DNA of 50,809 nt from Cyanobium sp. PLM2.Bin73. Its GTDB lineage: Bacteria > Cyanobacteriota > Cyanobacteriia > PCC-6307 > Cyanobiaceae. The notes below the pieces were generated by a model, which saw only the letters and a program-made list of their open reading frames with translations, did not search any database and was not told where the DNA came from. The stretch is from positions 1-50,809 of the forward strand of contig REEV01000081.1 of assembly GCA_007694915.1 (NCBI GenBank), given 5' to 3'. The position numbers and the translations under genes are program-made. This document shows, piece by piece, positions 1-50,809 of this stretch; positions within the stretch are counted from its first letter, which is position 1; every line of letters begins with the position of its first letter.

Positions 1-2
1 CC

Positions 3-104
3 GCACCACCGGCCCTGCTCGGCCTGTTCGCCAGCCATCCGCCTCTCGAGAACCGCATCCGCGCCCTGCGTGAGGCCCAGGCACTTCAGGCGGTCGCCCC
101 GTAG
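3..104 (+). CDS. M48 family (HtpX-like) metalloprotease, C-terminal fragment
   Basis: Only the last 33 codons are present; the gene enters from the left edge and stops at TAG 102-104. The visible peptide contains FASHPPLENRIRAL, which resembles the conserved tail of HtpX/M48 membrane zinc proteases (a 'HPP..ERI..L' end), proteins that degrade misfolded membrane proteins. The HExxH zinc site would lie outside the window, so the family call rests on this tail alone. The 3' end overlaps the convergent mtnA gene by 19 bp. Confidence 0.6.
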   Translation, partial: APPALLGLFASHPPLENRIRALREAQALQAVAP

Positions 105-1201
105 AGACCGCGCAGGCCCGCCTCGCTGGCCGGCGCCACACCCCGCTCGGTGATCAGGGCGGTCACCAGCCGCGCCGGTGTCACGTCAAAAGCGGGATTG
201 AAGCCGGCGCTGCCGTCGGGGCTGAGCTGCACGGAGGCGATCGCCCCGTCGGCGCCGCGGCCCTGGATGTGCGTCACCTCTTCGGCCGAGCGGGCCTCGA
301 TCGGGATCTCCGCCACCCCGTCGTCGATCGTCCAGTCGATCGTGGAGCCGGGCAGCGCCACGTAGAACGGCACGCCGTTGTCGCGCGCCGCCAGGGCCTT
401 CAGATAGGTGCCGATCTTGTTGCACACATCGCCGCTGCGGGTGGTGCGGTCGCTGCCCACGATCACCGCATCCACCAGGCCGTGCTGCATCAGGTGGCCG
501 CCGGCGTTGTCGACGATCACGGTGTGCGGTACCCCCTCGCGGCCCAGTTCCCAGGCGGTGAGGCTGGCGCCCTGGTTGCGCGGCCGCGTCTCATCCACCC
601 ACACATGGATGGCCAGCCCGGCGCGGTGGGCCTTGTAGATCGGCGCCAGGGCCGTGCCCCAGTCGACAGTGGCGATCCAGCCGGCGTTGCAGTGGGTGAG
701 CACGTTCAGTGGCTCGCCCTGGCGCTCCGCCGGCCGGGCGGCGGCCAGGACCTGAAGGAGGCCCAGGCCGTGCTCGCCGATCGCCTCGCACATGGCCACG
801 TCCTCCTCGGCGATCTCCGCCGCCTCCGCCTGGGCCGCCGCCGCCCGCTGCTCCGGTGGCAGCGGCTGCACCCGGCCGCGCACCCGCTCCAGGGCCCAGC
901 GCAGGTTGATCGCCGTGGGCCGGGTGGCGTTGAGCTGCTCGAAGGCCGCCGCCAGCGCGCCATCGCTGGGATCGGCCTGCAGGGCCAGCATCAGCCCGTA
1001 GGCCCCGGTGACGCCGATCAGCGGCGCCCCCCGCACCACCATCGTGCGGATCGCCTCGGCGGCCTCGTCGCAGCTCACCAAGGTGCGGGTGCTGAAGCGG
1101 TGCGGCAGCAACGTCTGGTCGATCACAGCGATCGCGTCGAGGCCCGAGCGCCCGCCGGAATCCAGCCAGATCGTGCGCCAGGGCCGGCCGTCGATGTTCA
1201 T
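86..1201 (-). CDS. mtnA: S-methyl-5-thioribose-1-phosphate isomerase (MtnA)
   Basis: 371 residues, full length for MtnA. It converts methylthioribose-1-phosphate to methylthioribulose-1-phosphate in cytosolic methionine salvage. Recognisable are the phosphate/sugar-binding RGAPLIGVTGAYG near residue 58, the catalytic cysteine C171 in THCNAGW, the VDETRPRNQGASLTAWEL block at about 202, and the catalytic aspartate D251 in IVGSDRTT followed by NKIGTYLKAL. The ATG at 1201 starts MNIDGRPWRTIW, where family members usually start. It is the last gene of a minus-strand row after the HEPN gene (60-bp gap). The related eIF2B-like proteins are excluded by the Cys/Asp pair. Confidence 0.95.
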   Translation of the reverse strand: MNIDGRPWRTIWLDSGGRSGLDAIAVIDQTLLPHRFSTRTLVSCDEAAEAIRTMVVRGAPLIGVTGAYGLMLALQADPSDGALAAAFEQLNATRPTAINLRWALERVRGRVQPLPPEQRAAAAQAEAAEIAEEDVAMCEAIGEHGLGLLQVLAAARPAERQGEPLNVLTHCNAGWIATVDWGTALAPIYKAHRAGLAIHVWVDETRPRNQGASLTAWELGREGVPHTVIVDNAGGHLMQHGLVDAVIVGSDRTTRSGDVCNKIGTYLKALAARDNGVPFYVALPGSTIDWTIDDGVAEIPIEARSAEEVTHIQGRGADGAIASVQLSPDGSAGFNPAFDVTPARLVTALITERGVAPASEAGLRGLYGATA

Positions 1202-1261
1202 GGTTAGCTGGGCGGGCTTGCTCGCCGGGTGGTGCTTTCGATCATCCCTGGCCGGCTGAAC

Positions 1262-1645
1262 TCAAAGGTCCTCCAATCGCCGCTCCACCTCCCGATAAAG
1301 GCCTTCAACAACGGCAAACCAGGCCGCCCAGTCTGGGCGTTGCATCTCCAGCTCATCGTCGTAGCGCGACTGCACCGCAAAGAAATTGAGCTCTGTGATG
1401 CTGTCGTAACCATCCGGTTCTTCGCCCATCTCCTGCAAAAGATCCAGCAGTGCCCCAAGGTCATGGGTGAAGGGCGCCTCTCCTCCTGCGGCCTGAATCC
1501 AACCCTTCATCGACTTTTCAGCAGCCTGCTGGAGCAGGAAACCGATGCTGCTGCTCCGAAACCCAGAGAGCTCCCACATGCGCCGGGCTTCCTGGAGATC
1601 GGCCCCTGCAATGCGCCAGTAGCGTCTGGCATCCGCTTCACCCAT
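1262..1645 (-). CDS. HEPN domain protein (partner of an MNT nucleotidyltransferase)
   Basis: 127 residues, entirely helical in appearance. The middle carries the HEPN signature: QQAAEKSMKGWIQAAG (about 39-54) followed by FTHDLGALLDLL (about 59-70), then a SRYDDE segment near 93. HEPN proteins are often the toxin half, or the nucleotide-binding partner, of an MNT-HEPN pair. The RNase motif R-x4-6-H of HepT-type toxins is not visible: the only histidine is that of FTHDL, with no arginine before it at the right distance. The ATG lies 8 nt inside the end of the upstream nucleotidyltransferase gene, so the two are probably translationally coupled. Biological role is inferred, not shown. Confidence 0.85.
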   Translation of the reverse strand: MGEADARRYWRIAGADLQEARRMWELSGFRSSSIGFLLQQAAEKSMKGWIQAAGGEAPFTHDLGALLDLLQEMGEEPDGYDSITELNFFAVQSRYDDELEMQRPDWAAWFAVVEGLYREVERRLEDL

Positions 1646-2006
1646 CCAGGAGGATCCCCTCCCGGCAGGCCACGGAGGTCACCGCCTGACGGCAACGTCG
1701 GCGCGCGGCCACCTCACTCTGGGAATAGAGCAAGAGGTCGAGCGGCAGCCGGTGGCTCGAAAGTCGCCGGCTCAGTTGGCCAAGCACCTGCACGCGGTTG
1801 TGCCGCTTGAGCCAGGCATCGGGCACCGTGATCAGCAGATCAGCGTCGGAATCGGGTCGCGCCTGCCCACGGGCACGCGAGCCGAACAGGCGCACCTCGG
1901 CCTGGGGGATCTCCGCCCGGATCGCCGTGGCGATCCGGACGATCCGGGGATCCACAGCAGCAGCAGGTGTTGCCCTCATAGCTGCAGTCTGGCTGGAGAG
2001 CGACAT
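1638..2006 (-). CDS. MNT-type minimal nucleotidyltransferase
   Basis: 122 residues from the ATG at 2006, chosen because it has a good ribosome binding site (GGAAGGAGAA) just upstream; the frame stays open further 5' but there it is the shadow of the DUF1543 gene. The DNA-polymerase-beta-like motif FGSRARGQARPDSDADLLI (residues about 40-58) holds the GS and D-x-D catalytic pattern, and PLDLLLYS near 88 fits the third acidic residue. MNT proteins of this kind pair with HEPN proteins, in studied cases as AMP-transferring antitoxins. It lies 16 nt after the DUF1543 stop and overlaps the HEPN gene by 8 nt. Confidence 0.87.
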   Translation of the reverse strand: MSLSSQTAAMRATPAAAVDPRIVRIATAIRAEIPQAEVRLFGSRARGQARPDSDADLLITVPDAWLKRHNRVQVLGQLSRRLSSHRLPLDLLLYSQSEVAARRRCRQAVTSVACREGILLDG

Positions 2007-2022
2007 TCCCTTCTCCTTCCAC

Positions 2023-2580
2023 TCAGATCGGCAGGTAGCCGAACCAGTCGGGCACCTGGGGCTGGCTGAAAGCCTCCGGATGCGGCTCCAGTTGCACATG
2101 CCAACGCCCACCGCCCAGCAGGTCCAGCTGCTCGATCGCCAGGCAGTCGTCCACGGCGGCCAGATCATCCTTGTGCTGCTGCAGCGCACCGCGCAGCCAC
2201 TGGCGCTTCGCAGCCGCCTTGGCCGCGTGGGGCGAGCGCGCCACCACCAGGCCGAAGTGATGGAGCTCGGCCAGCGAATCGGGGCCGTAGGCGCCCAGGT
2301 TCACAAACCAGAGCCGCTCGCTTCGGGGAGCGCCAGGCTCGCGCCCCAGGCTCACCGCCCAGCCATCCACCGCCCGCACCGCCATCCAGGCATCGAGGTG
2401 CAGGCCCTGCCGCCGTCCGAACCATTGCCGCCGCAACTCCGGCAACCCCTCCTCGATCGTGGTGGCGGCCACGAAGCGCACGTCGTGCAGCTCGATCCGG
2501 CAGCCCGGCGCACGGCCGCCGAGCACCGCCAGAAACAACTGGGGCGGCCGCAGCAGCGCGGGCATTCGCGGCTCAGGCAT
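2023..2580 (-). CDS. DUF1543 domain protein
   Basis: 185 residues from ATG 2580 (a second ATG lies at 2565). The N-terminal PQLFLAVLGGRAPGCRIELHDVRFV, the following TTIEEGLPELRRQWFG and the repeated half with LWFVNLGAYGPDSLAELHHFGLVVA match the DUF1543 pattern of two related alpha/beta repeats. No catalytic motif or export signal is visible and the function of the family is unknown to me. It heads the row DUF1543-MNT-HEPN-mtnA. The reading frame is open far upstream through the antisense of the aldo/keto reductase, but that part has no homology-like features. Confidence 0.85.
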   Translation of the reverse strand: MPEPRMPALLRPPQLFLAVLGGRAPGCRIELHDVRFVAATTIEEGLPELRRQWFGRRQGLHLDAWMAVRAVDGWAVSLGREPGAPRSERLWFVNLGAYGPDSLAELHHFGLVVARSPHAAKAAAKRQWLRGALQQHKDDLAAVDDCLAIEQLDLLGGGRWHVQLEPHPEAFSQPQVPDWFGYLPI

Positions 2581-2658
2581 CGCACCAGACACCAGACGCC
2601 ATCCACTCCTTGGACCGGTCTGGGCCAGGCTGGCAGCCCACGTCCTGAACCGTCGTCC

Positions 2659-3591
2659 ATGGCTGCAGCACTGGAATCGATGCCCGCCCTGGGCCTGGGC
2701 ACCTGGAAGGCCGCCCCCGGGGAGGTGGGCGCTGCGGTGCGCTCGGCCCTGGCGCTGGGCTATCGGCACATCGATTGCGCGTCCATCTACGGCAACGAAG
2801 CGGAGATCGGTGCTGCCCTGCAGAGCGCCCTGGGGCAGGGAACGCTGCCGCGCGATCAGCTCTGGGTCACCTCCAAACTCTGGAACGACTGCCACGCCCC
2901 CGACCAGGTGCGTACTGCCCTGGAGCGCACCCTGGCGGATCTGCAGCTCGACCATCTCGACCTCTACCTGATCCACTGGCCGGTGGTGCACCGCCAGGGG
3001 GTGCTGATGCCAGCCGTCGCGGCCGACCAGATCCCCCTGGAGCAGCTGCCGCTGCAGGTCACCTGGGCGGCGATGGAGCAGCTGGTGGATGCGGGCCTGG
3101 TGCGGCAGATCGGCCTGGCCAACTGCAGCACGGCCAAGCTCGCCGCCCTGCTGCCCCACTGCCGCCACCGGCCGGCGGTGAACCAGGTGGAACGGCACCC
3201 CTGGCTGCAGCAGACCGCTCTGCTGGCCTACTGCCGCGAGCAGGGCATCGCCGTCACCGCCTACTCCCCCCTGGGATCCCCCAGCAGCGACGGCCCGGCA
3301 CCGCTGTTCAGCGATCCGGTGATCACCGCCATCGCCGCCGCCCATGGCGTCAGCGCTGCCGAGGTTCTGCTGGCCTGGGGCATCGCCTGCGGCACCAGCG
3401 TGATTCCCAAGTCGGTGCGGGCCGAGCGGCAGGCGGCCAATCTGCAGGCCAGCGAGCTGCAGCTCAACACCGACGAGATGGAGCGGATCGCCGGCCTTGA
3501 CCGGCACTATCGCTTCGTGGACGGCAGTTTCTGGGAGCTTCCCGGCGGGCCTTACCACCGCACGGCCCTTTGGGATGAGCCTGCGCCCTGA
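2659..3591 (+). CDS. Aldo/keto reductase
   Basis: 310 residues. NADPH-dependent cytosolic reductase of carbonyl compounds; substrate unknown. The canonical tetrad is present: D39 in GYRHIDCASIYGNE, Y44, K73 in VTSKLWN and H106 in LYLIHWPV. Later blocks IGLANCS, NQVERHPWLQQ, VTAYSPLGSP and IPKSVRAER (cofactor-binding) complete a TIM barrel of the AKR superfamily. The ATG at 2659 starts directly before the first strand (MPALGLGTW). It runs divergently from the DUF1543 gene with 78 bp between starts and ends in a hairpin shared with the convergent transpeptidase gene. Confidence 0.93.
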   Translation: MAAALESMPALGLGTWKAAPGEVGAAVRSALALGYRHIDCASIYGNEAEIGAALQSALGQGTLPRDQLWVTSKLWNDCHAPDQVRTALERTLADLQLDHLDLYLIHWPVVHRQGVLMPAVAADQIPLEQLPLQVTWAAMEQLVDAGLVRQIGLANCSTAKLAALLPHCRHRPAVNQVERHPWLQQTALLAYCREQGIAVTAYSPLGSPSSDGPAPLFSDPVITAIAAAHGVSAAEVLLAWGIACGTSVIPKSVRAERQAANLQASELQLNTDEMERIAGLDRHYRFVDGSFWELPGGPYHRTALWDEPAP

Positions 3592-3617
3592 GCGCCGCTG
3601 ACAGCAGCGCTCAGGGC
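3585..3617. terminator. Stem-loop shared by two convergent genes
   Basis: Eleven-base perfect inverted repeat: GCCCTGAGCGC at 3585-3595 and GCGCTCAGGGC at 3607-3617 with an 11-nt loop. Both stop codons lie in the stem (TGA 3589-3591 of the aldo/keto reductase; TGA of the minus-strand transpeptidase at 3613-3611). No T-tract follows on either side, so its role as a bidirectional terminator is inferred from position and stem strength. Confidence 0.6.
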
Positions 3618-4006
3618 CGAATCCGCACGGGCGTGCCCACCGCCGTGCGCTCGAACAGCCAGCGGGCAGTGGCGCGACTCAGGCGGATGCAGCCTCGGCT
3701 GCGGGGCACCCCGAAGCACTCGCCGGCGTCCTCCTGCCAGGGGGCCGGATGCAGGCAGTAGCGGTCGGGGCCCAGACCGCCACCGCCGAGGCACATCACA
3801 TCGGCCACCGGCGGGGTGACGTAGTCGCTGCCGGACAGAGGGGTATGGGCATGCTTGCTGGCGATGTGGAAGTCCCCCACCGGCGTGGGTGAGGCGGCCA
3901 CCCCGCTGGACACCGGTGCGCTGTAGATGGGCTGCGCGCCCCCGGCATAGGCGTGCAGCCGCTGGCTGGAAAGATCGATCAGCAGCAGGGTGATCAGCTC
4001 CAGCAC
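3611..4006 (-). CDS. L,D-transpeptidase (YkuD domain)
   Basis: About 131 residues from GTG 4006, the first plausible start after the sufS stop at 4056. YkuD enzymes make 3-3 peptide cross-links in peptidoglycan or attach proteins to it. Visible are the first strand ITLLLIDLSSQRLHAY, TPTPVGDF at about 47, the HPAPW segment and the catalytic-cysteine motif VPRSRGCIRLSRATA near 106. The residue two before Cys is Arg rather than the usual His of (S/T)HGC, a variation found in part of the family. No signal peptide precedes the domain. It lies 49 bp after sufS and may be the last gene of that transcript. Confidence 0.82.
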   Translation of the reverse strand: MLELITLLLIDLSSQRLHAYAGGAQPIYSAPVSSGVAASPTPVGDFHIASKHAHTPLSGSDYVTPPVADVMCLGGGGLGPDRYCLHPAPWQEDAGECFGVPRSRGCIRLSRATARWLFERTAVGTPVRIRP

Positions 4007-4055
4007 GGCAGGCCGCCGCAAGGCAGCCCCAGCATGGCGGAGGCGGACAGGGAGC

Positions 4056-5369
4056 TCAGCTGTGCTCGCGCAGGAAGCCGATCGTGCCCTCGAGCTCCTC
4101 AGCGAAGCGGTCGATCTCCTCAGGCGTGGTGGTGAAGCTGAGGCTGGCCCGCGCCGAACCGGGGATGCCGTAGTGGCGATGCAGGGGCTGGGTGCAGTGG
4201 TGGCCGCTGCGGATGCAAATGCCGGCCGAATCGAGCAGGGCGGCGATGTCGTTGGCATGCAGGCCGTCCACCGTGAAGGCGGCCAGGGCGCCGCGGTGGG
4301 GCTGCTGATCGGGGGTGGGACCAAGCACCGTCACCCCGTCGATGGCCTGCAGGCGCTGGAACAGGCGGCGGGTGAGCACCTGTTCCCAGGCGTGGATGCG
4401 CTCAAGCCCGATGTCCTGGAGGTAATCGAGGGCCGCCCCCATGCCGATCGCCTCGCCGATGGCGGGGGTGCCGGCTTCGAACTTGTGAGGCAGCTCCGAC
4501 CAGGTGCTGTGATCGAGAAACACATCCTGGATCATCTCGCCGCCACCGAGGAACGGGGGCATGGCCTCCAGCAGTGCTTCCCGGGCCCAGAGAAACCCCA
4601 TGCCCGTGGGGCCACAGAGCTTGTGGGAGCTGCCGGCGAGGAAATCGCAGCCCAGCTCCCGCACATCCACCGGCATGTGCGGCAGGCTCTGACAGGCATC
4701 CACCAGCACCAGAGCACCCACGGCATGGGCCAGGGGGGCGATCTCGGCGATCGGACTGAGACAGCCGAGGGTGTTGCTCACGTGCACCAGGCTCACCAGC
4801 TTGGTGCGCTCGTTGAGCTTGGCGCGGAGGTCGTCAAGATCCAGTTCGCCGCTGGCGGTGAGGCCCACATGGCGCAGCACACAGCCGGTGCGGGCCGCCA
4901 GCAGCTGCCAGGGCACGAGGTTGCTGTGGTGCTCCATCACCGACAGCAACACCTCATCCCCCTCGGCGAGGTTGACCTCACCCCAGGTGCGGGCCACCAG
5001 ATTGATGGCCTCGCTTGCATTGCGGGTGAACACGACCTCGCGGGAGCTGGCCGCACCCACGAACTGAGCCACCTTCTCGCGGGCGCCCTCGAAGCCTTCC
5101 GTGGCGCGGGCGCTGAGCTGGTGGGCACCGCGGTGCACGTTGGCGTTGTCGTGGCCGTAGTAGCGCTGCAGGGCCTCCAGCACCCGGCTGGGCTTCTGGC
5201 TGGTGGCGGCGTAATCCAGGTAGATCAGCGGCTGGCCGAGGCAGGCGGTCTGGGCCAGCAGCGGAAAGTCGGGCCGGGTGAGAGCCGCCAGGTTCTCCGC
5301 CGCAACACCGGCACCCGGATCCACCAGGCGCGGCCCCGATGGAGGACGGATGGCGGGGGATGCGGTCAT
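4056..5369 (-). CDS. sufS: SufS-type cysteine desulfurase
   Basis: 437 residues. PLP enzyme releasing sulfur from cysteine for Fe-S cluster assembly. The fold is complete: LDYAATSQKP at about 51, NVHRGAHQLS, SVMEHHSNLVPWQ (His stacking on PLP), VDACQSLPHMPVD with D224, the PLP lysine K250 in SSHKLCGPTG, and the catalytic cysteine C392 in RSGHHCTQP. The RSGHHC pattern marks the group II (SufS/CsdB) branch rather than NifS/IscS. The start lies 5 nt after the sufD stop, so it is part of the suf operon. Confidence 0.96.
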   Translation of the reverse strand: MTASPAIRPPSGPRLVDPGAGVAAENLAALTRPDFPLLAQTACLGQPLIYLDYAATSQKPSRVLEALQRYYGHDNANVHRGAHQLSARATEGFEGAREKVAQFVGAASSREVVFTRNASEAINLVARTWGEVNLAEGDEVLLSVMEHHSNLVPWQLLAARTGCVLRHVGLTASGELDLDDLRAKLNERTKLVSLVHVSNTLGCLSPIAEIAPLAHAVGALVLVDACQSLPHMPVDVRELGCDFLAGSSHKLCGPTGMGFLWAREALLEAMPPFLGGGEMIQDVFLDHSTWSELPHKFEAGTPAIGEAIGMGAALDYLQDIGLERIHAWEQVLTRRLFQRLQAIDGVTVLGPTPDQQPHRGALAAFTVDGLHANDIAALLDSAGICIRSGHHCTQPLHRHYGIPGSARASLSFTTTPEEIDRFAEELEGTIGFLREHS

Positions 5370-5374
5370 GGCGT

Positions 5375-6532
5375 TCAGGCGGCTCCCAGCAGGGCAGTCA
5401 TGGGGTCGTGGCGATGGGCTGCAGCCGGAAGCTCCCGCAGCACCTCGTGGCAGAAGGCGCGTTGCAGCAGGCCGGCGGCCGTGGTCGCATCAATGCCACG
5501 GCTTCGAAGGTAGAAGAGTTCCTCGCTCTGCAGCTGGCTCACGGTGGCGCCATGGGCGCATTTCACGTCGTCAGCCACGATCTCCAGTTCCGGTTTGGTG
5601 TCGATGCGGGCCCGGTCGGAGAGCAGCAGCGTGCGGCTGAGCTGGGCCGCATTGGTGCGCTGGGCCAGGCGGGGCACCTGCACGGCCCCGTTGAACACGC
5701 TGCGTCCGCTGCCATCGGCCACAGCCTTGTGCAGCTGATCGAGTTCCCCGTCCGGGCCGTCGAAGCGCACGAAGCTATGGGTGTCAGCCAGCTGGCGGCC
5801 ATCCACGCGCTGCAGACCGAGCAGGCGGGTGCGGGCTGCTCCCTGCTCCTGCACAACACGGGGCTCATGGCGGGCAAGCCCCCAGCCACTGGACACCAGC
5901 GTGGCCTGCAGCTCGCTGGCGCTGGCCTGGCGTACGGCCAGGTGGTGGAGCAGGGCGGCGTGGTTGTGGCCCTGGGCCAGGCAACCCAGCTGCAACCGGG
6001 CCCCCTCGCCGAGCACCACTTCGCTCACCAGGCTGAGCAGCTGGCGTTGGCCGGGGGCGGGCGCCGGGACCTGCAGCAGCTCCAGCCGGGCCCCGGGCTC
6101 CAGCACCAGCAGCAACCGCCAGGCCGCCACGCCCTCGCCGGCGGACACGGGCAGGGGCAGCTCCAGGCTGCCGGCGTCACCCTCGACCTTGAGCACCAGC
6201 AGGGCGGGGCGGGCCCCGCCATTGAGCAGCACAGGCCAGTGCTGATCACAGCCACTGGCCGCCAGAGCTGTGCCCAGCTGGGCCTCGGCGGCGGTGCCGG
6301 TGAGACGGGTCACGCCGGCGGGCAGGTTGAGCTCGGCCCAGGGGTCCAAAGCCCGTCCTGCAGCCGGGGCCGCGACACCGACGGGGATGGCCGCCAGAGC
6401 GGTGAGATCGGTGAAGCGCCAGTCCTCCTGGCGGCGCGTGGGCAACGGCGCACCGGCCAGCTCGGCCAGCCAGGCCAGGGCTGGGGCGCCCGATCCGGCA
6501 GCGGCGGCGGTGACGACGGGAGCGGCCACCAT
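5375..6532 (-). CDS. sufD: Fe-S cluster assembly scaffold protein SufD
   Basis: 385 residues. SufD forms the SufB-SufC-SufD scaffold on which Fe-S clusters are built. The N-terminal part contains PTRRQEDWRFTDL (about 31-43, a SufD hallmark), the middle is beta-helix-like, and the C-terminal part has KPELEIVADDVKCAHGATVSQL followed by FYLRSRGID and a helical end. The ATG overlaps the sufC stop by one base (TGATG), implying translational coupling. Relative to SufB the sequence is strongly diverged, as is usual for this subunit. Confidence 0.95.
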   Translation of the reverse strand: MVAAPVVTAAAAGSGAPALAWLAELAGAPLPTRRQEDWRFTDLTALAAIPVGVAAPAAGRALDPWAELNLPAGVTRLTGTAAEAQLGTALAASGCDQHWPVLLNGGARPALLVLKVEGDAGSLELPLPVSAGEGVAAWRLLLVLEPGARLELLQVPAPAPGQRQLLSLVSEVVLGEGARLQLGCLAQGHNHAALLHHLAVRQASASELQATLVSSGWGLARHEPRVVQEQGAARTRLLGLQRVDGRQLADTHSFVRFDGPDGELDQLHKAVADGSGRSVFNGAVQVPRLAQRTNAAQLSRTLLLSDRARIDTKPELEIVADDVKCAHGATVSQLQSEELFYLRSRGIDATTAAGLLQRAFCHEVLRELPAAAHRHDPMTALLGAA

Positions 6533-7347
6533 CAGGCCACCTCCAGAGGCTGACGCTCGGCCTCGCCGTCGAGACGGGCCAGCTCGGCGTCCACCCAGTC
6601 GTAGCCGCTGCGCTCCAGCTCCAGGGCCAGTTCCTTGCCGCCGCTGCGCAGGATGCGGCCAGCCGCCATCACGTGCACGGCATCGGGGGTGATCAGGTCG
6701 AGCAGGCGCTGGTAGTGGGTGATCAGCAGGGTGGCGTTGTCGGGGCTCGAGAGCTGGTTCACGCCGCCGGCGACGATGCGCAGGGCGTCGATGTCGAGAC
6801 CGGAGTCGGTTTCATCAAGAATCGCCACCACCGGCTCCAGCAGAGCCATCTGCAGAATCTCGTTGCGCTTCTTCTCGCCGCCGCTGAAGCCCTCGTTCAC
6901 CGAGCGATCCAGAAAGGCCGGGTCCATCTGCACGACCGACAGCCGCTCACGCACCACATCCTCGAAAGCGAAGGTATCGAGTTCTTCGTCCCCGCGCTCC
7001 TTGCGGCGGGCGTTGGTGGCCACCCGCAGGAATTCGAGGTTGCTCACCCCGGGAATCTCCACCGGATACTGAAAGCCGAGGAACAGGCCGATGCGGGATC
7101 GCTGTTCAGGATCGAGGTCCAGCAGGTTCTCTCCCCGGTAGAACACGCTGCCAGCAGTGACGGTGTAGGCGGGGTGGCCTGCCAGGACTTTGGAGAGGGT
7201 GCTCTTGCCGCTGCCATTACGGCCCATCACGGCATGGATTTCGCCGGCGCGGATGGTGAGGTTCACCCCCTTGAGGATGGGCTGGTTCTCCACCGAAGCG
7301 TGGAGATCACGAATTTCGAGCAGAACCGGTGCGTCCGGACGTATCAC
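6532..7347 (-). CDS. sufC: Fe-S cluster assembly ATPase SufC
   Basis: 271 residues from GTG 7347 (encoding [15 protein letters not shown]), chosen because cyanobacterial SufC proteins begin with this segment; the frame is open upstream without meaning. It is the ABC-type ATPase of the SufBCD complex. Walker [10 protein letters not shown] lies at about 42-50, the signature [16 protein letters not shown] near 150 and Walker [14 protein letters not shown] near 170, with the H-loop TLLITHYQR after it. The Shine-Dalgarno sequence before the GTG is weak. Gap to sufB is 79 bp, overlap with sufD one base. Confidence 0.95.
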
Positions 7348-7426
7348 GGCAGACAAGAAAATGGGGAACGGGAGAAGAACAGAAAGGCAATGACGAGCTG
7401 AGGCTCTGTCGAGCGGGGTGAGGCGA

Positions 7427-8869
<1,443 letters not shown>

Positions 8870-8933
8870 GGTGAGGGAAAGCGGGGCTGGTGGGAGGCGG
8901 GAGAGAGGCCGGGATGTACTGCGGGGCTGTCGC

Positions 8934-9320
8934 TCAGCCGCCGGCGGTCGCCGCGTGGATCTCCTCGGTGGTGATGGTCTGCTTCTCGCCGCGGAAGGGG
9001 TTGTCCTCGGTGAGGAACAGCATGCAGTGACACTCCTTGCGCTCGCGCATCGGCACGCAGGGACAGTTCCAGAAGGCCTGGGCCACCTCAGCCTCCTTGT
9101 CTTCGTAGTGGCGGCATGGGCAGAGGGCACCGCCAAGATCTTCCTTGTGCTTGGCCAGGCCCTCCAGGACCACAGCCGTCACTCCGGGATCACTGCAGAA
9201 ATAGGTGCCGGTTCGCTGGGCGTAGGTTTCCGCAAACTTGCGGATCACCTCCAGGCTTTCTGCACTGGCACCTTGATCGGCGGCAGAGGCGTTGGTGGTG
9301 GCGTTGGGGGTGTCAGGCAT
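8934..9320 (-). CDS. ftrC: Ferredoxin-thioredoxin reductase catalytic subunit
   Basis: 128 residues. The enzyme transfers electrons from ferredoxin to thioredoxin in the light through a 4Fe-4S centre next to a redox-active disulfide. The full cysteine signature is present: CPC at about 67, then exactly 16 residues, CPC, 8 residues, CHC, which is the family pattern. The N-terminal 20 residues are low-complexity. The variable subunit (ftrV) is not in the window. The gene heads the minus-strand suf transcript, so expression of this Fe-S protein may be tied to the cluster assembly machinery; that link is inference from order and 64-bp spacing. Confidence 0.96.
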
Positions 9321-9682
9321 CGCGGCGGAAAGGCTGCACAGCAGAGGACGGACCCAGGTCGGAGCTCCGGTTGAGCGTCAAGCGCAGGCGGCCGGGGCAG
9401 AAACGCGAGGGCGTGGGGCGACGGGTGGGGCTGAAAACCGGTGCCGGAATGACGCCAGGCATCGGAGCAGACATCGAAACAGACAATTACGAAACGAGAG
9501 TGTTTCGTTACTCGCAACCCTAGGGCAGCGATTCAGCTGTTGGGTGCACGCGTATTGGGTGCGCTCGGGCGATGGGTCCACTTGCATTGTGCCGTCCCGG
9601 TCCCGGGGCGGCCTGCCCCGGCAAATCCCCAACCGCCGCCGGCACGTGGCATGGTGAACCAGCTGGATCCCGGCTTGAGGGC
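9321..9682. other. Divergent ftrC-suf / sufR promoter region
   Basis: This 362-bp stretch has no gene I can support. It separates ftrC (minus) from sufR (plus). Its centre is AT-richer than the surroundings (about 9470-9520) and contains a 20-bp palindrome listed separately. Short open frames cross it but have no recognisable content. Confidence 0.7.
9489..9508. promoter_or_regulatory. Candidate SufR operator (palindrome)
   Basis: ACGAAAC, six bases, GTTTCGT: a perfect 7+7 palindrome in the divergent promoter region. Established knowledge for Synechocystis SufR is a CAAC-N6-GTTG type site; the present core AAC-N6-GTT has the same spacing and inner bases. A further CGAAAC half-site lies 15 bp upstream at 9475-9480. 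Binding by SufR is inference. Confidence 0.5.
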
Positions 9683-10438
9683 ATGCGCACCGTCACTGCC
9701 AATTTGCCAGCGGCCAACCTGCCAGCAGCCCAAACTCCTGCGGCCAACCCGCCGGCGGCTCCCACCGCTCCAGCAGTCACAGCTGATGCCTCAACCCGGG
9801 AGGCCGTGCTCTCCTCACTGCTCCGGCATGGGGAGCTCACCGCCGCGAAACTGGCCAAGTTGCTGGGAATTTCCGTGCAGGCCATGCGCCGCCACCTCCG
9901 CACACTTGAGGTGGAGGGTCTGGTGCAGGCGAGCGCAACCACGGGGGGACCGGGCCGCCCCAGCTACCGCTGGCAGCTCACCGCCAAAGCCCAGGACCAT
10001 TTCCCCGACGGCAGCGAGACCTTCGCCCTCGGCCTGATGGAGTCGCTGGCCCAGGCCCTGCCGCCCCACGCGATCGAACGGCTGCTCAGCCAACAGGCCG
10101 ATGCCAAAGCGGCGGCCTACCGGGCCCACATCGGGCCTGGTCCCCTCCCCCAGCGACTGCAGCAGCTGGTGGACCTGCGCCGGCTGGAGGGGTTTGTGGC
10201 CGAGTGCAGCCCTGATCCCGACGGCCAGGGTTGGCTGATGCGTGAATTCCACTGCTCGGTGATGCGCATCGCCGAGCAGTTCCCCTGTGTCTGCGACCAG
10301 GAACTGCGGCTGATCCGCGAAACCTTCCCCGACTGCCAGGTGGACAGGGTGCACTGGCGGCTGGAGAAGGGACATTCCTGCGGTTTCCGCCTGCTGCCCC
10401 GCCCCGACGCTGGCGAAACCCAGTCGCCCCAGCCCTGA
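9683..10438 (+). CDS. sufR: SufR-type Fe-S sensing transcriptional repressor
   Basis: 251 residues from ATG 9683 (TTGAGG just upstream). In cyanobacteria SufR represses the suf operon when holding an Fe-S cluster. Domains: a 35-residue Ala/Pro/Asn-rich tail with repeated NLPAA units, a winged helix (ELTAAKLAKLLGISVQAMRRHLRTLEVEGLV, about 51-81), a helical middle, and the cluster-binding cysteines C191, C204, C218 and C233, which follow exactly the SufR spacing C-x12-C-x13-C-x14-C. C175 and C202 are additional. It is transcribed divergently from ftrC-sufBCDS, the usual arrangement, and probably autoregulated. Confidence 0.95.
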   Translation: MRTVTANLPAANLPAAQTPAANPPAAPTAPAVTADASTREAVLSSLLRHGELTAAKLAKLLGISVQAMRRHLRTLEVEGLVQASATTGGPGRPSYRWQLTAKAQDHFPDGSETFALGLMESLAQALPPHAIERLLSQQADAKAAAYRAHIGPGPLPQRLQQLVDLRRLEGFVAECSPDPDGQGWLMREFHCSVMRIAEQFPCVCDQELRLIRETFPDCQVDRVHWRLEKGHSCGFRLLPRPDAGETQSPQP

Positions 10439-10443
10439 ACGCC

Positions 10444-10863
10444 ATGGATGCTGGCCCGCCCAGCGGTCCCCTCACCAGCGCGGAGGTGAAGCAGCTCGAT
10501 TCCACGCTGCTGCCGGCCCTGGAGCGCCACCATCTGCGCCTGCTGGCCCACGGCCTGCGCAGCCTGCAGGCGGCAGCCGGACGGCGCCAGGGATCCTGCC
10601 CCGATCCGGACTCCCTCAGGTGCTGGCTGCTGGCTCAGCCGCCGGTGGCTGGCGCCGAGGAGTTCGCCGAGGTGTTTCTGCAGCAGCTGCAGCACCTGGC
10701 CGTGCAGCTCGAGACGATCGCCGCCGAGCAGGGCTGCAGCCCCCTCGACCTGAGCCTGGATCAGCTGGTGCTCTGGGCCCGCCGCCAGGCGGATCAACGC
10801 ACCAGCAGCACCACCCCCACGAGCCCCAGCCCGGCCGCCAGCCAGCCTCCTGGCCCGGGCTGA
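10444..10863 (+). CDS. Conserved-looking small protein downstream of sufR, function unknown
   Basis: 139 residues, ATG 5 nt after the sufR stop, so almost certainly cotranscribed. The first 115 residues look helical and hydrophilic (EVKQLDSTLLPALERHHLRLLAHGL; FLQQLQHLAVQLETIAAEQG); the tail is Thr/Ser/Pro-rich. There is no signal peptide, membrane segment or metal motif. I do not recognise the family. Context suggests some tie to SufR or Fe-S regulation, but this is guilt by association. The last 70 bp overlap the convergent transporter gene. Confidence 0.75.
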   Translation: MDAGPPSGPLTSAEVKQLDSTLLPALERHHLRLLAHGLRSLQAAAGRRQGSCPDPDSLRCWLLAQPPVAGAEEFAEVFLQQLQHLAVQLETIAAEQGCSPLDLSLDQLVLWARRQADQRTSSTTPTSPSPAASQPPGPG

Positions 10864-11693
10864 TCCCCCTCCAGCGGTGCCAGCAGCACGGCCATCAGGG
10901 GGGCGGTGGCCAGCAGAGCCACCGCCAGCCCAGCCGGCAGCCGCAACAGTGCCAGCTGCTGCAGGCCGATCCCGGCGGTGGTGCCCAGCAGGGTGGCCGC
11001 CAGCACCAGGGGCCAACGGCGGCCGACCGGACGCGGCTGGGGGCGGGAGAGGACCGGGCCCAGCAGGGCCGGCAGCAGCGGCAGCAGCACCAGGCAGGCT
11101 CCCAGCAGCCGCAGGCTGGAGGCCTGCAGCGGCGAGATCGGCTGCAGGCGCAGCGCTGCCCGGGCCAGCAGGGCGCCGGCGCTGCCACAGAGCAGGGCCA
11201 GCAGCGCCAGCAGCAGCCCCAGCCGCTGGGACGCCGCCGATGGCGCTCTGGCGATCATGGCCGCCGCTGGCAACTGGGGCGGACGCTGCAGCGCCACCAA
11301 CACCAGCGCCATGCTCACCAGGGCCGTCCCGGCCCATTGCTGCGCTGCCGGCACCTCCGCCAGCAGCAGCACGCCGGCAGCACTGGTCACCGCCGGCCCG
11401 CCGGCCTCCACGGTGAGGGTGCGGCGGGTGCCCAGGCGGCGCAGGGCCGCGAAGTAGAAGCTGTCGCCGGCGGCAATGCCCATCACCCCGCTCACCAGCA
11501 GCAGGGCCAGGGGAACAGGCGCGACCGCCGGCAGGGCCAGCAGCAGCAGGGGCAGCTGCAGCGCCAGGGCGAGCAGATTCTTGAGCAGGTTCAGCTGAAC
11601 CGGCCCCAGGGAGGTTGGCAGACGCCGCCAGAGGCCGCTGGCCAGGGTCCAGCCCAGGGCGGCCAGCAGGGCCGCCGCCACCCCAGTCGCCAC
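10794..11693 (-). CDS. EamA/DMT family membrane transporter
   Basis: 299 residues from GTG 11693, about ten hydrophobic segments in two repeats of five, the EamA (drug/metabolite transporter) layout. The first repeat has the typical LNLLKNLLALALQLPLLLL and GDSFYFAALRRLG after helix 3; the second begins near LGLLLALLALLCGSAGALLARAAL. Substrate unknown; exporters of amino acids, metabolites or drugs are all possible. It is divergent from the bilin lyase gene (49 bp between starts). The C-terminal end overlaps the unknown gene on the other strand by 70 bp. Confidence 0.88.
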   Translation of the reverse strand: MATGVAAALLAALGWTLASGLWRRLPTSLGPVQLNLLKNLLALALQLPLLLLALPAVAPVPLALLLVSGVMGIAAGDSFYFAALRRLGTRRTLTVEAGGPAVTSAAGVLLLAEVPAAQQWAGTALVSMALVLVALQRPPQLPAAAMIARAPSAASQRLGLLLALLALLCGSAGALLARAALRLQPISPLQASSLRLLGACLVLLPLLPALLGPVLSRPQPRPVGRRWPLVLAATLLGTTAGIGLQQLALLRLPAGLAVALLATAPLMAVLLAPLEGDQPGPGGWLAAGLGLVGVVLLVR

Positions 11694-11742
11694 CGCAAAT
11701 GCCGCTGCGCCCTGCGATCATCGCCACAGACGCCTGCCTGTC

Positions 11743-12369
11743 GTGGCCGAGCCGATCGCCGACGCCATCAGCTTTTTCCAACTCAGCTGCGGCCGCTGGC
11801 GCTCCCAGCGCAGCAGCCACCACCTGCTGCACCGCCGGGCCGAGGCCGGTGGATCCTGGATCGAAGTGGTGGAACTGGCGGCCGACGATCCCCAGCTGAT
11901 CGCCATTGCCGAGCTGCACGGCCAGGATCCCGATGGGCTGGTGGGCGGCTGCCGGGTCACCTGGAGTGCCTCGATGGCCTGGGACAAAGCCGGCGAGGCC
12001 CACCAGGGGGAGAGCGTGTTCGGCCTGATCCCCACCGATACCTGCGGACGGGAGGGCCTGCTGCTGCGGGATCGGGGCTATGCCGAAACCGCACCGGTGG
12101 CCGGCCACTTCGCCATGGACGAGCGCGACGGGCTGCTGCTCACCACCGGCTACGAAACCATGAACAGCCTGGAGCGCTTCAGCTTCGCCGGCCCCGACGT
12201 GCGACTGCGCACCAGCACGGTGGAGGGCCTCTCGAACACCGCCTCCTTCTGCGTGGAGACCCGGGTGAAAGACGAGGCGAAAGCGCCCCAGTCCGAAGCA
12301 GCCGCTGAGATCGCTGCCGGTCGGCCAGGCAGCGACGGCGCCACGGCTCTCTCGCCCCTGGGCTGGTAG
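11743..12369 (+). CDS. CpcS/CpeS-family phycobiliprotein lyase
   Basis: 208 residues from GTG 11743. Lyases of this family attach phycobilin chromophores to cysteines of phycobiliproteins. The start ISFFQLSCGRWRSQRSSHHLLHRRAEAGGS is the family hallmark, followed by a lipocalin-like barrel with VTWSASMAWD, GLLLTTGYETMNSLERFSFAGPDVRLRTSTVEG and SFCVETR. The last 35 residues are a low-complexity tail. The cpcG gene follows 96 bp later on the same strand, consistent with a phycobilisome role. Whether the target is phycocyanin, allophycocyanin or phycoerythrin cannot be told from sequence alone. Confidence 0.9.
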   Translation: MAEPIADAISFFQLSCGRWRSQRSSHHLLHRRAEAGGSWIEVVELAADDPQLIAIAELHGQDPDGLVGGCRVTWSASMAWDKAGEAHQGESVFGLIPTDTCGREGLLLRDRGYAETAPVAGHFAMDERDGLLLTTGYETMNSLERFSFAGPDVRLRTSTVEGLSNTASFCVETRVKDEAKAPQSEAAAEIAAGRPGSDGATALSPLGW

Positions 12370-12465
12370 CGGCAACGGTGTTGAACGTTACGGACTGTGA
12401 GCCCTGCCCGGCGGCGTCCGGTGCCACCGGGGTCGCACTTCTACGATCCCAGCGACGGATGCTGA

Positions 12466-13230
12466 ATGCGTGTGGCCCTGCCTCTCCTGAAGTACGCGCC
12501 GATCACCCAGAACGCCAGGGTTGATCCCCTGCGCGTGGGGTCGGACGAGGATCCCAAGGCCGCGTCCATGGACAAGGCCATGGACCGGGAGGATCAGAAC
12601 TTCGTGATCGAAGCGGCCTACCGCCAGATCTTCTTCCACGCCTTCAAGGTCGACCGCGACCGCACGCTCGAATCCCAGCTGCGCGACGGGCAGATCACCG
12701 TCCGCGACTTCATCCGCTCCCTGTGTCTCTCCGACACCTTCAACCGCAGCTTCTACAACCTCAACAGCAACTACAAGGTGGCCCGCCACCTGGTGGAGAA
12801 GCTGCTGGGCCGCAAGACCCACGGCAAGGCCGAGGAGATCGCCTGGTCGGCCGTGCTGATGACCCGCGGGGTCAAGGGGATGGTGGACGACATCCTCGAC
12901 AGCGAGGAATACCTCGAAGCCTTCGGCTACGACACTGTTCCCTACCACCGCAACCGGGTGGTGGGCAGCCGCGATCTTGGTGAGACGCCGTTCAACATCA
13001 CCAGCCCCCGCTACGACTCCTACTACCGCAACATCCTGGGCTTCCCCCAGGTGGTGTACACCGGCACCGCCCGGGCCTTCCCGGAGCGGGCCCGGCAGCG
13101 CCGCGGTGGCTCCCCTGCCGACTACCTCGACTGGGTGCGCAGCCTCCCGGCCATGCGCGCCAGCAGCGCCTCCGCCAGTGCCGACATGGACTACCTGGCC
13201 CGGGTGCCCTACCGCAGCATCGGCCGCTGA
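12466..13230 (+). CDS. cpcG: Phycobilisome rod-core linker polypeptide (CpcG)
   Basis: 254 residues. CpcG fixes phycocyanin rods to the allophycocyanin core. The start MRVALPLLKYAPITQNARV is typical (a GTG at 12472 could also serve). The Pfam linker domain spans roughly 20-180 with NFVIEAAYRQIFFHAFK, LRDGQITVRDFIRSLCLSDTF, FYNLNSNYKVARHLVEKLLGR and ILDSEEYLEAFGYDTVPYHRNRV. The C-terminal part after SPRYDSYYRN is the core-binding extension. There is no strongly hydrophobic C-terminal helix, so it is the standard CpcG1 type rather than the membrane-linked CpcL type. A clear terminator follows. Confidence 0.96.
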   Translation: MRVALPLLKYAPITQNARVDPLRVGSDEDPKAASMDKAMDREDQNFVIEAAYRQIFFHAFKVDRDRTLESQLRDGQITVRDFIRSLCLSDTFNRSFYNLNSNYKVARHLVEKLLGRKTHGKAEEIAWSAVLMTRGVKGMVDDILDSEEYLEAFGYDTVPYHRNRVVGSRDLGETPFNITSPRYDSYYRNILGFPQVVYTGTARAFPERARQRRGGSPADYLDWVRSLPAMRASSASASADMDYLARVPYRSIGR

Positions 13231-13257
13231 TCCTGGGCTGAGCGCTCAGCACTGCAC

Positions 13258-13281
13258 AGGCGACCGCAAGGTCGCCTTTTT
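13258..13281 (+). terminator. Rho-independent terminator of cpcG
   Basis: AGGCGACC, loop GCAA, GGTCGCCT, then TTTT: an 8-bp perfect GC-rich stem with a tetraloop and T-run, 27 bp after the cpcG stop. This is the most textbook-like terminator in the window. Confidence 0.92.
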
Positions 13282-13391
13282 GATGGCTGCTCCCGCTGCG
13301 GAGGGGGCGTCAGTGCTTGCTGACCGCCTGAGCCCGGCTCCGGCCGGGGGTGACAGAGTTGCGCCACCGATCCCAAAGAGAAGCTTTCGCC

Positions 13392-14492
13392 GTGGTTAAG
13401 TCACTCGGATCACTGGCACGCATGACCCTGCGGCAACTGCGTCAGGTCGCCAGTGACCTGGGCGTGGCCCTCTACAGCCGCAAATCCAAGGAAGAGCTGG
13501 TTGCCGCCATCGAGGAGCGCAGCGACGAAGACAGCAACCAGCCCAGCCTTCGGTCAATGGAGGCGGAGATGGAGCCCGCCCCCAGGCCCCAGGCCGAAAC
13601 CAGCGTGGTGTTTCTGCCCCGTGATCCCCAGTGGGCCTACGTGTTCTGGGAGATCTCCGACGACGACCGCGCCTCCGCCCAGGCCGCCGGCGCCACCCAG
13701 CTCTGCCTGCGGGTGGCCGATGTCACCGGCCTGCCGGGTGGCTCGGTTCACCCCCACACCCTCCAGGAGGTGATCGTCGACAGCTATGCCACCGAGTGGT
13801 ACCTGCCCGTGCCCCTGAGCGACCGTGACTACCGGGTGGAGCTGGGCTACCGCCAGGGCAGCGGCGGCGGCTGGATCTCCCTGGCCTACTCCTCGGTGGC
13901 CCGGGTTCCAGCCCTGCACCCCAGCGAGCAGATCCTCGATCAGTTCGTGCCCTTCTCCCTTGAGAGCGCCCCAGGACCCGTGCTGCCTGCACCGGGGGGC
14001 CGTCTGGCCGAACCCGCCGACACCGGCCTGCACGAGCGCCTCTACCAGAGCGCCACGGCCCAGTGGCGGCGCATCAGCCGCGGCTCGGAGGCTTTCCATG
14101 AGCTCGACACCTCCGGGCTCGACACCTCCGGGTACGGCTCCAGCGCGCTCAACCCGTCCGGTGCTGGCCTGTGGGCCAGCGGCCGCGACTCCGGCATCGG
14201 TGGGGTGGCACCGCGGCAGCGCTCCTTCTGGCTGGTGGCCGACGCCGAACTGATCGTCTACGGAGCCACCGACCCCTCCGCGCGGCTGAGCATCGGCGGC
14301 GAGGAGGTGCCCCTCTCGGCCGACGGCACCTTCCACGTGCAGGTTCCCTTCCGGGATGGCAAACAGCTGTATCCGATCGAGGCGGTGGCGGCCGACGGGG
14401 AACAGAAGCGCAACATCACCCTGGAGTTCAGCCGCACCACGCCCGAGGACAACAGCAACCCGGCCGACAAGGCCGCCAGCGAGTGGTTCTGA
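13392..14492 (+). CDS. DUF4912 domain protein with Rho-N/SAP-like N-terminus
   Basis: 366 residues from GTG 13392; alternative in-frame starts are GTG 13350 and ATG 13422. The N-terminal MTLRQLRQVASDLGVALYSR and KSKEELVAAIEE form a SAP/Rho-N-like helix pair (about 11-42). The DUF4912 domain (about 68-195) opens with VVFLPRDPQWAYVFWEIS. A Ser/Gly-rich linker with a perfect 15-bp tandem duplication at 14103-14132 (LDTSG twice) leads to a C-terminal beta-rich domain from about 277 (RQRSFWLVADAELIVYGATD), Ig-like in look. Function unknown; the helix pair suggests nucleic-acid binding. It follows the cpcG terminator, so it has its own promoter. Confidence 0.85.
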   Translation: MVKSLGSLARMTLRQLRQVASDLGVALYSRKSKEELVAAIEERSDEDSNQPSLRSMEAEMEPAPRPQAETSVVFLPRDPQWAYVFWEISDDDRASAQAAGATQLCLRVADVTGLPGGSVHPHTLQEVIVDSYATEWYLPVPLSDRDYRVELGYRQGSGGGWISLAYSSVARVPALHPSEQILDQFVPFSLESAPGPVLPAPGGRLAEPADTGLHERLYQSATAQWRRISRGSEAFHELDTSGLDTSGYGSSALNPSGAGLWASGRDSGIGGVAPRQRSFWLVADAELIVYGATDPSARLSIGGEEVPLSADGTFHVQVPFRDGKQLYPIEAVAADGEQKRNITLEFSRTTPEDNSNPADKAASEWF

Positions 14493-14553
14493 TGCGCCGC
14501 TGAGGCCCCGCTGCGTCCAACCACGGCCCTGACCCGCTGGCGGAGCCCCCCCT

Positions 14554-15969
14554 GTGCCAAGCGATGGGGCAACCCTGAACGGGTTCCCTTCGCTCAACAC
14601 CTCCGTGGGCCTGGCTCGCTTCCCCTGGACCGCTGCCCTCGCCCTGCTGCTGGCCGGCTGCAGCGCCGAAGCCAGATTGGTGGGCTCACCACCACCGCCA
14701 CTGCCGCTGCCAGAGGGCATTGAGGTGGCCTTCAACCACAACGTTCGCAGCCGCTACCGAAGCCCGATCACGGGCCGCTGGCGCCAGGGCGATGATCTCG
14801 AGGCCTTCGTGCTCGCTTCGATCGCGCGGGCCGAGCGCGAGATCCTGGTGGCAGTGCAGGAACTCACCCTGCCACTCATCGCCGAGGCCCTGGTGGAGCG
14901 CCATCGCCAGGGGCTGCGGGTGCGCGTGGTGCTGGAGAACACCTACAGCGCCCCTTGGAGCACCCAGCACCCCGCCAGCCTCAGCCCCCGCCAGCGCCAG
15001 CGGCAGGCCCAGCTGCAGGCCCTGGGCTGGGGTGATGCGGTGGCCATCCTGCAGCGCGGCGGTGTGCCGGTGATCGACGACACCGCCGATGGCAGCGCCG
15101 GCAGTGGCCTGATGCACCACAAGTTCGTGGTGGTGGATGGACAGGAGGTGATCACCGGTTCCACCAACTTCACCGCCTCCTGCGTCCACGGCGACCCCGA
15201 TGCCCCCAGCACGCGGGGGAATGTGAACCACCTGCTGCGGCTGCAGAGCCGGGAGCTGGCAGAACTGTTCCGGGAGGAATTCGAGCGCATGTGGGGCAAT
15301 GGGCCGGGCGGCGCCCAGGACAGCCGCTTCGGCCTGGGCAAGCAAAGCGAGGGGCTGCGTTGGGTGCGGGTGGGCGGCACGCCGGTGGGGGTGCTGTTCA
15401 CGCCCCACAGCCCCAGCGACGGGCGCCATGCCCTGGCCCTGCTGGAGCAACTGCTGGAGACAGCCGGCGAGCAGCTGGACCTGGCCCTGTTCGTGTTCTC
15501 CGCCCAGCGCCTGGGCAACGTGGTGGGGGATCTGCACGATCGCGGCGTCAGCGTGCGCCTGCTGGTGGATCCGGGCTTCGCCAACCGCTTCTTCAGCGAG
15601 GTGCTGGATCTGCTCGGCCTGGAGCTGCCCGATCACCGCTGCATCGTGCAGGCGGAGAACCACCCCCGGCAGGACCCGTTGCCGGGGGTGGGCACGCCCC
15701 GGATCGCCAGCGGTGACAAGCTCCACCACAAGCTGGCGGTGGTCGACCGCCGGCGCGTGATCACGGGCTCCCTGAACTGGAGCGTGGCGGCGGCCCACCG
15801 CAACGATGAAACCCTGCTGGTGATCGATTCGCCCAAGCTCGCGGCCCACTTCGGCGCCGAAGTGGATCGGCTCTGGAGCGGGGCCGAGCTAGGGGTGACC
15901 GAGCGCCTGCAGCGCAAGCAGGAGCGCATGCGGCAACGCTGCGGCAGCGGCCAGCGGGCCGCCGCCTAG
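14554..15969 (+). CDS. Phospholipase D-like lipoprotein with two HKD motifs
   Basis: 471 residues from GTG 14554; a GTG at 14605 would leave a compact signal peptide. The hydrophobic stretch ends in the lipobox LLAG-C (C36), so it is predicted to be exported and lipid-anchored. Two complete HKD motifs are present: H189-K191-D196 in HHKFVVVDGQEVITGSTNF and H392-K394-D399 in HHKLAVVDRRRVITGSLNW. The PLD superfamily covers phospholipases, cardiolipin synthases and nucleases (Nuc/Mitochondrial PLD type); no transmembrane helices beyond the signal argue against a cardiolipin synthase. Substrate unknown. Confidence 0.92.
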   Translation: MPSDGATLNGFPSLNTSVGLARFPWTAALALLLAGCSAEARLVGSPPPPLPLPEGIEVAFNHNVRSRYRSPITGRWRQGDDLEAFVLASIARAEREILVAVQELTLPLIAEALVERHRQGLRVRVVLENTYSAPWSTQHPASLSPRQRQRQAQLQALGWGDAVAILQRGGVPVIDDTADGSAGSGLMHHKFVVVDGQEVITGSTNFTASCVHGDPDAPSTRGNVNHLLRLQSRELAELFREEFERMWGNGPGGAQDSRFGLGKQSEGLRWVRVGGTPVGVLFTPHSPSDGRHALALLEQLLETAGEQLDLALFVFSAQRLGNVVGDLHDRGVSVRLLVDPGFANRFFSEVLDLLGLELPDHRCIVQAENHPRQDPLPGVGTPRIASGDKLHHKLAVVDRRRVITGSLNWSVAAAHRNDETLLVIDSPKLAAHFGAEVDRLWSGAELGVTERLQRKQERMRQRCGSGQRAAA

Positions 15970-15994
15970 GATTTTCTTAGGCAAGTCAGCGCTG

Positions 15995-16237
15995 ATGCCC
16001 GCCCCTTCCGGAACCCCCCAGCAGCGCGCAACCCTGGACGCGATCCAGCTGATGCTGCGCGATCTGCACACCCGCCACGACGACATCCGCCACCGGGCGG
16101 CGTTCCGGGGCTGCACCCGTGAACTGCTGGACGTGCAGCAGGAACTGGTGGATTACCTGCTGGCCAAAAAGGGCGAGCTGATGGGCCAGAGCTGCCCCGA
16201 AGGCCAGTCACAGCCCAGCTACACCGCCTATCTCTAG
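15995..16237 (+). CDS. Small hypothetical protein
   Basis: 80 residues, ATG 15995, 25 bp after the lipoprotein stop. Mostly helical and charged: ATLDAIQLMLRDLHTRHDDI and TRELLDVQQELVDYLLAKKGEL, ending in a short polar tail (SYTAYL). No signal peptide or metal site. It looks like the small conserved proteins common in picocyanobacteria, but I cannot name a family. A 7-bp imperfect hairpin (15964-15982) separates it from the preceding gene. Confidence 0.75.
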   Translation: MPAPSGTPQQRATLDAIQLMLRDLHTRHDDIRHRAAFRGCTRELLDVQQELVDYLLAKKGELMGQSCPEGQSQPSYTAYL

Positions 16238-16268
16238 ATCCGATCCCCCAGGCCACCCGGCGGCCATC

Positions 16269-17549
16269 GTGATCGTGGGGGGAGGCCCGGGAGGCACCAG
16301 CCTGGCGTTGCGTCTGGCCCGCGCCGGCCAGGCCGTGACGCTGGTCGAGGCCAGTGCCCCTGAGCGCCTGGACCGCCAGTTCCGGGGCGAAGCGCTGATG
16401 CCCCACGGCCTGGCGGCGCTGGAGGCCATGGGGCTGCTGCCCCTGCCGGCGGCTGTGCCCCAGCGGCCCCTGGCCGGTTGGCGCTTCGTGCTCGAGCAGC
16501 GCGAGTTGTTCCGGCTGGCGGAGCCGCTGGAAGGCTCCCCATCAGCAATTCCCTGCACACTGATCAGCCAGCCGGCCCTGCTGCGCCACTGGCTCCATGA
16601 ACTCCAGAGCCTGCCGGCAGCACGGGTGCTGCTAGGGGTGCGGGCCTCGGGGCTGCTGCTGAACGGCGGCCGGGTGCGGGGTGTGCAGCTGGCCGATGGG
16701 CAAACACTTGAGGCCCCGCTGGTGGTGGCGGCCGACGGCCGGGGGTCACGGCTCCGGCAGCAGGCGGGCCTGACCCTGCGACGCGCCGGCAGCCCCATCG
16801 ATCTGCTCTGGTTCCGGCTGGATGGCCATGATCCCAGCCCCCTGGAGGGCTGCTTCACCACGGTGGTGGGCCCCACGGGTCTGTTCAGCGCCTTCGACAG
16901 CGCCGGCGGCGGCGTGCAGTTGGGCTGGGTGCTGGACCGGCAGCCCGGTGACCATCCCTCTGACCGGGACCATGGCCGCAGCGCCCCGCTGGACCACGCC
17001 ACCCCGTGGGCCGAGCGTTTCGCCGCCCTCAGCCCCCCCTCACTGGCGGCCTGGCTGCGAGCTTCGGCGGCCTCACTCCAGGAGCCGGTACCGCTGCGGG
17101 TGGAGGTGGGCCAGGCCGAGCGCTGGTGGCGGCCCGGCCTGCTGCTGCTGGGCGACGCCGCCCACCCCATGAGTCCGGTGCGGGCCCAGGGCATCAACCT
17201 GGCGCTGCGTGATGCCTGCACCGCAGCCGAGGAACTGCTGGCCACCCTGTCCCCGGCGGCGGAAAGCGACGAGAGCCTGGAGCAAGCCCTGGATGGGGCG
17301 CTGGAGCGGATTGAGGCGCGGCGGCGGCCGGAGAGCGAAGCGCTCCAGCATCTGCAGGCCGAAGAGACCCGACGCGGCACCCTGCTGCGCCACCAGGGCG
17401 GGCTGCGGCGCGCGCTCGCCCTGGCGGCACCCTTGCTGGGACCACCGGTGGCCCAGCGCTGGCGTCAGCAGCAGGCCCCCCTGCGACTGGGGCTCACCAC
17501 CCTCACCGGGGCCAGTGACCAAGGCGGCTCCCTGGCCCGGCAGCAATGA
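16269..17549 (+). CDS. FAD-dependent monooxygenase (UbiH/PHBH-like)
   Basis: 426 residues from GTG 16269, directly before the dinucleotide-binding strand (IVGGGPGGTSLALRLARAGQAVTLVEA); no ATG lies upstream in frame, so the true start may be a few codons earlier. The group A flavin monooxygenase motifs follow: the DG motif VVAADGRGSRLR at about 155-166 and the GD motif LLLGDAAHPMSPVRAQGINLALRDA near 297. Such enzymes hydroxylate aromatic or quinone-ring substrates or act as geranylgeranyl-type reductases; the substrate here is not evident. A separate small exported protein gene follows 28 bp later. Confidence 0.9.
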   Translation: MIVGGGPGGTSLALRLARAGQAVTLVEASAPERLDRQFRGEALMPHGLAALEAMGLLPLPAAVPQRPLAGWRFVLEQRELFRLAEPLEGSPSAIPCTLISQPALLRHWLHELQSLPAARVLLGVRASGLLLNGGRVRGVQLADGQTLEAPLVVAADGRGSRLRQQAGLTLRRAGSPIDLLWFRLDGHDPSPLEGCFTTVVGPTGLFSAFDSAGGGVQLGWVLDRQPGDHPSDRDHGRSAPLDHATPWAERFAALSPPSLAAWLRASAASLQEPVPLRVEVGQAERWWRPGLLLLGDAAHPMSPVRAQGINLALRDACTAAEELLATLSPAAESDESLEQALDGALERIEARRRPESEALQHLQAEETRRGTLLRHQGGLRRALALAAPLLGPPVAQRWRQQQAPLRLGLTTLTGASDQGGSLARQQ

Positions 17550-17577
17550 TGGAGGCCCCGCCAGAACCGCTGCAGCC

Positions 17578-18066
17578 ATGCACCCACCGTCGTTGCCAAC
17601 AGCGCTCCGTGGCCGGCGGCCCGAGCCGCCAGTCCTGCCTGGCCGACTGGCACTGCTGGCTGGCCTGGCCTGGCTGAGTGCCCTGACGGCAGCGCCGCTG
17701 GTGCAGGCCGCCGAACCCCCCTATCCAGGCCGTGAGCAGCTGCGCGAGCTGCAGCTGCTCACCTTCAACTGCGCCCGCGACAATCAGCCCGACGACTGTG
17801 ATCGGGCCAGGCTCCTGGCCGATCCGCTGCTCGACCACCCGCGTCTGTCGGGGCTGTGCAAGGACGCCCTGTGGACCATTCGCGAGGACGGGGTGGTGGT
17901 TTCCGACAACAGCTTCGAGCGCCGAGACCGGCTCGATCGGGCCGGTGAGGATCTGATGCGGTTCTGCCCCCGCAATCCCCCGTCTCCAGCCCGCGGCAGC
18001 GGTGCGGCTGGCGGCCCCCCGGGCCCCATGCCCGGAGCCGGATTCAGGGGACTGCCTGGGCGCTGA
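17578..18066 (+). CDS. Exported small protein, function unknown
   Basis: 162 residues from ATG 17578. An N-terminal signal peptide is clear: basic residues, then LALLAGLAWLSALTAAPLVQAAEPP with a likely cut after VQA. The mature part holds four cysteines (NCARD, DDCDRA, LCKDA, RFCPRN), probably two disulfides, and ends in a Gly/Pro-rich tail. I do not recognise the family. The last 23 bp overlap the convergent gene at 18044-18472. Confidence 0.75.
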   Translation: MHPPSLPTALRGRRPEPPVLPGRLALLAGLAWLSALTAAPLVQAAEPPYPGREQLRELQLLTFNCARDNQPDDCDRARLLADPLLDHPRLSGLCKDALWTIREDGVVVSDNSFERRDRLDRAGEDLMRFCPRNPPSPARGSGAAGGPPGPMPGAGFRGLPGR

Positions 18067-18472
18067 TCAGCTCGAGCACCTGCCGGGCCGTGGTCTCCAT
18101 GAAGGCCGCTGACCAGGTGGGCTGAACCACGGCCCGGTTGGAGAGGTCGCAGAGCGCGTTGCGCTCCCCTGCCGCCTCACAGCTGGCCACCATGGTCAAC
18201 AGGGCGTTGGTGAGCTTGCCGCGCAGACAGCTCTCGGCGCCTCGGCGGGCCAGCACCGCCGCCGCCGCCGATTCGGTCCGTCCCAGGGCCTGGTCATAGG
18301 GAAGGGCCCGTGCCCCGCCCATCACTGCGGCGGCCGCGGGCAGCGCCGTCCCCAGGCCAGCCAGCACCACCGCGGCGGCCGCACGGCTCAGCCGGCGGGC
18401 GGGCCCTCGGCGAGCCGTGGGGGAATGGGGAAGCCGGCAAACCAGGTGCCAGTGGGGGTGCGGGCAACCCAT
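18044..18472 (-). CDS. Exported small protein, function unknown
   Basis: 142 residues. The N-terminal half contains Arg-rich sequence (TARRGPARRLSR) followed by AAAAVVLAGLGTALPAAAAV, a signal peptide or anchor. The mature part has three cysteines (ESCLRGK, ASCEAAG, ALCDLSN) and a helical end (SAAFMETTARQVLELISAQ). Family not recognised. It is convergent with, and overlaps by 23 bp, another small exported cysteine-containing protein, and lies divergent from pgm with 92 bp between. Confidence 0.65.
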   Translation of the reverse strand: MGCPHPHWHLVCRLPHSPTARRGPARRLSRAAAAVVLAGLGTALPAAAAVMGGARALPYDQALGRTESAAAAVLARRGAESCLRGKLTNALLTMVASCEAAGERNALCDLSNRAVVQPTWSAAFMETTARQVLELISAQAVP

Positions 18473-18540
18473 GGGCGCAACAGTCAGGCCACTCCTGACG
18501 GTAGCCAGGCTTGCCGGGAGGGCCCCTTCTGCAGGGTTAG

Positions 18541-20238
<1,698 letters not shown>

Positions 20239-20250
20239 GTCTGCGGCCGA

Positions 20251-20586
20251 TCAGGTCTCGCTCCGGTCTGACGACTGGCCTGGGCCAGGGTTAGGGGGCC
20301 GTGCCTCGCCAGAGCCGTCCTGCCCTCCCTCAGATGCCCCCCCCCTCAATGGGGGCCGCCGGTAGCCCTGGATCCTCTCCAGTTGTTTCATGGTCTGGGT
20401 GGCCAGGCCCCAGAGCGCCCCGGCCGCGCTGAACAGCACGAACCACCAGTAGAACGTGTGCGGCTTCACCTGGGCCGGGGTGTTCAGGATCAGCTCCCGC
20501 AGAAACAACGCCACGGCCAGGCCCAGACCTCCTCCCACCAGGGCGGCAAGGGTGGCTGCTGCGCCATTGAAGCGGGGGCGTGCCAT
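20251..20586 (-). CDS. Small membrane protein coupled to the RND pump gene
   Basis: 111 residues with two hydrophobic helices (ATLAALVGGGLGLAVALFL, about 11-29, and FYWWFVLFSAAGALWGLAT, about 45-63), then a polar Gly/Pro-rich tail. Its ATG shares one base with the RND pump stop (TGATG at 20588-20584), so translation is likely coupled. Function unknown; it could be an accessory of the pump, or simply an operon passenger. It is convergent with pgm, 12 bp apart. Confidence 0.75.
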   Translation of the reverse strand: MARPRFNGAAATLAALVGGGLGLAVALFLRELILNTPAQVKPHTFYWWFVLFSAAGALWGLATQTMKQLERIQGYRRPPLRGGASEGGQDGSGEARPPNPGPGQSSDRSET

Positions 20587-23500
20587 CAGCTGTTGACGGT
20601 GTCCGGAAGAGGCGAGGGACTGCCAGGTTCGTCCTCAGGACGGCGACCGAAGAACTGCTTCATCACCACATAGAACACCGGCACCACCAGCAGGGAAAGC
20701 GCGGTGGCCACCAGCAGACCACCGAACACCACCGTTCCCAGAGACGACTGGCTGCGGGCGCCCGCACCGCTGGCGAGCACCAGTGGCAGGAAACCGAACA
20801 GCGAGGAAATGGCTGTCATCAGGATCGGGCGCAGGCGTGACTGGGCGGCCTCACGAGCGGCGAGAAGGGCTGTGGCCCCGGCAGCCATACGCTGGTTAGC
20901 CAGATCCACGATCAGGATGCCGTTCTTCGCAGCCAGGCCGATCAGCATCACAAGACCCACCTGGGCATAGATGTTCACAACCTCACCGCGAGCAGCCAGA
21001 AAGAGCAGGGCTCCAAGCATGGCGGTGGGCACCGTCATCAGAATGATCAGAGGATCGGTGTAGCTTTCGTACTGGGCTGAGAGCACAAGGAACACCACCA
21101 GGATGCCAAGAGCAAAGATCACGATTGCTAGGGCGCCCGCCTTCACCTCCTCACGGGAAATCCCGGTCCAGTCGTAGCCGAGCCCGGGGACGTTGAGCTG
21201 CTCGAACTGTGAACGGATGGTGTTGATGGCATCACCGGAGCTCCTTCCTGCAGCCGAATTGCCTTCCACCTGGATGGCACGGAAGAGATTGAACCGCGGG
21301 ATCACCGAGGGCCCTGCCGCGGGACGTAGCGTGAAGAATTCGGAGAGGGGCACCTGATCACCACTGCTGTTGCGCACAAACAGCTCCGTGAGTGATTCAG
21401 GCGTGGATCGATAGACATCATCGGCCTGAACATAAACACGTCGGGCCCTGCCCTCCACAAACGTGTCGTTCACATAAGAGCCGCCGAAGTACACGCTGAA
21501 CGTGCTCATCGCATCGCCATAGTCAATGCCGAGGGCCGCCATGCGATCACGATCCACAAGCACCTCCAATTGCGGACCTTCCGGCGAGAACTGGGTGAAG
21601 ACGCGGCTGAAGACACCGGTCTGGGTAGCGTTGCGGATTAGGGTGTTGGCCTGCTCGGCCAGCTCGGGCAGCGAGAAGGCACCGCCACTCTGATCAAGCA
21701 GTTGCAGTTCAAAGCCATCGCCGGTGCCATACCCAGGCACCGGCGGAGGCTCCACCACAAACACCCGGGCTCCTTCCACCGCCTGGAGTTTGCGGTTGAG
21801 GCGCTCCACGATCGCAGCGACACTGCGCTCAGGGGACTGACGCTGATCCCAGTTTTCGGTCCCGAGAAAGAAGATTCCCCGGTTGGGGGCGTTACCTTGA
21901 AGGCTGGCGCCGCTGAAGAGAGCGGCACTCTGAACTCCGTTCTCTATCTCCGATCTCAGGATTTCCGCCACTTCACGATTGATCGCCTCGGTGCGCTCCA
22001 ACGACACGCCATCGGGAGCCTGCACAAAACCGATGGCATAGCCCTGATCCTCGGTTGGCACGAACCCAGAAGGCATGGCATTGAAGGCCACGCCCGTCAG
22101 GGCAATGCCGCCCAACAGCAGTCCAATGACAACGCGGCGATGGTCCAGCACCCAACTGAGCAGACCCTTGTAGCCACTCTCAACGCGCGCATAGAAACGG
22201 TTGAAGGCAGCGAAGATAGGCTCCAGAAAAAAGCCCAGCAGGAGGCCGATGGCCGTGAAGATCACCACCGGCAGAAGGTTGGTGACACCGCCAAACACAA
22301 GACCCGTGGCCGCACCGCCGATGGCGAAGGGCAGCCGCAGGGGCAGCCCCGTGATCAGCTTGAGCGCGAATCCCACCAGCAGACCCGCCAATGTGGCGAG
22401 CAACACCGGAACCACACCGCCTCCGGCGGACAGGAGGCCATAGGCGAAACCCACGAAGCCGGCGCCGATGCAGTAGGTGCGCCGGGAGGGTGTGCCGGTA
22501 TCCAACCCCAGCAGCAGCCCCGACAGCATGGGCGAGAAGGTAAGGGCGTTGAACGTGGAGATCGCCACCGAGAAGATGATGGTGGCGGCAAATTGCTTGT
22601 AAATCGTGCCTGTGGCCCCCGGAAAGAACAGCACCGGCACGAACACGGCAAACAGCACCAGTGAGGTGGCGATCACCGCTGAAAAAAGCTCATCCATGGT
22701 TGCGATGGCCGCCCCGATCGAGCCCATCCCTGCCTGCTTCTTGGTGCTGGTGTCTTCGATCACCGTGATCGCATCATCCACCACAAGACCAGCGGCCAGC
22801 ACCAGCCCGAACAGAGTGAGCTGATTCAAGGAGAATCCGGCCGCCAACACCCCGGCAAAGGTGCCGATCAGAGCCACCGGGATGGCGATCCCTGGCACCA
22901 GGGTTGACTTCCAATCCTGCAGGAAGAGGAACAGAACCAGCACCACCAGCACCACCGCATCCCGGAGAGCATTGGCTACGCCCCGAATCGAGGCATTGAT
23001 GAAGTCAGTGGTGTCATAGATCTTCTCCGCCTTCACCCCGGGGGGGAGCGTGGCCCTGAACTCATCAATCACCTGCTCCACCCCTGCCGACACGTCCACG
23101 GCATTGCTGCCGCTGAGTTGATAAATGGCCATACCCACAGAAGGCACACCATTGATGTCGGTGGCACCGATGTTGAAGTTCTCCCCCCCAAGGGACACGC
23201 GCCCCACATCCTTAAGCCGGATAAGCGAGCCATCCCCCATCCGCCTCAGGATGAGATTCTCGAACTCCTCCAGCGAACGCAGACGGCCCTGGAGTTGCAC
23301 CGTGAACGTGTAGGGCTGGCCCTGCGGCGAGGGTTCTCCACCCACCTGGCCCGCAGGAACCAGTCGGTTCTGGCTCTGCAATGCCGCCCGCACATCGGCC
23401 GAGGTGAGACCAACAGAGGTGAGCCGCCTGGGGTCCAGCCAGATCCTGTACGCAAGCTGTCGATTGCCGAAATAGGTGAGGGAGCCAACCCCCTTGACCC

Positions 23501-24014
23501 GGCGGATCGGATCGGTGAGATTCTGATCCAGGAGACCTGAGAGGAATTCAACGCTGTATGGGTTCTGAGGGTCCTCAGATGTAAAGTTATAAACCAGGAG
23601 GATAGAATTAGATGCCTTTTCTACGTTTACTCCCGTCTGCCGCACTTCCTGGGGAAGGCGCGGTTCAGCCAGCGACACGCTGTTCTGCACATTCACCTGG
23701 TTGATGTCACCATCCGTGCCACTGGCGAAGGACACGGTGATGCTGGAGACACCGTCGGCGGAACTGTTGGAGGAAATAAACTCCATGTTCTGCACACCGT
23801 TGATCTGCTGCTCCAGCACTGAGGTCACACCCTCCTCCACCGACACCGCATCGGCACCGGGATACACGGACCTCACGGTGACCGTGGGCGGGGCGATGTC
23901 GGGGAGGTTCTCCACCGGCAGCACCGGAATGGCGATCAGCCCCATGATCACAATCAGCAGGCTGCAGACCGTGGTCAGAACCGGCCGGGTGATGAAGGTG
24001 TTGGAAGGAGACAT
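20586..24014 (-). CDS. RND efflux permease (AcrB/HAE1 family) with an extra membrane insert
   Basis: 1142 residues, about 100 more than AcrB. Proton-driven inner-membrane pump of a tripartite efflux system. The start MSPSNTFITRPVLTTVCSLL, the first porter domain, the TM4 proton-relay pair D413-D414 (VVDDAITV) and the TM10 lysine K1030 (AAKNGILIVDL) are all in place. Between TM6 (ends about 502) and the helix before TM7 (FNRFYARVESGYKG, 604) AcrB has a short cytoplasmic stretch; here about 90 residues form four further hydrophobic segments (about 514-532, 533-552, 560-577, 579-600). The gene lies 11 bp after the adaptor gene. Substrate unknown. Confidence 0.95.
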   Translation of the reverse strand: MSPSNTFITRPVLTTVCSLLIVIMGLIAIPVLPVENLPDIAPPTVTVRSVYPGADAVSVEEGVTSVLEQQINGVQNMEFISSNSSADGVSSITVSFASGTDGDINQVNVQNSVSLAEPRLPQEVRQTGVNVEKASNSILLVYNFTSEDPQNPYSVEFLSGLLDQNLTDPIRRVKGVGSLTYFGNRQLAYRIWLDPRRLTSVGLTSADVRAALQSQNRLVPAGQVGGEPSPQGQPYTFTVQLQGRLRSLEEFENLILRRMGDGSLIRLKDVGRVSLGGENFNIGATDINGVPSVGMAIYQLSGSNAVDVSAGVEQVIDEFRATLPPGVKAEKIYDTTDFINASIRGVANALRDAVVLVVLVLFLFLQDWKSTLVPGIAIPVALIGTFAGVLAAGFSLNQLTLFGLVLAAGLVVDDAITVIEDTSTKKQAGMGSIGAAIATMDELFSAVIATSLVLFAVFVPVLFFPGATGTIYKQFAATIIFSVAISTFNALTFSPMLSGLLLGLDTGTPSRRTYCIGAGFVGFAYGLLSAGGGVVPVLLATLAGLLVGFALKLITGLPLRLPFAIGGAATGLVFGGVTNLLPVVIFTAIGLLLGFFLEPIFAAFNRFYARVESGYKGLLSWVLDHRRVVIGLLLGGIALTGVAFNAMPSGFVPTEDQGYAIGFVQAPDGVSLERTEAINREVAEILRSEIENGVQSAALFSGASLQGNAPNRGIFFLGTENWDQRQSPERSVAAIVERLNRKLQAVEGARVFVVEPPPVPGYGTGDGFELQLLDQSGGAFSLPELAEQANTLIRNATQTGVFSRVFTQFSPEGPQLEVLVDRDRMAALGIDYGDAMSTFSVYFGGSYVNDTFVEGRARRVYVQADDVYRSTPESLTELFVRNSSGDQVPLSEFFTLRPAAGPSVIPRFNLFRAIQVEGNSAAGRSSGDAINTIRSQFEQLNVPGLGYDWTGISREEVKAGALAIVIFALGILVVFLVLSAQYESYTDPLIILMTVPTAMLGALLFLAARGEVVNIYAQVGLVMLIGLAAKNGILIVDLANQRMAAGATALLAAREAAQSRLRPILMTAISSLFGFLPLVLASGAGARSQSSLGTVVFGGLLVATALSLLVVPVFYVVMKQFFGRRPEDEPGSPSPLPDTVNS

Positions 24015-24025
24015 CGTTCAGGGCC

Positions 24026-25120
24026 TCACTTCACAAACACCGGCGTGCCGTGTCGGAGCCTGATCAGATTGGTGGTGATCACCCGCTCTCCCTGTTGCAC
24101 CCCCTGGATCACCGGATAGCGCTCTCCCTGCACGAAGCCAAGCTCCACCGGTGTCTGCAGCGCATAGGTGCCGTCCGCGGGCAGGGCAGCCAGTTGCTCA
24201 GGGGTGAGTTGTCCGGGCTGGGCCTTGAGGGCCTCAAGGCTGCCGACGCGGAACACGAAACTCTGCCCGGAAGTCTGCCGCACCGCGCTGAAGGGCACCG
24301 CCAGCTGCGCAGAGGTGTCGAACACCACCCTCGTGCGCAGGCGCATGCCGTTGCGCAGATCGGCACCCGGGTTGTCGAAGGGCATCGTCACCAACAGGCC
24401 CTGGGTGTCGGCCGTGACGTTGGGATCCATGAAGCTCACCCGACCGCTGGCCAGGGTGTCCCCGCCACCGGGAGCTTCGACGAAGACCTGTTGGCCAAGC
24501 CGCAGGCGCGAGGCATACACGGCCGGAACTTCGACGCGGACCTGCAGGCGGTCATTGCGGATCAGGCTGGTGAACGGGTTGCCCTCGCGGATCACATCCC
24601 CCACCTTCACCTCAAGGTCGCTGACGACGCCACTGATGGGAGCCCGCAGATCCTTGAAGGCCAGATCGGCCTGGCGGACCCGCACAGCTTCCTCCGACTG
24701 CAGCAGGGCTTCGCGGAAGCGATCGCGCTGGAAGGCACTGGCCGCGCCCTGCTCTGCCAGAAATTCGAACCGCCTGAAATCCACCTTGTTCTGCTCCATC
24801 ACGGCCCTGGCCGCAGCCAGCTCGGCCTGGCTCTGCTTCTGATCGAGCACCACCAGCAACTGGCCCGCCTGCACCACTTCGCCCTCGCGCACGAGGATCT
24901 GCTCGATGCGTCCGCCGGCACGGGCCGCCAGCGACACCTTGTCCACCGACTCCAGGGTGCCGACGGTGTTCAGCTCATCGGCAAACGGGGCCAGCTCCAC
25001 CGCCTGGGCCTCCACCGGCACCAGGGCTGCCGGCGCGGCCGCCTGCTGGTCGGCGCAGGCCGCGATCATGGGCAACGCTCCAGTGAGCACAGCCAAGGCC
25101 CACAACCGGCGAATCAGCAC
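24026..25120 (-). CDS. RND efflux periplasmic adaptor lipoprotein (HlyD/MFP family)
   Basis: 364 residues. The signal sequence ends in a lipobox (PMIAA-C, about C22), so the protein is predicted to be a lipid-anchored periplasmic adaptor. Typical order: N-terminal barrel half and first lipoyl half (GRIEQILVREGEVVQAGQLLVVLD), a helical hairpin (about 95-150), second lipoyl half (LRAPISGVVSDLEVKVGDVI), beta-barrel and membrane-proximal domain (VPFSAVRQTSGQSFVFRV). It precedes the pump gene by 11 bp and will work with it; the outer-membrane TolC-like partner is not in the window. It is divergent from rarA (80 bp). Confidence 0.94.
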   Translation of the reverse strand: MLIRRLWALAVLTGALPMIAACADQQAAAPAALVPVEAQAVELAPFADELNTVGTLESVDKVSLAARAGGRIEQILVREGEVVQAGQLLVVLDQKQSQAELAAARAVMEQNKVDFRRFEFLAEQGAASAFQRDRFREALLQSEEAVRVRQADLAFKDLRAPISGVVSDLEVKVGDVIREGNPFTSLIRNDRLQVRVEVPAVYASRLRLGQQVFVEAPGGGDTLASGRVSFMDPNVTADTQGLLVTMPFDNPGADLRNGMRLRTRVVFDTSAQLAVPFSAVRQTSGQSFVFRVGSLEALKAQPGQLTPEQLAALPADGTYALQTPVELGFVQGERYPVIQGVQQGERVITTNLIRLRHGTPVFVK

Positions 25121-25200
25121 GCACTCCCCTCAGTCAGCGCCATTGTGCCTCCTCAGCGCTTGGCGGGCATCCTCGAACCAGCAAGGGAGAATGGGGCCCT

Positions 25201-27396
25201 GTGAGCGACCTCTTCAGCCACCGGCGTGAGCAGCGCCTCAGCCAGCTGGCCCCCCTGGCCGACCGGCTGCGTCCCCGCACCCTGGACGAGTTCGTAGGCC
25301 AGGAGGCGATCCTCGGGCCCGGCCGTCTGCTGCGGCGCGCCATCGGCGCCGACCGGGTGGGGAGCCTGATCCTGCACGGGCCCCCCGGCGTGGGCAAGAC
25401 CACCCTGGCGCGGATCATCGCCGGTACCACCCGCGCCCACTTCAGCAGCCTCAACGCCGTACTGGCGGGGGTGAAGGACCTGCGCGCCGCGGTGGAGGCG
25501 GCTCGCCAGCGGCTGGAGCTCCACGGCCTGCGCACCACCCTGTTCATCGATGAGGTGCACCGTTTCAACACGGCCCAGCAGGACGCCCTGCTGCCCTGGG
25601 TGGAGAACGGCACGGTGAACCTGATCGGGGCCACCACCGAGAACCCCTTCTTCGAGGTGAACAAGGCTCTGGTGAGCCGCTCGCGTCTGTTCCGGATGCA
25701 GCCCCTGGAGCCACGGCACCTGCACCAGCTGCTGGAGCGGGCCCTGGCCGATCCCGAGCGGGGCTACGGCGATCGGACCGTGACAGTCAGCGCTGAGGCG
25801 GCCGAGCATCTGGTGGATGTGGCCGGGGGCGATGCCCGCAGCCTGCTCAATGCCCTGGAGCTGGCGGTGGAGACCACCCAGCCCGGAGCGGATGGCGCGA
25901 TCACGATCGATCTGGCCATCGCCGAGGAGTCGATCCAGCAGCGGGCGGTGCTCTACGACAAGCAGGGTGACGCTCACTTCGACACCATCAGCGCCTTCAT
26001 CAAATCCCTGCGAGGGAGTGATCCCGACGCTGCCCTGTTCTGGCTGGCACGAATGGTGGAGGCGGGCGAGAATCCCCGCTTCATCTTCCGCCGCATGCTC
26101 ATCGCCGCCGGCGAGGACGTGGGCCTGGCCGATCCCCAGGCGATCGTGGTGGTGGAGGCCTGCGCCGCCGCCTTCGAGCGGGTGGGGCTGCCGGAGGGGC
26201 TCTATCCCCTGGCCCAGGCCGCCCTCTATCTGGCCGGGACCGAGAAGAGCAACAGCATCCTCGGTTTCTTCGATGCGGTGAAGACGGTGCGCTCCGCCAA
26301 CCGCCAGCAGGTGCCCGCCCATCTGCGCGACGCCAACCGCGACGGCCCGGCCTTCGGTGATGGGGTGGGCTACCGCTACCCCCATGCCTACGGGGAGCAC
26401 TGGGTGGCCCAGCAGTATCTGCCGAGCCAGTTGCAGGGGGAGGTGTTCTGGCAGCCCGGGCAGCTGGGCTGGGAGGGGGCCCTGCGCCAGCGGCTGCAGC
26501 AGCGCCGCGCCGCCCAGCTGGCGGCAGCGGCCGAGACAGCCCACGAGGGCGGCGAGGTGCTCAGCAGTGGGCCGGACGATCCCCAGCTGGAGCGCTGGCT
26601 GCGGCGCCAGGCGGCCAGCGAGGGCGCCCGGCTCGATGCCCTGCGCCAGCACTTCTGGACCGGAGCGCCCATCCAGCGCCATCAACGGGTGCTGGTGCTG
26701 GATGGGCGCTCCCTGCTCTGGGCCCTCGATCCGCTTCAGGCCACCCCGGAAGGCGGCGTGACGATTCAGGTGGGTGACGAGGCCACGGCCGAGCGGCTGC
26801 GGGCTCAGCTGCAGGTGCTCGACAGCCTGCGCCGGCCGGAGCTGGTGGTGAGCGCCGCCGATGATCCAGCCCAGCTGGCAAAGGCCTGCGGGGAGGGGCC
26901 CTTTGAGTGGATCGCGGCCCGGCGGCTGAGCGAGGAGCCCACGGCAGCAGTGATTCGGCGTTGGCTGCAGGCGTTCACACCCCTGCTGGCGGAGCAGGGC
27001 CAGTGGCGGCTGCTGTTCAGCCATCCCCGCCTGGGTCCGATCACCGCCCTGAGCCAGGCAGGAGCCCTGGGCCGGCAGCTCAACGAGCCCCTGCGGCTGG
27101 CGCTGTCGGCGGAGGCCAAGGTCGAGGAACGGCAGGAGAAGGGGCTCGAGCGTTGGCGTGCCGCCTTCGAAGCCGAGGGTTTCACACTGGCCCTGGAGAG
27201 CTGGAACGAAACCCTGCAGCTGGAACTGAGGGATGCCCTGCTGGAGCGCTGGCTGGCACCCAAGGGGGCCTACCGCCGCCAGCTCAGGGCCCTGGGCGAT
27301 GACGCCTTCAGGGCCCTGGGCGAGGAACTGCGCCGCAGGCGGGGACTGAAGCTTCCCCAGGACCTGCGGCACACGCTGTTGATCGCCAGGCGCTGA
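25201..27396 (+). CDS. rarA: RarA/MgsA AAA+ ATPase fused to a C-terminal domain
   Basis: 731 residues from GTG 25201, against roughly 450 for stand-alone RarA. RarA acts at stalled replication forks. N-terminal RPRTLDEFVGQ, P-loop GPPGVGKTT (about 60-68), Walker B FIDEVHRFN and sensor IGATTENPFFEVN are classical, followed by the RarA helical tetramer domain ending near FGDGVGYRYPHAYGEHWV (about 395). Residues 440-731 are an added domain with Rossmann-like strands (RVLVLDGRSLLWALD, PELVVSAADD), reminiscent of a degenerate methyltransferase without a clear GxGxG loop. Such fusions are known in cyanobacteria as far as I recall; the role of the extension is unknown. Confidence 0.92.
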   Translation: MSDLFSHRREQRLSQLAPLADRLRPRTLDEFVGQEAILGPGRLLRRAIGADRVGSLILHGPPGVGKTTLARIIAGTTRAHFSSLNAVLAGVKDLRAAVEAARQRLELHGLRTTLFIDEVHRFNTAQQDALLPWVENGTVNLIGATTENPFFEVNKALVSRSRLFRMQPLEPRHLHQLLERALADPERGYGDRTVTVSAEAAEHLVDVAGGDARSLLNALELAVETTQPGADGAITIDLAIAEESIQQRAVLYDKQGDAHFDTISAFIKSLRGSDPDAALFWLARMVEAGENPRFIFRRMLIAAGEDVGLADPQAIVVVEACAAAFERVGLPEGLYPLAQAALYLAGTEKSNSILGFFDAVKTVRSANRQQVPAHLRDANRDGPAFGDGVGYRYPHAYGEHWVAQQYLPSQLQGEVFWQPGQLGWEGALRQRLQQRRAAQLAAAAETAHEGGEVLSSGPDDPQLERWLRRQAASEGARLDALRQHFWTGAPIQRHQRVLVLDGRSLLWALDPLQATPEGGVTIQVGDEATAERLRAQLQVLDSLRRPELVVSAADDPAQLAKACGEGPFEWIAARRLSEEPTAAVIRRWLQAFTPLLAEQGQWRLLFSHPRLGPITALSQAGALGRQLNEPLRLALSAEAKVEERQEKGLERWRAAFEAEGFTLALESWNETLQLELRDALLERWLAPKGAYRRQLRALGDDAFRALGEELRRRRGLKLPQDLRHTLLIARR

Positions 27397-27420
27397 GCCC
27401 CAGCTTCAGTCGAGACCGCC

Positions 27421-28122
27421 TCACCAGAGACCACGGATGATCTGCGGCTGGGGCTGGGCCATGGGCGCGGGGGCCACGGTGGTGCGACGCACTTCAGCCA
27501 CAGGCGGGGTGACCTGATTGGCCTGAATGCAGGCCGGCAGGAACACGTACCAGGAGAGCAGGGAGGTGCACTGGGCCTCGCCCTGGCACTGCCCCTCAGC
27601 GCAGACGTTCTGGGCGCCGGTGTAGGTGCCGCAGAAATCGGCCAGGCGCATGTCCACAGGCAGGTTCGCCATGATCCCGGCCGAGGAGATGCTGCCGTCG
27701 CGAGCATCGGCGATGATCGCCGAGCGCAGGGCCTGAACCGAGTATTCGGTCTTGCTGTGGTAAGGGAAGTAGCTGGTGGTCTGGTTCTTCAGAAACCGCA
27801 CGCCCTCATCCGAGTAGAGGAAGCGGGACACGCCGATCATGTCCACGTCGTAGGTCTTGGTGAGGCCTTCGCGCACTTCCTCGTCGCTCCAGCCCGAGCC
27901 GTCGAGACCGCCTCGCAGGCCGCGATCGGTGACCTCCCCGGTCTCCAGGAAGGTGGTCATGGCCTCCGTGTTGGTGGACCAGACGGCGCCACCAGTATTC
28001 CAACGGATGGGCAGATCGTTATCAACCGCGGCGGAGGCCGGCAGGGCCGAGGCGGTGAGTGCCGAGCCCACCACGAGGCCGGCGAGCAGGTGCTTGATCA
28101 CAGGAGAAACCTTTGGATTCAC
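27421..28122 (-). CDS. Exported DUF1400-like protein
   Basis: 233 residues with a standard signal peptide (LLAGLVVGSALTASALPASA, cut about residue 32). The mature part resembles the DUF1400 segment found in front of cyanobacterial exported alpha/beta hydrolases: AMTTFLETGEVTDRGL, a helical block, VSRFLYSDEGVRFLKNQTTSYFP, ALRSAIIADARDGSISSAGIMANLP. A cysteine-rich stretch (FCGTYTGAQNVCAEGQCQGEAQC, listed by its cysteines at about 166-188) and a Pro/Gln tail follow, with no hydrolase domain. Function unknown; family assignment is by pattern memory. It is convergent with rarA (24 bp) and has a 150-bp upstream region. Confidence 0.75.
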   Translation of the reverse strand: MNPKVSPVIKHLLAGLVVGSALTASALPASAAVDNDLPIRWNTGGAVWSTNTEAMTTFLETGEVTDRGLRGGLDGSGWSDEEVREGLTKTYDVDMIGVSRFLYSDEGVRFLKNQTTSYFPYHSKTEYSVQALRSAIIADARDGSISSAGIMANLPVDMRLADFCGTYTGAQNVCAEGQCQGEAQCTSLLSWYVFLPACIQANQVTPPVAEVRRTTVAPAPMAQPQPQIIRGLW

Positions 28123-28274
28123 CGTTCAAACTACTCAGCAGTGCCGCATACGAGTTTTAGCCGCAAGGGCAGTCAATATTCCGACACACAGTTTCGACAT
28201 CCTGCGTAAACCATGACCGCACGCGCAACGGTGTCCGGGTCCAGACGGCTGCATGCCCATGGACGGGCCCAGCG

Positions 28275-28925
28275 TCAGGCTCCTGAGATCACCACGTCCA
28301 ATCCGGCGTTCCGCATGCCGGCTCCCACCCCGGCCCAGCGCCAGCCAGCGGCCGTGCCGGTGCTGCACTCGGGCTCCAGCCCCTCCGCCTGGTGGCGGAG
28401 CCGCCCGCTGGCATGGTCGAGCCGCCAACAGGACAGCTCGCGGGCCAGCGACCGCCGCTGCCATTTGATCGCTGCCTCCTTGAGCACCCAGCTGGTGAGC
28501 ACCGCCGCGCCCCGCAGCTCGGCATCGAATGCCTGCAGCTGGACCACCTCCGGGGGCGGGAAACAGCGCCGCATCAACGCCGCCGCCGCCACGGGGCGAT
28601 CGGCAGGCTCCAGATCCACCCCGATCGGCGCACGCGAAAAACCCAGCAACAGGCCCTCACCGCTGTGGCTCAGGCTCACCCAGCCAGCCTCTTCCAACAG
28701 CAGCGGCGGGCGCCCCGGCGGGCTGTGCAGGGGCAGCGCTGAAGGAGCGCAGCCCAGCATCCCCGCCAGCCACTGCCGCAGAGCCGAGCGGCTCTGCCAG
28801 TAGCGCCGCCGCACAGGAGGTGGCAGCTGCCGGCCCCAGGCCCGCTCCTGATCGCTGAGGCTGGTGGCACAGGCGCCCTGCAGGGGCCCGAGCCAGAGCC
28901 GGGGGGGTGAATCTGACCGAGTCAA
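28275..28925 (-). CDS. 4'-phosphopantetheinyl transferase (Sfp/HetI type)
   Basis: 216 residues. It would load the phosphopantetheine arm from CoA onto acyl or peptidyl carrier proteins. The three family motifs are visible: WVSLSHSGEGLLLGFS (about 82-97), IGVDLEPADRP (about 101-111, metal-binding D and E), and WVLKEAAIKWQ (about 145-155). The CoA-binding RRRYW / R residues near 40 also fit. In many cyanobacteria a single such enzyme serves fatty acid and secondary metabolism. It is divergent from bcp, 46 bp between starts. Confidence 0.92.
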   Translation of the reverse strand: MTRSDSPPRLWLGPLQGACATSLSDQERAWGRQLPPPVRRRYWQSRSALRQWLAGMLGCAPSALPLHSPPGRPPLLLEEAGWVSLSHSGEGLLLGFSRAPIGVDLEPADRPVAAAALMRRCFPPPEVVQLQAFDAELRGAAVLTSWVLKEAAIKWQRRSLARELSCWRLDHASGRLRHQAEGLEPECSTGTAAGWRWAGVGAGMRNAGLDVVISGA

Positions 28926-28971
28926 CCGGAGGTCTCCCCTAGGCTCCGGCCATTCTCATCCCTACCCGACA

Positions 28972-29439
28972 ATGGCCCTGGAACCCGGCGCCAGCGCACC
29001 CGAGTTCACCCTTCCCGACCAGGACGGCAACCCAGTGAGCTTGTCGTCGCTGCGTGGCCAGCGTGTGGTCATCTACTTCTATCCCAAGGACGACACTCCC
29101 GGCTGCACCAAGGAGGCCTGCAACTTCCGCGACCAGTGGAGTGCCTTTGAACAGCACGGGATCAAGGTGCTGGGCATCAGCAAGGACGGCGCCACGAGCC
29201 ACGCCAAGTTCATCGCCAAGTACGAGCTGCCCTTCACACTGCTCACGGACGCCGAACCCTGCCCGGTGGCCAGCGCCTATGAGAGCTATGGCCTCAAGAA
29301 GTTCATGGGCCGCGAATACATGGGCATGATGCGCCACACGTTCGTGGTGGATCCTGAGGGCAGGGTCGAGAAGATGTACACCAAGGTGAAGGCCGAGACC
29401 ATGGCCGACACCATCCTCAGCGACCTGGGACTGGGCTGA
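28972..29439 (+). CDS. bcp: Peroxiredoxin Q / bacterioferritin comigratory protein
   Basis: 155 residues from ATG 28972 (MALEPGASAPEF). Thiol peroxidase reducing hydrogen peroxide and organic peroxides with electrons from thioredoxin. The peroxidatic cysteine C45 and resolving cysteine C50 sit in DDTPGCTKEACNFRD, the intramolecular 2-Cys PrxQ arrangement. MRHTFVVDPEGRVEKMY near 121 is the usual strand-turn. The frame is open to 28864 but the upstream part is the antisense of the transferase gene. The last 23 bp overlap the convergent coaX. Confidence 0.95.
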   Translation: MALEPGASAPEFTLPDQDGNPVSLSSLRGQRVVIYFYPKDDTPGCTKEACNFRDQWSAFEQHGIKVLGISKDGATSHAKFIAKYELPFTLLTDAEPCPVASAYESYGLKKFMGREYMGMMRHTFVVDPEGRVEKMYTKVKAETMADTILSDLGLG

Positions 29440-30133
29440 GCCGGGCCAGGGCCGCCAGGGCCAGGCAGGGTGCATGGGTCTGCTGCAGCCGTTCGGCAAT
29501 CCAGCCGCCATCACCCCCGGTGATCCACAGCCGGCAGTCGGGATAGGCGTGCCGAGCCTGCTGCCAGGCCTCCCGCACGGCCGCTACCAGCCCCTCCCTC
29601 ACGCCCACAGCCATGGCCTCGGCGGTGGCCCTGGGCCAGGCCATCGGAGCCCCACCATCGCCAGCCACGGCCGGCAGTCCAGCCGTGCCGCCCGCCAGGG
29701 CCCGCAGCTGCAGGGCAAGCCCCGCCTGGATGCGGCCACCGGCAAAGCGCCCCCGGGCGTCCACCAGGGTGAAGCTCAGGGCCGTGCCCGCATCGGCCAC
29801 CAGCACCGCTGAGCGACTGTCGTGCCAGGCCTGCCAGCCCACCAGGGCCCGGTCGATGCCGATCCAGGGCGGCAGCTGCCCCAGCGGCACCTGGGCGAGG
29901 GACAGCCGGCGGCAGGGATCCAGCCCACAGTCGGGGGGGATCGGCCCCACCGCCGCCCAGCCCCAGAGGTGACGCAGCCGCTCCCCTGAAGGCGCGTCTC
30001 CACCGCCTGAGAAGGGCGGCGATTCGCTCCAGCACTGCAGCGTTGCCAGGACTGGGCGGGCGAAGTGCCAGCGGCTGTTGCCGATCAGGAGCCAGCGCGC
30101 CGCTGCGCCCGCGCCGGCTTCAGATGCCTTCAC
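29417..30133 (-). CDS. coaX: Type III pantothenate kinase
   Basis: 238 residues. It phosphorylates pantothenate, the first step of CoA synthesis. ASKHA-fold features are visible: the N-terminal strand-loop WLLIGNSRWHFARP (about 14-27; the usual Asp of DxGN is absent, as I recall from other picocyanobacterial copies), VADAGTALSFTLVDARGRFAGGRIQAGL (about 112-139) and ITGGDGGWIAERL near 206. The cysH gene upstream overlaps it by 14 bp, so coupling is likely. Convergent 23-bp overlap with bcp. Confidence 0.88.
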   Translation of the reverse strand: MKASEAGAGAAARWLLIGNSRWHFARPVLATLQCWSESPPFSGGGDAPSGERLRHLWGWAAVGPIPPDCGLDPCRRLSLAQVPLGQLPPWIGIDRALVGWQAWHDSRSAVLVADAGTALSFTLVDARGRFAGGRIQAGLALQLRALAGGTAGLPAVAGDGGAPMAWPRATAEAMAVGVREGLVAAVREAWQQARHAYPDCRLWITGGDGGWIAERLQQTHAPCLALAALARLSPVPGR

Positions 30134-30887
30134 CCATCAGGCCGGGGAGATGGATGCCGCACTCCTGCTTGAGCCCCCCGAACCGCGTCTCGCGACCACT
30201 TAGGCCGGTGCTGTCAGGGGCGCTGGAGTGCCAGTCGCCCACGCTGGAGTAGCCCTGATCGAACAGGGGATGCTGGGGCAGCCCGTGCTCCTCCATGTAG
30301 TAGTACACGTCGCGGTTGCTCCAGCTCAGCAGCGGGCGCAGGGACCAGCACTGGCGCACGCCATCAAGGATGGCCATCTCCCGTCGGTGATCGGTCTGGC
30401 TGCCACGCACGCCACTGGCCCAGCAGCTCACACCGAGGGCACGCAGGGCCTGATCCAGGGGTTCCACCTTGCGGATCCGGTGGTAGAGCTCCATGTCCTC
30501 CAGCCGGCCCGTCTCCCACAGGCGGCCGTGCAGGGCCTCCATCCGGGCGGGACTGATCGTCGCCTGGGCCACGTGCAGATCGATCTGCAGCAGGTCGTGG
30601 AGCTGCTCGGCATAGCGGTAGGTCTCGGGTGGCAGATAACCCGTGTCCACCCACACCACCGGCACCCTTCGGCCCCGCTCATGGGCCAGTCGACTCAGCA
30701 GATGGAGCAGCACCGCCGACTGGATGCCGAAACTGGTGGTGATGGCGAAGCCATCGGCAAAAGTATCGTGGGCCCAGAGCAGGCGGCCGTAGGCATCCCG
30801 TTCCGCCAGCAGCCTGCGGGCAGCCTCAATCTCCACGGGCTGGCCGCCGTGGTCGCAGGGCAGGGTCTGGGCCTGGGCAGTGACCAT
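30120..30887 (-). CDS. cysH: Phosphoadenylyl-sulfate (PAPS) reductase
   Basis: 255 residues. Thioredoxin-dependent reduction of PAPS to sulfite in assimilatory sulfate reduction. ITTSFGIQSAVLLHLLSR (about 49-66) is the PP-loop-like nucleotide site, VVWVDTGYLPPETYRYAE follows, SCWASGVRGSQTDHR lies near 153, and the single catalytic cysteine is in the C-terminal KQECGIHLPGL. The paired cysteines that bind an Fe-S cluster in APS reductases are absent, which favours PAPS over APS. It is divergent from the NDH-2 gene (51 bp) and overlaps coaX. Confidence 0.94.
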   Translation of the reverse strand: MVTAQAQTLPCDHGGQPVEIEAARRLLAERDAYGRLLWAHDTFADGFAITTSFGIQSAVLLHLLSRLAHERGRRVPVVWVDTGYLPPETYRYAEQLHDLLQIDLHVAQATISPARMEALHGRLWETGRLEDMELYHRIRKVEPLDQALRALGVSCWASGVRGSQTDHRREMAILDGVRQCWSLRPLLSWSNRDVYYYMEEHGLPQHPLFDQGYSSVGDWHSSAPDSTGLSGRETRFGGLKQECGIHLPGLMGEGI

Positions 30888-30938
30888 GGCGCCATCATCA
30901 CCTCCAGAGCGGGACGCTGGTTAGGGTTTGAAAGGTAG

Positions 30939-32171
30939 ATGCGGGAACCCGCAGCGATGACCCGCACGGATCCGCAGCTTCCCGACACCAACGCCCCGAT
31001 CGTGATCGTGGGGGGCGGTTTTGGCGGGCTATACACCGCCCTGGCCCTCTCCCAGCAGCGCCAGCATCCCCCGCTGCTGCTGATCGAGCCCCAGGAATGC
31101 TTCCTGTTTCTCCCCCTGCTCTACGAATTGCTCAGCGACGAGCTACGCCGCTGGGAAATCGCCCCCCGCTACGACACGCTGCTGGCCGGCCGCGGGGTGG
31201 CCTGGCTCCAGGACCGGGTGGTGAGCATCGATGCCCGGCAACGCTCTCTGCGCACCGCCGGCGGCCGTGACCTGAGCTTCGGCCAGCTGGTGCTGGCCAC
31301 CGGCGCCCGCACCCACAGCTTCGGCATTCCCGGAGTGGTGGAGCACAGCCTCAGCTTCCGCAGCCTGGCCGATGTGGAGCGGCTGCAGGCGCTGGTGCAG
31401 CGGCTTCGGAGCGAGGGCCGCCCCCTGCAGCGGCTGGCCGTGGTGGGCGCCGGCCCCAGCGGCGTGGAGCTCGCCTGCAAGCTGGCCGACCTGCTCGAGG
31501 GAGCGGCCGTGGTGGAACTGGTGGAGCAGGGCGCGATGGCCCTGCCCCAGGCCCGGGCCTTCAATCGCGAGCAGGCCACCCTGGCCCTGCAGCGCCGCGA
31601 TGTGCGGCTGCGCTGCGGCTGCCGGGTGCTGGAGGTGGGCGCCGACCACCTCGATCTGCACTCCAGCACCGGCCAGGAGCGCCTGAGCGTGGATGCGGTG
31701 GTGTGGACCGCAGGCCTGGACTTCGCCCCGCCGCCCATCGAGCCCGAGCCCCAGCGCGACCGCCGCGGCCGCCTGCTGGTGGAGCCCTCCCTGCAACTGC
31801 GCGGCCACCCCCACCTGTTCGCCGCCGGCGACATCGCCAGCCTGGACGCAGCGGGCAATGGCAGCAGCGATGCCGACGCCGCCGCGCCGCCGCCACCCGC
31901 CACCGCCCAGGTGGCCTTCCAGCAGGCCGGCTCCCTGGCCGAAAACCTGCTCCGGGCCAGGCGCGGCGAATCCCTGGAGCCGTTCCGGTTCCAGGACCTG
32001 GGCGAGATGATCAGCCTGGGGCGAGGCGAGGCCAGCCTGGTGGCCGGTGGCTTCACCCTGGCCGGCGCGGCCGCCTTCCAGCTGCGCCGCCTGGCCTATC
32101 TGTCGCGGTTGCCGGGGCGCCCCCACCAGCTGCGGGTGGCCGCCGGCTGGCTCGCTGACTGGCCTCGATGA
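30939..32171 (+). CDS. Type II NADH dehydrogenase-like FAD/NAD(P) oxidoreductase
   Basis: 410 residues from ATG 30939 (AAGG close upstream; ATG 30957 is an alternative). NDH-2 enzymes oxidise NAD(P)H and reduce quinone without proton pumping, bound to the membrane surface. Two dinucleotide sites are evident: VIVGGGFGGLYTALAL (about 22-37) and LAVVGAGPSGVELACKLADLL (about 165-185), with LVLATGARTHSFG between and HLFAAGDIASLD (about 298-309) binding FAD. A proline/alanine insert with a run of prolines lies near 325. The stop overlaps the next gene's start (ATGA), so NDH-2, HAD and HflX form a coupled operon. Confidence 0.9.
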   Translation: MREPAAMTRTDPQLPDTNAPIVIVGGGFGGLYTALALSQQRQHPPLLLIEPQECFLFLPLLYELLSDELRRWEIAPRYDTLLAGRGVAWLQDRVVSIDARQRSLRTAGGRDLSFGQLVLATGARTHSFGIPGVVEHSLSFRSLADVERLQALVQRLRSEGRPLQRLAVVGAGPSGVELACKLADLLEGAAVVELVEQGAMALPQARAFNREQATLALQRRDVRLRCGCRVLEVGADHLDLHSSTGQERLSVDAVVWTAGLDFAPPPIEPEPQRDRRGRLLVEPSLQLRGHPHLFAAGDIASLDAAGNGSSDADAAAPPPPATAQVAFQQAGSLAENLLRARRGESLEPFRFQDLGEMISLGRGEASLVAGGFTLAGAAAFQLRRLAYLSRLPGRPHQLRVAAGWLADWPR

Positions 32172-32809
32172 GCGGCGGCCAGCGCCCCCGCGCTCTGCTA
32201 CTCGATGCCATGGGCACGCTGATCGGGCTGCGGGAACCGGTGGGGCGTACCTACGCCACGGCGGCGGCCCGCCATGGGATCAGCGCCGACGCCGATGCCG
32301 TGGAGCGGGCCTTCCGGATGTCCTACCGCCAGGCCCCACCCCTGGCCTTCCCCGGCCTCCAGGGGCAGGAGCTGGAGCAGGCCGAACGCAGCTGGTGGGG
32401 GGATCGCATCCGAGAAAGCCTGCAGGACGCCGGCGCGCAGCAGGCCCCCGAGGCGATGGTGGAGGAGCTGTTCAACCACTACGCCGATCCCGGCGTCTGG
32501 CTCGTCTTTGACGACGTGCCCGCCCAGCTGGAGCGCTGGCACCGCCGCGGCCTGGCCCTGGCGGTGGTGAGCAATTTCGACAGCCGCCTGCCCGACCTGC
32601 TGGAGGGGCTGGGGCTGGCCCGCTGGCTGCAGCTGGTGGTGGTGTCGAGCGCCGCCGGAGCCGCGAAACCGGAGCCCGATCCCTTTCAGCTGGCCCTGGA
32701 GGGTCTGGGGCTGGAGGCCGGCCAGGCCTGGCATGTGGGCGACAGCCCGGAGGATGTGCAGGGGGCGGCGGCGGCCGGCCTGCGCTGCCTGCTGGTGCGC
32801 CGTCCTTGA
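32168..32809 (+). CDS. HAD-superfamily hydrolase
   Basis: 213 residues. Start ATG 32168 in an ATGA overlap with the NDH-2 stop. Motif I is LLLDAMGTLI (nucleophile D13 by count about 12-13), motif II VVSNFDS, motif III lysine SAAGAAKPEPDPF, motif IV WHVGDSPEDVQGAAAAG. The residue two after the nucleophile is Met instead of the acid/base Asp of phosphatases, as in haloacid-dehalogenase-like and HDHD3-like members. Substrate unknown. A helical cap lies at about 20-95. The hflX start overlaps its stop by 4 bp. Confidence 0.9.
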   Translation: MSGGQRPRALLLDAMGTLIGLREPVGRTYATAAARHGISADADAVERAFRMSYRQAPPLAFPGLQGQELEQAERSWWGDRIRESLQDAGAQQAPEAMVEELFNHYADPGVWLVFDDVPAQLERWHRRGLALAVVSNFDSRLPDLLEGLGLARWLQLVVVSSAAGAAKPEPDPFQLALEGLGLEAGQAWHVGDSPEDVQGAAAAGLRCLLVRRP

Positions 32810-34485
32810 AGCAGGGGGGGCTGGGCGGGCGCACGGCAGGCCTACGGCCCGCCCAGCGGCGCCGCCTGGAGCGGCTGTGCCATCGCCGCCATCCGCCGGC
32901 CGCCCTGGCGGAGCTGCTGTGCGTGCAGCGCCTGGCCAGCGAGAGCCGGGAGCTGGAGCTCCCCCTCACCCTGGTGATCGATGGCCGCGGCCTCTGCCGC
33001 CTGCTCTGGGTGGGGCCGCTGCAGGCCTGGGGTCAGCGGCGTGGGGGCCTGCCGGGGGCGCGGCGGGGGGAGAACCGGGAGCTGCGGCTGGTCACCTGCT
33101 GCGGCCGCGGCCGGCATCTGGAGCCGGAGCGCCTGGAGGGGGTGGCGGCCCTCGATCTCGAGCCGCTGCTGTGGCTGCGCTACGGCGATCAGGCCGGCGC
33201 CGGTGGGCAGTGGCCGGCCCTGCTGCTCCAGGCCAGCGGCGACAGCGGCGAACCCTGGCCGGTGCGGGAGGCGGGCGATCTGGCCCTGCTCTGCGGCCGC
33301 GATCCCGCCGGACTGGCGGCCGGCATCCCACCGGCCCTGGGCCCTGAAACCGGAACCCCCGGGGATCCCAGTGCCGGTGCCACCCCTTCCCCCGGGAGGG
33401 AGCGGGTGCTGCTGCTGGCCCTCAGCCCCGCCGACCGGGGTCTGGCCCAGCGTCGGATCGGTGAGCTGGAGGGACTGGTGCGCAGCGCCGGTGCCGATCC
33501 CGTGGGGGTGGTGGAGCAGCGCCGCGGCCAGCCGGCGCCGCAGACGATCTGGGGCGAGGGCAAGCTCGCCGAAGCCGCCCTGGAGGCCCGGCAGCGCGGG
33601 GTCACGTTGGTGGTGACCGACCGGGACCTCACGCCCGTGCAGGGCCGCAACCTTGAGCGGCTGCTGGATCTGCCGGTGAGCGATCGCAGCGAACTGATCC
33701 TGGACATCTTTGCCCAGCGCGCCGCCAGCGCTGCCGGCCGCCTGCAGGTGGAGCTGGCCCAGCTGCGCTACCGCCTGCCGCGGCTGCTGGGGCGGGGCCG
33801 CAGCCTCTCCCGCCAGGGCGGTGGCATCGGCACCCGGGGGCCCGGCGAAACCCAGCTGGAGAAAGACCGCCGCGCCATCGCCCGCCGCATCGAGCGGCTG
33901 CAGCGGCAGGTGCGCGACCTGGGGGCCCACCGGGAGCGGTTGCGCCAGGGACGCGGATCCCTGAAGCGCCTGGCCCTGGTGGGCTACACCAACGCCGGCA
34001 AGAGCTCCCTGCTCAATGCCCTCGGACGGGGAGATCCCCGCCAGGCGGTGCTGACCGAGGACAAGCTGTTCGCCACCCTGGATCCCACCACCCGGCGCAT
34101 CGAGCTGGCCGATCCCGCAGGGGGCCCCTGCACGCCGGTGCTGCTCACCGACACGGTGGGCTTCATCCGGGATCTGCCGCCCCCCCTGGTGGAGGCCTTC
34201 CGCTCCACCCTTGAAGAGACCCTGGCCGCCAACGGCCTGCTGCTGGTGGTGGATCTCAGTGATCCCGCCTGGCCCGACCAGCTGCGCACCGTGCACGCGA
34301 TTCTCGATGCCCTGGGCTCAGCGGTGCCCCGCAGGCTGGTGGCCAACCAGATCGACCGCTGCCCGGCCGGGGAGCTGGAGCGCGCCCGCCATCTCGACCC
34401 CCAGGCGCTGTTCGTGTCGGCGACGGCACGCCTCGGCCTGCAGAGCCTGCGAGGAGCACTGCGCCACTGGCCGGCCCACAACTGA
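32806..34485 (+). CDS. hflX: Ribosome-associated GTPase HflX
   Basis: 559 residues from TTG 32806, in a TTGA overlap with the HAD stop; the start MKQGGLGGRTAGLRPAQRRRLERL fits cyanobacterial homologues. HflX splits stalled ribosomes. A 200-residue N-terminal extension is followed by the HflX domain (DPVGVVEQRRGQPAPQTIWGEGKLAEA), the Gly-rich GRGRSLSRQGGGIGTRGPGETQLE segment (about 337-361), a coiled coil, then the G domain: G1 GYTNAGKSSLLNAL (about 391), G2/G3 DPTTRR and DTVGFIRDLP, G4 NQID, G5 SATARLG. The ribosome-binding helix pair is intact. Confidence 0.95.
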   Translation: MKQGGLGGRTAGLRPAQRRRLERLCHRRHPPAALAELLCVQRLASESRELELPLTLVIDGRGLCRLLWVGPLQAWGQRRGGLPGARRGENRELRLVTCCGRGRHLEPERLEGVAALDLEPLLWLRYGDQAGAGGQWPALLLQASGDSGEPWPVREAGDLALLCGRDPAGLAAGIPPALGPETGTPGDPSAGATPSPGRERVLLLALSPADRGLAQRRIGELEGLVRSAGADPVGVVEQRRGQPAPQTIWGEGKLAEAALEARQRGVTLVVTDRDLTPVQGRNLERLLDLPVSDRSELILDIFAQRAASAAGRLQVELAQLRYRLPRLLGRGRSLSRQGGGIGTRGPGETQLEKDRRAIARRIERLQRQVRDLGAHRERLRQGRGSLKRLALVGYTNAGKSSLLNALGRGDPRQAVLTEDKLFATLDPTTRRIELADPAGGPCTPVLLTDTVGFIRDLPPPLVEAFRSTLEETLAANGLLLVVDLSDPAWPDQLRTVHAILDALGSAVPRRLVANQIDRCPAGELERARHLDPQALFVSATARLGLQSLRGALRHWPAHN

Positions 34486-34622
34486 ATTCAACGGCACACA
34501 GATAGGAGATAGCCTCTGCAATGGCCGCAGGCAGGGCAAACTGACTGCCGCAGCAGGTATCTCGGGCCGGGCTATTCCCGAGCTCGCAGGTGCCTTATGA
34601 TCCCGAAAAAGCCGTGCTGGCC

Positions 34623-36419
34623 ATGATCGCTCTGTTCCCGGCCGGCATCCAGCCCGATGCCCTGATCACGCTGGCGGTGCTGGCGGGATCGGTGCTGCTG
34701 TTCATCAGCGGCTGGCTGGCCCCGGAAGTCACCGGCCTGCTCGCGGCCGGACTGCTGATCGCGACGGGGGTCCTGGACGCCAAGGAAGCCGTGGCCGGTT
34801 TCGGCAGCCCGGCGCTGATCACCCTGATCGGGCTGTTCGCCCTCTCCGCAGGTCTGTTCCGTTCCGGCACCCTCGACCGGCTGCGCGCGCTGATCGGATC
34901 GGACGCCGTGCGCAGCCCGAAGCGCATGATCGCCCTGATCACGGCCGTGGTCGCGCCGGTGTCGGCCTTCGTGCCCAACACGCCGATCGTGGCGGCGCTG
35001 CTGCCGGTGATCGAGAGCTGGTGCCAGCGCCGCGGCATCTCCCCCTCCAAGGTGCTGCTGCCCCTGTCCTTCGCCACCGTGCTGGGTGGCACTCTCACCC
35101 TGCTGGGCAGCTCGGTCAACCTCCTCGCCAGCGAGGTGAGCGAGCGCCTCGGTTACGGCGGCTTCGGCCTGTTCGACTTCACCGCCATCGGCCTGGGGGT
35201 GTGGCTGGTGGGCGGCCTGACCATGGTGCTGCTGGCCGATCGCTTCCTCCCCGATCGCGGCACCGATGCCGACGACCTCACCAGCACCAGCGCCTACATC
35301 ACAGAGGTGCTGATTCCCCGCGGATCGGGCCTGGCGGGCCAGTCGCTGCGTGACAGCCGCCTGCAGCGCCGCTTCGACGTGGACGTGCTGGAGTTGCACC
35401 GCGCCCGGGAGCGCCTTCTTCCGCCCCTGGCGGATCGCACCCTTCAGCGCGGCGACCGCCTGGTGCTGCGCTGCAGCCGCGATGAGCTGCTGCGCCTGCA
35501 GCAGGAGCACACGATCGTGCTGGCCCCCACCCCCGAGCCACTGGCCAGCAGCGACCAGCAGAACAAGCAGCGGATGGTGGAGGTGCTGATCCCCTCCGGT
35601 TCCACCCTCGCCGGCGACCGTCTCCGGGATCTGCGTTTCCGCCAGCGTTACAACCTCACCGTGCTGGCCCTGCGCAGGGGCAATTCCGTGCTGCGCGAGC
35701 GCCTTGGCCGCATCCTTCTGCACGAGGGGGATGTGCTCCTGCTCCAGGGCCCCAGGGACGCAATCCGCGGCCTGCAGGACAGCAACGACCTGGTGGTGCT
35801 GGAGGAATTGGAAAAGGAGCTCCCCACCGTGAACCGCAAGGGGGTTGCCCTGCTGATCGGGGTGTTGGTGATCCTCCTGCCCAGCTTCAACGTGATGCCC
35901 CTGGTGGCCTCGGTGCTGCTGGGAACCGCCGCCATGGTGGCCACCGGTTGCCTGCGGCCTGGGGAACTGCAGCGGGCCATCCGCCTGGATGTGATTCTCC
36001 TGCTGGGATCCCTGGGCAGCTTCAGCGTGGCCCTGGAGAAGACGGGTCTGGCCACCGCCCTGGCCCGGGCCCTGGAGCGCGGTGTGGACGGCTGGTCGGT
36101 CTACGCGGCCCTGATGGTGGTGTTCCTGTTCACCACCCTGCTCACGGAGGTGATGAGCAATGCCGCCAGCGTGGCCCTGCTCATTCCGGTGGCCGGCCAG
36201 CTGGCGCTCGGCCTGGGCCAGCCGCCTCTGGCCTTCGTGTATGCGGTGCTGTTCGGAGCCAGCCAGAGTTTCCTGAGTCCCGTGGGGTACCAGACCAACC
36301 TCATGGTGTTCGGTCCGGGCCGCTATCGCTTTCTCGACATTCCGCGCTATGGCTTTCCACTCACGCTCACCATGACCGTGCTCGTACCCTTCCTGATCTG
36401 CCGGCACTTCAACCTCTAG
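34623..36419 (+). CDS. SLC13/DASS-type permease with two RCK_C domains
   Basis: 598 residues from ATG 34623; GTG 34590 is an alternative start. About ten membrane helices in two blocks flank a soluble middle (about 210-400) holding two TrkA-C/RCK_C domains, each beginning ITEVLIPRGSGLAGQSLRD and MVEVLIPSGSTLAGDRLRD. Conserved loops TPIVAALLPVIESW with VPNTP, GSSVNLLASE and the C-terminal MSNAASVALLIPVAGQLAL and GYQTNLMVFGPGRY mark the divalent-anion/Na+ symporter family. Cyanobacterial members have been linked to sulfate or other anions; the substrate cannot be read from sequence. A 6-bp hairpin (34561-34582) precedes it. Confidence 0.92.
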   Translation: MIALFPAGIQPDALITLAVLAGSVLLFISGWLAPEVTGLLAAGLLIATGVLDAKEAVAGFGSPALITLIGLFALSAGLFRSGTLDRLRALIGSDAVRSPKRMIALITAVVAPVSAFVPNTPIVAALLPVIESWCQRRGISPSKVLLPLSFATVLGGTLTLLGSSVNLLASEVSERLGYGGFGLFDFTAIGLGVWLVGGLTMVLLADRFLPDRGTDADDLTSTSAYITEVLIPRGSGLAGQSLRDSRLQRRFDVDVLELHRARERLLPPLADRTLQRGDRLVLRCSRDELLRLQQEHTIVLAPTPEPLASSDQQNKQRMVEVLIPSGSTLAGDRLRDLRFRQRYNLTVLALRRGNSVLRERLGRILLHEGDVLLLQGPRDAIRGLQDSNDLVVLEELEKELPTVNRKGVALLIGVLVILLPSFNVMPLVASVLLGTAAMVATGCLRPGELQRAIRLDVILLLGSLGSFSVALEKTGLATALARALERGVDGWSVYAALMVVFLFTTLLTEVMSNAASVALLIPVAGQLALGLGQPPLAFVYAVLFGASQSFLSPVGYQTNLMVFGPGRYRFLDIPRYGFPLTLTMTVLVPFLICRHFNL

Positions 36420-36520
36420 GGTCACCTGAGATCACCAGGCCCTCGAGCTCTGTCGTGCCGCTGCCTGCAGTCCTTGCCGGCAGCAGATCGTTCTAACTTT
36501 CATCCTTGATTTCCTCTGCC

Positions 36521-37156
36521 ATGACCCTTCAACTCGGCGACACCGTGCCGGACTTCACCCAGAACTCCCAGCTCGGCCCCATCAACTTCTACGACTTTGC
36601 CGGCGACAGCTGGGTGGTGCTGTTCTCCCACCCCGCTGACTACACGCCTGTGTGCACAACCGAACTCGGCGAGGTGTCGCGCCTGCGCCCCGAGTGGGAG
36701 AAGCGCAATGTCAAAACCATCGCCCTGAGCGTGGATTCGGCCGAAAGCCACAAGGGCTGGATCGGCGACATCAACGAAACCCAGAGCACCAGCGTGGATT
36801 ACCCAATCCTCGCCGACGAGGACAAGAAGGTGGCCGACCTCTACGGAATGATCCACCCAAACGCCCTCAACAACCTCACTGTGCGCTCGGTGTTCATCAT
36901 CGATCCCAACAAAAAACTGCGTCTGCAGATCACCTATCCGGCCAGCACCGGGCGCAATTTCGATGAGATCCTGCGGGTGATCGACTCCCTCCAACTCACC
37001 GACTATCACCAGGTGGCCACCCCGGTGAACTGGAAGGACGGTGATGACTGCGTGGTGGTGCCCTCGATTCCCACCGATGAGGCCCGCAGCAAGTTCCCCA
37101 AGGGCGTCACCGAGATCAAGCCCTACCTGCGCATGACCCCCCAGCCCAACAAGTGA
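36521..37156 (+). CDS. 1-Cys peroxiredoxin (Prx6 type)
   Basis: 211 residues from ATG 36521 (MTLQLGDTVPDF). Peroxidase for hydrogen peroxide and alkyl hydroperoxides. The peroxidatic cysteine is C45 in HPADYTPVCTTELGEVSRL; no resolving cysteine is found downstream in a 2-Cys position. LSVDSAESHKGWIGDI, RSVFIIDPNKKLRLQITYPASTGRNFDEILRVIDSLQ and the C-terminal NWKDGDDCVVVPSIPTDEA are typical of the Prx6 group. anmK follows 13 bp later and may be cotranscribed. It is the second peroxiredoxin of the window. Confidence 0.95.
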   Translation: MTLQLGDTVPDFTQNSQLGPINFYDFAGDSWVVLFSHPADYTPVCTTELGEVSRLRPEWEKRNVKTIALSVDSAESHKGWIGDINETQSTSVDYPILADEDKKVADLYGMIHPNALNNLTVRSVFIIDPNKKLRLQITYPASTGRNFDEILRVIDSLQLTDYHQVATPVNWKDGDDCVVVPSIPTDEARSKFPKGVTEIKPYLRMTPQPNK

Positions 37157-37169
37157 GATCCAGGGCCCG

Positions 37170-38345
37170 ATGAGCGCAGGGGCCATGGCGGTGCTGGGTC
37201 TGATGAGCGGCACCAGCGCCGATGGGGTGGACGCGGTGCTGGTCCGCTTTGCGGGTCCCTGCCAGCGCCCGCGCTGGCAGATCCTGGCCAGCCACTCCAC
37301 TCCCTATCCCAAGCCCCTGCGCCAGGAGCTGGTGGCGGTGGGCCAGGGTGCCCGGCGCAGCAGCGCTGAGCTGCTGGATTTGGCGGAGGCGGTCACAGAG
37401 GTGCAGGCCGCGGCCGCCCGGGCCTGCGACCCCGGCGCCCAGGCCGCTCTGGTGGGCTGTCACGGTCAGACCATCTGGCACCGGCCCCCCAGCCCGTCCC
37501 GGCGGGGGGCCAGCTGGCAGCTGCTCCAGGCTCCCTTGCTGGCCCAGCTGCTGCACTGCCCGGTGGTGCACGACCTGCGGGCGGCCGATCTGGCCCTGGG
37601 CGGTCAGGGAGCCCCCCTGGTGCCGGCGGCCGATGAGGCGCTGCTGGGGCGCACAGGCGGCTGGCGGGCTGTGCTCAACCTGGGCGGGATCGCCAACCTC
37701 ACCCTGATCCCGCCCCGCAGCGGTCCCGACCGGCGTCAGGTGGTGCGGGGCTGGGACTGTGGTCCGGCCAACAGCCTGGTGGATCTGGCCGTCAGCCAGT
37801 TCAGCGGCGGGGAGCAGAGCATGGATGCCGGCGGCAGCTGGGCCAGTCGCGGCCGGGTGGACGAGGCAACCCTGCAGCGCTGGCTGCAGGAGTCCTATTT
37901 CCAGCAGATCGGGCCCAAGTCCACCGGCCGGGAACTTTTCGGGCACGCCGATCTGCGCCGGCGGCTGGAGGATCTGGAGCAGGCGGCCGGCCAGCAGGGG
38001 CAGGCCCTGCAGCCGACCGACGCCCTGGCCAGCCTCACGGCCTTTAGCGCCGCCGTGGTGGCCCAGGACCTGGGCCGCGGCCCCTTGCCCGTGGAGTTGC
38101 TGGTGGCGGGCGGGGGCAGCCGCAACCGGGTGTTGATGACCGAGCTGCGCCGCCGCTGCCGCGGCGTGATCGTGCGACCCCTGGCGGAGCTGGGCATCGA
38201 GGGAAGCCAGCGGGAGGCGCTGGCCTTCGCACTCCTGGCCTGGTGGCACCACCACCGGCATCCCGGCAACGCCCCCGCCATCACGGGGGCCCAGCGCCCG
38301 GCGGTGCTTGGAGTGTGCGTCCAGCCAGCCGGCTCGGGCCCTTAG
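37170..38345 (+). CDS. anmK: Anhydro-N-acetylmuramic acid kinase
   Basis: 391 residues from ATG 37170 (ATG 37185 also possible). It phosphorylates anhydroMurNAc during recycling of cell-wall muropeptides. The N-terminal VLGLMSGTSADGVDAVLVRF is the family signature, followed by GCHGQTIWHRPP, VVHDLRAADLALGGQGAPLVP (about 131-151), the VLNLGGIANLTLIP strand, GWDCGPANSLVDL and the ASKHA-type VELLVAGGGSRNRVLM near 310. It ends 4 bp inside the convergent ribbon-helix-helix gene. Confidence 0.95.
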   Translation: MSAGAMAVLGLMSGTSADGVDAVLVRFAGPCQRPRWQILASHSTPYPKPLRQELVAVGQGARRSSAELLDLAEAVTEVQAAAARACDPGAQAALVGCHGQTIWHRPPSPSRRGASWQLLQAPLLAQLLHCPVVHDLRAADLALGGQGAPLVPAADEALLGRTGGWRAVLNLGGIANLTLIPPRSGPDRRQVVRGWDCGPANSLVDLAVSQFSGGEQSMDAGGSWASRGRVDEATLQRWLQESYFQQIGPKSTGRELFGHADLRRRLEDLEQAAGQQGQALQPTDALASLTAFSAAVVAQDLGRGPLPVELLVAGGGSRNRVLMTELRRRCRGVIVRPLAELGIEGSQREALAFALLAWWHHHRHPGNAPAITGAQRPAVLGVCVQPAGSGP

Positions 38346-38686
38346 TCGGGCCGCTGCAGGCGCAACCGCCGGGGTGCCGTGCGCAGGCGGCGGGTGCGCT
38401 GACGCTCCAGCTGCACCCGGAAGCGCTCGGCCGCCGCGGCGTCCGCTGCGGCGGCGTCTGCTGCGGCGGGGGCTGCGGCGGCGGGCGCCGCTGTCCCTCC
38501 CGGCCGAGGACGCTCGCGCTCGAGCCGCTCCACCCCCTGCTGGATCAGAACCCGGGCCATGTTGCTCACGGTGCGGGCTTCGATTTCAGCCAGATCGGCG
38601 AGACGGCGGCACAACTCCTCCGGGAGAACCACCTGGATCCTGGGCGACTTGGGACGCCCGCTGGAGGAGGTTTGCCGAGTGGCCAC
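38342..38686 (-). CDS. Ribbon-helix-helix (CopG-like) DNA-binding protein
   Basis: 114 residues. PRIQVVLPEELCRRLADLAEIEARTVSNMARVLIQQGVERLE (about 15-56) is a ribbon-helix-helix unit: strand, helix, turn (TVSN), helix. The C-terminal half has an Ala/Asp-rich linker built by a 15-bp tandem repeat (38439-38468, ADAAA twice) and an Arg-rich end (RTRRLRTAPRRLRLQR). Such proteins bind DNA as dimers. No toxin gene is next to it; the neighbours are anmK (convergent) and a small unknown gene (divergent, 233 bp). Paired direct repeats 45 bp upstream may be its operator. Confidence 0.83.
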   Translation of the reverse strand: MATRQTSSSGRPKSPRIQVVLPEELCRRLADLAEIEARTVSNMARVLIQQGVERLERERPRPGGTAAPAAAAPAAADAAAADAAAAERFRVQLERQRTRRLRTAPRRLRLQRPD

Positions 38687-38730
38687 GCCGGGGAGGGCTG
38701 GGGTGCAGGGGACGGCTGGCAGGGATGGTG

Positions 38731-38752
38731 CCGGTTACCGACCACCGGTTAC
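38731..38752. promoter_or_regulatory. Paired direct repeats upstream of the RHH gene
   Basis: CCGGTTAC occurs at 38731-38738 and again at 38745-38752, a 14-bp period (about 1.3 turns), 45-66 bp before the RHH start codon on the minus strand. RHH repressors often autoregulate by binding short repeats at their promoter; that this is such a site is inference. Confidence 0.4.
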
Positions 38753-38919
38753 TAACGAGTGTAGCCGGATGCGCATGGGTAGTATCCGAGCCTATGCTGC
38801 AGTCACTCCGGTGATGGCGCTCAGCCGGCCCGCCCAGCGGCTGGCCCGGCGCCCCACAGGGACCCCACAGGAATCGATTCAGGTTCCAGTTCCGATCAGA
38901 TTCAGCCCCGAGGTCTCCC

Positions 38920-39171
38920 ATGCCCAAGAGCCGCGAGCAGCGCCAGGCCGAGCGCAGCGACGTGCTGGTCTCGGCCGTGATCAGCACCTATCTGCTCACC
39001 CATCTTCACCACGTGCTGCAGCGCGCCGAATACGGTGCCCAGAAGGAGGGTCGCAGCGCCCTGGCGGCCAACTACGCCCAGCTGCGCAAGGTGCTCTGCC
39101 TGGACGCGCGTTCGATGGAGGACGCCTCGGCCAGCGGCACCCCGGTGAGCGACAGCCCCCGCGCCGCCTGA
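38920..39171 (+). CDS. Small conserved-looking helical protein, function unknown
   Basis: 83 residues, ATG 38920 with GAGG seven bases upstream. Charged start (MPKSREQRQAERSD), then VLVSAVISTYLLTHLHHVLQRAEYGAQ and a second helix LAANYAQLRKVLCLDARSM, with a disordered Ser/Pro/Ala tail. No signal peptide; the first helix is only moderately hydrophobic. I cannot assign a family. It precedes the Nif11-like gene by 115 bp. Confidence 0.72.
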   Translation: MPKSREQRQAERSDVLVSAVISTYLLTHLHHVLQRAEYGAQKEGRSALAANYAQLRKVLCLDARSMEDASASGTPVSDSPRAA

Positions 39172-39286
39172 GCCGGGAATCCGCTGGCGGCGGATTCAGC
39201 GTGTGTGTAACAGGCGGCTGCCGCAAGCCAGTGGCCCCCATAAGGTCGGCTCAAACCCACAGGGCCGCGCCAGCAGGCCCATCGCC

Positions 39287-39589
39287 ATGAGCAGCAGCAG
39301 CCCCCAGCCAGCCGCCACCGAGGGCGCAGTACCGACAGCCACCACCTCGAACACCGCCACCTCAGCCAACGCCGCCGCCCTCTACGAGCGCATCAGCGCC
39401 GACCCGAGCCTCACCCAGGCCCTGTTCCGCCAGGCCCTGCAGGATCCCGGTGGGGCCCTCGATCGCATCGTCCGCCTGGGCGAGGAACTGGGGCTTCCGG
39501 TGAGCCGCGAGGAGGTCAAGGCCCACGTGGCCGCCCTCGACGATGGCGCCAGCAAACAGTGGTTGCTCAAGGCCCGAGGCGGCCTCTGA
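39287..39589 (+). CDS. Nif11-like small protein
   Basis: 100 residues from ATG 39287. The first 36 are Ser/Thr/Ala-rich and unstructured. From ALYERISADPSLTQALFRQA to EELGLPVSREEVKAHVAAL (about 39-86) the sequence follows the Nif11 pattern: helix, 'Dp...aL', helix, 'lGlpvs.eE'. The protein ends in WLLKARGGL. Nif11 domains serve as leaders of secreted modified peptides, where a Gly-Gly marks the protease cut; here nothing but one Leu follows the GG, so a peptide precursor role is doubtful. The alternative is a stand-alone regulatory or binding domain. The family call is by eye. Confidence 0.68.
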   Translation: MSSSSPQPAATEGAVPTATTSNTATSANAAALYERISADPSLTQALFRQALQDPGGALDRIVRLGEELGLPVSREEVKAHVAALDDGASKQWLLKARGGL

Positions 39590-39715
39590 GCGGGGGGAGC
39601 GCTCCGGACGGTTGATGCCGCCGCCCTGGGCCAGGGTGAAGAACAGCCAGTAGCTGACGATCGCCAGGCCTGCCGCCACCACCAGAGCGGCCACCTGCTC
39701 CAGACGTTTGATCAT
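39362..39715 (-). CDS. Small membrane protein, antisense to the Nif11-like gene in its 3' part
   Basis: The frame opens at ATG 39715 and stays open to 39362 (117 residues). Only the first 40 or so look like a protein: a basic start (MIKRLEQ) and one membrane helix VAALVVAAGLAIVSYWLFFTLAQGG. The remaining part is antisense to the Nif11-like gene and may be an artefact of the GC-rich genome lacking stop codons. It is divergent from the ABC-F gene. Function unknown. Confidence 0.42.
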   Translation of the reverse strand: MIKRLEQVAALVVAAGLAIVSYWLFFTLAQGGGINRPERSPRSEAASGLEQPLFAGAIVEGGHVGLDLLAAHRKPQFLAQADDAIEGPTGILQGLAEQGLGEARVGADALVEGGGVG

Positions 39716-39854
39716 GGGGGCTCGGGGGCGGTTGCGGAAAGTCTGACGGAGGGGCCATGCCACACACGCCAACCCTCTCGGCAGGGATGATGGACCTGTG
39801 GCCGGTCCCAGCAGGGCCCCCGTTTCCGCCCTCAGCTCTCCGCAGTCAGATCCC

Positions 39855-41582
<1,728 letters not shown>

Positions 41583-41624
41583 GACCGAGACGCGGAAACA
41601 CACACAAATTGCGGAGCCCTGTCG

Positions 41625-41663
41625 CAACGACTACGCAAGACTTCGAAACAGTTCGTAGTGTTG
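41625..41663. promoter_or_regulatory. Long inverted repeat upstream of a small gene
   Basis: CAACGACTACG (41625-41635) and CGTAGTGTTG (41654-41663) form an 11/10-base inverted repeat with one bulged base around an 18-nt centre, ending 28 bp before the ATG at 41692. It could be an operator or a 5' leader hairpin, or part of the ABC-F terminator; there is no T-run. Confidence 0.35.
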
Positions 41664-41691
41664 GGGCATTGAGCCGTTCCCCGAGCCCTGC

Positions 41692-41961
41692 ATGACTGAA
41701 CCTCTCGCCCTCTCCCTCGGCCAGCAGTTCGAGCTTGAGCGCATGAACCGGGCCATCGACGAGACGGCAGATCCCAAGGTGCTCCAAGGCATCGCCAAAC
41801 AACTCCTGCAGGCCTGGCAAAGCCAGAAGGCCGCCACCCAGTGGGTGATGCGCCAGCAGCTGGGTGCTCCCCCGGCCCTGGGCCGCGGCTTCAGCGGCGC
41901 CGACTCAGGACAGCAGACTGGCGCTGAACCGTCCTTCGGCCCGTGGGACCAGGCGGCCTGA
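41692..41961 (+). CDS. Small conserved-looking cyanobacterial protein
   Basis: 89 residues from ATG 41692. The N-terminal 58 residues are helical: LSLGQQFELERMNRAIDETADPKVLQGIAKQLL and AWQSQKAATQWVMRQQLG, which I associate with a short conserved protein of cyanobacteria of unknown role. The rest is a flexible Gly/Ser/Pro tail. No signal peptide. Its stop codon lies in the strong hairpin shared with the convergent htrA gene. Confidence 0.78.
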   Translation: MTEPLALSLGQQFELERMNRAIDETADPKVLQGIAKQLLQAWQSQKAATQWVMRQQLGAPPALGRGFSGADSGQQTGAEPSFGPWDQAA

Positions 41962-41972
41962 TCCCACGGGCC
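41938..41972. terminator. Strong bidirectional hairpin between convergent genes
   Basis: GGCCCGTGGGA (41938-41948) pairs perfectly with TCCCACGGGCC (41962-41972); inside, CAGG and CCTG continue the stem after one mismatch, leaving a 3-nt loop. The stop codon 41959-41961 lies within. The htrA stop is 8 bp further. No T-run, but position and strength suggest termination in both directions. Confidence 0.7.
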
Positions 41973-41979
41973 CGACCAC

Positions 41980-43146
41980 TCAGCGGCTGGCCCCCATCTG
42001 CGCTGGGGTCACATTCAGCCGCAGCATCTGGCCCTGACGGTTCACGCTCAGGCTGAGCTGACCGCCAACCCCGGCTCGCTCGACGGCAGCAACCAGCTGG
42101 GAGGGTTCGGCCACCTGCTGGCCGCCAGCGGCCACCACCACATCGCCCTGGCGCAGACCCGCCCGCTGGGCCGGGCTGTTAGCCACCACCGAGGCCACCC
42201 GCACACCCCGCTCGAGGCCGGTGCCGTCTCCAGGCCGCACGGCGTCCAGCCCGATGCCGATCACCGGGTGACTCACCGAGCCGCTGGCCACGAGCTGGCG
42301 AGCGATGTCCCGGGCCCGGTTGATCGGAATCGCAAAGCCCAGGCCCGCACCGGGGCCGGTGCGCACCAGGGTGTTGATGCCGATCACCTCACCGTCGGCG
42401 TTGAGCAGGGGTCCACCGGAATTGCCGGGGTTGATGGCGGCGTCGGTCTGGATCAGGTCCAGCCGCCGATCGGTGATGCCCAACTTGGCGGCGTTGCGGT
42501 TGAGGTTGCTGATGATTCCCATGGTGACGGTGTTGTCGAGGCCATAGGGATTGCCCACAGCGATCGCCCACTCGCCCACCTCCAGGCGATCGGAGTTGCC
42601 CAGGGGCGCCACCGGCCAGGAGCCTGAGCCCTCGATGCGCACCACGGCCAGGTCGGTGAGCCGGTCCAGGCCCACCACGGTGCCGGGCACGCGGCGGCCA
42701 TCCTGCAGTCCCACGGTCACCCGGTCGGACCGCTCCACCACGTGGGCATTGGTGAGGATCAGGCCGTCGGCCTGAAAGATGAAGCCGCTGCCCTGGCCCC
42801 GTTCGGTGCGCTGGGAGGGTCTGGAGGGCTGGGCCTGCTGCGGCAGGCCGAAGAACTGGCGGAAGATCGGATCGTTGAGCAGGGAGCTGGGCACCCCGCC
42901 CTGGCCCGCCACCGCCACGGTGCGCTCCGTGTCGATGGTCACCACGGCCGGACTGGTGCGACGCACGGCAGCGGCAACGAACGACTGGCGGCCCAGGGTG
43001 GCGGCCAGGGCCGGCGAGGAGGAGGAGGAAGCGACGAGACTGGAGGCGGCAGCCAGGGATGCCGGGGCCCGGCTGAGCCCCGCCACGAGCAGGGGCGTCA
43101 GCAGGAGGGGGGCCCGGACGGACGCCAGAAAACGGTGGGGTGACAT
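41980..43146 (-). CDS. HtrA/Deg-type trypsin-like serine protease with PDZ domain
   Basis: 388 residues from ATG 43146. Cyanobacterial HhoA/HhoB/HtrA proteases degrade damaged envelope or lumen proteins under stress. The start has a signal peptide ([22 protein letters not shown]). The catalytic triad is complete: H135 in LTNAHVVE, D165 in LTDLAVVR and S243 in [12 protein letters not shown]. One PDZ domain follows (about 290-385; [26 protein letters not shown]). Which of the three cyanobacterial paralogues it is cannot be decided here. Divergent from the 37-residue membrane protein (143 bp). Confidence 0.95.
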
Positions 43147-43289
43147 GTCGACGAACCGGTCTTGATCCGGAGAGATTTCCGGACCGTAGGCAGGCCGGAC
43201 GCGGCGAGGAAAGGGGGGCAGACCGGCCTCGCCAGCGCCCACCGGACGGGTCACAGCTCAGTAGTATTTATGTAGAAATATTTCGAGCC

Positions 43290-43403
43290 ATGGACACGTC
43301 CCGCCTGCTGCTGGCCTTTCTGGCCTTTGGCGCCGCCTGCACCACCCTCTGGGCCTGGATGCTCGCCACCACCGGCAGCAATTCCGACGGCGCCAAGCAA
43401 TGA
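43290..43403 (+). CDS. 37-residue single-span membrane protein
   Basis: MDTSRLLLAFLAFGAACTTL begins a 37-residue ORF: one membrane helix of about 22 residues (LLLAFLAFGAACTTLWAWMLAT) and a short polar tail. The sequence just upstream is AT-rich with a perfect GAAATATTTC palindrome (43275-43284), unlike the GC-rich surroundings, so a promoter here is likely. It resembles small photosynthetic subunits only in size; I do not recognise it as PetN, PetM or a Psb protein. DUF2973 follows 46 bp later. Confidence 0.55.
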   Translation: MDTSRLLLAFLAFGAACTTLWAWMLATTGSNSDGAKQ

Positions 43404-43449
43404 TGGGGAGCCCGGCAGCGCATCCCGCCACCGCAGCGGGCCTGAGGCC

Positions 43450-43725
43450 ATGAAAGCCCTCCTTTCCCAGATCTTTCCCATCCTCTATGGCGCCTGCTTC
43501 CTGGTGCTGCTCTGGCAGGCCTTCAAGGTGATGGGCCAGGGGTTCCGCGCAGCCTCAGACACGCCGGATACTGCCCCCGAGCCCTCCAGTGGCGACCGCA
43601 CCGGGCGACTGACCATTCACCCGGAGTTGCTAGATGCCGAGGGCCAGCTCACCGAGGAAGATCTGCTCACCGTGCGTTTCGGGGGCGATCAGGAGCGTTC
43701 CGCTCCCCCCGGCGAACCCGGCTGA
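43450..43725 (+). CDS. DUF2973 membrane protein
   Basis: 91 residues from ATG 43450 (GAGG five bases upstream). One N-terminal membrane helix (IFPILYGACFLVLLWQAFKVM), a linker and the family's conserved block TIHPELLDAEGQLTEEDLLTVRFGGD (about 57-82). DUF2973 is a cyanobacterial family of unknown function. Likely cotranscribed with the preceding small membrane protein and the next gene (66 bp). Confidence 0.85.
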   Translation: MKALLSQIFPILYGACFLVLLWQAFKVMGQGFRAASDTPDTAPEPSSGDRTGRLTIHPELLDAEGQLTEEDLLTVRFGGDQERSAPPGEPG

Positions 43726-43791
43726 GCGGGCTTCGTCACCGCCACTGCATAGGCTCACCGGTGTGAACGTGAACTCAGGGAGACGATCGGC

Positions 43792-44175
43792 TTGGATCAA
43801 CGCACGCGAATCGTGGCAGCAGTGCTGCGGAATCTGAAGCTGCCGCCCCGCTTTCGCATCAAGCTGGTCAAGGAGGACCCGGTGCGCCTTGAGCTCAGCC
43901 TGACCCCCGCCTACGGCAAGGCCCCCCTGCTGGTTGGTCTGCTCGAGTCCCAGGATCTGGTGGCCCGCCGCGATCGCGAGGGCCGCATCCCCCGCGACCT
44001 GCAGGGCACCTGGGACTGGACCGTGCGCCACGGCAAGGTGAGCACCGGCGGCTGGAATCCCTACCTCAAGGAGGCGCTGCAGACGATGTTCGAAACCGGA
44101 CTGCCCGCCATCGTGTACGAAGAGCTCACCGGCGAGGCCTACCACCCAGTGGACGGAGTGCGCCACGTGCGCTGA
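43792..44175 (+). CDS. Conserved-looking protein of unknown function
   Basis: 127 residues from TTG 43792 (MDQRTRIVAAVLRNLKLPPRFRIKL), a start I recall from picocyanobacterial relatives. Alternating strands and helices; notable conserved-looking parts are GTWDWTVRHGKVSTGGWNPYLKEALQTMFETGLPAIVYEE and the end GVRHVR (each shown only in part here). No membrane helix or signal. Function unknown. hrpB follows 16 bp later on the same strand. Confidence 0.8.
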   Translation: MDQRTRIVAAVLRNLKLPPRFRIKLVKEDPVRLELSLTPAYGKAPLLVGLLESQDLVARRDREGRIPRDLQGTWDWTVRHGKVSTGGWNPYLKEALQTMFETGLPAIVYEELTGEAYHPVDGVRHVR

Positions 44176-44191
44176 GCCAGACCAGGGCGCC

Positions 44192-46705
44192 ATGGCCCGC
44201 GAGCCCCTGCCGATTGATCCCCTGCTGAGCGCAGTGCGGGCGGCGCTCCAGCCTCCTGGATCCACCCTGCTGCTGCAGGCTCCGCCCGGCGCCGGCAAGA
44301 CCACCCGCATTCCTGCCGCCATCCAGCCGGCCCTGGAGGGCCAGGTATGGATGCTGGAGCCCCGCCGGATCGCCGCCCGCACGGCAGCCCAGCGCCTGGC
44401 CAGCGACCTTGGCGAACCGCTGGGGGGCCTGGTGGGCTACAGCGTGCGGCTCGAAAGCCGCACCGGCCCCTCCACCCGCATCGAGCTGCTCACCGAAGGA
44501 CTGTTCCTGAGGCGCCTGCAGGCCGATCCAGCCCTGGAGGGGGTCGACTGCGTCGTCTTCGACGAGTTCCACGAACGCAGCGCCGACGCCGATCTGGCCC
44601 TGGCGCTGCTGCGCCAGGCCCGCGAGCTGCTGCGTCCCGACCTGCGCCTGCTGGTGATGTCGGCGACCCTGGCCCTCGAGCCCCTGGTGCGCCAGCTGCC
44701 GGACGCCACCCTGCTGCGCAGCGAGGGCCGCTGCTTCCCCGTGGCGATCAGCCATCAGCCGCCGCGCCCGGGAGAGCAGATCGAGCGCCAGGTGCTGCGA
44801 GCCCTGGAGCAGCACTGGCTGGATCAGCGCAACAGCGGTGAGAGCGTGCTGGTGTTTCTGCCGGGCCGGCGGGAGATCCGGCGCTGCCAGCAGGCGATCG
44901 CCTCCGCCCCATGGGCCGACGACCTCGACCTGGTCGCGCTCCACGGCGACCTGAGCCTGACGGACCAGGGCCGGGCCATCGCGCCGGCCAGCGGCCCCGC
45001 CGGCAAGGTGGTGCTGGCCACCAGCATCGCCGAGAGCTCCCTCACGATCGCCGGCGTGACCCTGGTGATCGACGCCGGGCTCAGCCGCCGCAACCGCTTT
45101 GATCCCTCCCGGGGGATGGATGCGCTGGTGACCCTGCCCGCCAGCGTGGCCAGTGCCGAGCAGCGGGCCGGGCGGGCGGGGCGCCTGGCCCCGGGCCGCT
45201 GCCTGCGGCTGTGGTCGGCCGCCGACCAGCGCCAGCGGCCAGCACAGGATCCGCCGGAACTGCTGGAGAGCGACCCCCTGCCCCTGGCCCTGCACCTGGC
45301 CCGCTGGGGCGACCCCACGGGCACCGGATTGACCTGGATCGATGCCCCTCCGGCCGAGCCGCTGCTCCGGGCCCGCCGCCTGCTGGAGCAGCTGGGAGCC
45401 CTGGAGCCGGAGGGCCAGCTGAGCCGGCATGGCCACGCCATGGCCACCCTCGGTCTGCATCCACGCCTGGCGCACCTGCTGCTGGTGGGCCGGCAACGGG
45501 GCCAGGGAAGGCTGGCCGCCGAGCTGGCGGTGCTGCTCAGCGAGCGGGATCCCCTGCCGCGCGAGGAGGCAGGCTGCGATCTGCTGCGGCGGCTCAACTG
45601 GCTGCGGCGGCAATCGCCCCACCACCCCATGCAGCAGCTGAGGCGGCGGTTTGAAGGCCAACTGCAGCAGATCGCCCCGGACCAGGCCGCCGTCGCCGAG
45701 GACTCCCCAGCGAACGGGGACGACCATGCAGCCGCCCTGCTGGTGGCCGAGGCCTATCCCGAGCGGCTTGCCCTGGCCCGCCCCGGCCGGGGCGGCCGCT
45801 TTCTGCTCCGCAGTGGCCAGGGGGCGATGGTGCATGCCCACGACCCCCTCGGCCACCAGGACGCCCTGGCGGTGGCCGCCCTGGATGGGGAGGGCCCTGA
45901 TGCCCGCATCCTGGCGGCCCTGCCGATGCCCCTGCAGGAGCTGCGCCATCTGGCCGAGGAGCATGGCCGTGACCACACCGGCGCTTGCTGGGACAGCGGC
46001 TCCGGACGGGTGCGCTGCGAGCGCAGCCTGCAGCTGGGGGCCCTGGTGCTGGAACGCCGGCCCTGGACGGGGGCCGCGCCGGAGCAGGTGCTGGCGGCCC
46101 TGGTGGCGGGCCTGCAGCAGCTGGGGCTGGAGGCCCTGCCCTGGACCCCAGCCAGCCGCCAGTTGCAGCACCGTCTCTGCCTGGCCCACCGGCACCGCGG
46201 CGAGCCCTGGCCCGACCGCTGCGATGCCTGGCTGGCCGCCCACCTGGAGAGCTGGCTGGCCCCACACCTGATCGGCCTCTCCAGCCTGGCGGAGGTGCGC
46301 CAGCTGGATCTGAGCGAAGCCCTCTGGGGCGAACTGGCCTGGGGCCAGCGTCAGAACCTGGAGCGTTTGCTGCCCAGCCGGCTGGCGCTGCCCTCGGGGC
46401 GCAGCGCCGCGCTCGACTACAGCAGGGGCGAGCCGGTGCTGGCGGTGAAACTGCAGGAGCTGTTCGGCTGCCTGCAAACACCGGCCGTGCTGGAGGGGGA
46501 GCTGCTGGTGACGCTGCATCTGCTCACCCCAGCCGGACGGCCGGCGGCCATCACCCGCGATCTGGCAGGGTTCTGGCAGCAGGGCTACGGCCAGGTGCGG
46601 CGCGAACTGCGGGGCCGTTACCCCAAGCACCCCTGGCCGGAGGATGGGGCCAACGCCCAACCCACCGCCCACACCAAGGCACGCAAGGGGCGAGAGCGGA
46701 GCTGA
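44192..46705 (+). CDS. hrpB: ATP-dependent helicase HrpB
   Basis: 837 residues, the normal length. DEAH/RHA-type RNA helicase. Motifs in order: Walker A LLLQAPPGAGKTT (about 27-39), EPRRIAARTAAQRLA, motif II variant DEFHERSADADLAL (about 122), SAT in VMSATLALEP, VLVFLPGRREIRRCQ, TSIAESSLTIAGVTLVIDAGLSRR and the QRAGRAGRLAPGRCLRLWS motif VI. The HrpB C-terminal domain ends with the family pattern around QTPAVLEGELLVTLHLLTPAGRPAAITRDLAGFW and GRYPKHPWPEDG (shown in part). Cellular role in cyanobacteria is not established to my knowledge. Confidence 0.95.
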   Translation: MAREPLPIDPLLSAVRAALQPPGSTLLLQAPPGAGKTTRIPAAIQPALEGQVWMLEPRRIAARTAAQRLASDLGEPLGGLVGYSVRLESRTGPSTRIELLTEGLFLRRLQADPALEGVDCVVFDEFHERSADADLALALLRQARELLRPDLRLLVMSATLALEPLVRQLPDATLLRSEGRCFPVAISHQPPRPGEQIERQVLRALEQHWLDQRNSGESVLVFLPGRREIRRCQQAIASAPWADDLDLVALHGDLSLTDQGRAIAPASGPAGKVVLATSIAESSLTIAGVTLVIDAGLSRRNRFDPSRGMDALVTLPASVASAEQRAGRAGRLAPGRCLRLWSAADQRQRPAQDPPELLESDPLPLALHLARWGDPTGTGLTWIDAPPAEPLLRARRLLEQLGALEPEGQLSRHGHAMATLGLHPRLAHLLLVGRQRGQGRLAAELAVLLSERDPLPREEAGCDLLRRLNWLRRQSPHHPMQQLRRRFEGQLQQIAPDQAAVAEDSPANGDDHAAALLVAEAYPERLALARPGRGGRFLLRSGQGAMVHAHDPLGHQDALAVAALDGEGPDARILAALPMPLQELRHLAEEHGRDHTGACWDSGSGRVRCERSLQLGALVLERRPWTGAAPEQVLAALVAGLQQLGLEALPWTPASRQLQHRLCLAHRHRGEPWPDRCDAWLAAHLESWLAPHLIGLSSLAEVRQLDLSEALWGELAWGQRQNLERLLPSRLALPSGRSAALDYSRGEPVLAVKLQELFGCLQTPAVLEGELLVTLHLLTPAGRPAAITRDLAGFWQQGYGQVRRELRGRYPKHPWPEDGANAQPTAHTKARKGRERS

Positions 46706-47006
46706 CCCAAACCGCGCTCACCCAAGCCGCACTGAGCCGGTTCCAGCCGTCGTCGGCGCAGCAGCCACAACCGGCGACGACGGGCGGCGACAACGGACAA
46801 CAGAGGGGGATCCGTACAGGATCGGTCCCGTTCAGTCAAGCCACGAAACCTCCCCATGAGAGCAGAGCGACTTTCGTCAACCCGCAGCCACTCTTCTTTA
46901 CAATTCACCCATCGCGGATCTGGGTGTCCCACAGCTCGCCTCATCGGCGGCAACGGGCTACCCGTCAGCGAGTGACCTCACAACGACCTCCGCTACCCAT
47001 CCAGTC
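46706..47006. other. Intergenic region, hrpB 3' end and hli promoter
   Basis: This 301-bp stretch has no supported gene. It contains a 9-bp perfect inverted repeat (CCGTCGTCG 46747-46755 / CGACGACGG 46775-46783) suited to end hrpB transcripts, a small GATCC-gtaca-GGATC hairpin at 46809-46823, and an AT-richer promoter-like zone at 46890-46910 upstream of the high-light-inducible gene. Confidence 0.6.
46897..46904 (+). promoter_or_regulatory. TTTACAAT element, possible -10 and HLR1-like half-site
   Basis: TTTACAAT matches one half of the cyanobacterial HLR1 (RpaB-binding) consensus (G/T)TTACA(T/A)(T/A), and TACAAT inside it would be a good -10 box, 103 bp before the hli ATG. The second half-site expected two bases away is absent on both sides, so the HLR1 reading is weak. 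Confidence 0.35.
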
Positions 47007-47153
47007 ATGTCTGACGCTTCCCAACCCCGCTTCGGCTTCGTGAACTTCGCCGAAACCTGGAATGGCCGCCTGGCCATGATGGGCTTCGTGATCGGCCTGG
47101 CCACCGAGGTGCTCACCGGCCAGGGCATCCTCGCCCAGATCGGCCTGGGCTGA
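47007..47153 (+). CDS. hli: High-light-inducible protein (single-helix HLIP)
   Basis: 48 residues (ATG 47007, stop TGA 47151-47153). HLIPs are one-helix relatives of plant antenna proteins that bind chlorophyll and carotenoid and protect photosystem assembly under excess light. The chlorophyll-binding pattern E-x-x-N-x-R is exact (E16, N19, R21) in FAETWNGRLAMMGFVIGL, and the end LTGQGILAQIGL is the usual one. Stand-alone with its own promoter region and a hairpin downstream. Thylakoid membrane location is known for the family. Confidence 0.94.
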   Translation: MSDASQPRFGFVNFAETWNGRLAMMGFVIGLATEVLTGQGILAQIGLG

Positions 47154-47203
47154 GCCGCCGCCCAGGCCAACGGCCTCGAAGCTCCCATGCTCCGGGGCCT
47201 CGC

Positions 47204-47239
47204 CACTGCTGTCACCACTGCTGTCACGACTGTTGTTGC
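47204..47239. repeat. 12-bp tandem repeat after hli
   Basis: CACTGCTGTCAC occurs twice without gap (47204-47215, 47216-47227), followed by a degenerate third copy GACTGTTGTTGC (47228-47239). It lies in the non-coding stretch between the hli stop and the terminator-like hairpin. Confidence 0.75.
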
Positions 47240-47245
47240 CACGAT

Positions 47246-47303
47246 GGCGTGAAGGACACAGGAGAGGGGATCTGCATCCCCACACCAGTCCCTTCACGCC
47301 CTT
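47246..47303 (+). terminator. Terminator-like hairpin of hli
   Basis: GGCGTGAAGG (47246-47255) pairs perfectly with CCTTCACGCC (47291-47300), and inside it GGGGAT (47266-47271) pairs with ATCCCC (47276-47281). A short T-containing run (CTTTGTGTTG) follows. Long loop, so its efficiency is uncertain; it ends the hli unit before xseA. Confidence 0.6.
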
Positions 47304-47358
47304 TGTGTTGTCACGGCGCCTTGTCTTCCCGTTGCTCCGCTGATCTCACCGCGGCGCC

Positions 47359-48588
47359 ATGCCCCGCAGCGCCATGACTGAACTGCCGCTGCAGCGCTAC
47401 AGCGTCAGCAGCCTCAACCGGGCCGTGGGCAGCCTGCTGGAGCGGGGGTTTGCTCCCCGTTTTCTGCTCGATGCCACCGTCAGCCGTCCCCAGCTGAAGA
47501 AAGGTCATCTCTGGATGACCCTGGTCGACGACAGCGCCTCGATCTCGGCGGTGGTCTGGTCGAGCCAGCTCGCCAGGCTCGCGGTCCAGCCAGCCGAGGG
47601 CGACGGGGTGGTGGTGGTGGGCAAGCTCAATTTCTGGGCCACCAGGGCCAGCCTGTGCGTGCAGGTGCTCGATCTGCGGCCCAGCCTGTCCAGCGTGCTC
47701 CGCCGCTTCGAGCGCGTGCGCGATCAGCTCGCCCCCGAGGGGCTGTTCGACCCCGAGCGCAAGCGGCCCCTTCCGGCCACGCCCGGCTGCATCGCCCTGC
47801 TCACCAGTGCGCCCAGCTCGGCCCTGGCCGACATGCTGCGCACCGCGGCGGAGCGCTGGCCGGCCACCCGGGTGGTGGTGGTGCCGATCCCGGTGCAGGG
47901 CAACGTGGAGGAGCAGATCGTCACAGCCCTGGAACACCTGGACAGGCGTGCGGCGGCCCTGGGGGTGGAGGCCATCGTGCTGGCCCGCGGCGGCGGCAGC
48001 CGCGAAGACCTTGCGGTGTTTGACGGCGAGCAGCTGGCACGGGCCATCGCCGCCTGTGGATTGCCGGTGGTGAGCGGCATCGGCCACGAGGACGACATCA
48101 CCATCGCCGATCTGGTGGCCGACCTGCGGGCCGCCACCCCCACCGCCGCCCTGGTGGCCCTGCTGCCGGATCGCCGCCAGGCCAGGTCCGCGCTGCTGCA
48201 GCTGCGGCGTCACCTTGGCCAGGTACTGGGCCTGCGGCTCCAGGGCGAACGCCAGCGGCTGGGGAGGCTCCAGGAACGGCTGGCCGGGTTGCACCCGCGC
48301 ACCCAGCTGGAGCAGCGTCGGGACCAGCTGCAGCGCAGCAGGCTGCTCCTGCAGGCCCTCTCTCCCCAGCATGCGCTGGAGAGGGGATTCTGTCTGCTGC
48401 GCTCGGGCGGCGGCGGGCTGGTGCGCAGCGCCGGCGAGCTGCGGCCTGGCGAGGCCGTGCTGCTGCAGCTGGCCAACGGTGAGGCCGACGCCGAGATCCT
48501 GCGGGTGCGGTGTCAGCAGCCGGCCCCCGGTCAGCCCAGTCCCATACGCCAGAGTCGAGCACGTCCCGCCGGCAAGACCGGCGCCTGA
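47359..48588 (+). CDS. xseA: Exodeoxyribonuclease VII large subunit
   Basis: 409 residues from ATG 47359 (ATG 47374, MTELPLQRYSVSSLNRAVG, is equally plausible). With XseB it degrades single-stranded DNA from both ends. An N-terminal OB fold (LWMTLVDDSASISAVVW; VVVGKLNFW) is followed by the nuclease domain: PGCIALLTSAPSSALADML, VVVPIPVQG, EAIVLARGGGSREDLAVFDGE (about 208-228) and PVVSGIGHEDDITIADLVADLRAATPTAAL (in part), then a coiled-coil and a short beta domain. xseB follows after 6 bp. Confidence 0.95.
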   Translation: MPRSAMTELPLQRYSVSSLNRAVGSLLERGFAPRFLLDATVSRPQLKKGHLWMTLVDDSASISAVVWSSQLARLAVQPAEGDGVVVVGKLNFWATRASLCVQVLDLRPSLSSVLRRFERVRDQLAPEGLFDPERKRPLPATPGCIALLTSAPSSALADMLRTAAERWPATRVVVVPIPVQGNVEEQIVTALEHLDRRAAALGVEAIVLARGGGSREDLAVFDGEQLARAIAACGLPVVSGIGHEDDITIADLVADLRAATPTAALVALLPDRRQARSALLQLRRHLGQVLGLRLQGERQRLGRLQERLAGLHPRTQLEQRRDQLQRSRLLLQALSPQHALERGFCLLRSGGGGLVRSAGELRPGEAVLLQLANGEADAEILRVRCQQPAPGQPSPIRQSRARPAGKTGA

Positions 48589-48594
48589 TCCACC

Positions 48595-49002
48595 ATGGCC
48601 ATGGCCAGACGGCGCAGCCCATCCCCCGCTTCAGGCCACCCCCCTGAGGCCCCCTCCGCCAGCGGCAGCGGCAGTCATGCTCAGGACTGGGGCCAGGGGG
48701 AGGACGATGGTGGCGCCGGCGACCTGAGCTACAACCAGGCCCACGCAGCTTTGGAACTGGTGCTGGCGGAACTCCAGGCCACTGACCTCGACGTGGAGGC
48801 CATGGCCGGGCTGTACCGCCGGGGGCAGGCCTACGCCCAGCGCTGCGAAGCCATTCTGCATCAAGTGGAGCAGGACGTACTGGTCTGGGACGGGCTCAAC
48901 GATCCCTATGCCCCGCCCCAGCCGGCTGACCCTACCCTGCTCCCGGAATCCCCCCACACCACAACGTCATCAACCGTTGAACGCCATGGCCTCGACGCCT
49001 GA
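48595..49002 (+). CDS. xseB: Exodeoxyribonuclease VII small subunit
   Basis: 135 residues, longer than the usual 70-90 because of disordered ends. The conserved core LSYNQAHAALELVLAELQATDLDVEAM and GLYRRGQAYAQRCEAILHQVEQDV (about 43-98) forms the helical hairpin that coats the XseA coiled coil. The N-terminal 40 residues are Ser/Pro/Gly-rich and the C-terminal 30 Pro/Thr-rich. It starts 6 bp after xseA and overlaps the DUF2834 gene by 17 bp. Confidence 0.92.
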   Translation: MAMARRRSPSPASGHPPEAPSASGSGSHAQDWGQGEDDGGAGDLSYNQAHAALELVLAELQATDLDVEAMAGLYRRGQAYAQRCEAILHQVEQDVLVWDGLNDPYAPPQPADPTLLPESPHTTTSSTVERHGLDA

Positions 49003-49405
49003 ATCGACGCCTGAATCGACGCTACCGCTTCAAGGCCGTGCCAACCCCTGGTTGCAATGGCTGTACCTGGCCCTGGCCGCTGCCGGAGCGGTGTGGCCCT
49101 GGCTGGCCAATCTGGATTTCATCCGCAGCAGTGGCAGCAGCTTCGACGTGGGCCTGTTCGTGCAGATGGCAGCCGCCAACCCGGCAGCGGCCTCGTTGTC
49201 GCGAGATCTGGCGATCGGTGCCACCGCCGTGCTGATCTGGATCGTTCAGGAAAGTCGGCGCCTGCAGATGCGCGGCCTGCCCTGGGTGCTGCTGTGCTGC
49301 GTCACCGTCGCCTTCGCCTGCGGAGCGCCCCTGTTCCTGTATCTGCGGGAGCGGCGCCTTGCCGAGCTGGCCGCCGCCGAGCTGGCCGCCGATCCAGCAG
49401 GCTGA
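48986..49405 (+). CDS. DUF2834 membrane protein
   Basis: 139 residues from ATG 48986. After a short polar start come about three membrane helices: WLQWLYLALAAAGAVWPWLANL, DLAIGATAVLIWIVQES and GLPWVLLCCVTVAFACGAPLFLYL. The stretch NLDFIRSSGSSFDVGLFVQMAAANPAAASLS is characteristic of DUF2834 (shown in part). Function unknown. The first codons contain a 12-bp tandem repeat (CGACGCCTGAAT at 48993-49004 and 49005-49016) that also carries the xseB stop. Confidence 0.86.
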   Translation: MASTPESTPESTLPLQGRANPWLQWLYLALAAAGAVWPWLANLDFIRSSGSSFDVGLFVQMAAANPAAASLSRDLAIGATAVLIWIVQESRRLQMRGLPWVLLCCVTVAFACGAPLFLYLRERRLAELAAAELAADPAG

Positions 49406-49412
49406 AGCAGGC

Positions 49413-49796
49413 TCAGGGTCCTGCGTCGTCGACGTCGACCACGTCGACATCGATGGTCGCCTCCGATGCCGGGATCTCCACAGACGGCGGCACGCCCGAG
49501 GAGGTGGATGAGGATGGGGATGGGGCGAAGGGAGTGCCACAGGCCGGGCAGACCGCACTACCGACACTGGTGAAGCCGCAGGCTGAGCAGGTGCGGAGGC
49601 GGCGCCGCAACAGTTGCCAGCCCACCACGCCAGCGGCGCCGAAGAGCAGAGGCAAAAGCAACACCAACAGCGTGAGCCCGCCCAACAGATCGAGGAGAAA
49701 GCGACCGGCTGGGCCTGGAGCCAGCAGCAGGACCATCGCCAGCAGAATCCAGAGCCAGGGGATCGGCCGTTGCATCGTCAGGGAAACTGCCCTCAT
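49413..49796 (-). CDS. Membrane protein with a C-terminal zinc ribbon
   Basis: 127 residues from ATG 49796, whose ATGA overlap with the YihY stop supports this start (ATG 49775 is an alternative). Two membrane helices (IPWLWILLAMVLLLAPGPAG, about 10-29, and LLGGLTLLVLLLPLLFGAAGVVGWQLL, in part) are followed by a zinc ribbon CSAC-x9-CPAC (about 78-94) and an acidic Ser/Asp-rich tail (TIDVDVVDVDD). Function unknown; the ribbon would face the cytoplasm if the helices form a hairpin. Convergent with DUF2834. Confidence 0.78.
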   Translation of the reverse strand: MRAVSLTMQRPIPWLWILLAMVLLLAPGPAGRFLLDLLGGLTLLVLLLPLLFGAAGVVGWQLLRRRLRTCSACGFTSVGSAVCPACGTPFAPSPSSSTSSGVPPSVEIPASEATIDVDVVDVDDAGP

Positions 49797-50692
49797 GGCC
49801 CATCCTGACGCCTGCTCGTGGCGATGGAGAGGCACTGGCCGTAGTACACGATGGCGCCCACCATCCACACCCACAGGCTGAACACGAGCACGCCACCGAC
49901 AACCCCGTAGGCCTGGAAGCGTTCACCTAGGAGAAACAGGATGCGACCAAGGAGCTGATTGAGCAGGGTGAGCACCGTGGCAATGAAGGCAGCCCCCGGC
50001 AGGAGCTGAGTCCAGCGGACATGGCGTGATGGCAGCAGGCAGAGCAACAGCTGTGCGGCCACAAACGACAGCACCAGTGTCACTACCACATCAACACTCG
50101 CATTTACCGGCTGCTGCCAGCCCTGCATGAACGGCACCTGAGTGCTGATCCACTGCTTGACGCTCGTCGGTGCCCGCAGAGGCACGCGCGAGACCCGTTG
50201 ATCGAGCAGAAACAGCAGCGAAAAGAGTGCCAGCAGGGCCATGGCCTTAAGGCGCAGCTGGATCTGCTGACGAATCATGCCAACCCACGACTGCTGGCCA
50301 GCGTGGGGATCACCGCGCCACCAGAGGCGGTCAGCGCCGCGACTGAGGGCCAGGAAGGCATTGCTGGCCGTGATCACAAGCACAACCAGGCCGAGAACAC
50401 CTGCTCCCCCGCTCTGGCTGATGAACCCCTCCAGAGCCCGCTCCAGCACAGGCAAAGACTGAGCGGGTAGAACTGCGAGCAACGACTCGCGGAACTGGCC
50501 AATCAGCTGGAGATCACGGCCAAGAATCCAGGCGATGAACGACAGCGCGATCAGCAGAATCGGCAGCAGCGACTGAAGGGTGTAGTAAGCAAAAGCGGCA
50601 CTCAGATCCGCACAGCCCTCGCGATTCCAGAGTCTGAGAGCTCGCCAGAAAGGCTTGAAGCGGGCCGACAACGACCGAGTGGCCCGCTTCAT
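49793..50692 (-). CDS. YihY/BrkB family membrane protein
   Basis: 299 residues from ATG 50692. Six membrane helices in the YihY layout: LSAAFAYYTLQSLLPILLIALSFIAW (in part, with the family's 'aaalayy.lfsl.P' pattern), GVLGLVVLVITASNAFLALSRGADRLW, ALLALFSLLFLL, VDVVVTLVLSFVAAQLLLCLLP, LLPGAAFIATVLTLLNQLLGRI and VLVFSLWVWMVGAIVYYGQCL. Once misnamed ribonuclease BN; the true function is unknown, transport being suspected. It overlaps the zinc-ribbon gene by 4 bp (ATGA). Confidence 0.92.
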   Translation of the reverse strand: MKRATRSLSARFKPFWRALRLWNREGCADLSAAFAYYTLQSLLPILLIALSFIAWILGRDLQLIGQFRESLLAVLPAQSLPVLERALEGFISQSGGAGVLGLVVLVITASNAFLALSRGADRLWWRGDPHAGQQSWVGMIRQQIQLRLKAMALLALFSLLFLLDQRVSRVPLRAPTSVKQWISTQVPFMQGWQQPVNASVDVVVTLVLSFVAAQLLLCLLPSRHVRWTQLLPGAAFIATVLTLLNQLLGRILFLLGERFQAYGVVGGVLVFSLWVWMVGAIVYYGQCLSIATSRRQDGP

Positions 50693-50720
50693 GAGGGGAA
50701 CGCCGCATGCTCAGGCCAGG

Positions 50721-50809
50721 CTAATGACCCCACACCACGCAATACGGCCGCAGCCACCCGCTGCCTGCGAAAACCAACTGCGTGAAGTCGCCCTCGGAAC
50801 GCCGGCGAC
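50721..50809 (-). CDS. C-terminal fragment of an unidentified protein
   Basis: Reading inward from the right edge, a minus-strand frame gives GDFTQLVFAGSGWLRPYCVVWGH and stops at 50721-50723 (TAG). Codon third positions are mostly G/C and the composition looks protein-like. It ends 28 bp upstream of the YihY start on the same strand, so it would be the preceding operon gene. Too short to name a family; it could still be a chance frame. Confidence 0.4.
   Translation of the reverse strand, partial: RRRSEGDFTQLVFAGSGWLRPYCVVWGH

Follow-up and report, generated by a model that had tools for sequence, protein, structure and literature searches.

Our analysis of a 50,809-nucleotide stretch of the 2.72-Mb draft genome of Cyanobium sp. 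PLM2.Bin73 (contig REEV01000081.1, hereafter the window) points, with a probability that we put at roughly 55%, to a stand-alone Nif11-type protein that acts through a free C-terminal W-x-x-K-A-R-G-G-L docking tail. The gene is retained almost universally and in conserved order, its product has a fixed end, the tail is under selection at the protein level, and the gene is present in genomes without detectable C39 or LanC-type enzymes.

The coding sequence lies at 39287-39589 on the forward strand (ATG at 39287, TGA at 39587-39589) and specifies 100 amino acids plus the stop. The frame of the Nif11-like protein read by the earlier note was confirmed, closing on KQWLLKARGGL-stop. Codons 1-25 (39287-39361, forward strand) form a Ser/Thr/Ala/Pro-rich extension that varies among orthologues and has low model confidence; the start of many orthologues (75-77 aa) adjoins residue 26 of the 100-aa protein, and the Ser/Thr/Ala N-terminus is a variable add-on. 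The earlier note had described the N-terminal third as disordered; it is these ~25 residues that are modelled with low confidence. Codons 26-88 (39362-39550, forward strand) encode the Nif11-like helical core, with the motifs LY..I, LFRQALQxPxG, I..xG and LPV, as delimited by the orthologues, the Pfam match, the structural model and hhalign. Codons 92-100 and the stop (39560-39589, forward strand) make up the W-x-x-K-A-R-G-G-L tail, defined by its conservation in 103 orthologues, and we refer to these proteins as the KARGGL family.

Nif11 domains are best known from the leaders of peptide natural products. The protein of the window matched PF07862 with 15.5 bits (E 0.022, residues 27-76), not reaching the Pfam cut-off of 23.8 bits, and TIGR03798 with 16.0 bits (E 0.011, residues 28-98), not reaching the cut-off of 32.3 bits. 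In a Nif11 search of its own genome, it was the sixth and last of six matches (14.9 bits, E 0.10), in a range where control genomes also give matches (E <= 1). At the level of the family, 15 of 29 members matched PF07862 at E <= 1, with a best E value of 6.6e-6. Single scans of 20 of the other 28 members of the 29-orthologue alignment found none above the cut-off (best 19.4 bits), and the best E value of the family search suggests that at least one of the members outside these scans does pass it. The family profile also picked up Nif11 leaders with residues after the double glycine in one genome (G120), and hhalign matched it to five such leaders, all from one genome, with a probability of 95.7 and an E value of 8.7e-9 over 51 columns. 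This profile-profile kinship extends to residue 88 only, the tail lying outside the match. Because 15 of the 29 members match PF07862, the profile finds the G120 leaders and hhalign gives such a low E value, the sequence resemblance of the family to Nif11 can be considered real and beyond chance. The HMM match that the earlier note had proposed to look for is present, although it stays below the curated cut-offs of both models.

An AlphaFold2 model built from ten sequences contained helices at residues 21-38, 40-52, 54-67, 74-83 and 87-96, with a mean pLDDT of 71.4. The pLDDT was 60 for residues 1-10 and 52 for residues 11-20, reached 80-88 per block for residues 31-80, and fell below 50 for residues 98-100; in this model the helix runs through residue 96 and is followed by a flexible end. 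A fold search with this fair-quality model returned nothing at E <= 0.001, which says little given the model quality, and a second fold comparison with the same model gave a best Z score of 2.8, to unrelated helical proteins. When the sequences of solved structures were searched, the only Nif11 chain found was PDB 9zn4 (E 0.088), a 77-aa “Nif11 domain-containing protein” that is similar in length and shows a weak profile match over positions 1-65, but leaves the tail of the KARGGL family unmatched. A designed helical repeat protein scored better than 9zn4 (E 0.0027), which was taken as a composition match.

The distribution of the gene was surveyed in the family taken as that of Cyanobium and Prochlorococcus (Prochlorococcaceae at NCBI, Cyanobiaceae in GTDB); good genomes are those with completeness >= 90% and contamination <= 5%. 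A search with the protein as query gave matches in 179 of 201 family genomes and in 128 of the 131 good ones. A profile built from 29 orthologues was run against 150 genomes sampled from the order and matched 149, all belonging to the one family; 142 of these had a single match at E <= 0.01 and the other seven had two to nine. The extra matches in two genomes (G141 and G156, which hold 50 and 14 Nif11 hits) end at profile position 65. In a class-wide sample of 290 genomes, 48 matched; 44 of these reach the last profile position, all in the same family, and the remaining four, outside the family, have E values of 0.0014-0.0046 and stop short of the tail. The KARGGL gene is a family-specific core gene of one picocyanobacterial family. 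Searches of viral sequences uncovered no relative among 26 pattern matches in viral contigs; 50,697 phage records gave nothing at E <= 1, and a PHROGs scan of three proteins gave nothing below E 0.07.

The gene neighborhood is also conserved, the order kept in 88 loci being AnmK (+), RHH (-), P83 (+), KARGGL gene (+), TM gene (-) and ABC-F (+); these 88 loci include some genomes taken twice, and some missing neighbors are contig ends. In the window, AnmK (anhydro-N-acetylmuramic acid kinase) is encoded at 37170-38345 on the forward strand (PF03702, 309.3 bits; 85 of the 88 loci), the ribbon-helix-helix protein (RHH_5) at 38342-38686 on the reverse strand (PF07878, 59.2 bits; 77 of 88) and P83, a conserved 83-aa protein, at 38920-39171 on the forward strand (78 of 88). 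On the other side follow the convergent TM frame at 39362-39715 on the reverse strand, for a small protein that has a single hydrophobic stretch (MIKRLEQVAALVVAAGLAIVSYWLFF...; 87 of 88), and an ATPase that we take to be of the ABC-F type at 39798-41582 on the forward strand (PF00005 in two stretches plus PF12848; 87 of 88). RHH and P83 are jointly absent in 10 loci, not all independent, that retain the KARGGL gene, so these two genes need not adjoin it, and a conserved gene order is by itself no proof of a common function. Pfam and NCBIfam gave no match at E <= 1 to P83 or to the TM protein. The core of P83 reads DVLVSAVISxYLLTHLHHVLQRAEY...QLRKVLCxDARSM, and 14 of its 15 versions finish with -AA or -VA, possibly a tag for degradation at the C-terminus. 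The TM protein carries the motif LEQxxALVxAAGLAIxSYWxFF; about the first 37 codons of its frame (39605-39715, reverse strand) are conserved and its true 3′ end is uncertain, also in GC-rich loci.

Apparent absences were rechecked with the profile in 21 genomes that had given no match (20 of the 22 from the protein search, plus G225), together with one marginal and five divergent genomes. No orthologue was found by profile in any of the 21. Among them, G125 gave one weak profile match (E 0.05) and G120 gave eight, which include its Nif11 leaders with residues after the double glycine. The marginal genome (G184) holds the last 18 codons of the gene at a contig end, ending KARGGL (L104). In one genus (g44) the orthologue is absent from all four genomes. 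The flanking RHH, P83, TM and ABC-F genes are present in three of these four, and the absence in these three is therefore a true loss, from which it follows that the function is dispensable or replaceable. The place of the gene in g44 is occupied by a DUF2811 protein at one locus (L135, 1056-1262; PF10929, 83 bits) and, as judged by eye, by a DUF2811-like frame at another (L136, 1033-1236). Two further genomes that lack the gene (G225 and G021) lack its ABC-F neighbor too (at E <= 1e-100), and absence in both of these, as in the 76%-complete G125 of g44, is compatible with an assembly gap. The other 15 rechecked genomes without a match were 59-85% complete.

The strongest signal came from the C-terminal tail. 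The set of orthologues comprised 71 distinct sequences, then 80 including divergent members, and then 103 from 135 loci, this last step adding 20 genomes, most of them from g18, a divergent genus with small genomes. The stop falls at the identical residue in every one of the 103, and none has more than one residue after the double glycine, so that the lack of a core, which had been noted for the protein of the window, is common to all of them. Trp92, Lys95, Gly98 and Gly99 are invariant in the 103, and Ala96 and Arg97 are each kept in 102. The Gly-Gly-Leu end reported for the window is likewise found in 102 orthologues, the final residue being Phe in the remaining one; 100 of the 103 end in KARGGL, with KARGGF (G253), KVRGGL and KASGGL found once each. 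Among the 80 sequences of the intermediate set, pairwise identity averaged 0.89 over the last nine residues versus 0.58 over the rest, and every codon for Gly (four, at each Gly), for Leu (six) and for stop (three) was in use. Synonymous codons thus vary freely, and selection on the tail therefore acts at the protein level. A DNA search for KARGGL followed by a stop in 20 genomes of 15 genera returned one match per genome, always the KARGGL gene, and a reversed control pattern returned none in the same 20 genomes. The once-per-genome motif and the free synonymous codons rule out an origin of the GGL end by chance or at the DNA level. In divergent orthologues (L098, L101 and L102; g18) the core motif LFRQALQ is altered and the tail is unaltered. 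Judged from these alignments, the best-kept part of the protein is the tail, not the Nif11 core.

We favor a model where the protein is probably cytosolic and adaptor-like, and in many members ~76 residues long. Short helices in a Nif11-type bundle would present the uncleaved C-terminal peptide W-x-x-K-A-R-G-G-L-COOH, its free end lying at a fixed place, and the conservation of the tail suggests that it docks on a conserved intracellular partner. The helical domain might serve as a scaffold or as a second contact, and the KARGGL family and the peptide leaders may go back to a common ancestral Nif11 domain. Readings of the protein as carrying a degron, as a carrier or conjugated protein, or as a lost leader rank below this docking-tail reading.

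A C-terminal degron, by which the tail would destabilize the protein or feed it to an AAA+ protease, is improbable but keeps some appeal, as the tail is conserved, flexible, free and unique in each of the 20 genomes searched. However, an invariant Trp at the ninth position from the C-terminus would seem to exceed what a simple end tag needs, and portions of the helical core are likewise conserved.

We consider it rather unlikely that the protein is a carrier or is conjugated, with a ligase charging its C-terminus, or with trimming to Gly-Gly followed by activation, as in PEARL carrier peptides or ubiquitin-like proteins. The RGG-L end resembles processed di-glycine ends. Carrier peptides without a core do exist for the PEARL enzymes, according to the accessible part of the source, but Lant_dehydr_N matched none of 37 genomes, a weak objection since the control genomes gave no match either, and the model is all-helical, not beta-grasp. 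There is a slimmer chance that the conserved RGGL end serves as a chemical handle, trimmed to Gly-Gly or receiving an added group; the protein would then be a picocyanobacterial carrier or covalent modifier based on a Nif11 helical fold.

That the protein is a RiPP leader whose core was lost, or an orphan leader retained by a local peptide pathway, is strongly disfavored. Its kinship with Nif11 leaders and its double glycine, placed where leaders have it, would suit such an origin, and its own genome encodes one C39 protein of transporter size (contig C88, frame of 725 aa). Yet a cut after the double glycine would free a single residue, and the 103 distinct orthologues all stop there. C39 and LanC were searched for in 37 chosen near-complete genomes carrying the gene, with a C39 threshold of E <= 0.001. 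No C39 (double-glycine) peptidase was matched in 15 of the 37, and no LanC-like domain in 33, including the genome of the window; such a domain was found in the other four. The C39 protease LahT reads Val-4, Leu-7 and Leu-12 and the ComA consensus has Glu-8, according to the portion of PMC6363468 available to us. The orthologues have Ala at -4, mostly Leu at -7, Trp at -8 and a variable residue at -12, and therefore fit the positions given there at -7 only. The lost-core leader was rejected on the coreless orthologues and on the genomes without C39 or LanC. Among the options raised by the earlier note, kinship with leaders and a stand-alone leader-related protein are retained, whereas a leader deprived of its core does not fit a gene that is near-universal and syntenic, has the same stop in 103 of 103 orthologues and is present in 15 genomes without C39. 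Relatives in which a core follows the double glycine, which it had suggested searching for, were not found among the 103, and of the transporters and enzymes that it had proposed to look for, the own genome gave the transporter-size C39 protein but no LanC match. Of the two observations that together would have refuted its reading, only the second was made: the family that keeps the GGL end does not behave like a precursor, but a weak relation to Nif11 exists.

The last explanation, that the 3′ end owes its conservation only to an overlap with the convergent TM gene on the opposite strand, can be excluded, as the TM frame does overlap this end in 87 of 104 placed loci (73 of 87 in an earlier count), but all 17 loci without the overlap end in KARGGL and third codon positions within the tail vary freely.

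The family can be placed beside known Nif11 systems. With the PF07862/TIGR03798 leaders (N11P; prochlorosin-type) it shares a helical N-terminal domain and a double glycine near the leader end, but it is coreless and scores below both cut-offs, and it is near-universal and usually present in one copy, whereas those leaders are paralogous and patchy. Its tail is WxxKARGGL, compared with ELSDEELEAVAGG in the leaders (motif from the part of PMC2887384 that could be consulted). A Nif11 frame in the genome of the window (L006, contig C58 15327-15452) ends in SGGLPTWRG and is possibly a leader with a six-residue core.

Picocyanobacterial stand-alone Nif11 proteins ending in GEYH/N are classed as group F, with their function given as unknown, in the accessible part of PMC10783134. 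As described there, they are also small Nif11 proteins with a fixed C-terminal end, but they differ from the KARGGL family in scoring clearly as Nif11 (the L145 protein reaches 56.5 bits), in having another end and in lying at another locus. One protein of this type is encoded near L006 (L003, contig C58 15629-15772) and others in five further family genomes (L137, L140, L141, L142 and L145), the fixed ends of the six being PGEYS, PGEYN, PGEYH or PGEYT. Nif11/cupin proteins (TIGR03890) and their cupin-less forms also occur in the same bacterial family and are likewise Nif11 proteins that lack a GG-core; they differ in scoring clearly as Nif11 (50.7 bits in the case of L138) and have no KARGGL tail. 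In the genome of the window, a Nif11 part lies inside a longer frame that by eye resembles the cupin fusion (L004), and in smaller genomes the Nif11 domain has ~60 residues and ends near GRRWGE (L138, L139, L143 and L144, one of them scanned).

The KARGGL family is a third stand-alone Nif11 group with a fixed end in picocyanobacteria, beside the GEYH/N group and the nif11_cupin relatives. We found no description of it in the open-licence literature, supplements aside, perhaps because its scores do not reach the cut-offs that the standard models set. Genes of the KARGGL type should not be counted as RiPP precursors. Present in nearly all sampled good genomes, the family offers a handle on the role of Nif11 outside leaders and on what the Nif11 leaders may have been recruited from.
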